From the NCBI RefSeq assembly GCF_021026335.1, contig NZ_JAJNCY010000001.1, positions 372,001-436,000 on the forward strand: 64,000 nucleotides of DNA, written 5' to 3'. A program made the translations under genes and the position numbers. Numbering within the stretch: the stretch's first letter is position 1; every line of letters begins with the position of its first letter. The DNA comes from Rhizobium sp. C1 (GTDB lineage: Bacteria; Pseudomonadota; Alphaproteobacteria; Rhizobiales; Rhizobiaceae). Below are positions 1 to 64,000 of this stretch, piece after piece. The notes under the pieces were generated by a model, which was not told where the DNA came from, did not search any database, and saw nothing but the letters and a program-made list of their open reading frames with translations.

Positions 1-2
1 AT

Positions 3-854
3 GCCCGCAATCCCTCGAAAGTGCCATTCTTCCCCGATACCGGCTCGATGAATGCCGAGCGCTTCGGCGATCAGACGTTCCCCGTCTTCATGCAGCCGAC
101 GGAGACGCCCTATGCGCTGCAGCCGCAGGGATCGCAGCCGCCGCAGCCGGGTTATCAGGCACCGCCGACATCGACGAAGCTCGATCCGTCCCGGGTTCGC
201 GGCCGGCAAAGCTATTACCCGTCCGCGCCGTCTTCCATGGGCCAGCAATCCTCGCTGGGACGTCCGCTTGTCGCGCCGCAGGCGCAGACGCGCGTGGCAA
301 GGCTCGACCCGGATGTATGGACGCGCTACGGGTCCGTGATGGACGGCGGACATTTGCTGCCGGCCATTCCGATCGAGCGCGTCAATCCCGGCCTGCTGCG
401 CCAGAAGGTGGCCTATGCGACGCGCGAGAAGCCGGGTACGCTGGTCGTCGATACGCGTTCGCGCTTTCTCTATCTTGTCGAGGGGAACGGGCAGGCGCTG
501 CGCTATGGCGTCGGCCTTGGCCGGCAGGGCTATGCCTGGTCCGGGCGCGGCGTGATCCGCACCAAGCAGAAGTGGCCGCGCTGGACGCCGACCGAGGGCA
601 TGGCGGACGCCTCGACGGACATCAACAACATCAAGGTGCGCGGCGGGATGATCGCCGGATCCGAAAATCCGCTCGGGGCGAGGGCGCTTTACATCTACAA
701 GGACGGCAAGGATACGCTCTACCGCGTCCATGGTACACCCGACTGGCAATCTGTCGGGAAACAGGCCTCGTCCGGCTGTGTCCGCATGTATAATCAGGAT
801 GTCGTCGACCTGTATAACAGGGTGCGCGACGGCGCTGTCATCGTGGTGATGTAG
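3..854 (+). CDS. L,D-transpeptidase (YkuD domain), 5' partial
   Basis: Periplasmic L,D-transpeptidase of the ErfK/YbiS/YkuD family, which makes 3-3 cross-links in peptidoglycan or anchors proteins to it. The catalytic signature is near the C-terminus: HGTPDWQ followed by SSGCVRM, where the Cys is the acyl-enzyme nucleophile and the His its partner. The YkuD domain fills the last 160 or so residues. The part before it is Pro/Gln/Ser-rich and looks disordered. The frame is open back to the window edge. A GTG at 21 is possible, but no signal peptide is visible after it, so the true start probably lies outside the window. Confidence 0.85.
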   Translation, partial: ARNPSKVPFFPDTGSMNAERFGDQTFPVFMQPTETPYALQPQGSQPPQPGYQAPPTSTKLDPSRVRGRQSYYPSAPSSMGQQSSLGRPLVAPQAQTRVARLDPDVWTRYGSVMDGGHLLPAIPIERVNPGLLRQKVAYATREKPGTLVVDTRSRFLYLVEGNGQALRYGVGLGRQGYAWSGRGVIRTKQKWPRWTPTEGMADASTDINNIKVRGGMIAGSENPLGARALYIYKDGKDTLYRVHGTPDWQSVGKQASSGCVRMYNQDVVDLYNRVRDGAVIVVM

Positions 855-880
855 AGCTTGGCTATCGGCGTATTGATCCA

Positions 881-928
881 GATCGGAGACGCCGAATCGA
901 TTTTCTTAAAATCTTCGCTTCTCCGATC
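881..928. repeat. Inverted repeat in the gap before the DUF982 gene
   Basis: GATCGGAGA at 881-889 and TCTCCGATC at 920-928 are perfect 9-bp inverted arms around an AT-rich loop. It lies downstream of the L,D-transpeptidase gene and upstream of the DUF982 gene. It could be a weak terminator or an operator. No long T-run follows it, so the role is open. Confidence 0.35.
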
Positions 929-1007
929 ATGGAGGGGGAACATTCAGCGCAAGCCGTCGTTCTGTGTCCGGCAGTGAGTGCTTGAATGAGAATGCGAGGA
1001 GTTGAGA

Positions 1008-1352
1008 ATGATGTTGGTCTCTGTGCGTTGGAGAACGCCGGTGATGGTGAGTTTTGCGAATGGCGCGGCGCGCCAGTTCGATTGCGTTCATGATGCGCTC
1101 GACTGCCTTCAGCACGAATGGCCTTCTCCCCGTGGCAAGCGTCACCAGAAAGCAATCGACGTCCTGAGCGCGGCACTGGCGCGCCTGGTGCCCGTTGATG
1201 ATGCCCGCAAGGCCTTCGTGTCTGCCTGTGTCGAGTCCGGTATTCTTGTGCCGCAGGCGCTGCAAAAGGGCGGCAAGGCGCGCAAGATGAAAGCCTCGTC
1301 GAACGAGGCCGGCAAGTTGTCCGGTCGTCTTGGTATGGAGGCGTCAGGCTGA
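1008..1352 (+). CDS. DUF982 family protein
   Basis: Small cytoplasmic protein of about 114 residues that matches DUF982, a rhizobial family of unknown function with many paralogues per genome. The family pattern is visible: a W-x-x-PV segment at the start, the WPSPRGKRH-type segment around residue 40, then the helix carrying DDARKAFVSACVESGI. The basic C-terminal tail after residue 85 goes beyond the family core. GAGGA at 996-1000 places the start at the ATG at 1008 rather than the upstream TTG at 1002. It stands alone, convergent with ohrR. No function can be assigned. Confidence 0.7.
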   Translation: MMLVSVRWRTPVMVSFANGAARQFDCVHDALDCLQHEWPSPRGKRHQKAIDVLSAALARLVPVDDARKAFVSACVESGILVPQALQKGGKARKMKASSNEAGKLSGRLGMEASG

Positions 1353-1363
1353 GCCTGGCGCGC

Positions 1364-1843
1364 TCAACTCGCTCCCTCATGGCTGACGGCGCCATCGAGC
1401 GCCGCTTTCAGTTTAATGACCCTGTCGCGCATTTCATCCAGATCGTCGACGCCGCAGCCCACAAGTTGGCCGATGGCGGGAACGATCTTGTCGAGGGCCT
1501 GCCGTCGAGCGCTCTTTCCGTGTTCGGTCAGGGAGATGACGACCTGGCGTTCGTCGTTCTCGTCGCGCATGCGGGTGATCATGCCGAGCTTTTCCAGGCG
1601 CTTGAGCAGTGGCGAGAGGGTGCCGGAATCGAGATCGAGCTTTGCCCCGATCTCCTTCACCGTCTGACCGTTGCGCTCCCACAGAACCATCATGACGATA
1701 TATTGCGGATAGGTGAGGCCGAGCGCGTCGAGAAGCGGTTTGTAGGCGCGATTGAACGCATGCGCTGCCGAGTAGATCGCAAAGCAGAGCTGCTGCTCGA
1801 GTTTCAGAACATTATCCTGTGGTTTCATCGCCTTGATCCCCAA
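1364..1843 (-). CDS. ohrR: MarR-type organic peroxide sensor OhrR
   Basis: Redox-sensing MarR-family repressor of the ohr gene. The N-terminal segment [16 protein letters not shown] carries the reactive Cys conserved in OhrR. A second Cys (LVGCGVDD) near residue 130 suggests a two-Cys OhrR, in which peroxide oxidation forms an intersubunit disulphide and releases DNA. The winged-helix region contains the MarR signatures [14 protein letters not shown] and DERQV. The gene is divergent from ohr across 113 bp holding a palindrome, the standard arrangement for this pair in rhizobia. The start used gives 159 residues; an internal ATG six codons in would match the family equally well. Confidence 0.9.
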
Positions 1844-1890
1844 GTTCGCCGCCTATTGATAGCAGGCGGAGAAAAATCCTGCAAAATCCT

Positions 1891-1902
1891 ATTGCGCACA
1901 AT
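1891..1902. promoter_or_regulatory. Candidate OhrR operator
   Basis: ATTGCGCACAAT is an inverted repeat (ATTG/CAAT with a GCGC-like core) in the AT-rich ohrR-ohr intergenic region. A related half-site, TTATGCGCTA, follows at 1907-1916. The position between the divergent peroxide genes and the symmetry fit an OhrR site, but binding is inferred. Confidence 0.5.
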
Positions 1903-1956
1903 CTAATTATGCGCTATCTAAAGATCAACAGCAACCCCCGAAGTATGGAGAGCGAA

Positions 1957-2376
1957 ATGTCTGTAGCTTACACTGCGAATGCAACGGCAACCGGCGGCGG
2001 CCGTAACGGTCACACGAAGTCTGACGACGGCGTTATCGACCTGAACCTGACGGTTCCGAAGGGGCTGGGCGGCGACGGCGCACGCGGCAGCAACCCGGAA
2101 CAGCTCTTCGCAGCCGGTTACGCCGCCTGCTTCATGGGCGCGCTGCGCTTCGTTGCGGGTCAGGCCAAGGTGAAGCTGCCGGAAGAGACCAGCGTTTCGG
2201 TCAGCGTCGGCATCGGCCCGCGTGAAGGCGGTTTTGAAATCCATCCGGCCGTTTCGGTTTCGATCCCCGGCTTTGACCGCGCACAGGCTGAAGACCTCGT
2301 TGCCAAGGCACACCAGGTCTGCCCCTACAGCCACGCCATGCGCACGACGAAGGAAGTCGAGGCCAAGCTCGTCTGA
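1957..2376 (+). CDS. ohr: Organic hydroperoxide resistance protein Ohr
   Basis: Thiol peroxidase of the Ohr/OsmC family that reduces organic and fatty-acid hydroperoxides, using lipoyl-dependent reductants in studied homologues. Both catalytic cysteines are present: GYAACFMGAL (about residue 60) and AHQVCPYSHAM (about residue 124). An RGSNPEQLFAAGY segment precedes the first. The length of 139 residues is typical. The start at 1957 follows GGAG at 1947-1950 with 6-nt spacing; an upstream ATG at 1909 would add an atypical leader that overlaps the operator region. It is divergent from ohrR and presumably induced by organic peroxide. Confidence 0.95.
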   Translation: MSVAYTANATATGGGRNGHTKSDDGVIDLNLTVPKGLGGDGARGSNPEQLFAAGYAACFMGALRFVAGQAKVKLPEETSVSVSVGIGPREGGFEIHPAVSVSIPGFDRAQAEDLVAKAHQVCPYSHAMRTTKEVEAKLV

Positions 2377-2380
2377 TCTA

Positions 2381-2437
2381 GAGCAATTCGAGCGAAAGTG
2401 GACGCCGGTTTCGCGTCCGGAATTGCGTAAAAACAAA
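2381..2437 (+). repeat. Rhizobial intergenic palindrome, copy 1
   Basis: A 57-bp element starting GAGCAATTCGAGCGAAAG and ending GGAATTGCG plus an A-rich tail. The outer arms GCAATTC/GAATTGC enclose an inner hairpin GGACGC-GCGTCC. It starts 4 bp after the ohr stop codon. Related copies occur at 13188-13244 and 22167-22213. It is followed by another dyad (CTATAGCGC repeated at 2441 and 2473), so this is a composite element. Such short palindromes are known as intergenic mosaic repeats in Rhizobiaceae. Confidence 0.75.
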
Positions 2438-2486
2438 CGGCTATAGCGCTTAAGTTTTTCCGTTTAATGCTGAGGCGCTATAGCGT

Positions 2487-2942
2487 TCAGATCTCTTTCG
2501 AGATTGTCAGCAAATTCTGCCGCAGGCGATCCCCATCGCCCTGCGGCAGTTTCGTTTCGACGTCTGCGTGCTCGGCGATCCAGATGGGGGTTGCCTGGGC
2601 CAGAAGGGCAAGGCCCTCGGGCGTCAGCTTGAGGCGCTTTTCGCGCCGGTCCTTTTCACCTGCGACAATCTCGACCAGCCCGCGCCGGGTCAGGGGTTTG
2701 AGTACGGCAGTCAGCGTGGTGCGGTCCATGGCCAGCAGGTCTGCGACCGGTGACATGGCTGGCGGCTCAGGCCTGTTGAGCGACATGAGCAGCGAAAATT
2801 GCCCGTTATTGATCCCCAGATGGCGGAAGGCGCGGTCGAAACGGCGCGCCAGTGCCCGGGCTGCCCGTTGCGTGTGAAGGCACAGGCAGTGGTCGCGAAC
2901 ATGCAGGGTCGTCTGATAGGGGACCGGAGAAGCGTTTGACAT
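2487..2942 (-). CDS. MarR family transcriptional regulator
   Basis: Winged-helix regulator of about 150 residues. The MarR pattern is visible: the dimerisation helix with RAARALARRFDRAF, the recognition region DRTTLTAVLKPLTRRGLVE, and the wing AGEKDRREKRLKLT. Two Cys residues near residue 20 (HCLCLHT) could be redox- or metal-sensitive, but that is speculative. It is divergent from the VOC-family gene at 3010, with an AT-rich gap between them, so it probably controls that gene and itself. The start chosen is the ATG giving MSNASPVPYQ; an ATG three codons upstream is also possible. Confidence 0.8.
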   Translation of the reverse strand: MSNASPVPYQTTLHVRDHCLCLHTQRAARALARRFDRAFRHLGINNGQFSLLMSLNRPEPPAMSPVADLLAMDRTTLTAVLKPLTRRGLVEIVAGEKDRREKRLKLTPEGLALLAQATPIWIAEHADVETKLPQGDGDRLRQNLLTISKEI

Positions 2943-3009
2943 GTCTGTCATAATATGTTGGTATCAACCTATAGTCAAATATCTTATTTTCACTATGGCG
3001 GAGGATGAC

Positions 3010-3801
3010 ATGGCGGGCGAGGGAAATTTCATCTGGCACGAGCTGATGACCACAGATACCGCAGCGGCGGGACAATTTTACAGCGCGGTGGTCGGCTGGA
3101 ATGCGGAGAAGGCGGACAACACCACCGCCGGCGGCATGGACTATACGCTGTTCAAGCTTCCCGGCTTCGAGATGGGCACGGCCGGCATGATGGCGCTGAC
3201 GCCCGAGATGCAGACCGGCGGCGCACGTCCGGCCTGGATCGGCTATATCTATGTCGACGACGTTGACGCCAAGACGGCGGAGGTCCCGACGCGGGGCGGG
3301 ATGGTCCACATGGGGCCGACGGACATCCCGGGCATCGGCCGCTTCTCCGTGGTCGCCGATCCGCATGGCGCGACATTCTATCTCTTCAGGCCGAATATGC
3401 CCGACGGGCCGATGCCCGAGATGCCGAAGCCCGGCTCTCCTGGCACCTTCGGCTGGAACGAGCTGAACGCGGGCGAGCTCGACGTGGCTTTCGACTTCTA
3501 TTCGGCTCTGTTCGGCTGGACGAAAACCATGGCGGTGCCGATGGGCGAGATGGGCATCTATCAGGTCTTCGCCAACGAGGGGCGGGACATTGGCGGCATG
3601 ATGAGGAAGGTGTCGCAGGTTCCGATGCCGTTCTGGCAGTTCTATATCACCGTGGATGCGATCGATGCGGCAGTGGAAAGGGTCAAGACCCACGGCGGCA
3701 AGATCACCAACGGGCCGCATCCCGTGCCGGGCGACGCGTGGATTGTCGAGGGGGTCGATCCGCAAGGGGCGAAATTCGCGCTGACGGCGGGCAAGCGGTA
3801 A
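3010..3801 (+). CDS. Two-domain VOC (glyoxalase-like) protein
   Basis: Protein of 263 residues with two vicinal-oxygen-chelate domains. The first begins at NFIWHELMTTD, the second at GTFGWNELNAGE near residue 145. Each repeats the pattern of an F-Y-S-A segment followed by a metal-ligand region (IGYIYVDDVD; FYITVDAID). Members bind divalent metals and act as glyoxalases, dioxygenases or antibiotic-binding proteins; the substrate cannot be told here. The start at 3010 has GGAGG at 3000-3004; the ATG at 2995 lacks a site. It is divergent from the MarR gene, which suggests control by it. Confidence 0.8.
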   Translation: MAGEGNFIWHELMTTDTAAAGQFYSAVVGWNAEKADNTTAGGMDYTLFKLPGFEMGTAGMMALTPEMQTGGARPAWIGYIYVDDVDAKTAEVPTRGGMVHMGPTDIPGIGRFSVVADPHGATFYLFRPNMPDGPMPEMPKPGSPGTFGWNELNAGELDVAFDFYSALFGWTKTMAVPMGEMGIYQVFANEGRDIGGMMRKVSQVPMPFWQFYITVDAIDAAVERVKTHGGKITNGPHPVPGDAWIVEGVDPQGAKFALTAGKR

Positions 3802-3949
3802 TCATCGACATGTTCGGAAGCGTCCCGCCGCCGCAAAGGGGGCGGGCGCCGATGCGCCACCTTCTCCCAAGGGGAGAAGAGGGAGAGGGCCGCGGACTTG
3901 CCAGGACCGTCGGCCGGCTCGCCGGACTTTCTTGGAGGTAGGCTGACGG

Positions 3950-5512
3950 CTACTTCTTCAAGCTGCCCAATATCCCGCGCACCAGTGCCCGTCCGAGCGA
4001 ACTCGCGACCGATCGCGCGGCTGACTTCATCGCCGCTTCGACCACCGTCTCGCGCTGGCGGCCGCCGGATTTGGTCGTGCCGCCGCCGCCGAGCACCGAG
4101 CCGAGGTCGGGAAGCGTCCAGCGGTTGCTGCCGGGCTGTCCGTCCGGTGGCTGGATGTCTTCCTGATGCGGGGGATGGCCCTGTTGCTGCTTGTCTTCTG
4201 CGGCCTGTGCCTTGCCGGCCAGGATTTCATAGGCCGAGACTCGATCGAGATCGGTGTCGTTGGTCTCGTCGATCGGCGACTGCGACAGGACCTCGGCGAG
4301 CCCATCGTCGCTCAAGGGGCCGAGCAGCGAGGATGGCGGGCGGATCAGCGTGCGCTGGACGACGGAGGGCGTGCCCTTGGCCTCCAGCGTCGAGACCAGC
4401 GCCTCGCCGGTCCCGAGATTGGAGATGACTTCGGCGGCGTTGAAATCCGGGTTGGGCCTGAACGTGTCGGCAGCGATCTTCACGGCCTTTACTTCGTTGG
4501 GCGAATAGGCGCGCAGCGCATGCTGGATGCGGTTGCCGAGCTGGGCAAGCACGGTGTCCGGCACGTCGGCGGGATTCTGCGTCACGAAATAGACGCCGAC
4601 GCCCTTGGAGCGGATGAGGCGGACGACCTGCTCGATGCGCTCCAGCAGCACCTTTGGTGCGTCCTTGAAGAGCAGATGCGCCTCGTCGAAGAAGAAGACG
4701 AGCTTCGGTTTTACCGGATCGCCGACTTCCGGCAGTTCCTCGAAAAGTTCCGAGAGCAGCCAGAGCAGGAAGGTGGCATAGAGCTTCGGGCTGAGCATGA
4801 GCTTTTGCGCGGCGAGCACCGAGATATAGCCGCGCCCGTCATAGGTCGTGCGCATCAGGTCGGAGATCTTCAGCGCCGGTTCGCCGAAGAAGCTCGTCGC
4901 GCCCTGCTGCTCGAGGATCAGCAATTGCCGTTGGATCGCGCCGACGGAGGTGGGGGAGACGAGGCCGTATTTTGCTGAAATCTCCTTGGCGTTCTGCGAC
5001 ATGTAGGTGAGCAGCGCCTGGAAGTCCTTGAGATCAAGAAGCGGCAGGCCCTGTTCGTCGGCGAGCTTGAAGGCGATGTTGATCACGCCTTCCTGCGCGT
5101 CGGAGGCGTCCATCATGCGGGCGAGGAGGAGGGGGCCCATTTCGGTGACAGTGGCGCGCATGCGGTGTCCGCGTTCGCCGAAGAGATCCCAGAAGATGAC
5201 GGGGAACTTGTTGTATGCGAAATCGTCGAGGCCGATTTCCTTGGCGCGCTTTTCGAGGAAGTCCTTCGGCTCGCCCTTGCCACCGATGCCGGAAAGGTCG
5301 CCCTTCACGTCGGCGCAGAAGACCGGCACGCCGGCATTGGAGAAGCCTTCGGCCAGGATCTGCAGCGTCACCGTCTTGCCGGTCCCGGTTGCGCCCGTCA
5401 CGAGGCCATGGCGGTTGCCGTATTTCAGCTCGAGATATTCGCCCTTGTTGATGCTGTCGTCCGGTTTGCGGCTGGTGCCGATGAAGATCTTGCCGTCCTG
5501 TTGCATCGTCAT
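3950..5512 (-). CDS. HerA-like ATPase, DUF853 (YjgR) family
   Basis: Cytoplasmic P-loop ATPase of 520 residues related to HerA/FtsK. Walker A is GATGTGKT (about residue 42). Walker B is LVFFFDEAH (about residue 280). The sensor/arginine region follows in YFVTQNPADVPDTVLAQLGNR. The rest of the DUF853 domain runs to about residue 410, followed by a low-complexity linker rich in Gln and Gly and a basic C-terminal helix. The physiological role of DUF853 proteins is not established. It stands alone, with its 5' end facing the DUF2267-like gene across 176 bp. Confidence 0.85.
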   Translation of the reverse strand: MTMQQDGKIFIGTSRKPDDSINKGEYLELKYGNRHGLVTGATGTGKTVTLQILAEGFSNAGVPVFCADVKGDLSGIGGKGEPKDFLEKRAKEIGLDDFAYNKFPVIFWDLFGERGHRMRATVTEMGPLLLARMMDASDAQEGVINIAFKLADEQGLPLLDLKDFQALLTYMSQNAKEISAKYGLVSPTSVGAIQRQLLILEQQGATSFFGEPALKISDLMRTTYDGRGYISVLAAQKLMLSPKLYATFLLWLLSELFEELPEVGDPVKPKLVFFFDEAHLLFKDAPKVLLERIEQVVRLIRSKGVGVYFVTQNPADVPDTVLAQLGNRIQHALRAYSPNEVKAVKIAADTFRPNPDFNAAEVISNLGTGEALVSTLEAKGTPSVVQRTLIRPPSSLLGPLSDDGLAEVLSQSPIDETNDTDLDRVSAYEILAGKAQAAEDKQQQGHPPHQEDIQPPDGQPGSNRWTLPDLGSVLGGGGTTKSGGRQRETVVEAAMKSAARSVASSLGRALVRGILGSLKK

Positions 5513-5648
5513 GCGGTGCTCCCTCAGCCAGCCCTATGGAGGGCAGGGCTATGTTCATTGAATCGTAGACATGATTTTATATGGTGACGGCGCAATGGCG
5601 GCAACAAGAGCCGGATGGCTTCTTGTCATCCTCCGCGATTTCTATTAC

Positions 5649-5664
5649 GTTGACGTTCACGTCA
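5649..5664. promoter_or_regulatory. Palindrome TTGACGT-TC-ACGTCAA
   Basis: Perfect 7-bp arms with a 2-bp centre, lying 24 bp before the start of the gene at 5689. A near-identical palindrome (TTGACG-TTCG-CGTCAA) stands before the aminotransferase gene at 7768-7783. The shape resembles sites of MerR-family regulators of branched-chain amino acid catabolism (LiuR type) in proteobacteria. The regulator is not in this window. Confidence 0.5.
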
Positions 5665-5688
5665 ATTTTGACTTTACGGGAGAACTTC

Positions 5689-6057
5689 ATGAACGAACTG
5701 GTTTCCAAGGTTGCCGATGCTGTCGGTCTCGAGCCTGCTGTCGCCGAAAAGGCGATCGGCCTCATGCTTTCCTTCCTTAAGAAGGAAGGTGACGATCAGG
5801 CCGTTTCCGCCATGATCGCGGCGATTCCCGGCGCCGAAGAGCTGGCTGCCTCGCAGAACGGCGGCGGCGGTCTCCTCGGCGGTCTGCTCGGCGGCGGCAT
5901 CATGGCGCTTGGTCAGCAGCTGATGAGCGCCGGTCTCGGCATGGGCGAGATCACCTCGCTCGCCAAGGAGACCATGTCGGTCGCCCGTCAATATGCCGGC
6001 GATCAGGTTGTTGACGACGTGATCGCCTCGGTGCCGGGTCTCAGCCAGTTCGTCTGA
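5689..6057 (+). CDS. Small DUF2267-like helical protein
   Basis: Protein of 122 residues with an amphipathic N-terminal half (MNELVSKVADAVGLEP, then VAEKAIGLMLSFLKKEG). A Gly-rich hinge (GGGGLLGGLLGGG) divides it from a C-terminal half that repeats helix patterns. It resembles proteins annotated as DUF2267 in rhizobia; I am not certain of the family number. There is no signal peptide or clear membrane helix. The start is fixed by GGGAGA at 5678-5683. A strong terminator follows the stop. The palindrome at 5649-5664 lies in its promoter region. Confidence 0.6.
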   Translation: MNELVSKVADAVGLEPAVAEKAIGLMLSFLKKEGDDQAVSAMIAAIPGAEELAASQNGGGGLLGGLLGGGIMALGQQLMSAGLGMGEITSLAKETMSVARQYAGDQVVDDVIASVPGLSQFV

Positions 6058-6081
6058 TCCGCTTTTCCAGGACCATTGTTG

Positions 6082-6107
6082 AAGCCCGGCCTCGTGCCGG
6101 GCTTTTT
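6082..6107 (+). terminator. Rho-independent terminator
   Basis: Perfect 9-bp stem AAGCCCGGC / GCCGGGCTT with loop CTCGT, followed by a T5 run. It lies 25 bp after the stop of the DUF2267-like gene. Confidence 0.9.
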
Positions 6108-6262
6108 CGGTTGTGGGCCGTTAACCGAAATTTTGCCCCGGCTTGCTATTTGGAGGGAAGAGGTTTCGGAGCCGAGACAAGAGGCTCAGGAACTCAATAG
6201 ATAATCACTTATCTTGATTATCTGAAATCTCCAAAATCTAAGATTCAAATAATCGAATTTCA

Positions 6263-7036
6263 TTAAGCCTTTGTCGCGACAATGAAAAGTCGCGGGAAGC
6301 GCAAGAGTACGCGCCCGTCATCGAGCGGCGGATAGGCCTTCCGGATCGCCTCTGTATAGGCTTCCAGATAGGCCGGGCGGTCCTTTTCCTCCAGCAGATC
6401 GAGCCAGGGTCGCAGGCCTGTTCCCTTCACCCATTCAACGATGGCTTCCGCATTGGCGAGCGGGTGATAGTAGATCGTGTGCCAGAGATCGACGCGACTT
6501 GAGAGCGGGTTGAGCTTGTTCATGTACTCTTCTGGCTTCGGCAGGAGAGGCCGCTTGCCCTTGCCGCCGACAAAGCGATGGCCCCAAGGCCCGGAAAGCG
6601 CTGTCTCTTCCATCAGTCGATGGGTCGGCTCGCTCAGATTGTCCGGCATCTGGATTGCCAGTACGCCGCCGGGTTTAAGGCCCTCTGTGACCAGCCGCTT
6701 CAGCACGGCAAGCTGGTCAGGCACCCACTGAAACACAGCATTGGCATAGAGGAGGTCAGCCTTCTCCGCAGGCAGCCATGTTTCGAGACCGCCATGGGAG
6801 AACGTGAGGCCCGGCAGACGCTTGCGTGCCGCCTCCAGCATGTTCACGTCGCTATCCATGCCTTCCAAACGGGTATCCGGGAAGCGCTCCGCGATCAGCT
6901 CCGTCGAGTTGCCCGGTCCGCAGCCCATGTCGATGGCAAGCGTCGGCGCGTCGAGTGGCACCTGGGCCAGAAGGTCGCGGGCGGGGCGGGTGCGTTCGTC
7001 TTCGAACTTGAGATACTGCGCCGGCGACCAGGCCAT
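6263..7036 (-). CDS. tam: Trans-aconitate 2-methyltransferase
   Basis: SAM-dependent methyltransferase of 257 residues that esterifies trans-aconitate, a toxic isomer of cis-aconitate. The Rossmann SAM site is visible: [16 protein letters not shown] (motif I, about residue 35) and [10 protein letters not shown] (motif II). The family-specific [11 protein letters not shown] (about residue 95) follows. The N-terminus [19 protein letters not shown] is characteristic of Tam, which separates it from generic methyltransferases. It follows the haloacid dehalogenase gene on the same strand with a 5-bp gap, so the two probably form one transcript. Confidence 0.92.
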
Positions 7037-7041
7037 GGGGG

Positions 7042-7695
7042 TTACTCCAATCCGTTGAGTGAGGGCAGAATGAGCGAGGGACCGTAGTCCTTGTATTCGT
7101 CCGGCGCGTTGGCGCGGTTGATCCAGACGGTGCGGAAGCCGAATTTGGTTGCGCCCGCCACGTCCCAGCGGTTGGACGACTGGAAGGAGACGGCATCCGG
7201 ATAGAGCCGGTAATTGGTCGTCACCATGTCATAGACCTGCGGCGCGGTCTTGAAGGTGCGGATCTCGTCGACGGAGAAGATGTCGTCGATCATCGTGTCG
7301 AGAGCCGAGTTCTTCACCGCCGCGGCCAGCATGGCCGGCGAGCCATTCGAAAGGATCGCGATGCGTGCGCCGCCGGCTTTCAGCATTCTCAGCGTGGCGG
7401 GCACTTCCGGATAACAGTCGAGCTTCCAATAGGCCTGCAGCAGCCTGTCGCGCAAGGCTTTGTTGACGCTCGGCACACGCCAGAAGGCGTAGTCCAGCGC
7501 CTGTTCGGTCAGCGCCCAGAAATCCTGATAGCCGCCCATCAGCGCGCGCACCCAGGAATATTCGAGCTGTTTGGCGCGCCACACATCGGAGAAAAGCTGC
7601 CCGTCCGGGCCCACGTCGCCGGCGTAGCGGCGCACGGCCGCATGAACGTCGAAAAGCGTGCCGTAGGCATCGAAAACATAGGCTGCGTATGACAT
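7042..7695 (-). CDS. Haloacid dehalogenase, type II
   Basis: HAD-superfamily hydrolase resembling L-2-haloacid dehalogenase (217 residues). The nucleophile motif is [11 protein letters not shown] at the N-terminus. Motif II is [12 protein letters not shown] near residue 115. The Lys/Asp region is FKTAPQVYD and the family-typical [18 protein letters not shown], where the SSN...D pattern marks type II dehalogenases. The start at 7695 gives the standard [14 protein letters not shown]-terminus. The natural substrate is unknown; many members act on haloacids or short organic acids. It is upstream of tam and divergent from the aminotransferase gene. Confidence 0.85.
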
Positions 7696-7767
7696 GTCCC
7701 GTCCGGTTTTTATTAGCCGCCGCAAATGCTTGGCGGTTCCCCATTGTGCGGCGCAAAATGAGGCAGA

Positions 7768-7783
7768 TTGACGTTCGCGTCAA
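7768..7783. promoter_or_regulatory. Palindrome TTGACG-TTCG-CGTCAA
   Basis: 6-bp inverted arms between the divergent dehalogenase (7695) and aminotransferase (7865) genes. It matches the palindrome at 5649-5664 in 15 of 16 positions. A further TTGACGTCA half-like site occurs at 7805-7813. A shared regulator, possibly a MerR-type LiuR homologue, is inferred. Confidence 0.5.
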
Positions 7784-7864
7784 TATATCACCGATTTTCC
7801 TTGGGTTGACGTCAGCGACAAATGAGCCTTCATTGCCCGCATGAAGAACAAGAAGGAGGCGGCC

Positions 7865-8737
7865 ATGCACGGCAGCGCGGACACGAAGATCACCACCTGG
7901 AACTATATCGACGGCGAATGGCTGCCGGGCAATCCGCCGGTTGCCGGTCCCTCGACCCATGCCATGTGGCTCGGCTCCTCGGTGTTTGATGGCGCGCGCT
8001 GGTTCGATGGCGTGGCGCCGGATCTCGGTCTGCATTGCCAGCGGATCAATCGTTCGGCGCTCGCGCTCGGGCTGAAGCCCACCAAGACGCCGCAGGAGAT
8101 CGAGGCGTTGGCGCGGGAGGGGATTGCCCGCTTCGATGGCACAAGCCCGCTCTACATCAAGCCGATGTATTGGGGCGAGTCCGGCTCCGCCGGGCTCGTG
8201 GCGGTCGATCCGGAATCGACCCGTTTCGCGCTGGTCATCTTCGAGGCCGCCATGCCGCCGAAGGACCAGCCGGGGGTGAAGCTCACGCTCTCGCCCTTCC
8301 GCCGCCCGACGATGGAATGCATGCCGACGAATGCCAAGGCCGGCTGCCTTTATCCCAACAATGGCCGCATCCTCTCGGAGGCCCGCTCGCGCGGCTTCGA
8401 CAACGCGCTGGTGCGCGACATGCTGGGCAATGTCGCCGAAACCGGCTCGGCCAACATCTTCATGGTCAAGGACGGCGTGGCCTTCACACCGGCCGAGAAC
8501 CACACGTTCCTCGCCGGCATCACCCGCTCCCGCGTCATGAAATTGCTCCGCGCCGCCGGCGTAGAGGTGCGCGAGACGACGCTGTCGGTCGATGATTTCA
8601 TGAAGGCGGACGAGGTCTTCATGTCGGGTAATTATTCCAAGGTACAGCCGGTCATCCAGCTTGACGGGCGCAGCTATCAGAAGGGTCCGGTCACGGCGCG
8701 AGCCTATGATCTGTACATGGATTGGGCGAAGAGGTGA
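7865..8737 (+). CDS. Branched-chain amino acid aminotransferase (PLP class IV)
   Basis: Class IV PLP aminotransferase of 290 residues, IlvE-like. It interconverts Leu/Ile/Val and their 2-oxo acids. The PLP lysine sits in TNAKAGCLYPNN (about residue 160). The phosphate-binding and domain signatures follow in GNVAETGSANIFMVKDG and GITRSRVMKLL. The start at 7865 is fixed by GGAGG at 7855-7859; the ATG at 7841 has no site. In rhizobia such lone copies outside ilv operons are often linked to amino acid use rather than synthesis, which fits the LiuR-like palindrome upstream. The 3' end overlaps the convergent GGDEF gene by 47 bp. Confidence 0.88.
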   Translation: MHGSADTKITTWNYIDGEWLPGNPPVAGPSTHAMWLGSSVFDGARWFDGVAPDLGLHCQRINRSALALGLKPTKTPQEIEALAREGIARFDGTSPLYIKPMYWGESGSAGLVAVDPESTRFALVIFEAAMPPKDQPGVKLTLSPFRRPTMECMPTNAKAGCLYPNNGRILSEARSRGFDNALVRDMLGNVAETGSANIFMVKDGVAFTPAENHTFLAGITRSRVMKLLRAAGVEVRETTLSVDDFMKADEVFMSGNYSKVQPVIQLDGRSYQKGPVTARAYDLYMDWAKR

Positions 8738-9686
8738 GACGATGCTCACCACCCAGGTCCCGACTGATGACGACGCGATCTCGTCCTTCGGATTTTGCGT
8801 GGTAAAGAGCCTTGTCTGCCCGCAGAATGGCCGCGTGAATGTTCTCGTCTTCCGGCAGGACAGCCGCGACGCCGAAGCTTGATGTCACCTGAACCGGTGT
8901 GTCATCGAACTTGAAGTGCAGCCGGGAGACGACTCGCCGCAGTCTTTCGGCGATCATCAGGCTTTTCTGGCTTGATCCTTCAAGAGCGATGGCGAATTCC
9001 TCTCCGCCGAGCCGGCCCAGCAGGTCAAAATCGCGCAGATTCGCCTTGCAGGCGGCAACGATCGCGCGCAGGACCTCGTCCCCGGCGGCGTGGCCAAAGC
9101 GGTCGTTGACCGATTTGAAGTGATCGACATCGAGCATGATCACCGACACCTGCAGCTGCTTCTTCTCGGCAATGCGGCACAACTGTTCGAATTTCTTGAG
9201 AAACTGCCGGCGCGAAAGGGCTCCGGTCAGGGTATCGCGATAGGCGAATTCGCGCAGCTCAAACTCGCTGGCCGCCATTTGTGCAAGGTTTTCCAGCATG
9301 CGCAGATCGCGTTCTGTAAATTCGCGAGGCTGCCGGTGAATGGCGCAGAGTGTGCCGATTGCCTCGCCCTCGGATGTGCGCAACAGCGCGCCGGCGTAAG
9401 CCCGCAGATGAGGATCCTTCGTGACCAGGAGATGGTCTTCGAATTCGTCATTTTTTTCGGCATCGGGGATGATCACCGGCCTGCCTTCTCGCCAGGTGGC
9501 CCTGCAGAAGCTGTCTTCGAGTGGAATTTCTGTCAGTTCAAGGCCCTGGATCGACTTGAATTTCTGACGACCGCCTTCGATCAGCGAGACAGCAGCGATG
9601 TCTACATCGAAGATGTCCCGCATCAGGGTTGTGATCCGGTTGAACGCCTCGTCCCGGTTCCAGTCAGATCTGAGCGATTGCGGCAT
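8691..9686 (-). CDS. Diguanylate cyclase with N-terminal GAF domain
   Basis: Cytoplasmic c-di-GMP synthase of about 331 residues. The GAF domain spans residues 10-160 (DIFDVDIAAVSLIEGGRQKF, then FCRATWREGRPVIIPDA). A short linker is followed by a GGDEF domain starting at YRDTLTGALSRRQFL. The active-site motif is GGEEF within LLGRLGGEEFAIAL, with the Mg-binding MLDVDHFKSVNDRFGHAAGD upstream. No inhibitory RxxD is obvious. The start at 9686 follows a GAGGG site on this strand. It overlaps the end of the aminotransferase gene, tail to tail. The GAF ligand is unknown. Confidence 0.9.
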   Translation of the reverse strand: MPQSLRSDWNRDEAFNRITTLMRDIFDVDIAAVSLIEGGRQKFKSIQGLELTEIPLEDSFCRATWREGRPVIIPDAEKNDEFEDHLLVTKDPHLRAYAGALLRTSEGEAIGTLCAIHRQPREFTERDLRMLENLAQMAASEFELREFAYRDTLTGALSRRQFLKKFEQLCRIAEKKQLQVSVIMLDVDHFKSVNDRFGHAAGDEVLRAIVAACKANLRDFDLLGRLGGEEFAIALEGSSQKSLMIAERLRRVVSRLHFKFDDTPVQVTSSFGVAAVLPEDENIHAAILRADKALYHAKSEGRDRVVISRDLGGEHRLTSSPNPCTDHRLAP

Positions 9687-9927
9687 TCCAGTCCCTCGGT
9701 TCAGCGACTCTTGTCCGGCAGCACCTGGGCCGCCGTCCAAGCATGCCGGGCTTTATATCGCGATATCTTAATTTAACATGCGATTGACTTCCAAATGTTT
9801 ACCGCCGGGCGTCTCAGCGGGGGCTTGCCTTGCGCTGAAATCCCCGGGCGGATCGTTGGAGAATGGCTTGAAACTGTTCCGATGCTCGCCTAGCCTAAGC
9901 AGACTTAGTTTTTCGCGCGGGGGATTG

Positions 9928-10167
9928 ATGCGCCAGGTCAATGTGCACGCAGCCAAGACGCATCTGTCGCGGCTGATCGAGGAAGTGGAGGGCGGCGAGA
10001 CTGTCATTCTGGCGCGGGCCGGCAAACCGGTCGCGCGGATCGTGCCCATAGAGGCTGAGCCTTCGGCCGGGCGGATCGGATTTCTCAAGGGCCACATCAG
10101 GGGCGGTGATATGTTCGACGTGTCGAAGCCCACCGAATTCGACGGGGTTCTTGGGGGCTTCTTTTGA
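9928..10167 (+). CDS. Antitoxin, Phd/YefM type
   Basis: Antitoxin of 79 residues. The Phd/YefM DNA-binding core is complete: MRQVNVHAAKTHLSRLIEEV, then ETVILARAGKPVARIVPIE. The C-terminal half (GHIRGGDMFDVSKPTEFDG) is the toxin-neutralising tail seen in Phd partners of PIN toxins. The start at 9928 follows a G-rich stretch. The stop overlaps the toxin start by 4 bp. It is expected to repress its own operon as a complex with the toxin. Confidence 0.88.
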   Translation: MRQVNVHAAKTHLSRLIEEVEGGETVILARAGKPVARIVPIEAEPSAGRIGFLKGHIRGGDMFDVSKPTEFDGVLGGFF

Positions 10168-10550
10168 AGATCCTGCTCGATACGCCCGTGCTTTTGTGGG
10201 TGGCGGCCGACAGTGTCGAGCTTGACGAGCCGGCGCGCCGTCTGATCCTGGACGATGGCAATGATCTCTATTTCAGCGCCGCCAGCATCTGGGAGATCGG
10301 GCTGCGTGGTGCCTCGAGTTTCGACGGGCCGCCTGTGGATGTGCGCATGCTGCGGCGCGGATTGCTCGACGCGGGCTATCGCGAGGTGCCGCTTCGCTCG
10401 GAACATGCGATGGCGGTTGGCGATTTCGAGGATCTGCCGGTCGATTCCTTCGCGCGGCTTCTTCTGGCGCAGGCGCGTTATGAGGGGCTGCTGTTGATGA
10501 CGGCGAAGCCGGGGCTGATCGCGCAAAAGGCGGGCATCTTGCCGATCTAG
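10164..10550 (+). CDS. PIN-domain toxin (VapC family), altered active site
   Basis: PIN-domain ribonuclease-type toxin of 128 residues, starting at a TTG that overlaps the antitoxin stop (TTGA). The first two acidic positions are present: D6 in ILLDTPVLLW and E44 in SIWEIGLR. The third, normally Asp in a DPFDRLLIAQA-type motif, is Ala97 (DSFARLLLAQA). The fourth, usually Asp in TAD, is Lys (LLMTAKPGL). Two of the four metal-binding acids are therefore missing, so the protein may be catalytically weak or inactive. The fold and gene pairing remain typical. Confidence 0.85.
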   Translation: MKILLDTPVLLWVAADSVELDEPARRLILDDGNDLYFSAASIWEIGLRGASSFDGPPVDVRMLRRGLLDAGYREVPLRSEHAMAVGDFEDLPVDSFARLLLAQARYEGLLLMTAKPGLIAQKAGILPI

Positions 10551-10727
10551 CGCCGCTCCCTGCCGTTTGGCATTTTATCCTGGCCCGCCTGTCGCCGCAC
10601 GCGGAGAAGATCAAGAGAGAAAAAGCGTCAAATTTTCCGGCTGTTGCGGTTGCCTCGCAACTGTCACACACCTATGTTCCACTGCATCCGCTTCAATCCC
10701 CGTAATGGACACCAAGGAGAGACCAAG

Positions 10728-11330
10728 ATGGCTTTCGAACTTCCCGCCCTTCCGTATGACTACGAAGCGCTCGTGCCCTTCATGTCGAAGGAAACGCTTG
10801 AATATCACCACGACAAGCACCATCAGGCCTATGTGACCAACGGTAACAAGCTGGCTGAAGAAGCTGGCATGGCGGATCTGTCGGTCGAAGAAGTCGTCAA
10901 GAAGTCCTTCGGCACCAATGCCGGTCTCTTCAACAACGCGGCTCAGCACTACAACCACATCCACTTCTGGAAGTGGATGAAGAAGGATGGCGGCGGCAAG
11001 TCGCTTCCGGGCAAGCTGCAGGCAGCGATCGACAGCGACCTCGGCGGCTACGACAAGTTCCGCGCCGACTTCATTGCGGCTGGCACGACGCAGTTCGGTT
11101 CCGGTTGGGCCTGGCTCTCCGTCAAGAACGGCAAGCTCGAGATTTCCAAGACCCCGAACGGCGAGAACCCGCTCGTTCACGGCGCATCGCCGATTCTCGG
11201 TGTCGACGTCTGGGAACACTCCTATTACATCGATTACCGCAACGCGCGTCCGAAGTATCTCGAAGCCTTCGTCGACAGCCTGATCAACTGGGACTACGTC
11301 CTGGAAATGTACGAAGCCGCTGCAAAGTAA
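10728..11330 (+). CDS. sodB: Superoxide dismutase, Fe/Mn type
   Basis: Cytoplasmic superoxide dismutase of 200 residues. Metal ligands are in YHHDKHHQAYV (first His), AAQHYNHIHFWK (second His) and the signature DVWEHSYYIDY (Asp and His). Residues FGSGWAWL and LGVDVWEHSYY match the Fe-type rather than the strict Mn-type, but rhizobial enzymes are often cambialistic. The start is fixed by AAGGAGAG about 7 nt upstream. It is monocistronic: a strong terminator follows. A small dyad (GTTGCG/CGCAAC near 10645-10663) lies in the 5' region, with no known role. Confidence 0.95.
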   Translation: MAFELPALPYDYEALVPFMSKETLEYHHDKHHQAYVTNGNKLAEEAGMADLSVEEVVKKSFGTNAGLFNNAAQHYNHIHFWKWMKKDGGGKSLPGKLQAAIDSDLGGYDKFRADFIAAGTTQFGSGWAWLSVKNGKLEISKTPNGENPLVHGASPILGVDVWEHSYYIDYRNARPKYLEAFVDSLINWDYVLEMYEAAAK

Positions 11331-11350
11331 GGCTTTTCCCGCTTCCTCAG

Positions 11351-11381
11351 AGCCCGCTGCGCGCTGCGCGGCGGGCTTTTT
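11351..11381 (+). terminator. Rho-independent terminator after sodB
   Basis: Stem AGCCCGC (11351-11357) with GCGGGCT (11371-11377), and a T5 run to 11381. The loop itself holds GCGC repeats that may extend the stem. Confidence 0.88.
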
Positions 11382-11625
11382 CGTGTTTTTCCGACAGTTT
11401 TGTGCCGCTTGTTGCAAACGATCGTGACCACAGTGTTCACTTTTTCGCGATCTTGGTGAATTCTGCGGTAAGTCTTTGTTTTAGCTTTATACAATGGATC
11501 TGGAACGGAAAATTCTGGTTTTCAGGCCCGAATTTCACCGGATTGTGATTTTGACGTGATGATGCCGGGATAGTCTTTTAAACGTTACCGGTCAGCCCCG
11601 CCGGGGGGAACAATGGAGAGTCCTG

Positions 11626-12063
11626 ATGATCAAGAGAACAATCGCCGCCAGCCTTATCTGTCTGACCGCCGCTTCGGCCGTGTTTGCCGCCAGCGAGCTT
11701 GGCGACAAGCGCGAAGCGGACATGAAGAAGATCGGCGGCGCAACGGCGCAGCTCGCCGGCATTGCCAAGGGCGACAAGCCCTATGACGCCGCTGTGGTGA
11801 AGACCGCGCTCACCACCATCAACACGACGATCAAGGAATTCCCGACGCTCTTCCCGGCCGGCAAGCCGGACGAAGATGGTCATGCGAGCCCGAAGATCTG
11901 GGAAAACATGGCGGGCTTCAAGGGCCATGCCGATGAACTGGCCATGGTAACGGAGAAGCTGATTGCTGCTCCGCCGGCTGACCAGAAGGCTGTGGGCGCT
12001 GCGCTTGGCGAGATCGGCAAGGTCTGCTCTGCCTGCCACCAGGATTTCCGTCTGAAGAAGTAA
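11626..12063 (+). CDS. Cytochrome c' / c556 family protein
   Basis: Periplasmic cytochrome of 145 residues with a signal peptide (MIKRTIAASLICLTAASAVFA). The single haem-binding motif CSACH is at the extreme C-terminus (VCSACHQDFRLKK), the hallmark of the four-helix cytochrome c'/c556 class. Such proteins bind NO or move electrons in the periplasm. The next gene encodes a dihaem cytochrome, but a strong terminator at 12082-12114 separates the two, so they are probably separate units or coupled by read-through. Confidence 0.9.
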   Translation: MIKRTIAASLICLTAASAVFAASELGDKREADMKKIGGATAQLAGIAKGDKPYDAAVVKTALTTINTTIKEFPTLFPAGKPDEDGHASPKIWENMAGFKGHADELAMVTEKLIAAPPADQKAVGAALGEIGKVCSACHQDFRLKK

Positions 12064-12081
12064 GTCGCTTCGGCGCGTTTC

Positions 12082-12114
12082 GGGCGCTTCCTGTCATGGG
12101 GAGCGCCCTTTTTT
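12082..12114 (+). terminator. Rho-independent terminator
   Basis: Stem GGGCGCT (12082-12088) with AGCGCCC (12102-12108), followed by T6. It lies 18 bp after the cytochrome c' stop. Confidence 0.9.
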
Positions 12115-12145
12115 CGTTTAAGGCAGAGCTTAAGGAGAGCAACCC

Positions 12146-13060
12146 ATGGCTTCGACACTGACCAAATCCGTCCTGTCGCTGATTGGTATCGGTATCGTCG
12201 GAGCGGGGGCATTCTTCTGGATCACCCGACCGCAGCCGCTTCCGGAGAGCGAATTTGCCAACCTCGGCCCGGCCGACGTTACGAATGGCGAGACAATCTT
12301 CTGGGCTGGTGGCTGCGAGAGCTGCCATGCGGCCAAGGGTGCGGAGGGGGATGCCAAACTGGTGCTTTCAGGCGGCGCACCGCTGCCGACGCCCTTCGGC
12401 ACATTCTACCCGCCGAACATCTCGCCGGACGAGAAGGCAGGGCTCGGGCACTGGACGCTCACGCAATTCGCGTCAGCCATGAAGCGCGGCGTGGATGATG
12501 AGGGACGGCACCTTTATCCCTCCTTCCCTTATGCGTCCTATTCACGAATGAGCGACACGGACCTGCGCGATCTCTTCGCCTATATGAAGACACTGCCGAA
12601 GAGCGACAATGTCGCCCCGCCGCACGATCTCGCCTTTCCCTTCAACATGCGCTTCACGCTGGGCGGCTGGAAGCTGCTTTACCTCAACGACAAGCCGCGC
12701 GTGGAACTGGCGAATGCGTCGCCGGAGGTCAAGCGCGGTCAGTATCTGGTTGAAGGCCCGGGACATTGCGGCGAATGCCATACGCCCCGCGACATCCTCG
12801 GTGGGCTGAAGGTGGCCGACTGGCTCGCCGGCGGGCCGAACCCGGAAGGCAAGGGGACGATCCCCGATATCACGCCGGGCTCCAAGGATATCGGTCGCTG
12901 GAGTGCGGGCGATATCGCCAATTACCTGGAGACGGGCTTCACGCCGGAATTCGACAGCGTCGGCGGCTCGATGGTCGCCGTGCAGCAGAACATGGCGCAT
13001 CTGTCGAAGGAGGATCGCGCGGCGATCGCTGCCTATCTGAAGGCCATTCCGGCGAGGTAA
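12146..13060 (+). CDS. Dihaem cytochrome c, membrane-anchored
   Basis: Protein of 304 residues with an N-terminal membrane anchor (SVLSLIGIGIVGAGAFFWI) and two class I cytochrome c domains facing the periplasm. Haem sites are CESCH (about residue 57) and CGECH (about residue 208). Possible axial Met residues follow in each domain. It resembles the cytochrome subunits that take electrons from flavin- or PQQ-type dehydrogenases, but no dehydrogenase is adjacent. A strong terminator follows. AAGGAG upstream supports the start. Confidence 0.9.
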   Translation: MASTLTKSVLSLIGIGIVGAGAFFWITRPQPLPESEFANLGPADVTNGETIFWAGGCESCHAAKGAEGDAKLVLSGGAPLPTPFGTFYPPNISPDEKAGLGHWTLTQFASAMKRGVDDEGRHLYPSFPYASYSRMSDTDLRDLFAYMKTLPKSDNVAPPHDLAFPFNMRFTLGGWKLLYLNDKPRVELANASPEVKRGQYLVEGPGHCGECHTPRDILGGLKVADWLAGGPNPEGKGTIPDITPGSKDIGRWSAGDIANYLETGFTPEFDSVGGSMVAVQQNMAHLSKEDRAAIAAYLKAIPAR

Positions 13061-13092
13061 TTCCATTATATGATTATTTGATTATCAAGAAA

Positions 13093-13139
13093 ATTGCCCG
13101 CACGGAGGTCTGCGCGGGCAATCTTTTTTGGCCAGAGCA
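13093..13139 (+). terminator. Rho-independent terminator
   Basis: Stem ATTGCCCGC (13093-13101) with GCGGGCAAT (13124-13132), then T6. It ends the dihaem cytochrome transcript. Confidence 0.9.
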
Positions 13140-13187
13140 TCGGGCAGGGAACCGGTGCCATGGCCTTCTGATAAGCGTTTCAATCTA

Positions 13188-13244
13188 TTTGTTCCTGCGC
13201 AATTCCGCACGCGAAACCGGTTTCCACTTTCGCTGGAATTGCTC
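13188..13244 (-). repeat. Rhizobial intergenic palindrome, copy 2
   Basis: Minus-strand copy of the 57-bp element (GAGCAATTCCAGCGAAAG to GGAATTGCGC plus an AAC-A tail). Its first bases overlap the TGA stop of the GNAT gene at 13243. The arms GCAATTCC/GGAATTGC and inner AAACCGG/CCGGTTT could form a stem after the gene. Confidence 0.75.
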
Positions 13245-13764
13245 AAAGACCTGCGCGGAAGCGCATTCCGGTGGCGGGATAGGCCTTGAAGTCGAGGCCC
13301 TGGTAGTACTTGTAGGCGGCGAAATTGCCGGTCGCGGCACCCAGCGAAAGAAAGTCGCAGCCGAGTGTGCGGGCATGCGCCTTGGCGCGATCGATCAGAT
13401 GGCGGCCAATGCCTTCGCTGCGATGGCCGTCCTTGACGAAGAGGTGGTGCAGTTCCATGCCGCGTTCCCCTTCGGTGGCGCGGTAGACGGGATAGAGGAG
13501 GGCATAGCCGATCAGTTCCCCGCCCGTTTCAGCGACGAAGGCGGTCGCGAAGGGCTGGTCGCCGAAGAGATCCCGATCAAGCTTGGTGGCGCTGTTCGTC
13601 GTCTTGTCGCCGTGATGGGCGGCGAGCGCCTCGATCATGGCGGCGAGTGCGAAGAGATCCGCCTTCTGCGCACGGCGTACGCTGACACGCGCGGCTTCCG
13701 GCGCCGTGGGTGTTTCTTCTGTTGCGATGGTCTGTTCCAAGTTCAGCATTGCCTTCTTCCTCAT
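13243..13764 (-). CDS. GNAT family N-acetyltransferase
   Basis: Acetyl-CoA-dependent N-acetyltransferase of 173 residues. The GNAT core is clear: VRRAQKADLFALAAMI at the start of the domain (about residue 28), LIGYALLYPVY (beta 4), and the acetyl-CoA loop DGHRSEGIGRHLIDRA (Q/RxxGxG/A). The end is ATGNFAAYKYYQGLDF. The layout resembles diamine/thialysine-type acetyltransferases, but the substrate is unknown. It lies behind a leader peptide with aromatic codons and a terminator hairpin (13796-13897), so its expression probably responds to charged aromatic tRNAs. An internal ATG at 13749 is an alternative start. Confidence 0.85.
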   Translation of the reverse strand: MRKKAMLNLEQTIATEETPTAPEAARVSVRRAQKADLFALAAMIEALAAHHGDKTTNSATKLDRDLFGDQPFATAFVAETGGELIGYALLYPVYRATEGERGMELHHLFVKDGHRSEGIGRHLIDRAKAHARTLGCDFLSLGAATGNFAAYKYYQGLDFKAYPATGMRFRAGL

Positions 13765-13795
13765 TTTGCCTTCGGAAGAGCCGCTGAAAACAACA

Positions 13796-13845
13796 AGGCC
13801 GCCCCGAAGGCGGCCTCTTGTCGATATGATCGATCGCGGCCGCCG
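13796..13845 (-). promoter_or_regulatory. Transcription attenuator (terminator/antiterminator)
   Basis: On this strand the terminator is GGCCGCC (13815-13809), loop, GGCGGCC (13803-13797), then a T-rich tail. An upstream segment CGGCGGCCG (13845-13837) contains a second GGCGGCC that can pair with the terminator 5' arm instead, forming an antiterminator. A leader segment CGGCTG (13875-13870) can pair with CGGCCG of that upstream segment. This is the 1:2 / 2:3 / 3:4 scheme of amino-acid attenuators. It lies between the leader peptide and the GNAT gene. Confidence 0.7.
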
Positions 13846-13846
13846 G

Positions 13847-13897
13847 TTAACGGTAGCCCCAAAAATATACAGCCGTGGTGTGTGCCTGTGCGATCAT
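13847..13897 (-). CDS. Leader peptide MIAQAHTTAVYFWGYR
   Basis: Short reading frame of 16 codons whose end reads Val-Tyr-Phe-Trp-Gly-Tyr-Arg (codons TAT TTT TGG GGC TAC), then TAA. It may start at this ATG as a leaderless message, since the promoter at 13905-13933 places initiation at or next to it, or at an ATG four codons upstream (13909). Four aromatic codons in five positions next to an attenuator mark it as a regulatory peptide. Rhizobial trpL is similarly short and leaderless, but it carries three tandem Trp codons and precedes trpE. I know of no described leader with this sequence before a GNAT gene. Confidence 0.7.
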   Translation of the reverse strand: MIAQAHTTAVYFWGYR

Positions 13898-13904
13898 GGC
13901 GGGC

Positions 13905-13933
13905 AACATTCTCCTAAAGCGATTGAATGTCAA
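13905..13933 (-). promoter_or_regulatory. Sigma-70 promoter of the leader/GNAT unit
   Basis: On this strand a perfect -35 box TTGACA (13933-13928), a 17-bp spacer, and AATGTT as -10 (13910-13905). Initiation would fall about 7 bp later, at the leader peptide ATG at 13897. It overlaps the merR stop codon. Confidence 0.6.
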
Positions 13934-14376
13934 GTGGTCTCGTGGAGAGAATTGTGAACGTGACCGTGATCGGTGGTGCAAAGCGCGTGGTCGGCCAGCG
14001 TCGCCAGAACATTGCATTCGCCTGCGCGTCCGCCGGCGCATTCGGACACGATGTGTTCGAGCTCCGCTTCCAGCTTCTTCAACCGCGCGATCTTGGCGCG
14101 CACATCGGCCAGATTGTCGGCAGCGATGCGGTCTGCATCGTGGCAGGGGGCGTCAGGCGTTGCCTGGAGCGAGAGGAGATCGCGGATGGCTTCAACAGAG
14201 AAGCCGAGGTCTCGCGCATGGCGGATGAAATTCAGTCGCTCCAGATGGGCGCCGACATAGCGGCGCTGGTTGCCCTCCGTCCGCTCCGGCTCCGGCATCA
14301 GGCCGATCTCCTCGTAATAGCGGATCGTCGGGACCTTGACGCCGGCCGTCACTGAAAGCCTGCCGATGGTCATCAT
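13930..14376 (-). CDS. MerR family metal-type regulator
   Basis: Regulator of 148 residues. The N-terminal MerR HTH is IGRLSVTAGVKVPTIRYYEE, followed by the wing NQRRYV and a long dimerisation helix. Cysteines at about 78, 113, 121 and 133, with a His-rich tail (CTTDHGHVHN), match the ZntR/CadR/PbrR metal-binding pattern, so a divalent metal inducer is likely. No metal transporter is adjacent, which leaves the target unclear. The stop overlaps the promoter of the leader/GNAT unit. Confidence 0.82.
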   Translation of the reverse strand: MMTIGRLSVTAGVKVPTIRYYEEIGLMPEPERTEGNQRRYVGAHLERLNFIRHARDLGFSVEAIRDLLSLQATPDAPCHDADRIAADNLADVRAKIARLKKLEAELEHIVSECAGGRAGECNVLATLADHALCTTDHGHVHNSLHETT

Positions 14377-14397
14377 GTCAAAGAACCTTCCAAAAAC

Positions 14398-14412
14398 CTC
14401 TAGTTTGTAGAG
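14398..14412. promoter_or_regulatory. Dyad upstream of merR
   Basis: CTCTA-GTTTG-TAGAG, 5-bp inverted arms located 22 bp before the MerR start. It is the right size and place for a MerR-type operator (autoregulation). Confidence 0.4.
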
Positions 14413-14484
14413 ATTTAGGAGAGCTTCAAAAGCCGTTCAAGGCTTTCGCTCACAGATTAACACGCGCCTGGTCGGCGGGGACGA

Positions 14485-15972
14485 TCAGGTGCCACAGAAG
14501 GTGCGCGGCACGATCTCGTGATTGAGCGGCGCTGCCTTGTAGCGCTCGAAGCCGGCCTGTTGCTCATATGGCCGGGCGAGGACACGGTTCAGCGCCTCGA
14601 ACAGCGAGAAGTCGCCGTCATCCACAGCGGCGCGGATAGTTTCCTCAATTCTGTGATTGCGCGGAATGTAAACGGGATTGGCCTTTTGCATCAGCGCCTT
14701 GCGGTCTTCCGGCGAGATGGAATCGCCTTCCAGATAGTGCCGCCAGCCGTCAAGCCATATTTGTGCCGCATCGGGAGCGTTGAATTCTCCTCGCAGTTCC
14801 CTGTCTGCAAGTTCAAAATCGGCCGACGGACCTCCAGCCGCGGCCGTAAGACGGAGGAAGGCGAGGGTGAAGTCCGCTTCGCCTTCCTCCATCAGCGACA
14901 GGAAGGACTGGATCAGCTTCAGATCGTCCTCGCGTTCGCGCACCAATCCCAGCTTCGCCCGCATCACCTTCAGCCATTCGGCCTGGAAGCGTTCGCCATA
15001 GGTCCTGAGTGCCGCGTTGGCCTTTTCCATTGCCTCCTCCTGCACGTCGCCGAACAAGGGCAAGAGGCATTCGGCCAGCCGCGCCAGGTTCCATTGGCCG
15101 ATGCCCGGCTGGTTGGCATAGGCATAGCGGCGGTTGCGATCGATGGAGGAGAAAGTCTTCGTCGCCGAATAGGCGTCCATGAAGGCGCAGGGGCCGTAAT
15201 CAATCGTTTCGCCGGAAATGGCCATGTTGTCCGTGTTCATCACACCATGGATGAAGCCGACGCCCATCCATTTGGCGATCAGCGCGGCCTGTCGGGCGGC
15301 GATGGCTTCGAAGAGGCGGATATAGCGATCCTCTTCGCCCCGCAGTTCAGGATAGTGGCGGGAAATCACGTGATCGGCCAGCAGCTTCACGCCTTCCTCG
15401 TCACCGCGGGCGGCAAAATACTGGAAGGTGCCGACGCGGATATGGCTGGCGGCCACACGGGCGATCACGCCGCCGGGCTGCGCCTGTTCGCGATAGACGG
15501 CATCGCCTGTGGTGACGGCGGCCAGCGACCGGGTCGTCGGGATGCCGAGCGCATGCATGGCTTCCGAGACGATGTATTCGCGGATCACCGGGCCGAGTGC
15601 CGCGCGACCGTCGCCGTTTCGGGAGAAGCGGGTGGGGCCGGAGCCTTTCAGCTGGATATCGACATGGCGGCCATCCGGCGTCGTCACTTCGCCGAGCAGC
15701 ATGGCGCGGCCGTCGCCGAGCTGCGGCACGAAATGGCCGAACTGGTGGCCGGCATAGGCGAGCGCCACATTGGCCGCATCATCCGGCTTCAGATTGCCGG
15801 AGAAGAGGGCAGCACCCTCGCGTTTCAGCAGCGCGACGTCGAGACCAAGCTCTTTGGCCAGAGGTTCGTTGAAGGCGAACATGAAGGGTTCCGACGCGCT
15901 TGCCGCCGCTGCTGGCGCATAGAAGCGCTCGGGCAGGCGGGTGTAGGAATTGTCGAATCCGATCAGCGGCAT
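14485..15972 (-). CDS. selO: Protein adenylyltransferase SelO (YdiU family)
   Basis: Pseudokinase-fold AMPylase of 495 residues that transfers AMP to Ser/Thr/Tyr of target proteins and links to redox control in studied homologues. Signatures include FDNSYTRLPERFY at the start, VALAYAGHQFGHFVPQLGDG (about residue 70), QLKGSGPTRFSRNGDGRAAL, SEAMHALGIPTTRSLA, and HGVMNTDNMAISGETIDYGP with the metal-binding Asn/Asp. The C-terminal Cys (TFCGT) sits where eukaryotic SelO has selenocysteine. It follows the BacA-like gene on the same strand. Confidence 0.93.
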   Translation of the reverse strand: MPLIGFDNSYTRLPERFYAPAAAASASEPFMFAFNEPLAKELGLDVALLKREGAALFSGNLKPDDAANVALAYAGHQFGHFVPQLGDGRAMLLGEVTTPDGRHVDIQLKGSGPTRFSRNGDGRAALGPVIREYIVSEAMHALGIPTTRSLAAVTTGDAVYREQAQPGGVIARVAASHIRVGTFQYFAARGDEEGVKLLADHVISRHYPELRGEEDRYIRLFEAIAARQAALIAKWMGVGFIHGVMNTDNMAISGETIDYGPCAFMDAYSATKTFSSIDRNRRYAYANQPGIGQWNLARLAECLLPLFGDVQEEAMEKANAALRTYGERFQAEWLKVMRAKLGLVREREDDLKLIQSFLSLMEEGEADFTLAFLRLTAAAGGPSADFELADRELRGEFNAPDAAQIWLDGWRHYLEGDSISPEDRKALMQKANPVYIPRNHRIEETIRAAVDDGDFSLFEALNRVLARPYEQQAGFERYKAAPLNHEIVPRTFCGT

Positions 15973-16043
15973 CGCGGCGTCCTTTCAATGATCGATTCAA
16001 GATGGGATCTCAAGCCGATCGGTACAAGCACAATTGACCGATG

Positions 16044-17165
16044 TCATACCTGGACCTGACGGCCGGTGGCCTGGCGGAAGACTTCAAGCTGGAGCTTGAA
16101 CTGGACGATGCGGCGCATGGCGGCGCGCCACTGTGCGATCATGGAGAAATTGTTGATCTGCCAGCGCAGTGCCGTGTTGACCTGGTTAAACGCGCCGACC
16201 GCCATCATCAGCCCGCCGAAGGTGAGCTGGCCGGAGAAATAGGCGGGGGCTGCGGCCAGCACCGGCACGACGAGACCGCCCCAGCCGAAGCCGGCGGAAA
16301 TCCAGGTCAGGTTCGTCTGCGAGATGATGATCAGCCGCGTGGAGGCCAGCACATTGGAGAAGATGCGATAGAGATGCCAGCTGGTGGCGTAGACGGATTG
16401 GCGGGTGACGGTGTCGGTGCCGCGCGCCGTATTCGCCTCCACCAGCGCCTTGCGGAATTCGGCTTCGAAGGCGGCGCGGCGGTTGTTCTGGTCGACAAGC
16501 TGGCGGCCGACGACGGCGCTGAGGAATGTGCCGGCGCCGGCATATATGAGCGCGATCCAGACCATGTAACCGGGAATGGAGATGTGAACGCCGAAGAGCG
16601 TGATGGCGAAGGCGCCCGAGATCGACCACAGGATGCCGACGAAGCTCAAGAGCAGGATGGTCGACTGGAAGAGGCCGATGGAGAGCGACACCGTCCAGTC
16701 GGCGACATTCAGCGAATCCTCCTGGATGCGCTGGTCCGGGTTTCTGGCGCCTTCCAGCGTTGCATCCGGCGGCACGGCGCGGCCGCAGCTGTTCCACAGC
16801 CTGAGGAGATCGACCGCAAGGCCGCGGCGGAGCAGCAGCGTCGCCGTCTGCGTGAGCCAGGCCTGCGCCACGTTGCAGACGAGAAGCGCGCCGGCAATCA
16901 GCACGAAGATTTCCAGCTGGTGGCCGAATTCGGGAAGGTTTCGCTTCTCGATCGAATCGTAGAAGGGGCCGTTCCAGTTGTTCAACAGAACCTGGATGTA
17001 AGATGTCAGGCAGATGAGGATCACGAGACCGATGGAGAGAAGCGTGATGCGTGTTCGTGTCCGCGTGTGCCGTAGCGATCCGAAGACGGTACGCATCTGG
17101 AAACGGAACGCGTCGGTTTCACGATGGCGGGCCGTTACCGGGCGGATCGGGTCGATCGGTGTCAT
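16044..17165 (-). CDS. SbmA/BacA/YddA-type membrane protein without ATPase domain
   Basis: Inner-membrane protein of about 373 residues with five or six predicted spans (for example ITLLSIGLVILICLTSYIQV; IFVLIAGALLVCNVAQAWLT; GYMVWIALIYAGAGTFLSAV). The cytoplasmic motif NPDQRIQEDSLNVADWTV and the LVDQNNRRAAFEAEFRKALV segment match the ABC-membrane-2 domain of SbmA/BacA and YddA. YddA-type proteins (about 560-600 residues) have a C-terminal nucleotide-binding domain; this one stops after the membrane domain, as SbmA and BacA do. Substrates of relatives are peptides, bleomycin or vitamin B12. The start at 17165 is favoured. Confidence 0.7.
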   Translation of the reverse strand: MTPIDPIRPVTARHRETDAFRFQMRTVFGSLRHTRTRTRITLLSIGLVILICLTSYIQVLLNNWNGPFYDSIEKRNLPEFGHQLEIFVLIAGALLVCNVAQAWLTQTATLLLRRGLAVDLLRLWNSCGRAVPPDATLEGARNPDQRIQEDSLNVADWTVSLSIGLFQSTILLLSFVGILWSISGAFAITLFGVHISIPGYMVWIALIYAGAGTFLSAVVGRQLVDQNNRRAAFEAEFRKALVEANTARGTDTVTRQSVYATSWHLYRIFSNVLASTRLIIISQTNLTWISAGFGWGGLVVPVLAAAPAYFSGQLTFGGLMMAVGAFNQVNTALRWQINNFSMIAQWRAAMRRIVQFKLQLEVFRQATGRQVQV

Positions 17166-17245
17166 GGACTGCCTGTTGTTGCGATGCTGGTACAAGCTCT
17201 AACCCGGCGCGACGATGTTGCCAATCGGGGCGAGGCGCGGCACGC

Positions 17246-17690
17246 CAAAACCCTCGGGGAAAAACCTCTCCCGAGTTATCCTCCGGTGTTGTCGCTCTTG
17301 CCCCTGTCTGAGGACATCAGCTTCCGGAGAGCCACGCTGACGCGCCGCCCTGATGGGTAGTTTAAAAATACGGCGGAGCGCCAGCGCGACCCGTCGAGAT
17401 TGCCAAGGGGAGCCTCATCCGACTCCATTCCTCAAGCGCGGGCCGCCTCGCTAAACCGTCTGCGGAGGCAGACGGGTTCTCTGGCGTAGCCAGGCCGCCG
17501 AGCTATTCGCAGCCCATCGGGGGAAACGTTTCATCGAGGTTTTTGTCTCGATGCCGCCCGCGCCCCCTGATGCAATGTTCCGCACGTTACGAAACATCGC
17601 ATCAAGCTCTCCTCCCGCCTGAACCAACCGTCGCTGGCCCATCCGGTGACGGGAGGGGTTCAGGATAAGGGAGGTTGGAGAGAACGGGGA
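17246..17690 (-). ncRNA. Candidate structured RNA, unassigned
   Basis: About 430 nt without a convincing gene but with many complementary segments. A closing helix TTATCCT/AGGATAA joins 17662-17668 with 17276-17282. Two crossing 7-bp helices follow: 17657-17663 with 17619-17625, and 17650-17656 with 17611-17617. Local hairpins lie at 17569-17603 (11 bp, one G.U pair that forms only on the minus strand), 17532-17553, 17481-17493, 17456-17475 and 17343-17375. A terminator-like stem CTCGGG/CCCGAG with a short T-run follows the closing helix (17275-17247). It lacks RNase P, tmRNA, 6S and cobalamin signatures. It precedes the BacA-like gene. Confidence 0.45.
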
Positions 17691-17755
17691 AATTGAGGGA
17701 AGGAATTTTTTGGGCGACGCCCGCTTTAGGCACCTGAGGCAAATCCCCCAAGGTC

Positions 17756-17859
17756 GTCATGGTCGGGCCTGTCCCGGCCATCTGCTGACGAAGCCAAGCA
17801 ATTGACGGTGCAGCAGAATGTCTTCAGTAGCAGATCCTCGGGACAGGCCCGAGGATTAC
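17756..17859. repeat. Dispersed inverted repeat element A
   Basis: Two 31-bp arms (17756-17786 and 17829-17859) that are imperfect inverted copies. Each arm is itself a hairpin: ATGGTCGGG...CCCGGCCAT and ATCCTCGGG...CCCGAGGAT. Differences between arms are paired so that each hairpin stays intact. A second element of the same design lies at 46987-47117. Confidence 0.7.
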
Positions 17860-17910
17860 GGAGGAGAGCGCATGGATCAGCCTCTCGCCTTGTGGGAGAG
17901 GACGGGCCAT

Positions 17911-18207
17911 TTACTCCGCCGCTTCGATCTTCTTCAACTCGAACTTCAGCCCCAGAGCTTTCACAACGCCCAGAAGGGTCGAGAACTTCGGGTCGCCCTT
18001 GTCGCTCAATGCCTTGTAGAGCGCTTCGCGGGTAACGCCGGCCTCGCGGGCAATCGCGGTCATGCCGCGGGCGCGTGCGACGATGCCCAGCGCGTGCTTG
18101 ATTTCCTCCAGATCGCCATCCTCCATGACGATAGATATATATTCGGCCTGCGCTTCCTCGGATTCCATATATTCCGATGCGTCGAAAAGCTTGGTCTCAA
18201 CGGCCAT
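17911..18207 (-). CDS. HigA-type antitoxin (addiction module antidote)
   Basis: Antitoxin of 98 residues beginning MAVETKLFDASEYMESEEA, the standard opening of 'putative addiction module antidote' proteins. A lambda-type HTH covers residues 45-90 (GMTAIAREAGVTREALYKAL, then TLLGVVKALGLKF). It is the second gene of a toxin-first module. Its ATG lies 1 bp after the toxin stop (TGATATG). AAGGAG of the toxin 3' end gives the ribosome site. Two palindromes before the toxin gene are its likely operators. Confidence 0.88.
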   Translation of the reverse strand: MAVETKLFDASEYMESEEAQAEYISIVMEDGDLEEIKHALGIVARARGMTAIAREAGVTREALYKALSDKGDPKFSTLLGVVKALGLKFELKKIEAAE

Positions 18208-18208
18208 A

Positions 18209-18499
18209 TCAAAGCTCCTTCGCCATTGTGACTGCGAGTTGAATGTCACGACTTTGGCTATCCTTGTCGCCACCGCAAAGCAGGATCACGACGGTGTCAC
18301 CGTGCTTCACAAAATAGACCCGGTAGCCAGGGCCATAATCGATGCGCAGTTCGCCGATGCCGTCGAAATATTTGACGTCGCCGAAATGTCCGTCGCGGCT
18401 GATACGGGCAAGCCGGCGCAGTATGCGCAGGCGCGCGCCGCCATCCCGCAGCTTTTTCAGCCACTTCGTGAAAACAGGGTGCTCGCGGACCTCGATCAT
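18209..18499 (-). CDS. RelE/HigB-type toxin
   Basis: Toxin of 96 residues of the RelE/ParE superfamily ('addiction module killer protein'). It contains TKWLKKLRDGGARLRILRRLAR and then GELRIDYGPGYRVYFVKHGD, the beta-sheet and Tyr/Arg segment that in relatives contacts the ribosomal A site and cleaves mRNA. The C-terminal GGDKDSQSRDIQLA is typical of the subgroup. Toxin-before-antitoxin order is as in HigBA. Promoter and operators lie immediately upstream (18504-18548). Confidence 0.88.
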   Translation of the reverse strand: MIEVREHPVFTKWLKKLRDGGARLRILRRLARISRDGHFGDVKYFDGIGELRIDYGPGYRVYFVKHGDTVVILLCGGDKDSQSRDIQLAVTMAKEL

Positions 18500-18503
18500 C
18501 TGC

Positions 18504-18548
18504 GTGAACTGTAGTTCACATTATGTCCATGTGTCAACTGCAGTTCAC
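18504..18548. promoter_or_regulatory. Twin operators of the HigBA-type module
   Basis: GTGAACTGTAGTTCAC (18504-18519) and a near-copy, GTCAACTGCAGTTCAC (18533-18548). Both are 16-bp palindromes with centres 29 bp apart, close to three helical turns. They start 5 bp before the toxin start codon, fitting cooperative autorepression by the toxin-antitoxin complex. Confidence 0.7.
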
Positions 18549-18568
18549 AGTTCGAGACCCGCAAACCC

Positions 18569-20662
18569 TCACATCTTGCCCGCAACCTTGATCGCAAACG
18601 CATATTCCAGCGCGGTTTCCTCGAGCCGCTGGAAGCGTCCCGATGCACCGCCGTGGCCGGCGCCCATGTTCGTCTTCAGGAGGATCGGTTCGGAGCCGGT
18701 CGTGTGTTCGCGCAGTTTGGCAACCCACTTCGCCGGCTCCCAGTAGGTCACGCGCGGGTCGGTGAGGCCGGCGAGTGCCAGGATGGCGGGGTAGGGCTTG
18801 GCGACCACGTTGTCGTAAGGGCTGTAGGCGGCGATGCGCTTGTAGTCTTCCTCGGACTCGATCGGGTTGCCCCATTCGGGCCATTCCGGCGGGGTCAGCG
18901 GCAGGGTGTCGTCGAGCATGGTGGTGAGCACGTCGACAAAGGGGACGGCGGCGATGATGCCGGCGAATTTCTCCGGCGCCATGTTGGCCACCGCGCCCAT
19001 CAGCATGCCGCCGGCAGAGCCACCTTCGGCGATGATGCGGTGATAGGCGGTGAAGCCTTCCTTCACGAGGTGATCGGCGGCGGCGATGAAGTCCTTGAAG
19101 GTGTTTTCCTTGCCTTCGAGCTTGCCGTCTTCGTACCAGCGATAGCCCTTTTCCTTGCCGCCGCGGATATGGGCGATGGCATAGACGAAGCCGCGATCAG
19201 CGAGCGACAGGGCATTGGTGGAGAAGCTTGCGGGAATGGAGATGCCGTAGGCGCCATAGCCATAGAGCAGGCAGGGAGCGGAGCCGTCGAGCGGGGTGTC
19301 CTTGCGATAGAGCAGAGAGACGGGCACCAGCTCGCCGTCATGCGAGACGGCCTGGATGCGTCGGGTGACGTAGTCGTCCGGATTGTGGCCGGAGGGGACT
19401 TCCTGTGTCTTCAGCAGTGTGCGCTCGCGCGTCGCCATGTTGTAATCGAAGACCTGGCTCGGCGTGGTCATCGACGAGTAGGAGAAGCGGATGACGTCCG
19501 TATCATATTCCGCCGCACCGCTCAGACCGAGCGAATAGGCTTCCTCGTCGAAGGCAATCGCGTGTTCTTCGCCGCTCTTGCGGTCGCGGATGACAATGCG
19601 CGGCAGGCCGTCGCGGCGTTCCAGCCAGACGAGGTGACGCATAAAGGCCATGTGGTTGAGGATGAGGCGGCCGGCTTCATGTGGCACGAGTTCGCGCCAG
19701 TTCTCCTTGGAAGGAGATTCAACGGGCGCTTCCATGATCTTGAAATCCTTGGCACCATCGCAATTGGTCAGAATGAAGAAGCGGTCGCCACCCTCCGCCA
19801 GCTCATATTGCATGCCGGGCTCGCGGGCGACGACGAGCTTGGGCTCGGCCAGCAGGTCCTTGGTGGACAGCAGGCGATATTCGGTCGTGTCGTGGTCGTG
19901 AACGTCGATGAAGATGAAATCATCGAGCCGCGAGCCTCCGACGCCCATGAACATGCCAGGGTCGGTTTCCTCGTAGACGAGGCGGTCGGCCGATTGCGGC
20001 TGACCGAGAATGTGATGGAAGATCTTGGACGGGCGGTGGTTCTCGTCCTGCAGCGTATAGAAGAAGCTCTTGCCTTCCGCATCCCAGGCGCCGCCGCCGC
20101 CGGTGTTTTCGAGGATGTCGGACATGTCCTCGCCGGTCGTCAGGTTGCGGACGCGCAGCGTGAAGAATTCCGAACCCTTGTCGTCATAGCCCCAGACGCC
20201 CAGCGTGTGGTCAGACGAGCTCGCCATGCCGGCGAGGCGCAGGTATTCCTTGCCTTCCGCTTCCTTGTCGCCATCGAGAATGACCTGCCGCTCGCCTCCT
20301 TCGGCCGGGATGCGGAAATAATGCGGCTGCTCGCCGCCGGTGACGTAGAAGGAGCCATAGGCAAACGGGCCGTCCTTCATCGGAACGGATGAGTCATCTT
20401 CCTTGATGCGTCCCTTCATCTCGGCAAAGAGCTGCTTCTGCAGCGCTTCCGTATCGGCCATTGCCGCCTTCATGTAGGCGTTCTCGGCCTCAAGATACTG
20501 GCGGATTTCCGGGTCGAGAACCGATGTATCGTGGAAGACCTGTTGCCAGTTGTCGGCCCGAAGCCATTGATATTCATCCATGCGTGTAATGCCGTGGCGT
20601 GTATCTTCAACGGGCTTCTTGGCGGCGCGCGGGGCTTCGGGCAGGGACTTGAATGCGGACAA
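18569..20662 (-). CDS. ptrB: Oligopeptidase B (S9A serine peptidase)
   Basis: Cytoplasmic prolyl-oligopeptidase-family peptidase of 697 residues that cuts small peptides after Arg/Lys. The N-terminal beta-propeller begins with DTRHGITRMDEYQWLRADNW. The catalytic domain holds the Ser in AEGGSAGGMLMGAVAN, the Asp in LTDPRVTYWEPAKW and the His in MGAGHGGASGRF. The frame stays open far upstream because the opposite strand codes, so the start was chosen from a GGAG site before TTG (20662-20660), giving SAFKSLPEAPRAAKKP. It is divergent from the SQR-like gene. Confidence 0.92.
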   Translation of the reverse strand: MSAFKSLPEAPRAAKKPVEDTRHGITRMDEYQWLRADNWQQVFHDTSVLDPEIRQYLEAENAYMKAAMADTEALQKQLFAEMKGRIKEDDSSVPMKDGPFAYGSFYVTGGEQPHYFRIPAEGGERQVILDGDKEAEGKEYLRLAGMASSSDHTLGVWGYDDKGSEFFTLRVRNLTTGEDMSDILENTGGGGAWDAEGKSFFYTLQDENHRPSKIFHHILGQPQSADRLVYEETDPGMFMGVGGSRLDDFIFIDVHDHDTTEYRLLSTKDLLAEPKLVVAREPGMQYELAEGGDRFFILTNCDGAKDFKIMEAPVESPSKENWRELVPHEAGRLILNHMAFMRHLVWLERRDGLPRIVIRDRKSGEEHAIAFDEEAYSLGLSGAAEYDTDVIRFSYSSMTTPSQVFDYNMATRERTLLKTQEVPSGHNPDDYVTRRIQAVSHDGELVPVSLLYRKDTPLDGSAPCLLYGYGAYGISIPASFSTNALSLADRGFVYAIAHIRGGKEKGYRWYEDGKLEGKENTFKDFIAAADHLVKEGFTAYHRIIAEGGSAGGMLMGAVANMAPEKFAGIIAAVPFVDVLTTMLDDTLPLTPPEWPEWGNPIESEEDYKRIAAYSPYDNVVAKPYPAILALAGLTDPRVTYWEPAKWVAKLREHTTGSEPILLKTNMGAGHGGASGRFQRLEETALEYAFAIKVAGKM

Positions 20663-20785
20663 TGATCTTCTCCGGATGATCGGATGAGGGTGGGACTTCA
20701 CAGATAGAGCGCGCGAGAGGGGATCGCAAGACGCGTCGCCGTCCGTGTTCGGCCGCCATCTCTCATGCTTCCCCAATTCTTCAGT

Positions 20786-20823
20786 TTGACAAAAAATATT
20801 GAAATACATATATATTATGTATT
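20786..20823 (+). promoter_or_regulatory. Promoter overlapped by an inverted repeat
   Basis: TTGACA (20786-20791), 17-bp spacer, TATATA (20809-20814). The -10 box lies within the inverted repeat AATACATA-TATAT-TATGTATT (20803-20823). The arms are perfect 8-bp complements, so a repressor here would block polymerase directly. It drives the SQR-like gene. ArsR-type persulfide sensors control such genes in related bacteria, but none is adjacent. Confidence 0.65.
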
Positions 20824-20884
20824 GAATGTTTTTGGGGGCGGGGAGTGGTTCGCCTTCGGCCATGCGGAACAGGAGGAGACGTTC

Positions 20885-22168
20885 ATGGTGCATGTCGTTG
20901 TATTGGGCGCAGGGCTGGGCGGTACGATCATGGCCTACGAGTTGCGCGACGCGCTGTCGCGTGACGACAAGGTCACGGTCATCAACAGGGGGGATACCTA
21001 TTCTTTTGTCCCGTCCAATCCGTGGGTGGCGGTGGGCTGGCGCGAGCGGGAAGAGATCGAGGTGGATCTGAAGCCGGTTTTCGGCAGGCGCGACATTGTG
21101 CTTCGGCCGGAGGGCGCCGCGCGCATCCACCCGGCGGAAAACCGGGTGGAGCTGACGAATGGCGAGAGCATTTCCTACGATTATCTGGTGATCGCCACTG
21201 GGCCGGAGCTCGCCTTTGACGAGATCGAAGGTTTCGGGCCGGCGGCGAACACACAATCGGTCTGCCAGATCGATCATGCGCTGGCGGCGAAGGATCAGTT
21301 CGAGAAGCTTCTGAAGAATCCCGGCCCGGTCGTCATCGGTGCGGTGCAGGGGGCATCCTGCTTCGGCCCGGCCTATGAGTTCGCCTTCATTCTGGAAAAG
21401 GCGCTGCGGGACGCCAAGATCCGCGACAAGGTGCCGATGACCTTCGTGACCTCGGAACCCTATATCGGCCATCTGGGACTCGATGGCGTTGGCGACACCA
21501 AGGGGCTGCTCGAAAGCGAAATGCGGGCGCATCACATCAAGTGGATCACCAATGCCAAGGTGGAGAAGTTCGAGCCGGGCAAGCTCTTCGTCGACGAGAT
21601 CAATGACGACGGTTCGCTGAAGAAGAAGCACGAAGTGTCGATGGCTTACACGATGATGCTGCCTGCCTTTCGCGGCGTTGCGGCCGTGCGCGGCATCGAG
21701 GGGTTGACGAACCCGCGCGGCTTCATCGTCGTCGACAAGCACCAGCGCAACCCGACCTTCCGGAATGTCTTCGGGGTTGGTGTTTGCATCGCCATTCCGC
21801 CCATGGGGCCGACGCCGGTGCCGGTCGGCGTGCCGAAGACGGGCTTCATGATCGAATCGATGGTGACGGCGACGGCGCATAACATCGCCAATCTGGTGGG
21901 CGGTCGCGAACCGGACGCACAAGCGACCTGGAATGCGGTGTGCCTCGCCGACTTCGGCGACGGGGGCGTGGCTTTCGTGGCGCAGCCGCAGATCCCGCCG
22001 CGCAATGTCAACTGGTCGTCCTCCGGAAAATGGGTGCATCTGGCGAAGATCGGCTTCGAGAAATACTTCCTGCGCAAGGTCAGGCAGGGCAAGTCCGAGC
22101 CCTTCTACGAAAAGCTCGCGCTGCAGGTTCTGGGCATCGACAAGCTGAAGGAAGTCAAGTTCGACTGA
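20885..22168 (+). CDS. Sulfide:quinone oxidoreductase-like flavoprotein
   Basis: FAD-dependent pyridine nucleotide-disulphide oxidoreductase family member of 427 residues, closest in layout to sulfide:quinone oxidoreductase. The FAD dinucleotide fold is VVVLGAGLGGTIMAYELRD. The second strand region is DYLVIATGPEL. Two Cys residues at expected SQR positions are seen in GASCFGPAYEFAFILEK and VFGVGVCIAIPPMGPTPVP. The C-terminal region VNWSSSGKWVHLAKIGFEKYF fits the membrane-associating part of SQR. GGAGGAG supports the start. It would oxidise sulfide and reduce quinone at the membrane. Confidence 0.82.
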   Translation: MVHVVVLGAGLGGTIMAYELRDALSRDDKVTVINRGDTYSFVPSNPWVAVGWREREEIEVDLKPVFGRRDIVLRPEGAARIHPAENRVELTNGESISYDYLVIATGPELAFDEIEGFGPAANTQSVCQIDHALAAKDQFEKLLKNPGPVVIGAVQGASCFGPAYEFAFILEKALRDAKIRDKVPMTFVTSEPYIGHLGLDGVGDTKGLLESEMRAHHIKWITNAKVEKFEPGKLFVDEINDDGSLKKKHEVSMAYTMMLPAFRGVAAVRGIEGLTNPRGFIVVDKHQRNPTFRNVFGVGVCIAIPPMGPTPVPVGVPKTGFMIESMVTATAHNIANLVGGREPDAQATWNAVCLADFGDGGVAFVAQPQIPPRNVNWSSSGKWVHLAKIGFEKYFLRKVRQGKSEPFYEKLALQVLGIDKLKEVKFD

Positions 22169-22213
22169 GCAATTTCGAGCCGAAAGTGGGTACCGGTTTC
22201 GCGTCCGGAACTG
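22167..22213 (+). repeat. Rhizobial intergenic palindrome, copy 3
   Basis: Shortened copy (GAGCAATTTCGAGCCGAAAG to CGCGTCCGGAACTGAGG). The first bases overlap the TGA stop of the SQR-like gene, as in copy 2. The right outer arm is degraded (GGAACTG in place of GGAATTG). Confidence 0.65.
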
Positions 22214-22323
22214 AGGACTGCCCAAATACATGATCCCCTGGGGCGGAAAGCCATAAATCCGCCCCGCTTCGGGACGAGGGGGAATTCAACGTTCCTCCAG
22301 CGATTGCCTCTCGTCCGCTTTTC

Positions 22324-23067
22324 ATGAAAACGATTCTCGCACTCTCCATTCTTTTGGCCGCCACGCCGGCGCTTGCCGACACCTACACCAAGCAGGGACT
22401 GGTCGAGCCGAAGCTGCGCCTTGCCGGCAAGCATGATGTGCCGACCGTGGCGCTGACCTTCGATGCCTGCATGGGAGCGACGGACCCGCGTATTCTCGAT
22501 ACGCTGATCAATCAGAAAATCCCGGCGACGATTTTCGTGACGCATCGCTGGCTCCGGAAAAATGCCGAGTCCTATGCGCAACTGCGGGCGCATCCCGATC
22601 TCTTCCAGATCGAGAACCATGGTGAGAACCATATTCCGGCCGTCGACAGGCCGATGGATATTTACGGCATCAAGACCGCCGGTTCGCCTCAAGGTGTACA
22701 GGCCGAGGTCGAGGGAGGGGCGGCCGCAATCGCCGCGACTGGCGCGCCGAAGCCGACATGGTATCGCGATGCGACCGCCGTCTATAGCCCCGAGGCAATC
22801 CAACAGATCCGGTCCATGGGCTACAAGATCGGCGGCTATTCGGTGAATGGCGACGGCGGCTCGCTGCTGGGCGTCGAGGCGACCATCCGTTCCTTCGAGA
22901 GCGCGAAGGACGGGGACGTGATCATCGCCCATATCAACCAGCCGACGCACAAGGCCGGCGAGGGCGTGGTCAAAGGTATCGAGGCGCTGAAGGCGAAGGG
23001 TTACCGGTTCGTGCGCCTCGGGGATGTCCCGACCTCCGAGGGTAAGCTGGCGAAGGTTGGCGGCTGA
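22324..23067 (+). CDS. Polysaccharide deacetylase (NodB domain), secreted
   Basis: Carbohydrate esterase family 4 protein of 247 residues with a signal peptide (MKTILALSILLAATPALA). The NodB-domain motifs are visible: ALTFDACMG (motif 1, metal-binding Asp) and IENHGENH (motif 2, His ligands). PTWYRDATAVYSPEA and DGDVIIAHINQP correspond to the later motifs. It would remove N-acetyl groups from a cell-wall or extracellular glycan. It is downstream of the SQR gene, separated by repeat copy 3, so it is probably a separate unit. Confidence 0.85.
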   Translation: MKTILALSILLAATPALADTYTKQGLVEPKLRLAGKHDVPTVALTFDACMGATDPRILDTLINQKIPATIFVTHRWLRKNAESYAQLRAHPDLFQIENHGENHIPAVDRPMDIYGIKTAGSPQGVQAEVEGGAAAIAATGAPKPTWYRDATAVYSPEAIQQIRSMGYKIGGYSVNGDGGSLLGVEATIRSFESAKDGDVIIAHINQPTHKAGEGVVKGIEALKAKGYRFVRLGDVPTSEGKLAKVGG

Positions 23068-23138
23068 ACTTTGGTTTTAAGTCGCAACAGTTGCGCTGAC
23101 GTCGGCGCCCCTCTTTCATAAACCGGAAACAGCCAATC

Positions 23139-25709
23139 TTACGCCCGCTCCACAAACCCGTCCAGCACGCGCTTCTGTCCGGCGCGATCAAAATCCACCG
23201 TCAGCTTGTTGCCCTCGACTGCCGATACATTGCCGTTGCCGAACTTGAGGTGGAACACGCGGTCGCCGACCGAGAATTGCGAGGGCACGTCGACCGTGGA
23301 TTTGGCGACGAGTTCGCCCTGTATGGTCTTGCCGCGCGGGCCGCTTTCGCCATAGCCGATCCGCTCTACCTGATGGCCGGAGCGTGAGCCCCAGTTGTCA
23401 CGGGTGGCGTCGGTGCGGTTGGCTTGCGCGCGTTTCCAGCCCGGTGTCGAATAGGTGTTCTGGAAGGGCTCCTGCTTGTCGAAGCGGGACTGGCCGTAGG
23501 GGTTGCGGCCATAGCCGCCATAGTTCGAGCTCTGGCTTTCCGAGACTTCGACATGGTCAAGCGGAAGCTCTTCCAAGAAGCGCGAGGGGATGGTGGATTG
23601 CCACAGGCCGTGAATGCGGCGGTTGGACACGAACCAGATATGGGCGCGGCGCTTGGCGCGGGTGAGGCCGACATAGGCGAGGCGGCGTTCTTCCTCCAGG
23701 CCTGAGCGGCCGCCCTCATCGAGTGCGCGCTGATGCGGAAACAGGCCTTCCTCCCAGCCGGGCAGGAAGACGGTCTCGAACTCCAGACCCTTGGCCGAAT
23801 GCAGCGTCATGATGTTGACGGCATCCAGATCCTCGTTCTTCTCGGCATCCATGACAAGCGCAACATGTTCGAGGAAGCCGCGCAGGCTCTCGAACTGCTC
23901 CATGGAGCGCACCAGTTCCTTGAGGTTTTCCAGACGGCCCGGCGCTTCCGCTGACTTGTCGTTCTGCCACATGGCCGTATAGCCGCTCTCGTCGAGGATC
24001 TGCTCGGCAAGCTCGGTATGCGGTGTGTTTTCAAGCAGTGACTGCCAACGGCGGAAGTCGGTGACGACGTTGAAGAGGGACTTGCGGGCGGCTGCCTTCA
24101 GTTCCTCCGTCTCGATCATGTCTGAGGCGGCGGCCAGCATCGGGATATTGCGGGCGCGGGCATAGTCGTGCAGCGCGCGAACCGACGTATCGCCGAGACC
24201 GCGCTTCGGCGTGTTGATGATGCGTTCGAAGGCGAGGTCGTCGGCCGGCTGGCAGACGAGGCGGAAATAGGCCATCGCATCGCGGATTTCGAGGCGCTCA
24301 TAGAAGCGCGGGCCGCCGACGACACGGTAGTTGAGCCCGAGGGTCACGAAGCGGTCTTCGAACTCGCGCATCTGGAAGGAGGCGCGCACCAGGATCGCCA
24401 TATCGTTCAGCTTGTGTTGCTGGCGCTGGAGCTGCTCGATCTCCTCGCCGACGGCGCGAGCTTCTTCTTCCGAGTCCCAAGCCGCGTGAACCTGCACCTT
24501 GTCATGGTCGGGATCGAAGCGCTCGGTGAAAAGCGTCTTGCCGAGGCGGCCTTCGTTATGGGCGATCAGGTGGCCGGCGGCGCCGAGGATGTGGCCGGTG
24601 GAGCGATAATTGCGTTCCAGCTTGATGACCTTGGCACCGGGGAAGTCCTTCTCGAAGCGCAGGATGTTATCGACTTCCGCGCCGCGCCAACCGTAGATCG
24701 ACTGATCGTCGTCGCCGACGCAGCAGATGTTGACCTTGTTTGCGCTCACGCTGTCGGCGCCTTGCGCCTGCGCTCCGCGGGGGCCTCGCAACGGCTCGGA
24801 CGCCCCTTCGGGCTTGCGGCCTTCAGCCGGGGAGGTCCCTCGAGACGGTGCGGAGCGCTGCGCCAGAAGCCGCAGCCACATATATTGCGCCGTATTCGTG
24901 TCCTGATACTCGTCCACCAGAATGTAGCGGAAGCGCTCGTGATATTCCTTCAGCACGTCCGGGTTCTTCCTGAACATGCGGATGGGGTGGAGGAGAAGAT
25001 CGCCGAAGTCGCAGGCATTCAGCGTCAGGAGCCGGTTCTGATAGGCGATGTACAGCTCGCGGCCCTTGCCATTGGCAAAGGCGCGGGCGTCCCCCTCCGG
25101 GATATGGGCGGGGTCCAGCCCCTTGTTCTTCCAGCCGTCGATCATGGCGGCGAATTGCTTGGCCGGCCAGCGCTTGTCGTCCACGCTTTCGGCCTGCAGG
25201 ATCTGCTTGATCAGGCGCACGACATCGTCGGTGTCGAGGATGGTGAAGTCCGATTTGAGCCCCACGAGTTCGGCATGGCGGCGCAGCATCTTGACGCCGA
25301 TCGAGTGGAACGTGCCGAGCCACGGCATGCCCTCGACCGCGCCGCCGACCAGCATGCCGATGCGCTCCTTCATCTCGCGCGCGGCCTTGTTGGTGAAGGT
25401 CACGGCAAGGATCTGGCTCGGATAGGCGCGGCCCGTTGCGAGGATATGGGCGATGCGGGTGGTCAGTACCCGCGTCTTGCCGGTGCCAGCGCCGGCGAGA
25501 ACCAGAACAGGGCCTTCGGTCGTTTCCACGGCCTCGCGTTGTTCGGGGTTGAGCCCCGACAGATAATCCGGTGCTGCGCGCGCGGCATCACGCTGCGCCA
25601 TGGCGCGGGCGGCAATTCCGCCGCCACTGTTGTTGCCACTCACGGGACGCTGCGGGGCGGGCTCCGGCTCGTCGCCGAAGAAGGGCATGTCATCGAAACG
25701 ATTCATCAT
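23139..25709 (-). CDS. uvrD: DNA helicase UvrD/PcrA
   Basis: Superfamily 1 3'-5' DNA helicase of 856 residues for excision and mismatch repair. Motif I is LAGAGTGKTRVLTTRIA; Ia is TFTNKAAREMKERI; II is RYILVDEYQDTN; III is VGDDDQSIYGWRGA; IV is LERNYRST; V and VI are LHSAKGLEFETVFLPG and LAYVGLTRAKRR. Between motif II and motif III there is an unusual Pro/Gly/Arg-rich stretch of about 36 residues (starting APSRGTSPAEGRKPEG), encoded by a palindromic insert at 24760-24865. The C-terminal 150 residues are a poorly conserved linker and Tudor-like end. Confidence 0.93.
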   Translation of the reverse strand: MMNRFDDMPFFGDEPEPAPQRPVSGNNSGGGIAARAMAQRDAARAAPDYLSGLNPEQREAVETTEGPVLVLAGAGTGKTRVLTTRIAHILATGRAYPSQILAVTFTNKAAREMKERIGMLVGGAVEGMPWLGTFHSIGVKMLRRHAELVGLKSDFTILDTDDVVRLIKQILQAESVDDKRWPAKQFAAMIDGWKNKGLDPAHIPEGDARAFANGKGRELYIAYQNRLLTLNACDFGDLLLHPIRMFRKNPDVLKEYHERFRYILVDEYQDTNTAQYMWLRLLAQRSAPSRGTSPAEGRKPEGASEPLRGPRGAQAQGADSVSANKVNICCVGDDDQSIYGWRGAEVDNILRFEKDFPGAKVIKLERNYRSTGHILGAAGHLIAHNEGRLGKTLFTERFDPDHDKVQVHAAWDSEEEARAVGEEIEQLQRQQHKLNDMAILVRASFQMREFEDRFVTLGLNYRVVGGPRFYERLEIRDAMAYFRLVCQPADDLAFERIINTPKRGLGDTSVRALHDYARARNIPMLAAASDMIETEELKAAARKSLFNVVTDFRRWQSLLENTPHTELAEQILDESGYTAMWQNDKSAEAPGRLENLKELVRSMEQFESLRGFLEHVALVMDAEKNEDLDAVNIMTLHSAKGLEFETVFLPGWEEGLFPHQRALDEGGRSGLEEERRLAYVGLTRAKRRAHIWFVSNRRIHGLWQSTIPSRFLEELPLDHVEVSESQSSNYGGYGRNPYGQSRFDKQEPFQNTYSTPGWKRAQANRTDATRDNWGSRSGHQVERIGYGESGPRGKTIQGELVAKSTVDVPSQFSVGDRVFHLKFGNGNVSAVEGNKLTVDFDRAGQKRVLDGFVERA
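24760..24865. repeat. Palindromic insert within uvrD
   Basis: GC-rich stretch bounded by inverted arms GCGCTCCGC (24770-24778) and GCGGAGCGC (24850-24858). Flanking TTGCGCC/TGCGCC sequences partly extend the symmetry. It encodes the extra Pro/Gly/Arg-rich segment of the helicase and keeps the reading frame. It looks like a mobile palindromic repeat tolerated inside a gene. Confidence 0.6.
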
Positions 25710-25825
25710 GCCGGCAATCTAGTGATTTTGAGGGGGATAAGCAAAGAGAAGAGAACAAAACGTGGATGAAGGTGGGGATATTTTCCGCGCTCGGCTGATT
25801 GATTTCAATGAAGGCCTATCGCATA

Positions 25826-25843
25826 TTGACCATATATGGTCAA
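25826..25843. promoter_or_regulatory. Operator of the VapBC-type module
   Basis: TTGACCATATATGGTCAA, a perfect 18-bp palindrome ending 16 bp before the antitoxin start. It contains an apparent ATG (25836), which is therefore unlikely to be the start codon. It is the expected autoregulatory site. Confidence 0.7.
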
Positions 25844-25859
25844 ATTCGGAGGCGGTGTT

Positions 25860-26114
25860 GTGTCAACGGTCAGCGTTGCGGATGCAAAAGCGGGGTTTGC
25901 CGGTCTCGTCGATGAGGCCGCTGCTGGTGAGTTCGTGACAATCACGAGGCATGGCAAGCCGGCTGCAGTTCTTGTGAGCGTCGAGGCGGCGGAGGCGGCA
26001 AAACGCGCCATACTGCGGCCAAGGCCGAATTTCGGCGATGTGCTGGCGGATTATCCCGGGCCTGCCGATCTGGATCGGAATACCGCGCCGATGCGGGACG
26101 TCGATTTTGACTGA
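25860..26114 (+). CDS. Antitoxin, Phd/YefM type
   Basis: Antitoxin of 84 residues. The Phd/YefM core is STVSVADAKAGFAGLVDEAA, then EFVTITRHGKPAAVLVSVE. The tail (RPNFGDVLADYPGPAD) is the toxin-binding part. The start is the GTG at 25860 with GGAGG at 25848-25852; the ATG at 25836 lies inside the operator. It overlaps the toxin start by 8 bp. Confidence 0.85.
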   Translation: MSTVSVADAKAGFAGLVDEAAAGEFVTITRHGKPAAVLVSVEAAEAAKRAILRPRPNFGDVLADYPGPADLDRNTAPMRDVDFD

Positions 26115-26577
26115 CGGCTTCCTGCTCGATACGAACATCATTTCGATCTTCTCGCCGGATCGCAAGGTGCCCGTTCCGCAGCGCGCACGTCAATGGATGC
26201 ATGCGCAGGGCGAGGCGGGAACGCTCTATCTCTCGGCGATCACGATTGCTGAAATCGAGAAAGGTTTGCGTGGCCTTCATCGCCGGGGCGGGGTCGAAAG
26301 GGCGCGGCGGCTGAACGGCTGGCTGGACATGGTGATTGATACGTTTGCCGACCGTATTTTGCCGCTTGACGGAACTGTCGCGCGCCACCTCGGCAAGCTG
26401 GAGGATGCGGCGCTTGCAAAAGGCCATCATCCCGGTCTGGGCGATCTCATCATTGCGGCAACGGCGAAGGCGTATGGCCTGACTGTCGTCACGCAAAACC
26501 TGAAGCACTTTGCGCCGCTCGGGATGGATTGCACGTTGCCGGAAGCCTTGCAGATCACTCCATCATCGCAGCTTTAA
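26107..26577 (+). CDS. PIN-domain toxin, FitB/VapC type
   Basis: PIN ribonuclease of about 156 residues starting at TTG (26107), overlapping the antitoxin. Active-site acids are in FLLDTNIIS, TIAEIEKG and GLGDLIIAATA. The ending VVTQNLKHF matches the FitB subgroup, where the last acidic position is often replaced. Unlike the PIN toxin at 10164, the first three acids are intact, so it should be active as an RNase when free of antitoxin. Confidence 0.88.
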   Translation: MTDGFLLDTNIISIFSPDRKVPVPQRARQWMHAQGEAGTLYLSAITIAEIEKGLRGLHRRGGVERARRLNGWLDMVIDTFADRILPLDGTVARHLGKLEDAALAKGHHPGLGDLIIAATAKAYGLTVVTQNLKHFAPLGMDCTLPEALQITPSSQL

Positions 26578-26635
26578 CCCCTCGACAGCGCCATCATCCT
26601 CCGTCATGAAGTCCTTCAAAAATCAGGAGGACATC

Positions 26636-28048
26636 ATGGCTCTGGAAGGCGTGCGTGCTGGCATTCGCAACGAAGCGGGGATTGCCGCGGTTCTCGGCAT
26701 TCTCAAGCAGTCCTTCGGCGAGCGGTTCCAGACGGGCCAGGCGATCCGCGAGCAGCATGCGCATACCACGACCTATCTGCCGGCGCAGCTGCCCGATGGT
26801 GTTGTGTTTGTCGAAAATGCCGAGGATGTCCGGGCCGTTGTGCAGGTTTGCGCGGAGCACAAGGTGCCGCTTGTTCCCTTCGGCACGGGATCTTCGCTGG
26901 AGGGGCAGGTGAATGCGGCGGCGGGCGGTATTTCCATCGATTTCAGCCGCATGAATCGCGTTCTTGAAGTGAATGCCGAAGATCTCGACTGCACGGTGGA
27001 GCCGGGCGTGACGCGGGAGCAGCTGAACGAATACCTGCGCGATACCGGTCTGTTCTTCCCGATCGATCCAGGCGCCAATGCCTCCATCGGCGGGATGACG
27101 GCGACGCGGGCTTCGGGCACCAATGCGGTTCGCTACGGGACGATGAAGGACAATGTACTGGCCGTGACTGCCGTGATGGCAGATGGCGAAGAGATCCGCA
27201 CGGCGCGGCGGGCGCGCAAGTCTTCCGCCGGCTACGACCTCACGCGGCTGATGGTGGGTTCGGAGGGGACGCTCGGGGTTCTCACCTCGATCACGCTCAG
27301 GCTTCAGGGCATTCCAGAGGTGATTGCGGGCGGCGTTTGCGGCTTTGCGACGCTGAAGGATGCGGCCAGCGCGGTGAGCCTGACGATCCAGATGGGCATC
27401 CCGGTCGCCCGCATCGAGCTGCTGAATGCGGCGCAAGTGGCGGCCTGCAATGCCTATTCCGGACTTTCGCTGGCCGTCCAGCCGACGCTGTTCGTCGAGT
27501 TTCACGGCAATGCCGAGACGGTGCGGCTGCAATCGGAGCAGTTTGCCGAGATCGTCGCGGAGAATGGCGGCGGGGCCTTCGAGTGGTCCACCGACGCAGC
27601 CGCGCGGGCGAAGCTCTGGAAGGCGCGGCATGATGCCTATTGGTCGGCCAAGGCGCTGATCCCGGGCATGGCGGCGCTGTCGACGGATGTCTGCGTGCCG
27701 ATCTCGCGCCTTGCCGATTGCGTGGCCGAGACGGAGGCGGACATCGTGGAAAACGGCTTCACGGCGCCCATTGTCGGCCATGCGGGCGACGGCAATTTCC
27801 ATGTTCTCGTGCTTTTCGATGACAGGGACCCGGCCGAGATCGCCCGTGTGGAGGCGTTCTGCGCAAGGCTCAATGCCCGCGCGCTCGCCATGGACGGGAC
27901 CTGCACGGGCGAGCATGGGATCGGGCAGGGCAAGCAACCGTTCCTGATCGAGGAACTTGGCTCCGCGGTGCCCGTTATGCGTCATATCAAGCGGGCGCTC
28001 GACCCCGACAACATCATGAACCCCGGCAAGATTTTTGCGCTGGATTAA
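26636..28048 (+). CDS. FAD-binding oxidase, D-lactate dehydrogenase/GlcD type
   Basis: FAD-linked 2-hydroxyacid oxidoreductase of 470 residues. The FAD_binding_4 (PP-loop) domain includes VPLVPFGTGSSLEGQ, then GANASIGGMTATRASGTNAVRYG and LMVGSEGTLGVLT. The C-terminal FAD-oxidase domain includes PIVGHAGDGNFH and DGTCTGEHGIGQGK, the conserved catalytic His/Glu region. It most resembles D-lactate dehydrogenase (cytochrome) or a glycolate oxidase GlcD-like subunit. No glcE/F partners are adjacent, so a single-subunit D-lactate enzyme is more likely. AGGAGG at 26625-26630 fixes the start. Confidence 0.85.
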   Translation: MALEGVRAGIRNEAGIAAVLGILKQSFGERFQTGQAIREQHAHTTTYLPAQLPDGVVFVENAEDVRAVVQVCAEHKVPLVPFGTGSSLEGQVNAAAGGISIDFSRMNRVLEVNAEDLDCTVEPGVTREQLNEYLRDTGLFFPIDPGANASIGGMTATRASGTNAVRYGTMKDNVLAVTAVMADGEEIRTARRARKSSAGYDLTRLMVGSEGTLGVLTSITLRLQGIPEVIAGGVCGFATLKDAASAVSLTIQMGIPVARIELLNAAQVAACNAYSGLSLAVQPTLFVEFHGNAETVRLQSEQFAEIVAENGGGAFEWSTDAAARAKLWKARHDAYWSAKALIPGMAALSTDVCVPISRLADCVAETEADIVENGFTAPIVGHAGDGNFHVLVLFDDRDPAEIARVEAFCARLNARALAMDGTCTGEHGIGQGKQPFLIEELGSAVPVMRHIKRALDPDNIMNPGKIFALD

Positions 28049-28168
28049 CCCGCTAAATCTGCCCTTGGTCATGCATTTGTCTTGTTCGCGCGCCATGTGG
28101 CGGGGTAGTCTGTCACACACTATGTCAAGCGGCGGTTGGGTGCCGGTTTAACACGGGGAATTGAGCGA

Positions 28169-31100
28169 TTGTCGGTGTTCGGCCGGATCATGGTGGGCAT
28201 TGCCGGTTTGGTGGTGGTGGCGCTTTTCATTGCGCTGGTGGCGCCGTATTTTATCGACTGGACCGGTTTTCGGCGGGATTTCGAGCGCCGCGCGTCGCTG
28301 ATCCTCGGCAAGCAGGTTGAGGTCCATGGCGCCGTCAGTGTGCGGCTGATCCCGTTTCCCTCCGTCACCATGGACGATGTCACGATCGGTCGCGACGACG
28401 ACGGCAAGCCGCTGGTCACCGCCGCCCGCTTCGCCATGGATATGGAAATTGCGCCCTTCATGTCCGGTGAGGCGCGCATTTTCGAAATGCGCATCATTCG
28501 GCCGAAGGTCCATATCGCGCTTCAGAAGGACGGAACGCTGGATTGGGCGAAGACCGGCAACCCGTCCATCCCCGCCAAGATCGTGGTGCTGGAAAACGTC
28601 CGCGTCAGCGATGGCGAGGTGACGTTCGAAGATCATCAAACAGGGCGGACGCGCAAGCTGACGGGGCTGGATTTCACCGCTTCGGCCAAGTCGCTCATCG
28701 GTCCCTGGCATTTCGACGGCAAGGGGCTGGTCGATGGCGTGGCCGGCAAGTTCACGATCAATACGGGTGTGCGCGATAGCAAGGGCGAGGTTCGCGTGGC
28801 CTCGCATATCACTCCCGATGCGCTGCCGGTGACGGCGGATCTGGAGGGTACCCTCAGGCTCGTCGATCTGAAGCTGCGCTACGACGGGACGTTCAATGCT
28901 GGCTATGGCGCCAAGAAGCAGGGCGAGGCGGCACCCGTGCGCATCAAGGGCGCGTTCGAGCTTGCCAGCGACCGCATTCGCCTGCCGCAATATCAGCTCG
29001 ACATGGGGCCGCTGAGCGATCCCTATTCGATCACGGGTCAGGCGACGCTCGATACCGGGCTCAATCCTCAATTCCTGCTGACGGCGGATGGCCAGCAGGT
29101 GGACATGAACGCGATTGGCGCCAGCGGCGAGGGGGCGAAACGTTCGCGCAGCGAGCAGGTCGCGACGGCGGAGCAGCGGCTGGAAACATTCCTGTCGCTT
29201 CTGGCTGACATTCCTGTGCCGCCAGTGCCGGGCAAGGCGACGCTGAAGCTGCCGGCCATCGTGTCGGCCGACACGTCCTTCCGCGATGTCAACGTGGTCG
29301 CCGAGCCGCATGGCACGGGATGGAAGCTCGATCAGGTTTCGGTGGAACTGCCGGGACGGACGAAGGTCGAGGCGAGCGGTCTTCTCGATCTGTCAGACAG
29401 GCGCTCCTTCAAGGGTACGCTGACGGCGGCATCCAGCCAGCCCTCCGGCCTTGCAGCATGGCTCGCCGGTGACGTGTCGCCGCAGATCCGCAGCCTGAAT
29501 GCGCTCGGCTTTTCCGCCGATGTGACGATCGACGACGAGATCCAGTCCTTCGACAATCTGGAGCTTGCTGCCGGCGGGGCGATCCTGAAGGGTCGCATCG
29601 AACGGCAGGTGCCGGATAGCGGCGATGCGGCGTCTCTGGCAATCCAGCTTTCGGGCGGCGATCTGGATTTCGACGCCATGCGGGCCGTCGCCAGCCTCGC
29701 CACCGGCAAGGATACGAGCGCAGCCTTTCTGGCCCAGACGATTTCAGCCGATCTTCAGTTCCGCAATCTGGCCTCGCAGGGCGTTGTCGCGAGTGATGTG
29801 GCGACCGTCTTCACTCTCAAGGGCGGCAAGCTCAGCCTCGACAAGCTGACGGTTGGCGATCTCTCCGGAGCTGCGCTTGATGTGACCGGCACCGCGTCTG
29901 GCAGCGTCACTGCGCCCGTGCTCGACCTGAAGGGCCGGATCAGGGCGGCCGATCCGCGCGCTGTTCTGCTGCTGGCCGAGCGAAACCTGCCGCGCCATCC
30001 CGTCATTTCGGCGCTGGCCAGCAATGCGCATTATTTCGCCGACGCCAATCTCGGTTTCGAGCTTGCGTCCGGGCGGTCGGGCAACTTTCCCATGACCGCG
30101 ACCGTGCAGGGAACGGCGAATGGAACCAAGCTCGCCGTCAAGCTACAGGGGCAGGATCTCGGGCTTTCGGCCGGGACCAACCTCGATGTTCAGCTGAATG
30201 CCGAGAACGACAATTATGCCACGCTTCTGGGGCAGGCAGGCTTCAGGCTCCTGCCGATGCTGGACGGAAACCACGGCGCAGTCTCCCTGAAAATGACGCG
30301 GACAGGGTCTGCGCCGGCGCAGATCGTTCTCAACGCCCAGACGGCGACGACCGGCTTCAACGCCAAGGGGGCCGGCGATCTTTCGGCGGCGCATTTTCTC
30401 GAGGGGCAATACAAGGTTCTGCTCGACAGCGAGGATGTCGAGCCGTTCCTGATGGTGACGGGCTACAGCCTGCCCAATATGGGCAGCGGTCTGCCGCTTT
30501 CTGTGACGGCAACGCTGGACATCAAGCCTGACGCCTATTTGGTGTCTTCGCTCGCCGGAAAGGCGCTGGAGGAAAATGTTGCCGGCAACCTGACGATGAG
30601 CCGCGATGCTGCGCGCGTCCTGACGGGCGACCTCTCGGTCAAATCGCTGGATGCCGGATGGCTGGCTGAACTCGTGTCGGGGCCGCTGAAGGACGCCAAC
30701 GGCGCATTTTCGTCGCAGCCGTTCCCGATGCCGAGCGCGGGGCCGTTCACGGCAGACCTGCGGCTATCGGCGGCGAATTTCTGGGTTGGCTCTTCGACGC
30801 CGGTCAGCAATTTCTCCGGGCGGCTGCGCTATGGAGCAGGCGTGGTTTCCATCGAGGATGGGACGGGGCAGTTCGCCGGCGGCGCTGCCAGCGGCGGGCT
30901 GTCGCTGACGATCGGCCAGGGGCAGGGCTTTCTGCGCGGCAACCTCAAGGTCAAGGAGGCCGATCTGGAGACGCTGTCCTGGCGCACCGGCGACGACAAG
31001 CCGATTCTGGCCGGCAAGGCCGATCTGGCTGTGGGGATCGAAAGCTCGGGCGCCAATCTCGGGCAGATTGCGGGCCAGCTCAGCGGGTCGGGCAATCTGA

Positions 31101-31885
31101 CGGTTCCGGCGCTTACGATCAGCGGTTTCAATGGCGGGGCACTCCCGGCGATTTTGACCGCAGCCGACAAGATGGACGGCGAGATCAACGCAGTGAAGGT
31201 CGCCGGTCTGGTTGGGCCGATCATTGTCAAGGGACAGACGCGCATCTATCGGGTGGCGGTGCCCTTTTCCATCTCCAGCGGACGGCTGATGGTGCAGAAC
31301 GTGCGCGCCGAAACGCCGGAGGTGCGCCTTGGCCTCGATGCCTCCGTCGGGCTTGTGGAGGGCATACTGCGCGCCGATCTGCGCGCGGCCTTCAAACCGG
31401 GCGATGACGACGTCGCGGGCGCGACGCCGGCCGTCACCCTGCGCTTCGGCGGGACGCTGGCAGGCCCGACCTCGTCGGTCGATGCGACGGAGCTTGCCAA
31501 TTTCCTGTCACTCAGGGCCTTCGAGCGCGAACGCCGGAAGGCCGATCTGCTGCAGGCGCGCCTTGCCGAGCGCCAGCGGCTGCGCCGGGAAGCGCTTTAT
31601 TATCGGGCACTCGACGATGCGCGCGAGAAGGCTCGGATCGAGGCGGAGAAAAAGGCAGAGGCCGAAAGGCTGGCGCAGGAGGCCGCCAAAGCTGCGGCTG
31701 AGAAGGCTGCTGCCGACAAGGCTGCGGCGGAGAAGGCGGCCGGCGATAAGGCATCAGGCGATAAGGCGGGCCAGAAAACCAATTCGATCCCGCAACTGAA
31801 AGCCCCGCGCTCGAGTTTTGATCAGCCGGGTTTTGAGCCGGACGTCATTCGCGGCGAGAAGCTTGCGCCGCCCGGCGGGAATTGA
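28169..31885 (+). CDS. AsmA family envelope protein
   Basis: Large protein of about 1238 residues with an N-terminal membrane anchor (MVGIAGLVVVALFIALVAP). It is followed by the AsmA signature YFIDWTGFRRDFERRASLILG and repetitive beta-rich segments that extend through the periplasm. AsmA-like and TamB-like proteins move or organise lipids between membranes. The AsmA C-terminal domain occurs near residues 930-1130. The last 120 residues form a charged Ala/Lys/Glu helix (likely coiled coil), an unusual tail. The start is uncertain: TTG at 28169 is chosen for position before the anchor; TTG at 28136 is possible. Confidence 0.85.
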   Translation: MSVFGRIMVGIAGLVVVALFIALVAPYFIDWTGFRRDFERRASLILGKQVEVHGAVSVRLIPFPSVTMDDVTIGRDDDGKPLVTAARFAMDMEIAPFMSGEARIFEMRIIRPKVHIALQKDGTLDWAKTGNPSIPAKIVVLENVRVSDGEVTFEDHQTGRTRKLTGLDFTASAKSLIGPWHFDGKGLVDGVAGKFTINTGVRDSKGEVRVASHITPDALPVTADLEGTLRLVDLKLRYDGTFNAGYGAKKQGEAAPVRIKGAFELASDRIRLPQYQLDMGPLSDPYSITGQATLDTGLNPQFLLTADGQQVDMNAIGASGEGAKRSRSEQVATAEQRLETFLSLLADIPVPPVPGKATLKLPAIVSADTSFRDVNVVAEPHGTGWKLDQVSVELPGRTKVEASGLLDLSDRRSFKGTLTAASSQPSGLAAWLAGDVSPQIRSLNALGFSADVTIDDEIQSFDNLELAAGGAILKGRIERQVPDSGDAASLAIQLSGGDLDFDAMRAVASLATGKDTSAAFLAQTISADLQFRNLASQGVVASDVATVFTLKGGKLSLDKLTVGDLSGAALDVTGTASGSVTAPVLDLKGRIRAADPRAVLLLAERNLPRHPVISALASNAHYFADANLGFELASGRSGNFPMTATVQGTANGTKLAVKLQGQDLGLSAGTNLDVQLNAENDNYATLLGQAGFRLLPMLDGNHGAVSLKMTRTGSAPAQIVLNAQTATTGFNAKGAGDLSAAHFLEGQYKVLLDSEDVEPFLMVTGYSLPNMGSGLPLSVTATLDIKPDAYLVSSLAGKALEENVAGNLTMSRDAARVLTGDLSVKSLDAGWLAELVSGPLKDANGAFSSQPFPMPSAGPFTADLRLSAANFWVGSSTPVSNFSGRLRYGAGVVSIEDGTGQFAGGAASGGLSLTIGQGQGFLRGNLKVKEADLETLSWRTGDDKPILAGKADLAVGIESSGANLGQIAGQLSGSGNLTVPALTISGFNGGALPAILTAADKMDGEINAVKVAGLVGPIIVKGQTRIYRVAVPFSISSGRLMVQNVRAETPEVRLGLDASVGLVEGILRADLRAAFKPGDDDVAGATPAVTLRFGGTLAGPTSSVDATELANFLSLRAFERERRKADLLQARLAERQRLRREALYYRALDDAREKARIEAEKKAEAERLAQEAAKAAAEKAAADKAAAEKAAGDKASGDKAGQKTNSIPQLKAPRSSFDQPGFEPDVIRGEKLAPPGGN

Positions 31886-31891
31886 GTCGTT

Positions 31892-32146
31892 TCAGGCGCT
31901 TGCGCGGCCCGGTTCACGTGCGTCGGAAGCGGCTTCAGATGCGTGCTTGAAATGTCTCAAAACATGAAGGCGGATGGCGGAGGAGAGATTGCTGGCGGCG
32001 TCGCGGCTCTCGTCAATTTCCGTCAGAAGCGCCGCGATGGACAGGTTGCGGCGGCGCGCGATGGCCTGCGCGTCTTCCCAGAATTCATCTTCGAGTGAAA
32101 AGGATGTGCGGTGTCCGCGCAGCGTGACCGAATGTTTGCGGATCAC
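31892..32146 (-). CDS. Ribbon-helix-helix domain protein
   Basis: Protein of 84 residues. HSVTLRGHRTSFSLEDEFWE followed by IARRRNLSIAALLTEIDE is the alphaproteobacterial ribbon-helix-helix family found beside sspB. It is likely DNA-binding, target unknown. The start overlaps the DUF4169 stop by 4 bp, and the operon order is sspB-DUF4169-RHH. Confidence 0.82.
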   Translation of the reverse strand: MIRKHSVTLRGHRTSFSLEDEFWEDAQAIARRRNLSIAALLTEIDESRDAASNLSSAIRLHVLRHFKHASEAASDAREPGRASA

Positions 32147-32361
32147 GCGTCGCGCTTCCCGTCGTCGTGACCTTCGGCCCCGGCGGGCTTGTCCAGCTTG
32201 CCCTGATCGAGTGTTCTGGCCGCCTTTTCGTTGAGCGCCCTGGTCAGCGATTTCTCGGCCTTGGTGCGGCCATGGGCAAGGCGGTTCTGCTCGGCCGTCT
32301 TTTCCTTTTCCGCGCGGTCGGCGCGTTTGCGGAACTGGCGGAGATTGACGACGTCGCCCAA
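32143..32361 (-). CDS. DUF4169 family protein
   Basis: Highly charged protein of 72 residues beginning MGDVVNLRQFRKRADRAEKE, the signature of DUF4169. It is strongly predicted to be helical. Function is unknown. The steady linkage with sspB and the ribbon-helix-helix gene, with 4-bp overlap, suggests a shared role, which is inference. Confidence 0.8.
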   Translation of the reverse strand: MGDVVNLRQFRKRADRAEKEKTAEQNRLAHGRTKAEKSLTRALNEKAARTLDQGKLDKPAGAEGHDDGKRDA

Positions 32362-32373
32362 GGTTCTTGCCCG

Positions 32374-32883
32374 TTACTGCTTCTTGCGGAAGGCATCCAG
32401 CGAAACGACGGAAGCGCCGGCCTTTTCGCCATCGGCAGGCTTGGCGGCGGCATCGTCTGTGGCTTCGACCGGTGCCACGAAGGCGGCGATGTCTTCGTCC
32501 TCGACGATTTCCATACCGGCATCGGCGGCGACGTCGAATTCGAGTTCGAAATTGACCGAGGGGTCATAGAAGCCGCGGATGGCATTGAAGGGGATGACCA
32601 GCTTTTCCGGCGTGTCGGAGAAGGACAGGCCGATCTCGAAGCCGGTATCGGTAACCTTGAGATCCCAGAACTGGTGCTGGATGACGATGGTCATCTGTTC
32701 TGGATATTTGCTCTTCAGGTGCTGCGAGAGGCGAACGCCCGGCGCGCCGGTCAAGAAGGTGATGAAGAAATGATGGTCGCCCGGCAGGCTATTGGTCGCA
32801 GCGACCTCGCTCAGCACCTTGCGGATTACGCCGCGCAATGCGTCCTGTGCGAGAATGTCGTAGCGGATATGATCCTGCCCCAT
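32374..32883 (-). CDS. sspB: ClpXP adaptor SspB
   Basis: Stringent starvation protein B homologue of 169 residues, which tethers ssrA-tagged proteins to ClpXP. The alphaproteobacterial SspB core is visible: HIRYDILAQDALRGVIRKVL, then HHFFITFLTGAPGVRLSQHL and MTIVIQHQFWDLKV. After an acidic linker the C-terminal tail ASVVSLDAFRKKQ is the ClpX-binding peptide. The start gives MGQDHIRYD. It lies directly downstream of the ssrA gene on the same strand, about 160 bp away, and heads a three-gene operon. Confidence 0.93.
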   Translation of the reverse strand: MGQDHIRYDILAQDALRGVIRKVLSEVAATNSLPGDHHFFITFLTGAPGVRLSQHLKSKYPEQMTIVIQHQFWDLKVTDTGFEIGLSFSDTPEKLVIPFNAIRGFYDPSVNFELEFDVAADAGMEIVEDEDIAAFVAPVEATDDAAAKPADGEKAGASVVSLDAFRKKQ

Positions 32884-33044
32884 ACTGTGACCGCCTTCCT
32901 GAAGTGTGTTCAATGCTATCTATGCCACGAACCGGGCATTCCGAAAACCCGCTATATGCGAGCCTATTGCCAACGGCAATATAATTGATTCCGCCGATGG
33001 GGAGAAGGTGAGGCGACAGGTGGGAGAGATCAAGATCAAGGAGA

Positions 33045-33400
33045 GATTTAGGTGGAGGTTTCTGTTGCCAGGTACCTCCGAACCCCGCCTTAAGGTGCTA
33101 ACCCTAAGGACTTAGGTCGGATTTCCCGCACCGCGATTAAGCAGCGAGAGCATAACCCTTAGCGTTGTTGTCGTTTGCAACTACACTTGTGACCCGATAA
33201 CGGTGGTATCATGCCGGGCAAAAAGTCGATCTTTACACCCTTGTCGATCCTATTTCGCCCCCATCAGAAGCCGCTCGCCGCGTGACACGCTTTCAGCGGT
33301 TTCTGGTGGAGGCGCCGGGTACCGCCCCCGGGTCCAATAGGTTTATTCCATCGCCCGTTTATTGCCATAGCCGCCTCGAAAGACGGCACTGTTCATATAA
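33045..33400 (-). ncRNA. ssrA: tmRNA, two-piece (circularly permuted)
   Basis: Ribosome-rescue RNA. Reading on this strand, the acceptor piece comes first and ends CGCCTCCACCA at 33305. After an excised loop the coding piece starts GGGGGCGAAATAGG at 33262. The two form a 7-bp acceptor stem with G.U at the third pair, the alanyl-tRNA synthetase identity. The tag frame at 33137-33178 encodes ANDNNAKGYALAA and stops with TAA. The 3' part to about 33050 contains further stems. The outer ends are estimated within about 20 bases. The permuted order is characteristic of alphaproteobacteria. Confidence 0.92.
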
Positions 33401-33563
33401 GTGTTATGGGAGCGGATGAAAAGGGCCGTTCGCCAAATCCAGCGAATTTGAGGACGCGATTTCGGCCGTTGCTGCAATCTCTGCTTGACTTGAGGGTAAT
33501 TCGACTAAAAAATTCAATATGAGAATGCATTATAAAGCATCGGGAAAGCAGGGAGCAAACATC

Positions 33564-33872
33564 ATGACTGATTATCTTGCAGACGTCCGCAAGTATGATG
33601 CCAATGCCGATGAGGCTGTTGTTGCCAAGATCGTCAAGCATCTGGGTATTGCGCTTCGCGACCGCGACTCCTCTCTGGTGTCCGCCTCCGACAAGTCGGA
33701 ACTCGACCGCGTCGTGCAAAGCTGGTGCGGCAAGAAGCTTGGCGTGACGGGTGAGGCCGCCGAAAAGCCGGTGGCTTCCGTTGCTGTCGCGATGAAAGCC
33801 GATCATTCCAAGTCGCGCGTCACCTTCTACTATCTCGTCGCCAAGGAACTCGGAAAGCTCGGCGAGCTTTAA
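33564..33872 (+). CDS. DUF2853 family protein
   Basis: Protein of 102 residues beginning MTDYLADVRKYDANADEAVV, the opening of DUF2853, a small alpha-helical family of unknown function common in alphaproteobacteria. It also contains WCGKKLG in the middle and SRVTFYYLVAKELGKL at the end, both family-typical. It is divergent from ssrA and followed by thyA 107 bp later. The start at 33564 has a GGGAG site about 8 nt upstream. Confidence 0.8.
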   Translation: MTDYLADVRKYDANADEAVVAKIVKHLGIALRDRDSSLVSASDKSELDRVVQSWCGKKLGVTGEAAEKPVASVAVAMKADHSKSRVTFYYLVAKELGKLGEL

Positions 33873-33979
33873 CGGCTCTTTCCCTTGGATTGACGACAGG
33901 CTGCGGCGTTTCCGCCTTGGAAGCGACGTCGCTTGGCTTTAAACTCCCGCCCGTCTGAAGAACAGGGAATCAGCGGGCC

Positions 33980-34774
33980 ATGAAGCAATATCTCGACTTC
34001 CTCCGCCACGTGAAGGAAACCGGCGTCGATCGCGGTGACCGCACGGGCACCGGTACGCGCTCGGTTTTCGGCTATCAGATGCGCTTCGATCTGTCGGAGG
34101 GCTTTCCGGTCACGACAACCAAGAAGCTGCACCTGAAGTCGATCATTCACGAGCTTCTCTGGTTCCTGAAGGGCGAGACGAACATTGCCTATCTGCACGA
34201 GCATGGCGTGACAATCTGGGACGAATGGGCCGATGAAAATGGCGAGCTGGGGCCGGTATACGGCTCGCAATGGCGCTCCTGGCCGGCGCCGGACGGGCGC
34301 AAGATCGACCAGATCGCGCTTTTGATCGAGGGCATCAAGACCAATCCCAATTCCCGTCGCCATATCGTGTCGGCCTGGAACCCGGCGGAAGTCGACGAGA
34401 TGGCGCTTCCGCCGTGCCACTGCCTGTTCCAGTTCTACGTCTCGGAGGGCAAGCTCTCCTGCCAGCTCTACCAGCGCTCGGCCGACATCTTCCTCGGTGT
34501 CCCGTTCAACATCGCTTCCTATGCGCTGCTGACGATGATGGTGGCACAGGTGACCGGCCTTCGCCCCGGTGATTTCGTCCACACATTCGGCGACGCGCAT
34601 CTCTATCACAACCATTTCGAACAGGCCGAAACGCAGCTCAAGCGGGAGCCGAAGCCGCTGCCGTTCATGAAGATCAATCCCGACGTGAAGGATATCTTCT
34701 CCTTCAAGTTCGAGGATTTCGAGCTGGTCGGCTATGAGGCGGATGCTACGATCAAGGCGCCGATTGCGGTATGA
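33980..34774 (+). CDS. thyA: Thymidylate synthase ThyA
   Basis: Converts dUMP to dTMP with methylene-tetrahydrofolate. It has 264 residues, the standard length. The catalytic Cys is in [12 protein letters not shown]. The folate and dUMP sites are in [47 protein letters not shown] and [12 protein letters not shown]. It overlaps dfrA by 4 bp, coupling dTMP synthesis with regeneration of tetrahydrofolate. This is a conserved rhizobial operon. Confidence 0.97.
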
Positions 34775-35286
34775 CGAAACCGCTGATCTCCATGATTGCC
34801 GCCGTCTCGCGCAACGGCGTGATCGGGCGCGATAACGATCTGCCGTGGCACATGTCGACGGATCTCAAGCGTTTCAAGGCGATGACGATGGGCAAGCCGC
34901 TGGTCATCGGGCGAAAGAACCTCGAGAGTTTCCCGCGTCTTCTGCCGGGTCGGCCGCATGTCGTCATCACGCGGGACCGATCTTACGCTCGAGAGGGCGT
35001 GCATGTGGTGCATTCCTTCGATGAGGCGCTCGCCAAGGCGGCTACGCTGGCTGCAGAGGCCGGTGTCGATGAGATCTGCATCGCGGGCGGTGGGGAGATC
35101 TATCGTCTCGGCATGCCGGTTGCAGATGTTTTGCACATCACCCATGTCGAGGCGGACATTGCCGGCGATACGAGTTTTCCGGCGATCGATCCCGCCGTCT
35201 GGCAGGCCGAGGAGGCCGGTCGCATGGAGGCGGGCGAGAGGGATGATTATGCGGCCCGTTTCGTGACCTATACACGCCGAAAATAA
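34771..35286 (+). CDS. folA: Dihydrofolate reductase
   Basis: NADPH-dependent reductase of 171 residues that regenerates tetrahydrofolate used by thyA. The N-terminal signature is [42 protein letters not shown] follows with the catalytic Asp. NADPH binding is in [11 protein letters not shown] and [10 protein letters not shown]. It overlaps thyA by 4 bp (ATGA). Confidence 0.95.
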
Positions 35287-35428
35287 ACCTTCACTGCGGC
35301 AATTTGTGTTTCTTGGCCGGGAAACCGGTCGGTCCGCATTGAAACCCTCCGTGACGATACCTATAACCTGTCACCATAAGACGAGGGTGGGGGAAAACGT
35401 CTCTTGCCCGTAACAGCAAGAGGACTTG

Positions 35429-36529
35429 ATGCCCTGGAGCAATCAGAATGGCGGCGGCGGCCCTTGGGGCGGCGGCGGTGGCGGCGGTAACGGAAACGGC
35501 AAGGGGCCCTGGGGCTCCGGACCGAACCGGCCCGGAAACGGAAACAACCCTCCGGAACTCGATGAAATCATCCGGCGCAGCCAGGACAGACTGAAACGCA
35601 TGATCCCCGGTGGCTCGGGTGGCGGCGGACTGGTGCTTCTGGGTCTCGCGGTCGTTGCCGCGCTCTGGCTCTTCCAGTGCGTCTACACGGTTCAGCCCGA
35701 TGCGCGCGGTGTTGTATCCCGTTTCGGCGTGCCGGCCAAGGACGTCGCCATGCCGGGCCTGCATTTCCATTTCTGGCCGTTCGAGCGCGTGGAAATGGTC
35801 AAGGTCACCGAACAGCAGGCCAATATCGGCGCGAAGTCCGGCTCCAACAGCGATGCGGGTCTGATGCTTTCGGGCGACCAGAACATCGTCAATGTGCAGT
35901 TCTCGGTGCTTTATGCAGTCACCGATCCGCGCGCCTATCTCTTCAATGTCGAAGATCCGCGCGATACGCTTCAGCAGGTGTCTGAAAGCGCCATGCGCGA
36001 AGTGGTCGGCTCGCGTCCGGTTCAGGACATCTATCGCGACAACCGTCAGGCTGTTGCCGAGGACGTGAAGAACATCATCCAGGCGACGCTTGATTCCTAC
36101 AAGGCCGGCATTTCGATCCGCACGGTGGCAATCGAAGATGCTGCGCCGCCGCGTGAAGTGGCTGATGCGTTCGACGAAGTGCAGCGCGCCGAGCAGGACG
36201 AGGATCGCTACGTCGAGGAAGCCAACAAATACGCCAACCAGAAGCTCGGCCGCGCCCGCGGTGAAGCCTCGCAGATCCGCGAAGAGGCAGCTGCCTACAA
36301 GGATCGCGTCGTGAAGGAAGCGGAAGGTGAGGCGGCCCGCTTCAACTCCGTTTATGCCGAATATGCCAAGGCTCCCGATGTCACGCGCGAGCGCATGTAT
36401 CTGGAGACGATGGAAAACCTCATGAAGTCGAGCCGGAAGATCATCATGGACGGCCAGTCCGGCCAGTCCGTACCCTATCTTTCGCTCAACGAACTCATGA
36501 ACAAGGGCGCCAAGGGAGAGACGAAATGA
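35429..36529 (+). CDS. hflK: FtsH protease modulator HflK
   Basis: Inner-membrane SPFH-domain protein of 366 residues that forms the HflKC cage around FtsH and modulates membrane-protein degradation. A Gly/Asn-rich cytoplasmic N-terminus (residues 1-35) precedes the single span (GLVLLGLAVVAALWLFQCVY). The SPFH domain follows (PDARGVVSRFGVPAKDVAMP). The coiled-coil region is around EEANKYANQKLGRARGEAS. Overlap with hflC by 4 bp makes equal expression likely. Confidence 0.95.
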   Translation: MPWSNQNGGGGPWGGGGGGGNGNGKGPWGSGPNRPGNGNNPPELDEIIRRSQDRLKRMIPGGSGGGGLVLLGLAVVAALWLFQCVYTVQPDARGVVSRFGVPAKDVAMPGLHFHFWPFERVEMVKVTEQQANIGAKSGSNSDAGLMLSGDQNIVNVQFSVLYAVTDPRAYLFNVEDPRDTLQQVSESAMREVVGSRPVQDIYRDNRQAVAEDVKNIIQATLDSYKAGISIRTVAIEDAAPPREVADAFDEVQRAEQDEDRYVEEANKYANQKLGRARGEASQIREEAAAYKDRVVKEAEGEAARFNSVYAEYAKAPDVTRERMYLETMENLMKSSRKIIMDGQSGQSVPYLSLNELMNKGAKGETK

Positions 36530-37476
36530 ATAGCAATCGTCTTTCCATCGGCATTGTCGCAGCGGCACTGATTGCGCTTCTGGCCTATTCCTCGATGTTC
36601 GTCGTGGGTGCGCGCGAGCAGGCGCTGGTGATCCGCTTCGGCAAGATCCAGTCGGTCAAGACCGAGCCGGGGCTGTATTTCAAGCTGCCGTTCGGGTTCC
36701 TTGATGCCGATCGCGTACAGTATGTCAGCGAACAGGCGCTTCGTTTCGACCTCGACAATATTCGCGTTCAGGTCAAGGGCGGCAAGTTCTACGAAGTCGA
36801 TGCCTTCATCATCTACAAGATCACCGATGCCAAGCTCTTTCGCGAGGCCGTTTCGGGTGACGTGAGCGTCGCCGAGTCGCGGCTGCGTACACGGCTCGAT
36901 TCCGCACTGCGCCGGGTTTACGGTCTGCGCGGGTTCGAGTCTGCTCTCTCGCAGGAGCGCAGCGCGATGATGCAGGAGGTTCGTACCGACCTGAAGAACG
37001 ATGCAGGCGCGCTCGGCATATCGATCATGGATGTTCGCATCCGCCGGACCGATCTGACACGGGAAGTCTCGCAGCAGACCTTCGACCGCATGAAGGCCGA
37101 GCGTCTGGCAGAGGCTGAACTGATCCGTGCCCGGGGTGTGCAGGAACGACAGCGCCGCGAAGCCATTGCCGACCGTCAGGTCGTCGAGATTGTCGCAGAC
37201 GCACGGCGCGAATCCGAAATCCTGCGCGGTGAAGGCGAAGGCCAGCGCAGCGCCATCTTCGCCCAGGCCTATGGCAAGGACCCGGCCTTTTTCGAATTCT
37301 ACCGTTCGATGAATGCCTACAAGAGCAGTCTGACGACCTCGGATACGAGCCTCGTGCTCTCGCCCAATTCCGATTTCTTCCGCTTCTTCAATGATGCGGG
37401 CGGAAAGAAGAAACTGGACGAGCGGCTGCCGGCCGATGCCGCCAAGGCTCCGCAGCCGCCGGCTGCCCAGCAGTGA
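36526..37476 (+). CDS. hflC: FtsH protease modulator HflC
   Basis: Partner of HflK in the periplasmic cage around FtsH; 316 residues. One N-terminal span (SIGIVAAALIALLAYSSMFVV). The SPFH domain begins EQALVIRFGKIQSVKTEPGL, and MKAERLAEAELIRARG is the coiled-coil helix. It lacks the protease Ser of earlier reports, as all HflC do. The overlap with DUF2065 (GTGA) keeps the operon tight. Confidence 0.95.
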   Translation: MNSNRLSIGIVAAALIALLAYSSMFVVGAREQALVIRFGKIQSVKTEPGLYFKLPFGFLDADRVQYVSEQALRFDLDNIRVQVKGGKFYEVDAFIIYKITDAKLFREAVSGDVSVAESRLRTRLDSALRRVYGLRGFESALSQERSAMMQEVRTDLKNDAGALGISIMDVRIRRTDLTREVSQQTFDRMKAERLAEAELIRARGVQERQRREAIADRQVVEIVADARRESEILRGEGEGQRSAIFAQAYGKDPAFFEFYRSMNAYKSSLTTSDTSLVLSPNSDFFRFFNDAGGKKKLDERLPADAAKAPQPPAAQQ

Positions 37477-37667
37477 GCGCGCTTGCCACCGATGGTCTGA
37501 TCGGACTGGCATTCTTGCTGATCATCGAGGGGCTGGCCTATGCGCTGGCCCCTCGGCTTATCAAGAACATGGCGCAGCAGATTCCGGCCATGTCGGAAGA
37601 GCGGCTTCGTGTTTTTGGTGTTGTCGCATTGGCACTCGGGGTCGGCCTCGTCTGGCTCGTCCATTAA
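37473..37667 (+). CDS. DUF2065 membrane protein
   Basis: Small inner-membrane protein of 64 residues with two predicted spans (GLIGLAFLLIIEGLAYALAP and VFGVVALALGVGLVWLV) joined by RLIKNMAQQIPAMSEERL. This is the DUF2065 (YjeT) family, commonly encoded next to hflC. It starts at GTG, overlapping the hflC stop by 4 bp. Function is unknown, but location points to the FtsH/HflKC complex. Confidence 0.88.
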   Translation: MSALATDGLIGLAFLLIIEGLAYALAPRLIKNMAQQIPAMSEERLRVFGVVALALGVGLVWLVH

Positions 37668-37789
37668 ACGGTCGATCGCTCACAGAAACGCCACTTTACC
37701 CGGAAGGATGGTGGCGATAACAAGAGCGACCTGTTTTATCACATGCGCCGGCGATTTGCGGGCGCGATCTCCCACAGGAGAAATGCCGC

Positions 37790-39352
37790 GTGTCACGTTC
37801 GTCTTCGAAGTTCCTGCTTCTCTCGGCTGCTGCCGCCATTTCGATAGCGGTCACGCCCGGTGGCCCTGCCATGGCGCAAAGTGCTGCCGTGCAGCAGCGC
37901 GGGCCGGCCTCTGTCGCCGATCTGGCGGAAGGGCTGCTTGATGCGGTGGTGAATATCTCGATCTCGCAAGATGCCGAGGGCAGCGAAGCCGACAGCGGCT
38001 CGCCGTCGCCGAAGGTTCAGAAGGACGCGCCTTTCGAGCAGTATTTCAACGACTATTTCAACAAGCGGAAGAAGGACGGCGGCAAGAACCGCAAGGTCAA
38101 TTCGCTGGGCTCCGGCTTCGTCATCGATCCGGCCGGATATATCGTGACAAACAATCACGTGATCGAGGGTGCGGACGAGATCGACGTCAACTTTGCCGAC
38201 GGCACGACGCTGGAAGCCAAGCTGATCGGGACCGACACCAAGACCGACCTTGCGGTGCTGAAGGTCGAGCCGAAGGCGCCGCTGAAGGCGGTGAAGTTTG
38301 GCGATTCTCGCAAGATGCGCATCGGCGACTGGGTAATGGCGGTCGGCAATCCGTTCGGGCTCGGCGGCACGGTGACCGTGGGGATCGTCTCGGCGCGAGG
38401 ACGCAACATCAATGCCGGGCCCTATGACAACTTTATCCAGACGGATGCCGCGATCAACAAGGGCAATTCCGGCGGTCCGCTCTTCAACATGGAAGGCGAT
38501 GTGATCGGTGTGAACACGGCGATCATTTCGCCGACCGGCGGCTCCATCGGCATCGGGTTCTCCATTCCCTCCGAGATCGCCATGAACGTCATCCAGCAGC
38601 TCAAGACCTATGGTGAGACGCGGCGCGGCTGGCTGGGCGTTCGTCTCCAGCCGGTGACGGATGACATGGTCAAGACGCTCGGGCTGGACAAGGCGCGCGG
38701 TGCGCTGGTTTCCAGCGTCATTGCCGGCGGTCCGGTCGAGGGCGGGCCGATCAAGGCTGGCGATGTGATCGTCAGCTTTGACGGTAGGCCGGTGAAGCAG
38801 GCGCGCGACCTGCCGCTGATCGTTGCCGAGAGCCCCATCGATACCGACCTCAAGGCTGTCGTTATGCGCGACGGGAAGGAGACGACGGTCACCGTGCGGC
38901 TCAAGCAGATGGCCAAGGATGCCGAAGACGATACAGAAACCGCTCCGGAAGCATTGGACGATGGTGGTTCCTCCGACGAGGCCAAGCCGCAAAAGCCTGA
39001 AAAGCCGGGCAAGCCCGAAAAGCATCAGGATGACAACAAGGCTGTCGCAGCCGACGGGCCTGTTCTCGGCATGGTGCTGAAGGCGCTGGACGACGATAGC
39101 CGCAAACAGTTCTCCATCGAGAAAAGCGTCGAAGGTGTGGTCGTGACCGAGGTCGAGCCCGGTTCGCCGGCGGCCGAGAAGGGCATTGTCGCGGGCGATG
39201 TTATCGTGGAAATCGCGCAGCAGTTCATTGCGACACCGGCGGATGCTGCGGCCAAGGTTGCATCGCTGAAGCAGGCGGACCGGCGCAACGCGCAGGTGAT
39301 GATCGCGAATGCGAAGGGTGATCTGAGGTTCGTGGCGCTGAGGCTCGAATAG
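37790..39352 (+). CDS. degP: Periplasmic serine protease Do (DegP/HtrA)
   Basis: Envelope quality-control protease of 520 residues. It has a signal peptide (LLLSAAAAISIAVTPGGPAMA). The triad is His in VTNNHVIEG, Asp in TKTDLAVLKVE and Ser in INKGNSGGPLFN. Two PDZ domains follow: one from GWLGVRLQPVTDD and one after an unusually long acidic/Pro/Lys-rich linker (residues 375-420), from VLGMVLKALDDD. The start is GTG with AGGAG upstream. It lies downstream of hflK-hflC-DUF2065, the usual rhizobial operon. Confidence 0.95.
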   Translation: MSRSSSKFLLLSAAAAISIAVTPGGPAMAQSAAVQQRGPASVADLAEGLLDAVVNISISQDAEGSEADSGSPSPKVQKDAPFEQYFNDYFNKRKKDGGKNRKVNSLGSGFVIDPAGYIVTNNHVIEGADEIDVNFADGTTLEAKLIGTDTKTDLAVLKVEPKAPLKAVKFGDSRKMRIGDWVMAVGNPFGLGGTVTVGIVSARGRNINAGPYDNFIQTDAAINKGNSGGPLFNMEGDVIGVNTAIISPTGGSIGIGFSIPSEIAMNVIQQLKTYGETRRGWLGVRLQPVTDDMVKTLGLDKARGALVSSVIAGGPVEGGPIKAGDVIVSFDGRPVKQARDLPLIVAESPIDTDLKAVVMRDGKETTVTVRLKQMAKDAEDDTETAPEALDDGGSSDEAKPQKPEKPGKPEKHQDDNKAVAADGPVLGMVLKALDDDSRKQFSIEKSVEGVVVTEVEPGSPAAEKGIVAGDVIVEIAQQFIATPADAAAKVASLKQADRRNAQVMIANAKGDLRFVALRLE

Positions 39353-39461
39353 CGCCACCTTTGAGCGTGTTCAGCGTTGTTCAGGACGCGGAAATGCTCA
39401 GTTATTGACGCTCATGACGATTCCGCACAATTTTCGCGCGAGGTTGGCGCGAGGGATCTGC

Positions 39462-39674
39462 ATGCTGGTTCACAATGAGAGAACGAAGCTCGCCGCCAAT
39501 GCGCTCGATCGGCTTTCGACGGCGTTTGTGGTTGTGGGCGTGTTGGGGAAGACGTTGAACTATTCTCCGGGTGCGGAGATGTGGATTGGCCTTCTCGGCG
39601 TCGCCACTTGGATTTTGGCTGCAGCCGGCTTACATTGGGCACCGAGGCAAATGCTGGGAAGACTGAAGCCATGA
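39462..39674 (+). CDS. Small two-span membrane protein
   Basis: Predicted membrane protein of 70 residues, not recognised. After a polar N-terminus (MLVHNERTKLAANALDRL) there are two hydrophobic segments: STAFVVVGVLGKTL and MWIGLLGVATWILAAAGL, ending with basic residues. GAGGG before the ATG supports the start. The 3' end overlaps a second tiny membrane protein gene by 4 bp (ATGA), so the two are probably translated together. Confidence 0.6.
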   Translation: MLVHNERTKLAANALDRLSTAFVVVGVLGKTLNYSPGAEMWIGLLGVATWILAAAGLHWAPRQMLGRLKP

Positions 39675-39787
39675 CCCCGGATATATTCTTTTGGTATGTA
39701 TTTCCTCTTATCGTAGCCGTGCTTGGCTTCGGTTGGGTGCTGTATGACATCCGCAAGAGCAAGCAAAAGCAGCATCCCGGCGAGTAA
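39671..39787 (+). CDS. Tiny one-span membrane protein
   Basis: Protein of 38 residues: a single hydrophobic helix IFFWYVFPLIVAVLGFGWVL flanked by a short acidic start (MTPD) and a basic tail (RKSKQKQHPGE), so the N-terminus is predicted outside and the C-terminus inside. It is coupled to the preceding gene through ATGA overlap. Unrecognised family. Confidence 0.5.
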   Translation: MTPDIFFWYVFPLIVAVLGFGWVLYDIRKSKQKQHPGE

Positions 39788-39789
39788 AT

Positions 39790-40344
39790 TTAAGCCGATT
39801 TTTCCACCGGATTTTTCAAACGATAAAGCACGTGACGCTTCAGGTGTGGCAGATCATCGGGCACGCGCTTGTGGTCGAAATCGTCCGCTGGATCATGCGT
39901 AAAGCCAAGCCGTTTCATCACGGCGATGGAGCGCTCATTGTCCTGAACGGCGAAGGATACGAGCTCGCCGAAATTGCGTTCCCTGAAAGCATAATCGACG
40001 AAGGCTTTGCCGATCTCCGTGACATAGCCATGTCCCCAATGCTTCCGCGCCAGACGCCAGCCAATTTCCACCGCTGGCGTGAAATGTTCTTCGAACAGAA
40101 CCTCTGCGATTCCGGCCATCCCGACGAACGCGCTGGTTTCCTTCAGCACAAGAGGTTGAAGCCAGACGCCGAAGCGCGCCTGCAGCTCAATGCAGCTGCG
40201 CACCGTTGCTTCAACCTTCTCCCGCGACTGAGGGCCGCCGAAATAGCGCATGACTTCCGGATCGCTGCAGAGCGCAAAGAACGGCTCGATATCCACCTCG
40301 GTCCATGGGCGCGAAATCAGGCGAGGGGTTTCGAGCGTGGTCAC
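39790..40344 (-). CDS. GNAT acetyltransferase, RimJ/RimL type
   Basis: N-acetyltransferase of 184 residues. The opening TLETPRLISRPWTEVDIEPF is the RimJ/RimL subclass. AVEIGWRLARKHWGHGYVTE holds the acetyl-CoA loop. ERSIAVMKRLGFTHDPADDF is family-typical near the end. Ribosomal protein or small-amine acetylation is possible; the substrate is unknown. It overlaps serB by 4 bp on the same strand. Confidence 0.85.
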   Translation of the reverse strand: MTTLETPRLISRPWTEVDIEPFFALCSDPEVMRYFGGPQSREKVEATVRSCIELQARFGVWLQPLVLKETSAFVGMAGIAEVLFEEHFTPAVEIGWRLARKHWGHGYVTEIGKAFVDYAFRERNFGELVSFAVQDNERSIAVMKRLGFTHDPADDFDHKRVPDDLPHLKRHVLYRLKNPVEKSA

Positions 40345-41225
40345 CTGAAATCGCTTTTCCGATACCCCTGGATGTAGAGCAGGGCGGTCAAGTCTCCATG
40401 GTCAACGCGCATCTTCGCCTGCGCCGCGACCGAGGGCTTGGCGTGCAGCGCCACGCCGGAGCCGGCAAGCTGGAGCATGCCGAGGTCGTTGGCGCCGTCG
40501 CCGACGGCAATCGCATCGTCGGTGTGGATGCCGAGCGTTTCGGTGATGTCGAGGAGGGCGTCGACCTTGGCCTGCTTGCCGAGGATGGGTTCGGCGACGA
40601 TGCCGGCAAGCTTGCCGTCGTCCTCGATGAGCACATTGGCACGGTTTTCATGGAAGCCGAGGACGGAGGCGATACGGCCGGTGAAGACAGTAAAGCCGCC
40701 GGAGACCAGCGCCGTGTAGCCGCCGTTCGCCGTCATCGTGTCGATCAGCTCCTTGCCGCCGGGGGTGAGCGTGATGCGCTTGGCGATCACCTCGTCGACG
40801 ACGGTGACCGGCAGCCCCTTGAGGAGGGCGACGCGTTCGCGAAGGGCGGGCTCGAACTCGATCTCGCCGTTCATGGCGCGGGCGGTGATGGCCGCGACGA
40901 GGTCCTTCAGGCCGACTTCAGCAGCGAGTTCATCGATGCATTCCTGACCGATCATGGTGGAGTCCATGTCGGCGATGAGCAGCTTCTTGCGCCGGGTTTC
41001 GGCGTTCTGGACCACGATATCGATCGGCGCTCCGTCGATGGCGGCGGTGAGGGCGGCCATCGCTTCGGCTGCATCCGTGCCGTCCTTCAGCGCGATGTCG
41101 CAGGCGATCCCGTCGGCCAGCCAGTAGAGGCCGGAGGCTGAAACCGTGCTTGCGGCCTTTTCACCGAGCGCCGGGACGAGTACAGGATTTTGCGGATTGG
41201 CAATGAGCGTGGCGACGAGAGCCAT
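40341..41225 (-). CDS. serB: Phosphoserine phosphatase SerB
   Basis: Last step of serine biosynthesis; 294 residues. An N-terminal ACT-like region precedes the HAD domain, whose nucleophile motif is LIADMDSTMIGQEC. Motif II is ALVSGGFTVFTG and motifs III-IV are AVGDGANDLGML. The start MALVATLIANPQNPV is standard for rhizobia and begins only 12 bp from the divergent miaA start. The stop overlaps the downstream GNAT gene. Confidence 0.95.
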   Translation of the reverse strand: MALVATLIANPQNPVLVPALGEKAASTVSASGLYWLADGIACDIALKDGTDAAEAMAALTAAIDGAPIDIVVQNAETRRKKLLIADMDSTMIGQECIDELAAEVGLKDLVAAITARAMNGEIEFEPALRERVALLKGLPVTVVDEVIAKRITLTPGGKELIDTMTANGGYTALVSGGFTVFTGRIASVLGFHENRANVLIEDDGKLAGIVAEPILGKQAKVDALLDITETLGIHTDDAIAVGDGANDLGMLQLAGSGVALHAKPSVAAQAKMRVDHGDLTALLYIQGYRKSDFR

Positions 41226-41237
41226 GGAGAAAACCTT

Positions 41238-42119
41238 GTGAGCGAATACGACGCGATCCTGATAACCGGCCCGACGGCCAGCGGCAAGTCTGCTCTGGCG
41301 CTCGACTTGGCGCGCCGGGTGGATGGTATCGTCGTCAATGCTGACAGCATGCAGGTTTATGACACGCTGCGCGTCGTCACCGCCCGGCCGTCCGAGGCCG
41401 ACATGGGCGGTGTGGAGCACCGGCTTTACGGGCATGTGCCGGCCAAGACGACCTATTCGACGGGCGCGTGGCTGCGCGCCGCTCAAGGCGAGATCGAGAC
41501 GATCCGTGCGGCGGGCAAGACGCCCGTTCTGGTTGGCGGAACCGGACTTTATTTCAAGGCGCTGACGGGCGGGCTCTCCGAGATGCCGGAGGTGTCCGAG
41601 GAGCTGCGGCTTTCATTGCGGGGACGGCTGGCAAAGGAGGGGCCGGAGGCGCTGCATGCGCTTCTGGCTGCGCGCGACCCGCAAGGTGCGGCCGTGCTTC
41701 AGCCCGGCGACGGACAGAGAATTCTCCGGGCGCTGGAAGTGCTGATGACGAGCGGCAAGCCGATCGCGTATTTCCAGTCCGCTGCGGGTCCCGCAATCAT
41801 CGATCCGGCAAAGGCGCGCAAGATCGTCGTGCTGCCGCAGAGGGAGGTCCTGCGCAGCCGCATCGACCGGCGCTTCGCGGCGATGATGGACGAGGGCGCG
41901 GTCGAGGAGGTCGAGGCGCTGCAGGCGCTGTCGCCGCCGTCGGATGTGCCGGCGATGAAGGCGATCGGGGTGCCTCAGATTGCCGCCATGTTGCGCGGCG
42001 AGATGAGCCGCGCCGAGGTCATCGAGCAGGCCGTTGCTGCCACGCGGCAATATGCCAAGCGGCAGATGACCTGGTTTCGCAATCAGATGGACGAGAGCTG
42101 GGAGCGGATTGCCACTTGA
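41238..42119 (+). CDS. miaA: tRNA dimethylallyltransferase MiaA
   Basis: Adds the dimethylallyl group to A37 of UNN-reading tRNAs; 293 residues. The P-loop is AILITGPTASGKSALALDLA; the substrate region is VVNADSMQVYDTLRVVTARP. PVLVGGTGLYFKALTGG and the C-terminal TRQYAKRQMTWFRNQ are typical. The start is GTG at 41238 with GGAGA about 8 nt upstream. It is divergent from serB, with a 12-bp gap. Confidence 0.95.
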   Translation: MSEYDAILITGPTASGKSALALDLARRVDGIVVNADSMQVYDTLRVVTARPSEADMGGVEHRLYGHVPAKTTYSTGAWLRAAQGEIETIRAAGKTPVLVGGTGLYFKALTGGLSEMPEVSEELRLSLRGRLAKEGPEALHALLAARDPQGAAVLQPGDGQRILRALEVLMTSGKPIAYFQSAAGPAIIDPAKARKIVVLPQREVLRSRIDRRFAAMMDEGAVEEVEALQALSPPSDVPAMKAIGVPQIAAMLRGEMSRAEVIEQAVAATRQYAKRQMTWFRNQMDESWERIAT

Positions 42120-42130
42120 GCCGCTCAGGC

Positions 42131-44101
42131 TCAGTCCTTGTAGAGACTTGAGAGGGGCTTTTTCAGCAGGCTGTCGCGCAGCGTGGTGGGCCGGTTGGGG
42201 TCACGGCGGAGCGATGTCGGACCGGTTGCCTCACCCGGTTGCCGGACAGGCGCATCGGCCTCGGTAAAGGAGCCGGGGCGTATGGGCTGCGGCGCAAGAC
42301 GCGTCGGGTCCAATGCCGTGAAGGGCGCTCTGCCGGGCAGCATGTCGGCGCTATAGGGCTCCAGAGGGCTTTCTTCCGCGATCGAGGGAAGCTGTTCGAC
42401 CTGACGGCGAGTGCTTTCCTCGAAACTTTCCTGAAAGGCGGAAATGTCGGGTTGGCCCGAAACCTGGCGCATCTGCGCGATGATGCTCCGCAGATTGATA
42501 TTGTCTCCCGCATCTTCGATCTCCGGCACGTCCGAAGAGGTCGTTTTCGGCACGTGCGGCGTCGGCAGGCGGTTGAATTTCATGCGCATGGGGACCGAAA
42601 CGGCTTCGCCGAAGGCAATCGCCTCGCCATTGCCGAGTGAGGAGATGAAGCTTGTCGCCGAGAGCGAGCTTTCGGGGATCGCCGAGCGAATGATGTCCTG
42701 ATCGTTCTCGTTGGTCAGGCGCATTGTGAAGACGGTGGAGCACTGCGAGAGGATCGTCTGGTCGAGATCGCCGGGGCGCTGCGTCACGATGCCGAGCGAA
42801 ACGCCGTATTTGCGACCTTCCTTGGCGATACGGGCAATCGACTGGCGTGTCGGGACGAAGCCGAGACTGGGATCGGAGGGGACATAACGATGCGCTTCCT
42901 CGCAGACGACGAGCATGTGGATCGCGCCATTCGACCACAGGCCGATTTCGAAGGCCATGCGGGTCAACACCGACGCGACGGAATTCACCACTTCCGAGGG
43001 GATGCCCGACAGCTGGAAGACCGTGATCGGTTTGCCGTGGCCCGGAATCCGGAAAATGGTCTGCACGGTCTCCAGGATCGTGTCGTTGATCGTGTTCGAA
43101 GAGAACATGAAGCGATAGCGCGGATCGTTCACGGCGGAGACGATCCTCAGCTTGAGCGAGCGCAGATAGGGCTTTTCGGAACGGCCTTCGAGCTTGCCGA
43201 TCCGTTCGTCGATCAGCGCCAGAAGATCGGAAATGCGATAGGGAACCGGCGTGTCGGCTGTGATCGACGAGCGATCGGACTGCCGGCGCATGAGGTTCGA
43301 TTCCCCACGAAACGACTTCTTCGCTTCCGGGATCAGATCGCGTAACGCGTCGATTTCCTCCGGGACGCCGATGCGTCCGCGGAACACCACTTCGGCGAAC
43401 TCCTCGAGCCGCATCAGCCAGAACGGCAGGTCGAGCCGTTCGGGATCGATGACGACAGACAGATCGTTGAAGGCGGCGGCGAATTCGTTATGCGGATCGA
43501 GGATGAGCACGCGCAGCTTCGGGTCTGCCTCGACCGCCGTGCGCAGGAGAAGCGACACCGCGGAGGATTTGCCGACGCCGGTCGAGCCGACAATGGCGAA
43601 GTGTTTCGACAGCATCGAGGGGATATGCACCTCTGCATCGATGCTCTGGTCCTGCGACAGCTTGCCGATGGGGCGGCTTTCCCCGTTCCGCGTTTTGTAG
43701 ATGCGCTTCAGGTCGTCCTTGCGGATGCGGTGGGCGATGGCGCCGAGATGTGGATAGGAGCTGATGCCGGTGGAGAAGGTTTCCGAGCCATCGTCGTCGA
43801 CGACCACTTCACCCATCAATTCCACTTCGACGCGGAAGACGTTGTTGGCACCCGGCATCCAGGCTTTGTTGTCAGTCTGCATGGAATCGACCAGCGCCAC
43901 GACGCGGTTCCGGCCAACGCTGATGGAAATCAGACGTCCGACGGACCAGCGCTCCGTGAGATCTGTCGCGCCGTTTTCGATGATGGCGGCCACGGTCGCG
44001 CGTGCGCCGCTGCAGGCCACCACATGGCCGAGCAGGCGGTCTCCGGGAGCGTCCACGTCTCTGCGTTCTGCGGTTTTATCCGCGGGCCCTTGGTCCGTCA
44101 T
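42131..44101 (-). CDS. HerA-type helicase/ATPase (DUF87)
   Basis: Hexameric ATPase-like protein of about 656 residues. An N-terminal HAS-type barrel (residues 25-120) precedes the P-loop domain: Walker A is VGSTGVGKSSAVSLLLR; Walker B is MLVVCEEAHRYVP. The later GIVTQRPGDLDQTILSQC and TFISSLGNGEAIAFGEA fit HerA. HerA normally works with the nuclease NurA in DNA-end processing or phage defence, but no NurA or other nuclease gene is next to it. It is convergent with miaA. The C-terminal 140 residues are a disordered tail. A GTG two codons upstream is an alternative start. Confidence 0.88.
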   Translation of the reverse strand: MTDQGPADKTAERRDVDAPGDRLLGHVVACSGARATVAAIIENGATDLTERWSVGRLISISVGRNRVVALVDSMQTDNKAWMPGANNVFRVEVELMGEVVVDDDGSETFSTGISSYPHLGAIAHRIRKDDLKRIYKTRNGESRPIGKLSQDQSIDAEVHIPSMLSKHFAIVGSTGVGKSSAVSLLLRTAVEADPKLRVLILDPHNEFAAAFNDLSVVIDPERLDLPFWLMRLEEFAEVVFRGRIGVPEEIDALRDLIPEAKKSFRGESNLMRRQSDRSSITADTPVPYRISDLLALIDERIGKLEGRSEKPYLRSLKLRIVSAVNDPRYRFMFSSNTINDTILETVQTIFRIPGHGKPITVFQLSGIPSEVVNSVASVLTRMAFEIGLWSNGAIHMLVVCEEAHRYVPSDPSLGFVPTRQSIARIAKEGRKYGVSLGIVTQRPGDLDQTILSQCSTVFTMRLTNENDQDIIRSAIPESSLSATSFISSLGNGEAIAFGEAVSVPMRMKFNRLPTPHVPKTTSSDVPEIEDAGDNINLRSIIAQMRQVSGQPDISAFQESFEESTRRQVEQLPSIAEESPLEPYSADMLPGRAPFTALDPTRLAPQPIRPGSFTEADAPVRQPGEATGPTSLRRDPNRPTTLRDSLLKKPLSSLYKD

Positions 44102-44198
44102 ATTCACTTTCGCTTTCGAAAGCAGACTATGGGATCAGTCTTAATGGGAGGTTTCCGCCGCAGGCCGAGATCACGCCAAGATTTTTCCGCTTGCGGCG

Positions 44199-44227
44199 TT
44201 GACGGCTTCCACCTTTGCCGTTAACAC
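44199..44227 (+). promoter_or_regulatory. Candidate promoter of the ilvB leader
   Basis: TTGACG (44199-44204), 17-bp spacer, TAACAC (44222-44227). Initiation would fall close to the leader peptide ATG at 44236, so the message may be leaderless or nearly so. The -10 is weak. Confidence 0.4.
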
Positions 44228-44235
44228 TTCGCGCC

Positions 44236-44292
44236 ATGAACAAGATGATTTCGCTTATCGTGGTGGGACGGCGCATGGGCAGGATGGTGTAA
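44236..44292 (+). CDS. ilvB leader peptide MNKMISLIVVGRRMGRMV
   Basis: Reading frame of 18 codons with Ile-Ser-Leu-Ile-Val-Val in a row, then TAA. It lies 114 bp before ilvB and 33 bp before a terminator. The clustering of Ile, Leu and Val codons is what attenuation by branched-chain amino acid supply requires. Confidence 0.75.
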   Translation: MNKMISLIVVGRRMGRMV

Positions 44293-44325
44293 CCATCCGG
44301 CGATAGCCACCCATGCGCTGCACAC

Positions 44326-44350
44326 AGGCTCCTCCAAGGGGCCTTTTTTT
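44326..44350 (+). terminator. ilvB attenuator terminator
   Basis: Stem AGGCTCC (44326-44332) with GGGGCCT (44338-44344), one G.U pair, loop TCCAA, then T7. It lies between the leader peptide and ilvB, the position expected of an attenuator. Confidence 0.85.
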
Positions 44351-44405
44351 ATGCCCTAAAACAAGCTAGACACCCCGCAAAACCAAGCAAAACGGAACAA
44401 GGACG

Positions 44406-46196
44406 ATGACGGGTAAGGACACTCAGAACGACGGGAAGATGACTGGGGCGGAGATCGTTCTCCGTGCGCTGAAGGACAATGGCGTCGAGCATATCTTCGG
44501 CTATCCCGGCGGCGCCGTGCTGCCGATCTATGACGAGATCTTCCAGCAGGACGATATCCAGCACATTCTCGTTCGCCACGAGCAGGGCGCCGGCCATGCC
44601 GCCGAAGGCTATGCCCGCTCGACCGGCAAGCCGGGCGTCATGCTCGTCACCTCCGGCCCCGGCGCGACGAACGCCGTCACGCCGCTGCAGGACGCGCTGA
44701 TGGACAGCATTCCGCTTGTCTGCCTGTCCGGCCAGGTTTCGACCACGCTCATCGGCTCCGACGCGTTCCAGGAATGCGACACGGTCGGCATCACGCGGCC
44801 CTGCACCAAGCACAACTGGCTGGTCAAGGACGTCAACGATCTGGCCGCAACGATCCATGAAGCCTTCCGTATCGCCACGACCGGCCGTCCGGGTCCGGTT
44901 GTCGTCGATATCCCGAAGGACGTCCAGTTTGCCACCGGCACCTATACGCCCCCGGCCGCCACGCAGCCGAAGGGCAATTACAAGCCGAAGATGCAGGGCG
45001 ATCTGGACCGTATCCGCGCCGCCGTCGAGCTGATGGCCTCCGCGCGTCGTCCGATCATCTATTCCGGCGGCGGTGTCGTGAACTCGGGTCCGGAAGCATC
45101 GCAGCTGCTGCGAGAACTGGTCGAGCTCACCGGCTTCCCGATCACCTCGACGCTGATGGGCCTCGGTTCCTATCCGGCCTCGGGCAAGAACTGGCTTGGC
45201 ATGCTGGGCATGCACGGCACCTACGAAGCGAACATGGCGATGCATGATTGCGACGTCATGGTCTGCATCGGCGCGCGTTTCGACGACCGCATCACCGGCC
45301 GCCTCAACGCCTTCTCGCCGAATTCGAAGAAGATCCATATCGACATCGATCCGTCCTCGATCAACAAGACGGTTCGCGTCGATGTTCCGATCCTCGGCGA
45401 TGTCGGTCGGGTTCTGGAAGATATGGTTCGCCTGTGGCGCGCAACCGCCAACAAGGCCGACAAATCGCATCTGAAGGACTGGTGGGAAAACATCGCCCGC
45501 TGGCGCGCGCGCAATTCGCTCGCCTACCGGCCGAATGACGATGTCATCATGCCGCAATATGCGATCCAGCGCCTCTATGAGAAGACCAAGCATCTCGACA
45601 CCTACATCACGACCGAAGTCGGTCAGCACCAGATGTGGGCGGCGCAGTTCTACGGTTTCGAGAAGCCGAACCGCTGGATGACCTCGGGTGGTCTCGGCAC
45701 GATGGGCTATGGCCTGCCGGCAGCACTCGGCGCACAGATCGCGCATCCGGAAAGCCTCGTCATCGACATCGCGGGCGACGCCTCCGTCCAGATGACCATG
45801 CAGGAAATGTCTGCGGCCGTTCAGTACAACGCGCCAATCAAGATCTTCATCCTGAACAACCAGTATATGGGCATGGTGCGCCAGTGGCAGCAGCTGCTGC
45901 ACGGCAACCGCCTGTCGAACTCCTATACGGAAGCGATGCCCGATTTCGTGCTGATGGCGCAGGCCTTCGGCGCGCATGGCATCCGCTGCGAGAAGCCGGG
46001 CGATCTCGACGATGCGATCCAGGAAATGATCGATGTCAAGAAGCCGGTGCTGTTCGATTGCCGCGTGGCGAACCTCGCCAACTGCTTCCCGATGATCCCC
46101 TCCGGCAAGGCGCATAATGAAATGCTGCTGCCCGACGAGGCCACCGACGAGGCCGTTGCCAATGCCATCGACGCCAAGGGCCGTCAGCTGGTCTAA
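44406..46196 (+). CDS. ilvB: Acetolactate synthase large subunit
   Basis: Thiamine-diphosphate enzyme of 596 residues, first common step of Val/Leu/Ile biosynthesis. The ThDP-activating Glu is in HEQGAGHAAEGYARS. The ThDP/Mg motif is IAGDASVQMTMQEMSAAV, ending with ILNNQYMGMVRQWQ. FAD-binding middle domain motifs include RFDDRITGRLNAFS. It is transcribed with ilvH 22 bp downstream and controlled by the leader attenuator. Confidence 0.96.
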   Translation: MTGKDTQNDGKMTGAEIVLRALKDNGVEHIFGYPGGAVLPIYDEIFQQDDIQHILVRHEQGAGHAAEGYARSTGKPGVMLVTSGPGATNAVTPLQDALMDSIPLVCLSGQVSTTLIGSDAFQECDTVGITRPCTKHNWLVKDVNDLAATIHEAFRIATTGRPGPVVVDIPKDVQFATGTYTPPAATQPKGNYKPKMQGDLDRIRAAVELMASARRPIIYSGGGVVNSGPEASQLLRELVELTGFPITSTLMGLGSYPASGKNWLGMLGMHGTYEANMAMHDCDVMVCIGARFDDRITGRLNAFSPNSKKIHIDIDPSSINKTVRVDVPILGDVGRVLEDMVRLWRATANKADKSHLKDWWENIARWRARNSLAYRPNDDVIMPQYAIQRLYEKTKHLDTYITTEVGQHQMWAAQFYGFEKPNRWMTSGGLGTMGYGLPAALGAQIAHPESLVIDIAGDASVQMTMQEMSAAVQYNAPIKIFILNNQYMGMVRQWQQLLHGNRLSNSYTEAMPDFVLMAQAFGAHGIRCEKPGDLDDAIQEMIDVKKPVLFDCRVANLANCFPMIPSGKAHNEMLLPDEATDEAVANAIDAKGRQLV

Positions 46197-46218
46197 GAGA
46201 TAGGTAGGAAGAACGATC

Positions 46219-46791
46219 ATGAACGCACAGCACCAACCGACCGGCTCCGCCTATTTCATCGACAAGGAAACGCAGGCCGTCGAAAACCACACGCTTTCGG
46301 TTCTCGTTTCCAACGAACCGGGCGTTCTCGCCCGCGTCATCGGCCTCTTCTCCGGCCGTGGCTACAACATCGAAAGCCTCACGGTTTCGGAAACGGAACA
46401 CGAGGCACATCTGTCGCGCATCACCATCGTGACGCGCGGCACCCCGCATGTTCTCGAACAGATCAAGGCGCAGCTGGAGCGCATCGTGCCGGTTCACCGC
46501 GTCGTGGATCTCACGGTTCGCGCCGTCGAACTCGGTGCGGACCGTCCCGTCGAGCGCGAACTGGCGCTGATCAAGGTCGCCGGCTCCGGGGACGCCCGCG
46601 TCGAGTCCCTGCGTCTTGCTGAAGCCTTCCGCGCCAAGGTGATCGACGCGACCGTCGGCCATTTCATCTTCGAAATCACCGGCAAGCCGTCCAAGATCGA
46701 CCAGTTCATCGCCATCATGAAGCCGATGGGCCTGATCGAGGTCTGCCGGACGGGGATCGCGGCGTTGAACCGCGGCCCGCAGGGTATGTAA
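46219..46791 (+). CDS. ilvH: Acetolactate synthase small subunit
   Basis: Regulatory subunit of 190 residues. The ACT domain begins HTLSVLVSNEPGVLARVIGL and binds valine for feedback inhibition; GYNIESLTVSETEHEAHLSR follows. The C-terminal domain (ELALIKVAGSGDARVESLRL) activates IlvB. It directly follows ilvB. Confidence 0.96.
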   Translation: MNAQHQPTGSAYFIDKETQAVENHTLSVLVSNEPGVLARVIGLFSGRGYNIESLTVSETEHEAHLSRITIVTRGTPHVLEQIKAQLERIVPVHRVVDLTVRAVELGADRPVERELALIKVAGSGDARVESLRLAEAFRAKVIDATVGHFIFEITGKPSKIDQFIAIMKPMGLIEVCRTGIAALNRGPQGM

Positions 46792-46986
46792 TCGAGGGCA
46801 GGGCGGTGGAGTAGGGTGGCTGGTGCTGTCTACTCCACGTTCGATGTAACCCATGCGCGGGTCCGCCCGATACTCTCTCAATCGCAGTTGCGGCAGACAT
46901 GCTGCCGTAACAATCGGGCGCTAAAGGCTCGGCTTTAGTCCGTAAGGGGACGAGGCAGAATAGCCGGAGGAGCGGACTTCTCGTTC

Positions 46987-47117
46987 CTCCGTCATGCCGG
47001 ACTTGATCCGGCATCCAGCCAGCCCGCGTCCGCGGGCTGAAAGGACTCTTATGAAGAGAGTCTTCTACGCGATGGACATCGCGCGCTGGATCCCGGATCA
47101 AGTCCGGGATGACGGAG
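46987..47117. repeat. Dispersed inverted repeat element B
   Basis: 131-bp element bounded by 33-bp inverted arms (46987-47019 and 47085-47117), which differ at two positions. Each arm is itself a hairpin (CCGGACTTGATCCGG; CCGGATCAAGTCCGG). Internal hairpins AGCCCGCG/CGCGGGCT and GACTCTT/AAGAGTC lie between. The differences keep each arm self-complementary. It is related in design to 17756-17859. It occupies the 420-bp gap between ilvH and the chromate transporter; otherwise that gap holds no gene. Confidence 0.75.
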
Positions 47118-47212
47118 AGGATGGGTGGCGTCTGCGAAATCCTAAGACGTTGCAAATGCGCATGGAGCGGGTCTTCTGTCTCGGCAAAGCGAACATCCAC
47201 AGGGGACAATAA

Positions 47213-48433
47213 ATGACGAACAACCGTCCCAATTTCCCCGACCGCTCCAACCCATCCCGCGCCCTCGAAGTCTTCACCACCTTCCTGAAACTCGGCCTGA
47301 CCTCCTTCGGCGGTCCCATTGCCCATTTCGGCTATTTCCGCGACGAACTGGTTCTGCGCCGCAAGTGGATCGATGAGGCGCGGTATGGGGAGATCGTGGC
47401 GCTTTGCCAGTTTCTGCCCGGACCGGCGTCGAGCCAGGTCGGCTTCTGCATGGGGCTGTTGCGCGGCGGGCCGCTGGGGGCGCTCGCCGCCTGGACGGCT
47501 TTCACGCTGCCTTCGGCCATCCTGCTCGTGCTCTTCGCCTATGGGGCAGCGTCTGCCGGTGGGCCGGTGGAGGCGGCGATCCTTCATGGGCTGAAGCTTG
47601 TCGCGGTCGCTGTTGTTGCGCAGGCCGTTTACGGCATGGCGAAGAGCCTGACGCCGGACAGGACGCGGGCAGGGATTGCGCTGGCCGCCGTGCTCATCGT
47701 CACCTTCGTGACCAGCGCCGTGGGGCAGGTCGCTGCTATTGCCGTGGGGGCGGTGGCGGGGCTGATCGTCTGCCGTCAGGCGGGGGCAGCGCAGATCGGG
47801 CATCTTTCGGTGCCGATTTCGCGGCGCTTCGGGGCGGGCTGTCTTGTGTTGTTTTTCGCGCTGCTGGTCGTCATGCCGCTCTGGGCTGCGGCGACCGGCT
47901 CGGCGGACGTCATTCTCTTCGACGCCTTCTATCGCTCCGGCGCGCTGGTCTTTGGCGGCGGGCATGTGGTGCTGCCGCTTCTGAAGGCCGAGATTGTCGA
48001 TAAGGGCTGGCTGTCTAACGATGTGTTTCTGGCCGGCTATGGTGCGGCGCAGGCCGTTCCCGGTCCGCTCTTCACCTTCGCCGCCTATCTGGGTGCCGCC
48101 ATCGGGCAGGCGACGGGCGATCTGGCGAGTGCAGCCGTTGCGCTCATAGCGATCTTCCTGCCGGGTCTCCTGCTGGTGACCGGCATTCTGCCCTTCTGGG
48201 AAGGGGTGCGCCGACGCGCGTATGCACAAGCCGCCATGCGCGGTGCGAATGCGGCAGTCGTCGGCATTCTGGGCGCTGCACTTTACAATCCGGTCTGGAC
48301 GAGCGCGGTGCTGTCGCCCGCTGATTTTTTCCTTGCGCTCGCCGGCTTCCTCGGGCTGACCATTTGGAAACTGCCGCCCTGGGTGGTGGTGATCGCCTTG
48401 CCTCTTGCCGTGCTGGGGATGGGTTTTCTCTGA
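47213..48433 (+). CDS. chrA: Chromate efflux transporter ChrA
   Basis: Membrane exporter of 406 residues with two homologous halves of the CHR family, about 10-12 predicted spans. The signature of the first half is FLKLGLTSFGGPIAHFGYFRD and CQFLPGPASSQVGFCMGLLR. The second half begins after residue 200, with FYRSGALVFGGGHVVLPLL and GAAQAVPGPLFTFAAYLGAA. It exports chromate using the proton gradient. A MarR gene with a large palindrome follows and may control it. Confidence 0.92.
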   Translation: MTNNRPNFPDRSNPSRALEVFTTFLKLGLTSFGGPIAHFGYFRDELVLRRKWIDEARYGEIVALCQFLPGPASSQVGFCMGLLRGGPLGALAAWTAFTLPSAILLVLFAYGAASAGGPVEAAILHGLKLVAVAVVAQAVYGMAKSLTPDRTRAGIALAAVLIVTFVTSAVGQVAAIAVGAVAGLIVCRQAGAAQIGHLSVPISRRFGAGCLVLFFALLVVMPLWAAATGSADVILFDAFYRSGALVFGGGHVVLPLLKAEIVDKGWLSNDVFLAGYGAAQAVPGPLFTFAAYLGAAIGQATGDLASAAVALIAIFLPGLLLVTGILPFWEGVRRRAYAQAAMRGANAAVVGILGAALYNPVWTSAVLSPADFFLALAGFLGLTIWKLPPWVVVIALPLAVLGMGFL

Positions 48434-48442
48434 GATCGAAAA

Positions 48443-48488
48443 TTCATTGACTAGGAAACTAAATTCGGCTAGTTTCCTAGTCAATGAA
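48443..48488. promoter_or_regulatory. 19-bp perfect palindrome at the marR start
   Basis: Arms TTCATTGACTAGGAAACTA (48443-48461) and its exact complement (48470-48488), loop of 8. It contains the ATG at 48484, so translation more likely starts at 48499, which has GAGG at 48490-48493. There is no T-run, so it is more probably an operator than a terminator of chrA. Confidence 0.65.
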
Positions 48489-48498
48489 TGAGGTTGAC

Positions 48499-48954
48499 AT
48501 GTCTTCCGCCATTTCCGATCTGACGTCTCATACCGGCTACTGGATGCGGATGATTTCCAATGCCGTGTCGCAGGATTTCGCCCGCCGACTGGCGAGCGAG
48601 GGGGTGACGGTGGCGGAATGGGTGTTCCTGCGGGCGCTTTATGATGAGCGGTCGCTTTCGCCTTCGCTGCTTGCGACCAAGATGGGCATGACCAAGGGCG
48701 CGATCAGCAAACTGGCCGACCGGCTTCTGGAAAAAGGCCTGGTCAGCCGCACCGAGGACGAGACGGATCGCCGCGCGCATCATCTTGCGCTTTCAGTGGA
48801 GGGCAGGGCGAAGGTGCCGCAGCTGGCGGCACTCGCCGATGCCAATGATGCCGAGGCTTTCGGGGTTCTCTCGGCGGAAGACCATGCGGAACTTGACCGG
48901 CTGCTGAAACTGCTGGTCGAGCGGCGCGGGCTTTCATCCGCCCCCGTGGACTGA
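48499..48954 (+). CDS. MarR family transcriptional regulator
   Basis: Winged-helix regulator of 151 residues. The HTH region is LATKMGMTKGAISKLADRLLEKGLVSRT, with the wing EDETDRRAHHLALS. It begins SSAISDLTSHTGYWMRMISN, typical of MarR. The start at 48499 is preferred to the ATG within the palindrome. It is downstream of chrA, on the same strand, with the operator between them; autoregulation is expected. Confidence 0.85.
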   Translation: MSSAISDLTSHTGYWMRMISNAVSQDFARRLASEGVTVAEWVFLRALYDERSLSPSLLATKMGMTKGAISKLADRLLEKGLVSRTEDETDRRAHHLALSVEGRAKVPQLAALADANDAEAFGVLSAEDHAELDRLLKLLVERRGLSSAPVD

Positions 48955-48996
48955 GCCTGTTCAAATTCCATATAAACCGAGAAAAGGAGAGCCGCG

Positions 48997-49398
48997 ATGG
49001 ATGCGGAACGCATAGCTATTGCCGAAACCTGCCTGCACGCCGCCCATGACGGAACCTTAAGCTTTCCCGAAATCGTCGGCCGCCTGATCGGTGCGGGCTT
49101 CGAGGGGTATACGGTCGATTATCGCGCCAACAGCCAGACCTATTATCTGCCGGATGGCGATCACGTGACGCTGGCCATGCCCGCGTCATCGGGCAAGGTG
49201 GAGGCGGCCTTCGATCCGCAAGGCGTTGAGCGCATGGTGCGCTGGGCGCAATCCGGTGCGGCCGATTACACTTATGAAGGCTTCTCGGAGGGCGTGAAGA
49301 AGAGCGGTTGCGCCGGCTATCTCGTCTCGTTTCTCGGCCGCCGCGTCGTCTATTTCGGGCGGACGGCGGAGACTCATGTGGAGCATTTTCCGCGCTGA
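48997..49398 (+). CDS. DUF1398 family protein
   Basis: Protein of 133 residues of the DUF1398 (YbcV-like) family. AAHDGTLSFPEIVGRLIGAG, then EGYTVDYRANSQTYYLPDG and YEGFSEGVKKSGCAGYLVSF are its conserved segments. AAGGAGAG supports the start. Function is unknown. It follows marR by 42 bp on the same strand, so it may belong to the same transcript. Confidence 0.82.
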   Translation: MDAERIAIAETCLHAAHDGTLSFPEIVGRLIGAGFEGYTVDYRANSQTYYLPDGDHVTLAMPASSGKVEAAFDPQGVERMVRWAQSGAADYTYEGFSEGVKKSGCAGYLVSFLGRRVVYFGRTAETHVEHFPR

Positions 49399-49402
49399 GC
49401 GC

Positions 49403-49571
49403 TTACCCGACCAGCCCCGCCACCCAGTAGCTCGCCGCCGCGATCACGCAGGCGGGGGGGCATGGTGACGAACCAGGCGATGAGGATGTTGCCGGCGAGG
49501 CCCCAGCGGACGGCGGATACGAACTGCAGGAAGCGGAAGCTGCGGATGAGCTTGCGGAACCAACCCATCAT
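49403..49571 (-). pseudogene. C-terminal remnant of a PiT phosphate transporter
   Basis: Only the tail of an inorganic phosphate transporter of the PiT family remains: SAVRWGLAGNILIAWFVTMP is the final transmembrane segment. A run of seven G on the plus strand (49454-49460) shifts the frame, and the other frame continues PACVIAAASYWVAGLVG and stops. The rest of the gene is absent upstream. It is a decayed fragment rather than a functional gene. Confidence 0.6.
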
Positions 49572-49693
49572 GACCGCGACACTTCCGCTGAATTTCTTGA
49601 TATCAACGTGCCTTTGTGATCATTGTCACAAAACTGTCATATATTCTCGCTGGCAATTGCTCCAAAATCCAAATTTTGACAATCTCGGTTCTA

Positions 49694-50221
49694 ATGAAAT
49701 CAAAGAAAAAGGCTGGAAAGCCGCAGGTAAAGCCATCCGGGCCGGCGCAATCCCTTCTGCATCAGCTCGCCAAGCGACCTGAGACGCTTTTCAGTGGCTC
49801 CTTTCGCCAGCAGACGGCTGCCCTCTGTTTTCGCTACAAGAGAGAGAACGCGGAGATCGAGGTTCTGATCGTCACCTCGCGCGGCAGCCGGAACTGGATC
49901 ATCCCCAAGGGCTGGCCCGTGAAGAAGAAGACGCTTGCCGAATCCGCCGCCATCGAGGCCTTCGAGGAGGCGGGCGTCCGCGGCAAGGTGCTGGAGCGCG
50001 CCATCGGCCGCTACACTTACCTGAAGGAACTTGACAGCGGCGAGGTCGTTCCGTGCATCGTCGATGTTTTTCAGATCGAGGCAGAGATCCTGCATGACCG
50101 CTTCAAGGAACTTGGCCAGCGTGTCATCGCCTGGGTAAGTCCGGTCGAGGCGGCGCGACGGGTGCGCGAGATCGAATTGAAATCGCTGCTGATCGATTTC
50201 AAGCCGAGGGTGGTGGCGTAG
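49694..50221 (+). CDS. NUDIX hydrolase
   Basis: Hydrolase of nucleoside-diphosphate-linked compounds, 175 residues. The Nudix box is GWPVKKKTLAESAAIEAFEEAGV, in which the usual Arg before the first Glu of REUxEE is Ile, as in many diphosphoinositol phosphohydrolase-like members. WIIPKGWP precedes it, typical of that subgroup. Basic N-terminal residues 1-25 are outside the domain. It probably cleaves polyphosphate-like substrates; the specific substrate is unknown. Confidence 0.85.
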   Translation: MKSKKKAGKPQVKPSGPAQSLLHQLAKRPETLFSGSFRQQTAALCFRYKRENAEIEVLIVTSRGSRNWIIPKGWPVKKKTLAESAAIEAFEEAGVRGKVLERAIGRYTYLKELDSGEVVPCIVDVFQIEAEILHDRFKELGQRVIAWVSPVEAARRVREIELKSLLIDFKPRVVA

Positions 50222-50269
50222 GAGCCGGGCGGACTTGAGGCCAATCCGCCCGCGCGTCCACCAAGATCT

Positions 50270-50743
50270 TCAGCCGGCCGCGGCGCGTTCCAGCGCTGCG
50301 ATCTCGATCTTGCCCATCTTGAGCATGGCTTCCGTCACCCGCTTGGCAGCGGCTGGGTCGGGACCCATCATGAGTTCGCCCAGGCGCCTGGCGCTGATCT
50401 GCCAGGAAAGGCCCCAGCGGTCGCGCAGCCATCCGCAGGGCTCGTAGGAGCCGCCTTCGCCCAGTTTCTCCCAGAGATGGTCGATCTGGGCCTGATCGTC
50501 GCAGGAGGCGAGGATGGAGAAGGAATGGTTGAAACTGTCGAGCGGTCCCGCTTCGATCGCCATGTAACGCTGGTCGCCGAGATGAAAAGCGGCGATCTGA
50601 ACGCTGCCGGCGGGGCCGGAGGGCGTGTCGCCGGGGATGGGCGTGATCCAGTCGATGCCGGAACCGGGGATCAGGGCCACATAGGTTGCAAGCGCGTCGC
50701 GCATCCCTTTCTCGAACCACAGATGTTGGGTGACGGTCGTCAT
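50270..50743 (-). CDS. VOC family protein, PhnB type
   Basis: Small VOC protein of 157 residues of the PhnB/3-demethylubiquinone methyltransferase-like group. MTTVTQHLWFEKGMRDALATY at the start and FSILASCDDQAQIDHLWEKL in the middle, then GWLRDRWGLSWQISARRLGE, are signature segments. The start has a GGAGGAGAG site. It is a metal-chelate fold protein with unknown substrate. It is divergent from the MazEF-type operon. Confidence 0.85.
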   Translation of the reverse strand: MTTVTQHLWFEKGMRDALATYVALIPGSGIDWITPIPGDTPSGPAGSVQIAAFHLGDQRYMAIEAGPLDSFNHSFSILASCDDQAQIDHLWEKLGEGGSYEPCGWLRDRWGLSWQISARRLGELMMGPDPAAAKRVTEAMLKMGKIEIAALERAAAG

Positions 50744-50848
50744 GGGTGTCTCTCCTCCTTTGTGTTTATAGGTTGATATAAACGTAATTTGCGGGCGATG
50801 TCTATCATCTTGGCGAGAGAGCGGGCGTTTCTTTTCGTCAGCTCTCGT

Positions 50849-50866
50849 GATATCCATATGTATATC
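50849..50866. promoter_or_regulatory. Operator of the MazEF-type module
   Basis: GATATCCATATGTATATC, an 18-bp palindrome with one mismatched pair, lying 15 bp before the antitoxin start. It is the expected autoregulatory site. Confidence 0.6.
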
Positions 50867-50881
50867 CTAAAGGGGGCAGCG

Positions 50882-51148
50882 ATGCCGAAGGTCGTGATAT
50901 CCAAATGGGGTAACAGTTCTGCCATTCGCCTGCCCAAGGCGATGATGGATGATCTTGGCCTGAAGAACGGCAGTGTCGTTCGATTGGAAAAGCGGGACGG
51001 GGCGATCTCGGTCGTGCCGGAGACGCGGCGCATTCCCACCATTCGGGAAATGGTGGAAGAGATGGAACGGCTGGGTTTCGAGAACGAGCCCGATACCGTC
51101 GATTGGGGCCCGGATGTCGGCTCCGAGCGGTTTTACGATCATGACTGA
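50882..51148 (+). CDS. MazE-type antitoxin (AbrB fold)
   Basis: Antitoxin of 88 residues. The swapped-hairpin AbrB/MazE DNA-binding domain is MPKVVISKWGNSSAIRLPKAMM, then LGLKNGSVVRLEKRDG. The tail (EMVEEMERLGFENEPDTVDW) binds the toxin. The start is the ATG at 50882, after a GGGGG run. It overlaps the toxin start by 8 bp. Confidence 0.88.
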   Translation: MPKVVISKWGNSSAIRLPKAMMDDLGLKNGSVVRLEKRDGAISVVPETRRIPTIREMVEEMERLGFENEPDTVDWGPDVGSERFYDHD

Positions 51149-51494
51149 GCGTTTGGTGTTGAAGGCAGGAGACATCATCCTCGTCGCCTTCGATCCTGCG
51201 CTCGGTACAGAACAGGCAGGAACTCGACCCGCCATCGTCATTTCTTCGGACTGGATGCACGGGCGCTCCAAGCGCATCATCGTTTGCCCGATCACGCGGA
51301 ACATAGCTCCCTGGCCCACAAAGATTGCTCTACCGGCTTCGATGAAAACAAAGGGCATGATCCTCACTGACCAGGTTCGATCCGTGGATGAGCGCGCGCG
51401 GGTTCTTCGCGTGATCGAAACTGCAGACGCAGAACTCTTGTGGGCGGTTCGTCGATATGTCGCGCAATTGATCGGCTTCGGCGACGACGACTAG
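51141..51494 (+). CDS. MazF-type mRNA endoribonuclease
   Basis: Toxin of 117 residues of the MazF/PemK family. LKAGDIILVAFDPALGTEQAG, then TRPAIVISSDWMH and RIIVCPITRNI are the SH3-like barrel strands with the catalytic Arg/Thr. LTDQVRSVDERAR holds the RNA-binding loop. It would cleave mRNA when not bound by its partner. The antitoxin overlaps its start. Confidence 0.88.
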   Translation: MTERLVLKAGDIILVAFDPALGTEQAGTRPAIVISSDWMHGRSKRIIVCPITRNIAPWPTKIALPASMKTKGMILTDQVRSVDERARVLRVIETADAELLWAVRRYVAQLIGFGDDD

Positions 51495-51596
51495 AAGGCA
51501 CAACGTATTCCGTCCAATCTTGTCACCCTCACAATGAAGACATTGCACCTCCTCCGGAGTTAGGTCAGCATTGCTGACATAAATTTCGGAGAGAAC

Positions 51597-52196
51597 ATGT
51601 CGTATCAAACATTTCTGGCTTTGCTCGTTTTCGCCTTCACCTCATCGGTCACGCCGGGGCCGAACAATATGATGTTGCTGACATCCGGGGTGAATTTCGG
51701 GTTCCGGCGGACGATCCCGCATATTCTTGGGATCGAGGTGGGTTTTGCGCTGCTCATCCTGGCCGTCGGACTGGGTCTTGGAGAACTGTTTTCGGCCGAA
51801 CCGCGGCTTTATCTGGTGCTGAAGGTTCTGGGCGGAGGGTATCTGCTCTGGATCGCCTGGCACATTGCCACGACGCGCAGTCTTGCCGAGGCTAAGGATG
51901 ATACGGATGCGCGGCCGATGACATTGTTACAAGCCGCGCTGTTTCAGGCGGTCAATCCGAAGGCCTGGGTGATGGCGGGCGGGGCGGTTGCGGCCTATCA
52001 GGCACCCGATGCGTACATTCGCGATTCATTCCTCATTGTCTTCGCCTTCCTGTCGGTCGGCATTTTCTGCACCGCCGCCTGGGCGGGTTTCGGCACGGGT
52101 CTGAAAGGCTGGCTTGACGACCCGCGCCGGCTGCGGGTGTTCAACATCACCATGGCGGTGCTGCTCGTGCTCAGCCTCTGGCCGATGCTGAAGTGA
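51597..52196 (+). CDS. LysE family amino acid exporter
   Basis: Inner-membrane exporter of 199 residues with six predicted spans. The LysE/RhtB pattern is visible: FTSSVTPGPNNMMLLTSGVN near the N-terminus, LKVLGGGYLLWIAWHIATT and AALFQAVNPKAWVMAGGAV. It exports an amino acid or homoserine lactone-like compound. It stands alone between the MazEF-type pair and the anti-sigma gene. Confidence 0.9.
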   Translation: MSYQTFLALLVFAFTSSVTPGPNNMMLLTSGVNFGFRRTIPHILGIEVGFALLILAVGLGLGELFSAEPRLYLVLKVLGGGYLLWIAWHIATTRSLAEAKDDTDARPMTLLQAALFQAVNPKAWVMAGGAVAAYQAPDAYIRDSFLIVFAFLSVGIFCTAAWAGFGTGLKGWLDDPRRLRVFNITMAVLLVLSLWPMLK

Positions 52197-52224
52197 AGGC
52201 CCGCCGCTTGTCCCGGCCGGCTTT

Positions 52225-52995
52225 TTAGGCCGGCTGGAACTGACGATAACAGAGATCGGCAACGGCGCGCAGGGCTTCGCGGCTGACTTCGCCGCTGACG
52301 GCATATGCGAGCCCATTGTCCATCCAGTAGAGCGTTTCCACAGCGCCATTCGAGGCGAACTGAAAGGCCGTTTCGGTCTTCCTCGCCGTCCGGCCAAGAA
52401 GCAGGGTGAGCCGCTTGCCGCTCTTGTCCTCATACATCAGCAAGGCGCCGGCAACGCCATCGACCGGGACGAGGCGTCCCCCGACCAGCGTATAACCCGC
52501 CGAGGCGAGATCGGGCGCGACGATCTTTTCGCCAAGACGCTTGCCGAGCCAGGCGACCAGGTGATCCTTTTCGCCCGCCCAGACTTCCACCGGATGGCGG
52601 ACTTCGCGGGCATAGATGGTGTAGGCATCGCTTGCCTGTTCGAAGATCGGTGTCGCGGTGGCCGGGCTGCCGAGCAGCGAGGGGAGAGCGAGGCCGGTTG
52701 CCGTGCCGAGTGCGAAGAGGACGACGGCGGCAGCGGCGCGCATGGGGGCGCGGTTGATCAGCGGCTGGCGCGACGGTGTCTTCAGCCGCGCAGTATCGTC
52801 CGGATGCGTCCTGCCATAGGGTGCGAACATGTCACGGATCGCCGCATTCTGGCTCTGCCATGCGGCGACACGGGCGGCGTCTTCCGGATGGGCGGCAAGC
52901 CATGCCTCGACACGTGCCGCATCGTCCGCTGCCATCTGGCCGTCGGCATAGGCGTTAAGATCGTTTTCGGTCACGGGGTTGAGAGCGTCACTCAT
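52225..52995 (-). CDS. Anti-sigma factor
   Basis: Protein of 256 residues that should hold the ECF sigma factor at the membrane. The N-terminal zinc-less anti-sigma domain is VTENDLNAYADGQMAADDAA, followed by a single span (AAAAVVLFALGTATGLALP, about residues 85-105) and a periplasmic domain. The first codons overlap the sigma gene stop by 4 bp, the usual arrangement for coupled translation. Confidence 0.88.
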   Translation of the reverse strand: MSDALNPVTENDLNAYADGQMAADDAARVEAWLAAHPEDAARVAAWQSQNAAIRDMFAPYGRTHPDDTARLKTPSRQPLINRAPMRAAAAVVLFALGTATGLALPSLLGSPATATPIFEQASDAYTIYAREVRHPVEVWAGEKDHLVAWLGKRLGEKIVAPDLASAGYTLVGGRLVPVDGVAGALLMYEDKSGKRLTLLLGRTARKTETAFQFASNGAVETLYWMDNGLAYAVSGEVSREALRAVADLCYRQFQPA

Positions 52996-53552
52996 TCGCT
53001 TCTCCGCATCGGTATGACATTATCGGCTTCGAGAAAGCGCGCGATCTGCGCGCGGGCGCGGGCCAGGCGCGACATCACGGTGCCTTCGGGAATCTGCAAA
53101 AGGCTCGCCACCTCGCGATAGGTCATGCTTTCGACGACGACCAGCATCAAGACGGCGCGGAAATCCGGCGCGAGACTGTCGATCGCCGCGGCGAGCCGGC
53201 GCTGTTCCAGCGGGTCGCCGGGTGGCGAAAGCGTGGCGGGCACGTCATGGGCCTCGTCGAGCGGAGCGGTGCGGCGGCGCGTGGCGCGGGCGGTATCGTT
53301 GCGATACAGGTTCGTCATGATGGAAAACGCCCAGGCCTTGAGGCTGCCGCCGGCCCACTGGCTCCGCTTCACCAAAGCCCGTTCCAGGCTGTCCTGCAGC
53401 AGGTCCTCGCCGTCGGCATCGGAGCGGCTCAACGAACGCGCATAGCGGCGCAGCGAGGGCATGAGGTCCATCATGCCGCGCTCGAAGCTTGGGGGCGCGG
53501 TGTCCCGCGCGCCCCGCTCACGCTCTTGCTGCCGATCAGGGCTTTGCCGCAT
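52992..53552 (-). CDS. ECF RNA polymerase sigma factor
   Basis: Sigma factor of 186 residues. Region 2 is MDLMPSLRRYARSLSRSDADGEDLLQ, with WAFSIMTNLYRNDTAR for -10 recognition. Region 4 is LAPDFRAVLMLVVVESMTYR, then VASLLQIPEGTVMSRLARAR, for -35 recognition. The start ATG at 53552 overlaps the 3' end of the lipoprotein gene by 17 bp. It belongs to the group co-encoded with COG4315 lipoproteins in rhizobia, which responds to oxidative or sulfur stress in studied cases. Confidence 0.9.
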   Translation of the reverse strand: MRQSPDRQQERERGARDTAPPSFERGMMDLMPSLRRYARSLSRSDADGEDLLQDSLERALVKRSQWAGGSLKAWAFSIMTNLYRNDTARATRRRTAPLDEAHDVPATLSPPGDPLEQRRLAAAIDSLAPDFRAVLMLVVVESMTYREVASLLQIPEGTVMSRLARARAQIARFLEADNVIPMRRSE

Positions 53553-53907
53553 CCCAGACGCCCTTGAAGCCATCGCCCGTCGCATCGCCCTTCTTCTGGT
53601 CCTTCACCCAGAAATAGAGCGGCATGCCATCCTTGGCCCACTGCTTGCCGCCGTCCTTGCGGTCGACGATCGAATAGGCGCCTTCTGCCTTGGCGCCAGC
53701 CGGCGCAAGATAGGGCGGCCAGTTCTGTGCGCAGGCCTCGTAGCAGTTGGAGGTGCCCTTCTTGTCGTTCTTGAAGGTGTAAAGCGTCATGCCGTTTTCG
53801 CCTGCCAGCACATTGCCCTTGTCCGTCTTCACGGTGGTGGTCGGCTGAGCATAGGCGATGGAGGCGCCGGCGGCAAAGAGAAGCGTCAGGATCAGTCTCG
53901 TCTTCAT
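53536..53907 (-). CDS. COG4315-type secreted lipoprotein-like protein
   Basis: Periplasmic protein of 123 residues with a signal peptide (LILTLLFAAGASIAYA). It holds two copies of the Y-T/F-x-x-D motif (TLYTFKNDKKGTSNCYEAC; PLYFWVKDQKKGD), the hallmark of this family, and a Cys pair between them. No lipobox is evident. It is commonly co-transcribed with ECF sigma factors. The candidate ECF promoter lies just upstream. Confidence 0.85.
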   Translation of the reverse strand: MKTRLILTLLFAAGASIAYAQPTTTVKTDKGNVLAGENGMTLYTFKNDKKGTSNCYEACAQNWPPYLAPAGAKAEGAYSIVDRKDGGKQWAKDGMPLYFWVKDQKKGDATGDGFKGVWDAAKP

Positions 53908-53964
53908 GGTGTTCTCCCAAGGGTCAGGTTTTCGCATGCCGCTCGTTGTGGCTGCGGACGGGAG

Positions 53965-53994
53965 TGAGACAATCGCGGGGCGGGGTTTATTCCC
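53965..53994 (-). promoter_or_regulatory. Candidate ECF promoter
   Basis: On this strand GGGAATAAACC (53994-53984), 13 bp, then GTCTCA (53970-53965), about 60 bp before the lipoprotein gene. Rhizobial ECF groups use GGGAAT-type -35 boxes with TC-rich -10 boxes, so this could be the autoregulated promoter of lipoprotein-sigma-anti-sigma. Confidence 0.45.
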
Positions 53995-54017
53995 GTGCTC
54001 GCAAAAATAATCTTCGA

Positions 54018-54506
54018 TCAGAAAAGCCGGCCGAGATCTGGCTTGGTCAGCATCAGCCAGATGATGGCGAGAACTGCGGCGAAGGCAGGAAAACCGCAGG
54101 CGAACCAGATGCGGTAAAGCCGGTGATACATTGCCGGAAGAGGTGCGTTCTCCGCTGCGGCCTGCCGGGCGAGATCGCGCATCTGCATCTGGATGCGGAC
54201 GACGGGGAGCCAGAAGATCCCAGCAACGACGTAGAGAACGAGCGAATAGAAGATCCAGCCTTCGCCGATCGGCCAGCCGATGCGCAGCGCGAGTGCCGCC
54301 CCGGTGATGGGCTGCAGGACAACGGCGGTTGCGGTGAAGAGGAAGTCGGCCAGCACGACCGTGGACGCGACGTGGGTGATGACGGGCGCGTTGCGCGTGC
54401 CGTTGGCAACGACCATGAAGAAGGCGATGCCGGCGCCGGTGCCCAGCAGAACGGTCGCGCCGATGACATGCAGGAAGAGGAGGATTGAATCGAGTTCGAT
54501 TTCCAT
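54018..54506 (-). CDS. DUF2269 family membrane protein
   Basis: Membrane protein of 162 residues with four predicted spans (LLFLHVIGATVLLGTGAGIAF; TVVLADFLFTATAVVLQPI; WIFYSLVLYVVAGIFWLPVV; WFACGFPAFAAVLAIIWLML). This is DUF2269. HVIGATVLLGTG carries the conserved His that may bind haem, which is inferred. It overlaps the SDR/DoxX-like gene by 1 bp on the same strand. Confidence 0.85.
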   Translation of the reverse strand: MEIELDSILLFLHVIGATVLLGTGAGIAFFMVVANGTRNAPVITHVASTVVLADFLFTATAVVLQPITGAALALRIGWPIGEGWIFYSLVLYVVAGIFWLPVVRIQMQMRDLARQAAAENAPLPAMYHRLYRIWFACGFPAFAAVLAIIWLMLTKPDLGRLF

Positions 54507-55789
54507 CAGCGTTCATCCAGAATGACGAGGGCCACGAGCGTCAGCGCAAGGGCGGGCACGGTCTTGATCATCGGGCCGAGTGGGTCGAGCCAGAGCGCGG
54601 GTTCCATGACGATGGAGCCGGCGAGATAGGCGAGTGTGACGATGACCATGCCGCTGAGAGCAAGGCGGGCGCGTGGACGAAAAAGCACGACAAGGCCGAG
54701 GACGATGTCGATCAGGCACGTGGCGAAGGTCAGCCCGAGCGCTGCCGTTTGGCCCATGAAAGGCGAAAAATGACCGGCGGCGCGGGACGGTTCGAGAAGC
54801 GGGATCAGGCCAGAGGCCAGCCAGAAGGCCGAAAGGCAGAAGAAGATCAGCGGCTTCAGGAAATAGAGGCGCGCAAACCAGACGTCCTGTATGCCGGCGG
54901 CATTGCGGGCGAGGAAGGCGGATGCGGGTTCTATCGCGAAGGGCGGTAGCGCGTGGACGTCACCTGCTCTGACGCCATGGCGCATTACCTGCATGGCTGT
55001 GGAGCGCAGCGGCGAACGCCAGCCGAGCCATCCCAGCGCATCGGCGATGGCGGAGACCGGTGCCGCCGCAAAGGCCGGGAGGCTGACGATCGGGGCGGGC
55101 GGCAGGCCGAGCCAGGTGCGATGCTCGGTCACGAGGCTTGCGAGCGTCCCGCCCTCTTTGGCGAGCATCAGATCCGAGCCGCTGGGGATTTCGCCTGTGA
55201 GCGCCAGCGAGACGGCCTTGGCAACGTCGTCCAGCGTGACCGTCGAGACGGCACTGTGGGCGTGGACGAGCGGCAGGACAAACGGAAGCGCTGCAAGCGC
55301 CCGCAGGAGGGCCGTGCCGCCGAAGGCGTTGCGGCCGATGACGAGCGCGGGGCGCAGAATGACAAATGGCAGTCCGCTCCGCGCCAGCGCCTCGTCGGCG
55401 GCGCGTTTTGTAGCGAGGAATTCGGTTTCGCCGGAGGGGCCGCTGGTGTCGGCGGAGATCTGGATGACAAGCTTGATCCCGACGGCCTTCGCCGCGTCCT
55501 GCAGGGCAAGTTGCGCGCGCGTCTGGACGTCTTTCAGTCTGTCGCTCAGGCCATCCTGCAGCGCGCCGGCGCAATTGACGACGACGTCCTGTCGCGCCAG
55601 CAGGTCTTTCCAGCTTTCGGCAGTCAGAAGGTTTGCAAGATCGGCGCGGACCCAGGTGATCTGCGGTGTGCGGGCGGCGAGGCGCGCCGTGTCGCGGCCG
55701 AGGCCGGTCACGGCGTGGCCTTCGGCGGCGAGCTTTGAAGCAATGTTCGAACCAATGAAGCCGGTTGCGCCCAGAATCAGGATGTTCAT
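54506..55789 (-). CDS. SDR oxidoreductase fused to DoxX-like membrane domain
   Basis: Protein of 427 residues. The N-terminal NAD(P)-binding atypical SDR has ILILGATGFIGSNIASKLA and then VVVNCAGALQDG. The C-terminal 130 residues hold four hydrophobic segments of the DoxX type (FFCLSAFWLASGLIPLLEPS; LTFATCLIDIVLGLVVLF; LALSGMVIVTLAYLAGSIV). The fusion joins a cytoplasmic nucleotide-binding module to the membrane, suggesting membrane-linked reduction. It is first in the ECF locus and could act in the same stress response. Confidence 0.85.
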   Translation of the reverse strand: MNILILGATGFIGSNIASKLAAEGHAVTGLGRDTARLAARTPQITWVRADLANLLTAESWKDLLARQDVVVNCAGALQDGLSDRLKDVQTRAQLALQDAAKAVGIKLVIQISADTSGPSGETEFLATKRAADEALARSGLPFVILRPALVIGRNAFGGTALLRALAALPFVLPLVHAHSAVSTVTLDDVAKAVSLALTGEIPSGSDLMLAKEGGTLASLVTEHRTWLGLPPAPIVSLPAFAAAPVSAIADALGWLGWRSPLRSTAMQVMRHGVRAGDVHALPPFAIEPASAFLARNAAGIQDVWFARLYFLKPLIFFCLSAFWLASGLIPLLEPSRAAGHFSPFMGQTAALGLTFATCLIDIVLGLVVLFRPRARLALSGMVIVTLAYLAGSIVMEPALWLDPLGPMIKTVPALALTLVALVILDER

Positions 55790-55917
55790 GGCACAACCCT
55801 ATGTCGTTGTGGGCTGCAAACCAAGCGTGGCGGATGATCGCGTCTTCAGTCAGCGTCTTTCAGACGGCCACGTTTTGTTCTTGCCTTCTCCCCTCGAATC
55901 CTGCCATGCGAGAGGCC

Positions 55918-57045
55918 ATGGAATTTGCACCGCAACAGGATGAGGCCCTGAAGGCCGTTTCGCGCTGGCTCAAAGAGGGCCGGTCGCCGCTTTTCCGGCT
56001 GTTCGGCTATGCGGGGACGGGCAAGACGACGCTGGCGCGGCATTTTGCCGAACATGTCGACGGCGATGTGCTCTTTGCGGCCTTTACCGGCAAGGCGGCG
56101 CAGGTTCTGCGCTCGAAGGGCGCGTCGAATGCCAAGACCATCCATTCGCTGATCTATCGCCCGCGCGGCGAGGAGGCGGTGGAGGACGAGGAGACGGGCA
56201 AGACCTCGATTGCGCCGATGTTTGCAATCAACCGACAGAGCCCCGTCGCCAAGGCCGCGCTGATCATCGTCGACGAATGCTCGATGGTGGATGAGGCGCT
56301 GGGGCGGGATCTGATGAGTTTCGGCACGCCGATCCTCGTGCTGGGCGATCCCGGCCAGCTGCCACCGGTCACGGGTGGGGGCTATTTCACCGATGCCGAG
56401 CCTGACTATCTGCTCACCGAAATCCACCGCCAGGCGCGCGACAATCCAATCATCGAACTTGCGATGCATGTGCGCGAGGGCAAGGAGATCATGCAGGGTG
56501 ATTGGGGCACGGCGCAGGTCATCTCGCGCAACGAGGTGACGCAGGACCTCGTTCTGGAGGCCGATCAGGTTCTCGTCGGCACCAACAAGACGCGGCGGCG
56601 CTATAACCAGCGGCTTCGGGAATTGAAGGGCTTTACGGCCGATTATCCGCAGGCCGGCGACAAGCTCGTGTGTCTCCGCAACGACCCCGCCAAGGGCCTG
56701 CTCAACGGCTCGCTCTGGCAGGTGATGAGTTCGTCGCGCGAGACGGTGAAGCCGGGGATCAATCTTCTGGTCAAGCCGGAGGATGACGACATGGATCGCG
56801 GGGCGGCCAAGATCAAGCTGCTGAAGGCCGCGTTCGAGGATATCGAGACGGAAATTCCGTGGCAGACGCGCAAGCGCTATGACGAGTTCGACTATGGCTA
56901 CGCGCTGACCGTGCACAAATCGCAGGGTTCGCAGTGGAACAATGTCGTGCTGTTCGACGAGAGCTGGGCGTTTCGCGATACGCGCGAGCGCTGGCTCTAT
57001 ACCGCGATCACGCGGGCGGCTGAGCGGCTGACCATCGTCAGATAG
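55918..57045 (+). CDS. RecD-like ATP-dependent DNA helicase
   Basis: Superfamily 1B helicase of 375 residues. Walker A is FGYAGTGKTTLARHFAE; Walker B is ALIIVDECSMVDEALG. Motif III is LVLGDPGQLPPV; motifs V-VI are VHKSQGSQWNNVVLFDES and LYTAITRAAERL. It lacks the N-terminal domain of RecD and resembles the small RecD-like/PIF1-like group of alphaproteobacteria. The start could also be the ATG at 55906; 55918 gives MEFAPQQDEAL. Confidence 0.85.
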   Translation: MEFAPQQDEALKAVSRWLKEGRSPLFRLFGYAGTGKTTLARHFAEHVDGDVLFAAFTGKAAQVLRSKGASNAKTIHSLIYRPRGEEAVEDEETGKTSIAPMFAINRQSPVAKAALIIVDECSMVDEALGRDLMSFGTPILVLGDPGQLPPVTGGGYFTDAEPDYLLTEIHRQARDNPIIELAMHVREGKEIMQGDWGTAQVISRNEVTQDLVLEADQVLVGTNKTRRRYNQRLRELKGFTADYPQAGDKLVCLRNDPAKGLLNGSLWQVMSSSRETVKPGINLLVKPEDDDMDRGAAKIKLLKAAFEDIETEIPWQTRKRYDEFDYGYALTVHKSQGSQWNNVVLFDESWAFRDTRERWLYTAITRAAERLTIVR

Positions 57046-57104
57046 CTTTCGCCTGCGCAACGGCTGTCGGAAAGCCGCACAATCTTTTTCTGGAATTGAG
57101 CCGG

Positions 57105-57803
57105 TTACTTGATGATGCCCAGCAGGACGGCTTTCGCCACTGCCTGAAAACGGTTATTGGCGCCGAACTTGCGGATGATCGAATTTTCCAGCGCGGCGAT
57201 TTCAGGGATGCTGAGGCCGAGCGCGCGGGAGAGCCGGGCAGGGGCATAGCCCTCCGACATCAGCGCGAGGCAATGCAGCTCGCGCGGCTCGAAATCCGAG
57301 GCCTCAAAATTGTCATTGGCATTATCGGGGATACCGGCGGCCTGTTCGATCAGGTCGTTGATGCGATGCATCTGGCGCAAGACGGTCGATTGCTCGGCGA
57401 TCAATTCGCGGCGGCGGGTCTCCAGCGCCTGAAGGAAAAGGTTGTCGGCGTCTTCCTGGCTGTGGGCACGGTCCAGCGCCTCCATCAGCTCCTGAATGAC
57501 GGCGACCGGCATGCCGATTTCGCGGCAGGCATTGATGATGGCCATGCGGGCGGCCTGCTTGCGGTCATAGACGCGCATCAGCCCGTTGCGGCCGGCGGCT
57601 ATGAGGTTCTTTTCCTCATAAAAGTGCAGCGTACGGTGGGTCACACCGAAGGCATTGGCCATTTCGGCAATGCCGATACCATGCTGCGGCAGGTTCGCCG
57701 GCAGCTCGATGTCGGGCAAAAATCCAATTCGATCAAGAGATTTGGTAACAGCTTTGGTCGGGGAGACTGTACTGCGCAAGGTTTCTTTTCTGCCGTCCGA
57801 CAT
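57105..57803 (-). CDS. MerR-type regulator fused to a LuxR-type HTH
   Basis: Transcription factor of 232 residues with two DNA-binding domains. The MerR domain is IGIAEMANAFGVTHRTLHFYEE (about residue 44), followed by a long helix. The last 65 residues form a LuxR/GerE-type HTH: FEPRELHCLALMSEGYAPARL, then LGLSIPEIAALENSIIRKF and QAVAKAVLLGII. No effector-binding Cys is evident. It is probably constitutively dimeric through the coiled coil. A dyad lies 49 bp upstream. Confidence 0.82.
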   Translation of the reverse strand: MSDGRKETLRSTVSPTKAVTKSLDRIGFLPDIELPANLPQHGIGIAEMANAFGVTHRTLHFYEEKNLIAAGRNGLMRVYDRKQAARMAIINACREIGMPVAVIQELMEALDRAHSQEDADNLFLQALETRRRELIAEQSTVLRQMHRINDLIEQAAGIPDNANDNFEASDFEPRELHCLALMSEGYAPARLSRALGLSIPEIAALENSIIRKFGANNRFQAVAKAVLLGIIK

Positions 57804-58201
57804 GAATGTTCCCGCTTTCAGTCAGTCGTTGCCAGAGAGCGGCAGATGTTTCGAATATGGAATTATTCGGGTCGGCTTTGCCATATTTTATTCCCAATAT
57901 ATTTCCATTATCGACACATCGCCGTCTCAAGCGACATCAGGTCCCGCCATCTCGCAGTTTGAGCATATACGTCTCGACCCCTAGTGCAATGCGGCACAGG
58001 CCTCTTCACCGTCAAGCGGACCTGCATTTCACGTAATAGCGGGCGGTCGTGGAATTCCTGCAAGAATGGCAAAAAGGCCATTTGGCAGCTTGAGTGATAA
58101 ATTCGCGAGATGGGTCATCAATCGATTGCGTCTGGCGTGAAAATTCGCCGTCCGCTATGGTTGGGCACAGAATTTCATCTGCCTGATTGGATCACATTCC
58201 C
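57804..58201. other. 398-bp gap between the fusion regulator and pdxJ
   Basis: AT-rich near the regulator. It holds the dyad CGAATA-TGGAAT-TATTCG (57852-57869), which could be the operator of the MerR-LuxR regulator, and a probable pdxJ promoter region. I see no gene, RNA or repeat in the rest. Confidence 0.5.
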
Positions 58202-58954
58202 ATGCCTGCAAAGCTCTCGGTCAACCTCAATGCAATTGCCATGCTGCGAAACCGGCGCGACCTGCCGTGGCCGAGCGTCACTGGCATTGGCCGTGTCGCA
58301 CTTCAGGCCGGCGCGCATGGGCTGACCGTGCATCCGCGCCCCGACCAGCGGCATATCCGTTTCAGCGATGTCCCGGAGCTTCGGGCGCTGATCGATGATG
58401 AATTTCCCCAGGCCGAATTCAATATCGAGGGCTACCCGACGGACGATTTTCTGGACCTGGTGGAAAAGCATCAGCCGGAGCAGGTGACACTGGTGCCCGA
58501 CGATCCGAGCCAGGCGACCTCCGACCACGGCTGGGACTTCCGCGCCAATCGGGATCGCCTCACGGTGGTTTGCCGCCGACTGAAGGCGGGTGGCTTCCGT
58601 GTCTCGCTGTTTGCCGATGGTGTGCCGGACCGCGAGGCGCTGCAAATCGCCCGCGAGGTGGGAGCGGACCGGATCGAGCTTTACACCGGCCCCTATGGCG
58701 GCTGCTTCGAAGACCCGGCCAGAGCCGGGAAGATTGCCACCGAACTCGGCCAAACGGCAGCCGTGGCGGCTGAGCTGGGCCTTGGTGTCAATGCCGGGCA
58801 TGACCTGACGGTGGACAATCTGCCGCTTCTGGTCCGTCACGTCCCCATGCTGGCGGAAGTTTCCATCGGCCACGGGCTGACGGCAGATGCGCTGGTTTAT
58901 GGCATGGCGGAGACCGTTCGGCGCTATCGCCGCGCCTGCGGCGAGACGGTCTGA
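58202..58954 (+). CDS. pdxJ: Pyridoxine 5'-phosphate synthase PdxJ
   Basis: Last ring-closing step of vitamin B6 biosynthesis (DXP-dependent route); 250 residues. [15 protein letters not shown] at the start, [60 protein letters not shown] and [13 protein letters not shown] are PdxJ signatures. The start at 58202 gives [10 protein letters not shown]. Confidence 0.96.
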
Positions 58955-59047
58955 CCGGATTTCACGATCCGTCGCAAAACCGCCTTCATGAGCAGGATCT
59001 TCCGCCAGGCGGCGCTGTCAGGCGCGGGGACTTCGTGGCAGACACTG

Positions 59048-59848
59048 ATGAAGACATTGCTATTGTCCGCCTGCATGCTGATGGCTTGCGGTCCGACGCA
59101 GGCGGAGGCCGCGGCCCGCGTCGTCTGTACGCTCGTCGTTTCGGCGGAGACAGGCCAGGCGCTCATTGACCAGGGCGATTGCGCCCGGCGTTACTCGCCT
59201 GCCTCCACCTTCAAGATCGCCATCAGCCTCATGGGCTTCGACAGCGGCATTCTGGAATCGTCTGACAAACCGGTGCTGCCCTTCAAGAAGGGCTACATGG
59301 ATTTCATTCCGGAGTGGCGGCACGCGCAGACGCCGGCAAGCTGGATGCGGGATTCGGTCGTCTGGTATTCGCAGCAGACGACAAAGCATCTCGGCGACGA
59401 GAAGTTCGCCGGCTATGTGAAGGCGCTCGACTACGGCAATCAGGATGTATCGGGTGACCCGGGGAAGAACAACGGGCTGACCCATGCATGGCTTAGCTCG
59501 TCCTTGCAGATTTCGCCGAAGGAACAGGTCGCTTTTCTCACGAAGCTCATTCACCACCAGCTCCCGGTCAGTGACGGCGCCGTGTCGAACACCAGCGCCA
59601 TTCTCGATCAGGGGGGGAAGGGCAATTGGCATATCTTCGGCAAGACGGGGTCAGGCTATACCCGGGGGGCGGATGGCAAGCTGACGAAACCGTTCGGCTG
59701 GTTTGTCGGCTGGGCAACGCGCGGCAAGGACACGGTGGTCTTTGCAAGGCTGATCCAGGCCGATGAAGGCCGGGCGATGGGGTCTGGTCCCAAGGCGCGC
59801 GATGGGCTGATCACATCCGTCTTTCTGAAAAAGGACAGCCTGAAATAG
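59048..59848 (+). CDS. Class D (OXA-type) beta-lactamase
   Basis: Secreted serine beta-lactamase of 266 residues with a signal peptide (MKTLLLSACMLMA, with Cys before AxA). The catalytic tetrad STFK is in SPASTFKIAISLMGF. SVV is in RDSVVWYSQQ, YGN in ALDYGNQDVS and KTG in FGKTGSGY. Spacing is standard for OXA. It lies 93 bp after pdxJ on the same strand. It is not part of an integron or mobile element, so it is probably an intrinsic chromosomal enzyme; spectrum cannot be told. Confidence 0.93.
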   Translation: MKTLLLSACMLMACGPTQAEAAARVVCTLVVSAETGQALIDQGDCARRYSPASTFKIAISLMGFDSGILESSDKPVLPFKKGYMDFIPEWRHAQTPASWMRDSVVWYSQQTTKHLGDEKFAGYVKALDYGNQDVSGDPGKNNGLTHAWLSSSLQISPKEQVAFLTKLIHHQLPVSDGAVSNTSAILDQGGKGNWHIFGKTGSGYTRGADGKLTKPFGWFVGWATRGKDTVVFARLIQADEGRAMGSGPKARDGLITSVFLKKDSLK

Positions 59849-59913
59849 AGGCTGCGGCGCCGCAGGTGGTTCATCTCGGGCATGACCACATGATGACCTG
59901 TTTAAAATTGAAA

Positions 59914-59941
59914 GAGGGGCCGAGCGGATCGCCGGCCCCTC
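59914..59941 (-). terminator. Terminator of the 5'-nucleotidase gene
   Basis: Stem GAGGGGCCG / CGGCCCCTC (59914-59922 and 59933-59941). On the minus strand it is followed by TTTC and an AT-rich stretch. It lies between the convergent beta-lactamase and nucleotidase genes and may serve both. Confidence 0.7.
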
Positions 59942-59960
59942 GAAAAGATCGTGGCAGCGC

Positions 59961-61475
59961 TTACTGTTTGAAGGTGATGCGGCCTTCCGGCTTGATCTTG
60001 ATCGTTCCGAGCTTGCGGATATAGACCATCACGTCATTGGCCATCAGCTTGCCGTTGTTGCCGTCGATCAGCACCTTGCCGCCGGTAAACGACGTGTAGC
60101 CGTCGCCGCCGGTCAGCATGTAGTCATTGGTGGCGACCTTGTAGGTTGCGGCGGGGTCAAGCGGCTTGTCGCCGACCGTGACGGAGACGACGCGCTTCCC
60201 CTTCGGTGCCTTCGGGTCGGCGACGATCTTCAGGCCGGAGACCTGCGGGAAGCGGCCTGCGCCATCTTCCAGCTGCGAGAAGCCGTTTTCAAGGCCTTCC
60301 AGAACCTGCTTGCCAGTGAGTTCCACAAGTACGGTCTTGTTGCCAAATGGCATTTCGCTCAACACATCCTTGCGGGTGATGTCGGTGTTTGCGGCATATT
60401 CCTTGTCGCCGCGAATGCCGCCGCCGTTGATGATGGTGATGTCTGCGCCGGTCGCATCCTTCATGGCGTCGGCGATCAGGTCGCCCATGGCGGTTTCCTG
60501 GGTGCGGACCATGTTGCGACGGCTGTCGAGCGGCACTTCGGTCTTGCCGACGGCGACGTCGAGTTCCTTGGAGAGTTCCTTCTTGAACTCATCGACCTTT
60601 GCCTGCGTTTCCGGGTCCGGCTTCACGGTCGCGGTATCGATGAAGCGGAACATCGGCTCCCACGTCACCTTCCGCTTGCCGTCCTTTTCCTCGACATTCA
60701 CGGTGAGATCGAGCGGCATCATGTAGTTGGCGTCGATCGAGGTGTCGATATAGGCGGTGATGCCATTATACTGCATGACGATGTCATGGTCGTCGCCGGA
60801 CAGGATCACGTCGAATGCCTTGGAGGCGAACATCAGCTGGTCATTGGAATGAGGGGCCTGAACCACGCCGACCACGAGATCGGCGCCATCCTTGCGCGCC
60901 TTCTTGGCGGCGGTCACGGCGGTTTCGACGGTGGATTCGAACTTCCAGTCATCCGTCGTCGCCACTTCCGGCGAGGTGTCCTGCGCGACCGGGATCAGCG
61001 CGATCTTCAGGCCGGCAACGGTCTTCATCGTGACGCCGCCGAGGCCTTCGATCGGCTTGCCGTCTGCGCCGGTGATGTTGATGGCTGCCCAGGGATATTT
61101 CGAAGCCTTCATCTTGGCGAGGAAGTTCTGCGTACCGAAGTCGAATTCATGGTTGCCGGGAACGGCCAGATCGAAGGGTACGATATTGGTGAGGTCAATC
61201 ATGTTCTGGCCCTTGTCGAGGCCGGACAGGAGCGAGGGCGAGAGCATGTCGCCGTCGAAGACATAGATCGTGTTCGGATTGGCAGCCTTTTCGGCCTTGG
61301 CGACGGCGTTCATGCGCGCCAGCCCGCCGCGTGTCTTGCCGCCATCGAAATTGTAGACGTCGCCGACGCCCAGGAAGGTGATCTTGACCGTTTCGGCCTG
61401 TGCCGCCGTCACGGCAGCCGAACAGAGTATCGTGGCGCCAAACAGCGCGCCCGTCAGTTTGGAAAATCGCTTCAT
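59961..61475 (-). CDS. Periplasmic 5'-nucleotidase/UDP-sugar hydrolase
   Basis: Metallophosphatase of about 504 residues with a signal peptide (LTGALFGATILCSAAVTAAQA). The N-terminal metallophosphoesterase domain has ITFLGVGDVYNFD, LAVPGNHEFDFG and ILSGDDHDI. The C-terminal nucleotide-binding domain has INGGGIRGDKEY, then YKVATNDYMLTGGDGYTSF. It would release phosphate and nucleosides from nucleotides in the periplasm. GGAGG supports the start. A TTG two codons earlier is an alternative. Confidence 0.92.
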   Translation of the reverse strand: MKRFSKLTGALFGATILCSAAVTAAQAETVKITFLGVGDVYNFDGGKTRGGLARMNAVAKAEKAANPNTIYVFDGDMLSPSLLSGLDKGQNMIDLTNIVPFDLAVPGNHEFDFGTQNFLAKMKASKYPWAAINITGADGKPIEGLGGVTMKTVAGLKIALIPVAQDTSPEVATTDDWKFESTVETAVTAAKKARKDGADLVVGVVQAPHSNDQLMFASKAFDVILSGDDHDIVMQYNGITAYIDTSIDANYMMPLDLTVNVEEKDGKRKVTWEPMFRFIDTATVKPDPETQAKVDEFKKELSKELDVAVGKTEVPLDSRRNMVRTQETAMGDLIADAMKDATGADITIINGGGIRGDKEYAANTDITRKDVLSEMPFGNKTVLVELTGKQVLEGLENGFSQLEDGAGRFPQVSGLKIVADPKAPKGKRVVSVTVGDKPLDPAATYKVATNDYMLTGGDGYTSFTGGKVLIDGNNGKLMANDVMVYIRKLGTIKIKPEGRITFKQ

Positions 61476-61677
61476 CGTCAATCACCTCCAGATGATGTTT
61501 CAATCTCTCCGCCATCCGGCCGGAACACCGGCCGCAGCTGCGGACAGGGCTGCATTACTCCAGTATTATGACGACGGCGCAATAGGTTTTTTCCGGATGG
61601 TCAAAGCTGCAACGCGAGAAGGCCGCCGGGAGCGCCGACGGCCTTTTGGTGTCTGTTGATGAAGCGCAGACGCCTGT

Positions 61678-62397
61678 TCAGGCGGCTTCGGTCATCTCGG
61701 CGCGCGAGGTGGCCAGCGAGAAACCAACGGCTGCTGCGGCGTGGATCTCGGTGGAATCGAAGGTCGGCAGCGGGCTCATCGAGGGTTCGATCAGCATGCA
61801 GATTTCCGTGCAGCCGAGGATGACGCTGTCGGCGCCGGCGTCCTTGGCCTTCTCGATGATCTCGATGACACGCTTGCGAGAGGCTTCGGAAACATGGCCA
61901 GCGCAAAGCTCGTTAAAGATGATGTCATGCATGATGACACGTCCGAGATGGTCCGGTGTCACCTGGGAGAGACCGTGGCGGGCCATGCGCTCGGCATAGA
62001 AGCCGTCTTCCATCGTGTAGCGGGTTGCGAGCAGCAGCGGCTTCTTCGCATGCTTCGCCTTCAGCGCATCGGCCGTGACGTCGATGATGTTGATGAGCGG
62101 GATGTGGATGTGGCGGGCGACTTCGTCGGCCACCTTGTGCATCGTGTTTGTGGCGATGAGGATGCAATCTGCGCCGGCCTTTTCGAGGCTGGCTGCGGAT
62201 TTGGCCAGACGCTCTGCGGCTTCGGCCCAGTCGCCGGCCTTCTGCAGCGCGACGATTTCGGCGAAGTTGACGGAGTGGACCAGCATATCGGCCGAGGAGA
62301 GGCCGCCGAGTTCGGCGCGGACCTGTTCGTTGATCATGCGATAGTAAATTGCGGTGCTTTCGAAGCTCATGCCGCCGATGACGCCGATTTTCTTCAT
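61678..62397 (-). CDS. Aspartate/glutamate-type racemase (YgeA-like)
   Basis: PLP-independent amino acid racemase of 239 residues. VIGGMSFESTAIYYRMINE is at the start. The first catalytic residue is Thr in IATNTMHKVAD rather than Cys; the second is Cys in SVILGCTEICML. This Thr/Cys pair is that of E. coli YgeA, a broad-specificity racemase acting on homoserine and other amino acids, rather than MurI. Divergent Lrp regulator and phased operator repeats imply amino-acid-responsive control. Confidence 0.9.
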   Translation of the reverse strand: MKKIGVIGGMSFESTAIYYRMINEQVRAELGGLSSADMLVHSVNFAEIVALQKAGDWAEAAERLAKSAASLEKAGADCILIATNTMHKVADEVARHIHIPLINIIDVTADALKAKHAKKPLLLATRYTMEDGFYAERMARHGLSQVTPDHLGRVIMHDIIFNELCAGHVSEASRKRVIEIIEKAKDAGADSVILGCTEICMLIEPSMSPLPTFDSTEIHAAAAVGFSLATSRAEMTEAA

Positions 62398-62432
62398 TTC
62401 AATCCCTCGATTTGCGCGTTTGCGTCCGATGG

Positions 62433-62504
62433 TGCAAATATGGACGAAGCGCCGGGCATAAAGTTTGCAAATATTTGGCGATTCGGGCTGAACCGTGCAA
62501 ATAT
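62433..62504. promoter_or_regulatory. Three phased Lrp-type sites
   Basis: TGCAAATAT occurs at 62433-62441, 62466-62474 and 62496-62504, spaced 33 and 30 bp (about three helical turns). All lie between the divergent racemase and Lrp genes. Wrapping of octameric Lrp-type proteins needs such phasing. Confidence 0.6.
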
Positions 62505-62599
62505 TTTCGGCGCAGCTATAATCGCACGCAAACTCGTAGCGCCTTGATCTGGCGCAAGTTCATCGCGTGCTGCGGCGCAGAAAAAAGGGGAGGGATAGG

Positions 62600-63064
62600 G
62601 TGCTTGACGATCGCGACCGGAAGATATTGCGTCTGCTGCAGGAGGATGCCGGGCTCGCCGTTGCGGCGATTGCCGACGAGGTCAGCCTTTCGGTTTCCGC
62701 CTGTTCCCGCCGCATCCAGCGGCTGGAGGAGGCGGGCTATGTGGCGCGGCGCGTAGCCGTTCTGGACCGGCGCAAGATGGGGGTGCCGACCACGGTCTTT
62801 GCACTGATCAAGACGGCGACACATAACGATGGCTGGATCGATGATTTCCGGCGGGTGATTTCCGCAATCCCCGAAATCGTGGAGGCGCATCGCGTCACGG
62901 GGTCTGTCGACTATATTTTGAAGATCGTGCTGCCAAGCGCCGAGCATTACGACACGGTCTACAAGCAGATCGTCCGCCACATCTCCCTGTTCGACGTCTC
63001 CGCGTCGATCTCGATGGAGATTCTCAAAAGCGGACTTGCGCTGCCGGTCAATTACGCGGATTGA
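62600..63064 (+). CDS. Lrp/AsnC family regulator
   Basis: Regulator of 154 residues. HTH: LDDRDRKILRLLQEDAGLAV, then LSVSACSRRIQRLEEAGYV. The C-terminal RAM domain includes HRVTGSVDYILKIVLPSAEHY, the effector-binding region. The start is the GTG at 62600 with a G-rich site. It is divergent from the racemase gene and probably controls it in response to an amino acid. Confidence 0.9.
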   Translation: MLDDRDRKILRLLQEDAGLAVAAIADEVSLSVSACSRRIQRLEEAGYVARRVAVLDRRKMGVPTTVFALIKTATHNDGWIDDFRRVISAIPEIVEAHRVTGSVDYILKIVLPSAEHYDTVYKQIVRHISLFDVSASISMEILKSGLALPVNYAD

Positions 63065-63109
63065 CCGATCGCGCCAGCGGCTGACGGACCGCCACTCGGG
63101 GCGTGATGC

Positions 63110-64000
63110 TCAGGAGGCGATATTCAGCGGATTGGGTTTGTCGCGCCAAACCACGTCACAGTTTCTTCCCCGCAGCTTGGCGTCGTAAAGGGCGATATCG
63201 GCAGATTTCGTGCAGGCGGCGAGCGTGCTGCCGCTTTGCGGGAAGATCGCTATGCCGGAGGAGAAGGTCAGTTGGAAGCCCGGCGTCAGGTCCGGCGCCT
63301 CCTCGGCTAGCAGGTCGCGCCAGTGCTGTGTGAGCGCCAGCATCTGAATCTCGTTGATGCCGGGGATGACGGCCAGGAATTCCTCACCGCCGAAGCGGAA
63401 GGCACAGCCATCGGTCGGCATCTGGTCGCGGAGGATCCGGGCAAAGGTTATCAGGACATTGTCGCCTGCGTCATGACCGAACCGGTCGTTGACCTGCTTG
63501 AAATGGTCGAGGTCAATCAGCGCGAAGGCGACCGGCCGGGCCGGTCCCGTGGCGTCCAGGCAATCCAGAACGATCTTGCTGGCGTGGCGGCGGTTGTAGA
63601 GGCCCGTCAGATGGTCGCGAGAGGCTTCCTCGGCGAGCTTTTTCTGCAGCGCCAGGTTTTCGTTGAGGCGAATGACAAGGTCGCTGGAGGCTGCGGCCAG
63701 TTGCTCCTGAACGGCCTCGCGTGCCGTCACGTCGCGCAACACGAACATGACAGAGCCGTCGCTGCCCCACTTTTCCAGACGCTGGACGGAGACTTCGAAG
63801 GTCGATTCGATTTCATCAACCGTGAGCAGCCTGCTGTCGTTCTGGGTGTCGCGGGCAATCCATGCGCGGAGCGGATGACCATCGGGCAGGATGGTGCCGA
63901 CGGCGCCGTCGCCGAGGCCCGGCAGCTTGCCAGCCGCTGGATTGACCTCCAGCACACGCGCCTCGCCATCGATGACGATGACGGGATCCGGCAGAACTTT
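63110..64000 (-). CDS. PAS-GGDEF diguanylate cyclase, 5' partial
   Basis: C-terminal 296 residues of a c-di-GMP synthase; the 5' end is outside the window. A PAS-like domain (LPDPVIVIDGEARVLEVNPA at the very start) is followed by a helix and the GGDEF domain (RDHLTGLYNRRHASKIVLD). The active site is GGEEF within AFRFGGEEFLAVIPG; DLDHFKQVNDRFGHDAGDN binds Mg-GTP. It is the second GGDEF gene of the window. Confidence 0.9.
   Translation of the reverse strand, partial: KVLPDPVIVIDGEARVLEVNPAAGKLPGLGDGAVGTILPDGHPLRAWIARDTQNDSRLLTVDEIESTFEVSVQRLEKWGSDGSVMFVLRDVTAREAVQEQLAAASSDLVIRLNENLALQKKLAEEASRDHLTGLYNRRHASKIVLDCLDATGPARPVAFALIDLDHFKQVNDRFGHDAGDNVLITFARILRDQMPTDGCAFRFGGEEFLAVIPGINEIQMLALTQHWRDLLAEEAPDLTPGFQLTFSSGIAIFPQSGSTLAACTKSADIALYDAKLRGRNCDVVWRDKPNPLNIAS

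Follow-up and report, generated by a model that had tools for sequence, protein, structure and literature searches.

A conserved aromatic leader peptide and predicted transcription attenuator ahead of a GNAT acetyltransferase gene in the Rhizobiaceae

The window analyzed here, a 64,000-nt stretch of Rhizobium sp. C1 DNA, carries on its minus strand a gene for a GNAT acetyltransferase of 168 aa (positions 13243-13749), preceded by a short leader open reading frame and a terminator. The most likely start of this gene is the ATG at 13749, located behind a Shine-Dalgarno (SD) sequence; the ORF listed from 13764 begins ahead of the SD. The encoded protein matches PF00583 with 64.5 bits (cut-off, 20.7). 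The leader ORF, delineated from the sequence and by comparison with homologs, consists of 16 codons plus stop (MIAQAHTTAVYFWGYR; 13847-13897, minus strand, as are all features below unless stated otherwise) and contains control codons for Tyr (TAT, 13867-13865), Phe (TTT, 13864-13862), and Trp (TGG, 13861-13859). The upstream neighbor (13930-14376) encodes a MerR-type regulator that scores under the CadR-PbrR cut-off. At other positions of the window, Rfam identifies an alphaproteobacterial tmRNA (33051-33426, minus strand) and the Rhizobiales sRNA Atu_C8 (44238-44360, plus strand), and two overlapping frames at 9778-10550 (plus strand) presumably encode a Phd/VapB-type antitoxin-like protein and a PIN-domain toxin-like protein.

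A -35 hexamer, TTGACA (13928-13933), read from the sequence, overlaps the stop codon of the MerR-type gene (13930-13932) and is separated by a 17-nt spacer from a -10 hexamer, AATGTT (13905-13910), located 7 nt upstream of the leader ATG. The -10 element is a weak consensus match, sharing three of six positions with TATAAT; a consensus promoter scan, which needs four, called no promoter at the leader. Among the 68 GNAT homolog loci described below, TTGAC is positioned 34-39 nt upstream of the leader ATG in every case (exact TTGACA in 66), suggesting that the RNA is probably leaderless, with its first nucleotide at the leader ATG or directly beside it. The MerR-type gene lies upstream in just 37 of the 68 loci as fetched, some of which end too close to judge; it is therefore not regarded as an essential part and was dropped as a candidate component of the system.

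Several segments of the leader RNA can engage in alternative pairings. Segment a (ATGATCG, 13891-13897), defined by pairing scores and folding, contains the start codon and is complementary to a′ (CGATCAT, 13826-13832), located in the loop of a candidate antiterminator. The 5′ arm of this antiterminator, b (GGCGGCC, 13838-13844), lies right behind the leader stop codon, and its partner b′ (GGCCGCC, 13809-13815) is common to the antiterminator and the terminator, whose 3′ arm, c (13787-13803), comprises GGCGGCC (13803-13797) and the U-rich tail TTGTTGTTTT (13796-13787). Segment l (GCCTTCGG, 13804-13811) spans the end of b′ and the terminator loop, and is the partner of the downstream arm d (CCGAAGGC, 13768-13775). 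Two bases of d are shared with the anti-SD arm e (TCTTCC, 13774-13779), which can pair with f (GGAAGA, 13755-13760), the SD region of the acetyltransferase gene. Re-reading of the minus strand confirmed the letters and coordinates that the original prediction had given for the promoter, leader ORF, GGCGGCC copies, and terminator, and a consensus scan recovered the claimed GGCCGCC/GGCGGCC terminator with its T-rich tail as a stem of 10 pairs.

Relatives of the acetyltransferase, sought at E ≤ 1e-20 in 297 genomes of the family (109 genera), were found in 68 genomes from 23 genera, and all 68 are preceded by the leader: TATTTTTGG occurs exactly in 53, and variants were found by reading in 15. 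GCGG is located 1-3 nt past the leader stop codon in every one of these loci, which, together with the retention of TTGACA, substantiates the expectation that the leader is conserved in relatives beyond chance. A covariance model, R1, was built from the 64 distinct leaders (identical leaders among the 68 being counted once); it matches the same 68 family genomes by construction, as their leaders built it, and has no match at E ≤ 0.001 in the remaining 229 family genomes. Another family genome, G677, which is outside the R1 training set, has MITHALHNCSYFWLYL ahead of a GNAT of this type and is an independent case of the leader with a GNAT. In the record of Sinorhizobium meliloti Ak57, the leader MIKNAPISSVYFWLFR precedes the GNAT gene LZK74_21115, which is flanked upstream by a helix-turn-helix gene and downstream by two genes for cytochrome c. 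A scan of genome contigs yielded three close relatives only. In addition, a Paracoccus marcusii plasmid encodes a GNAT (34% identical) behind the leader MNAASIVNYYRRLN, which contains Tyr-Tyr only. Judged by sequence comparison, the leader is conserved both in the family and outside it.

The leader frames of the 68 family loci are 15-17 aa long and begin with M-I in 65 cases; the middle of the peptide is variable, and its end, YFWx[FY]x, shows strong conservation in the family. The aromatic residues are ordered YFW in 56 leaders, WYF in 10, WFYY in one (L076), and YF, lacking Trp, in one (L075). In a tree of the GNATs with 64 rows, from which four near-copies and L018 had been omitted and to which a long-branch warning applies, the order of the block changed at least twice (WYF). 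Neither Trp nor Phe appears to be needed everywhere, since L075 has no Trp and the Paracoccus leader has Tyr-Tyr only. At codon positions -6 and -5 from the leader stop, the control Tyr codon is TAT in 64 of the 68 leaders and the control Phe codon is TTT in all of them. The penultimate aromatic codon of the same leaders (TTC 35, TTT 1, TAC 21, TAT 0) follows the preference of the GNAT genes (TTC 349 versus TTT 23 and TAC 240 versus TAT 89 in 67 genes, L018 being left out), and the control TAT and TTT go against it. Their maintenance against this preference suggests selection on codons and not on residues alone, which fits a putative role of decoding speed or of an unstructured U-rich stretch.

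The same leader is found ahead of other genes. An R1 search of 397 genomes of the order at E ≤ 0.01 returned 48 rows in 44 genomes, of which 10 rows belong to family genomes (8 among the 68, plus G677 and, at E 0.007, G158); of the 38 non-family rows, the reading covered 26, the other 12 being weak matches. Behind the matches at the 26 loci read are TyrRS at 13, prephenate dehydrogenase at 4, and DAHP synthase at 3, with 6 apparently unrelated. Among 385 genomes of the class, 13 loci were read (L147 is counted in both sets), with GNATs at 4 (WYF; families f118 and f144), TyrRS at 1 (VYF), TrpRS at 1 (IWW), prephenate dehydrogenase at 1 (LYY), small S4-domain proteins at 2 (WYF and YF), and 4 unrelated; for 249 genomes of the phylum, no such leader was present in four new loci (L159-L162). 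The matches judged unrelated on reading were L098, L099, L101, L102, L105, L144-L147, and L159-L162. Within the family, a second R1 match was found in 4 of the 68 genomes, with a TyrRS gene behind two of them; a Tyr-Tyr leader is followed by a TyrRS fragment only in the third (L151) and is kept with no TyrRS behind it in the fourth (L150). Pfam confirms all five prephenate dehydrogenases, all four class GNATs, one DAHP synthase, the TrpRS, and one TyrRS; of the S4-domain proteins, one matches S4 over the cut-off and one under it. Ten leader-linked TyrRS genes pass TIGR00234; similarity was the basis for assigning the remaining TyrRS genes and the other two DAHP synthases.

The aromatic codons of the leader vary with the gene behind it. 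Counted as sequences and not as independent events, 72 of 74 GNAT leaders contain Trp (68 from the family, G677, four from the class, and one from Paracoccus), and Trp is absent from all 17 leaders that precede a TyrRS gene or fragment (13 from the order, 1 from the class, and 3 from the family), which read YY, YFYY, or YF, and from all five prephenate dehydrogenase leaders, which read YY; the TrpRS leader reads WW and the three DAHP synthase leaders read YFWYF. This codon-to-gene match is the strongest evidence that the leader may sense tRNA charging. A second full TyrRS is encoded elsewhere in all 10 tested genomes with a full leader-linked TyrRS (the copy in G496 has one internal TGA), and the leader thus marks the spare TyrRS copy. 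Likewise, the TrpRS at L140, behind a Trp-Trp leader (MVNRPHLPAFIWWRSF), is a second TrpRS copy. The loci with TyrRS behind Tyr-rich leaders are L086, L087, L088, L091, L092, L094-L097, L103, L135, L148, L149, and L152-L154. Aromatic leaders at L142 and L143 are followed by small S4-domain proteins that stand alone and are similar to the C-terminus of TyrRS; each of these genomes has one TyrRS.

These comparisons bear on whether the peptide itself might be the sensor. A nascent-peptide arrest sensor of the TnaC or erm-leader type, in which the peptide would stall the ribosome together with a small molecule such as an antibiotic inactivated by the GNAT, has precedents, because GNATs include antibiotic acetyltransferases and leader peptides ahead of resistance genes are a known plan, and the strongly conserved YFWx[FY]x end is what it would predict. 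This explanation is nevertheless improbable: the aromatic residues change places (WYF, WFYY) and give way to YY or WW before other genes, codon choice is kept beyond the residue alone, and one RNA frame also precedes TyrRS, TrpRS, prephenate dehydrogenase, and DAHP synthase, its codons matching the gene each time. An arrest-peptide leader with fixed residues was rejected, as the order differs among YFW, WYF, WFYY, YF, and YY.

Regarding the RNA, 95.1% of cells are paired in b:b′ and 98.4% in b′:c, and both pairing counts and folding indicate that antiterminator and terminator are mutually exclusive through the common arm b′, in line with the suggestion that the upstream GGCGGCC can sequester the terminator 5′ arm. 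Covariation says little about b, b′, and c, because their cores hardly vary, and for a:a′, b:b′, and b′:c a slid register outscores the actual structure. The covariation of a:a′ comes mainly from one genus, in which ATGATC/GATCAT is replaced by ATGACG/CGTCAT (L073-L074) or ATGACA/TGTCAT (L075), and GATC is self-complementary. The l:d helix is paired in 92.8% of cells, with 50 cells changed on both sides versus 15.6 in shuffles; this count and the covariation score are above 500 of 500 shuffles and every slide, and the count of pairs in which both sides changed, four, is not above shuffles, 142 of 500 being as high. In a best-helix test (n = 63; L018 was left out, as its GNAT start was not found, and L069 was kept with a probably misplaced start, at 148 aa), l:d scored 20.84 versus 15.27 shuffled (s.d. 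0.52), e:f 12.95 versus 9.89 (s.d. 0.33), and a:a′ 14.05 versus 13.52 (s.d. 0.12), each above 200 of 200 partner shuffles, which keep no relatedness, so that these results are supports and not probabilities. At least four contiguous e:f pairs are present in 52 of the 63 loci and five l:d pairs in 59. A stem across the stop codon, formed by the post-control codons with b, scored 15.19 versus 13.74 shuffled (the largest of 200 shuffles reaching 14.36).

A further pairing had been proposed between CGGCTG, located just before the Tyr-Phe-Trp codons, and the upstream GGCGGCC. It is possible in the window (score 16.0) and is not conserved: over 64 leaders, the sequence preceding YFW scored 12.82 with the b copy versus 13.23 for partners shuffled between sequences, and the CGGCTG protector pairing was rejected as a general feature. 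Covariation of the three originally proposed pairings thus leaves b:b′ and b′:c as paired arms with hardly varying cores and the CGGCTG helix no better than shuffles. Additional elements that lay beyond the original prediction are a:a′, the covarying l:d and e:f, the probable GNAT start at 13749, and the occurrence of the leader before TyrRS, TrpRS, prephenate dehydrogenase, and DAHP synthase genes.

A riboswitch-type leader, in which the conserved RNA would bind a ligand directly and the short frame would be incidental, could also be expected to show strong conservation of structure and a covarying hairpin that sequesters the SD. Such a device is highly unlikely here, given that no Rfam family matches, that the frame, start codon, stop codon, and pairings account for the conserved segments, and that the aromatic codon set shifts with the downstream gene. 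At this site, Rfam 15 gave no gathering-score match (the best weak match had 17.7 bits versus 43), nor was there a match in 8 related loci, and membership in an Rfam family was rejected on the lack of a covariance-model match in these places.

The leaders were folded with the ribosome placed by hand, its front edge assumed to be 13 nt past the first base of the A-site. The terminator formed in 64 of 64 leaders with no ribosome, when a:a′ was present in 60 of 64 folds, and in 64 of 64 with the ribosome at the stop codon. When the ribosome waited on the first, second, or third codon of the aromatic block and the RNA ended at b′, the antiterminator was best in 64 of 64. If c had already been made, the terminator was the lowest-energy fold in 52-58 of 64 leaders despite the stalled ribosome; any antitermination must therefore be kinetic, depending on the order of synthesis.

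The leader, promoter phasing, alternative pairings, and codon match are supported by the comparison of loci, and the reading that we favor, with a probability of roughly 85%, is a ribosome-mediated transcription attenuator that would read the charging of tRNA-Tyr, tRNA-Phe, and tRNA-Trp and control a small-molecule-type GNAT. In this attenuator, transcription would begin at or beside the leader AUG. When the aromatic tRNAs are charged, a ribosome reaching the stop codon would cover b, allowing b′:c to pair and transcription to terminate at ~110 nt. A shortage of any one of these charged tRNAs would stall the ribosome on UAU-UUU-UGG and leave b free, so that b:b′ could pair ahead of the synthesis of c and the polymerase would read through; low aromatic charging would in this way induce the acetyltransferase gene. 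With no ribosome, a:a′, which joins the start codon to the antiterminator loop, and the small stop-codon stem would keep the terminator. On the read-through RNA, e:f would hide the GNAT ribosome-binding site, and pairing of d with the terminator loop (l:d) could open e:f, providing a putative second, translational gate; as d, e, and f are located 3′ of the terminator, they can act on read-through RNA only.

The closest known system in the same bacterial family is trpL/rnTrpL of S. meliloti, described in the accessible portions of PMC10117765 and PMC7298713 as a short frame at the RNA 5′ end that controls trpE(G) by transcription attenuation, with rnTrpL and peTrpL also reported to act in trans. 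The window leader shares with it a short frame, here predicted to lie at the 5′ end, predicted attenuation, and aromatic control codons. However, trpL has consecutive Trp codons with trpE downstream, whereas the window leader has one codon each for Tyr, Phe, and Trp with a GNAT gene downstream; trpL membership was rejected on the single Trp codon and the downstream GNAT. At E ≤ 0.01, R1 matched one place only in the window's genome, and trpL was not detected there. The proposal of a distinct attenuator accordingly stands, by comparison, as a non-trpL leader with Tyr/Phe/Trp codons before a GNAT, and fails as to the CGGCTG protector pairing.

By analogy with rnTrpL and peTrpL, the terminated RNA or its peptide might act mainly in trans, with cis-control of the GNAT being secondary. 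The predicted leaderless RNA of ~110 nt with a frame of 15-17 aa is built as rnTrpL is (accessible portions of PMC10117765 and PMC7298713), and the M-I start recurs in 65 of the 68 peptides, but the middle of the peptide is variable, and the co-occurrence of leader and GNAT in the same 68 of 297 genomes points to cis-control; predominant trans-action is therefore considered very improbable. No description of the leader was found in the literature searched, in which subscription papers are thinly covered, and the accessible portions of PMC2965389, PMC10117765, PMC1273637, PMC3817062, and PMC7298713 contain no mention of it. The leader thus represents an attenuator family with neither a match in Rfam 15 nor a literature description found, an absence that is not proof.

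For the favored attenuator, a broader parallel exists in Escherichia coli. There, the trp, phe, and his leaders have control codons ahead of alternative hairpins, and a ribosome at the stop codon favors termination, a scheme that the window leader shares in its control codons, its competing antiterminator and terminator, and the predicted effect of a stop-codon ribosome. It differs from the E. coli attenuators in its predicted start at the AUG, in a start codon that can pair with the antiterminator loop, in apparently reading three amino acids through one codon each, in the additional covarying SD-sequestering element, and in a target gene that lies outside known amino acid synthesis.

A profile of 27 GNAT relatives was compared with solved structures, and the best relatives include SSAT2 (2bei, E 4.7e-20), a probable N-acetyltransferase (2fe7, 8.7e-17), and thialysine acetyltransferase (12jc, E 1.9e-16), the likeness to SSAT2 and thialysine acetyltransferase being a sequence-profile relation only. 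These relatives suggest a small amine or amino acid, of either kind, as the possible substrate. At L137 and L139, the GNATs are distant superfamily members (hhalign, 97.7% and 97.1%). A structure predicted for the window GNAT by AlphaFold from four near-identical sequences had a mean pLDDT of 57 and was set aside. According to the accessible portions of PMC3817062, the MccE and RimL acetyltransferases inactivate aminoacyl nucleotides, and MccE is called homologous to the Rim family; they offer a GNAT precedent for protection of aminoacyl-tRNA synthetases. The window GNAT differs from them in matching PF00583 and the SSAT2/thialysine acetyltransferase type. MccE and RimL we take to be members of PF13302 (Acetyltransf_3), to which the window GNAT has no match at E ≤ 0.001.

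The leader tells what is sensed and not what job the enzyme does. Leader-linked TyrRS, TrpRS, prephenate dehydrogenase, and DAHP synthase would each be expected to restore aromatic charging, and in such company the GNAT might either contribute to the aromatic supply in an unrecognized way or protect against agents that reduce charging. A tentative extension, against which we would place the odds, is that one Alphaproteobacterial RNA device serves as an inducible defense of aromatic tRNA charging, supplying either a spare synthetase or an inhibitor-acetylating GNAT. An inhibitor or analog blocking TyrRS, PheRS, or TrpRS would lead to uncharged tRNA and a stalled leader ribosome, and the stall would turn on a second TyrRS or TrpRS, or else a GNAT that N-acetylates the inhibitor or analog.

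The reuse of one RNA frame before five kinds of gene, with matching control codons, amounts to a codon-swap experiment on attenuation performed by nature. It also suggests on-demand induction of the spare copies of TyrRS and TrpRS. The leader also ties an uncharacterized acetyltransferase to aromatic tRNA charging, thereby making its function testable. If the tentative defense proposal were true, this GNAT would be an unrecognized enzyme that detoxifies aromatic antimetabolites or compounds resembling aromatic aminoacyl nucleotides and is itself controlled through the damage that they cause.
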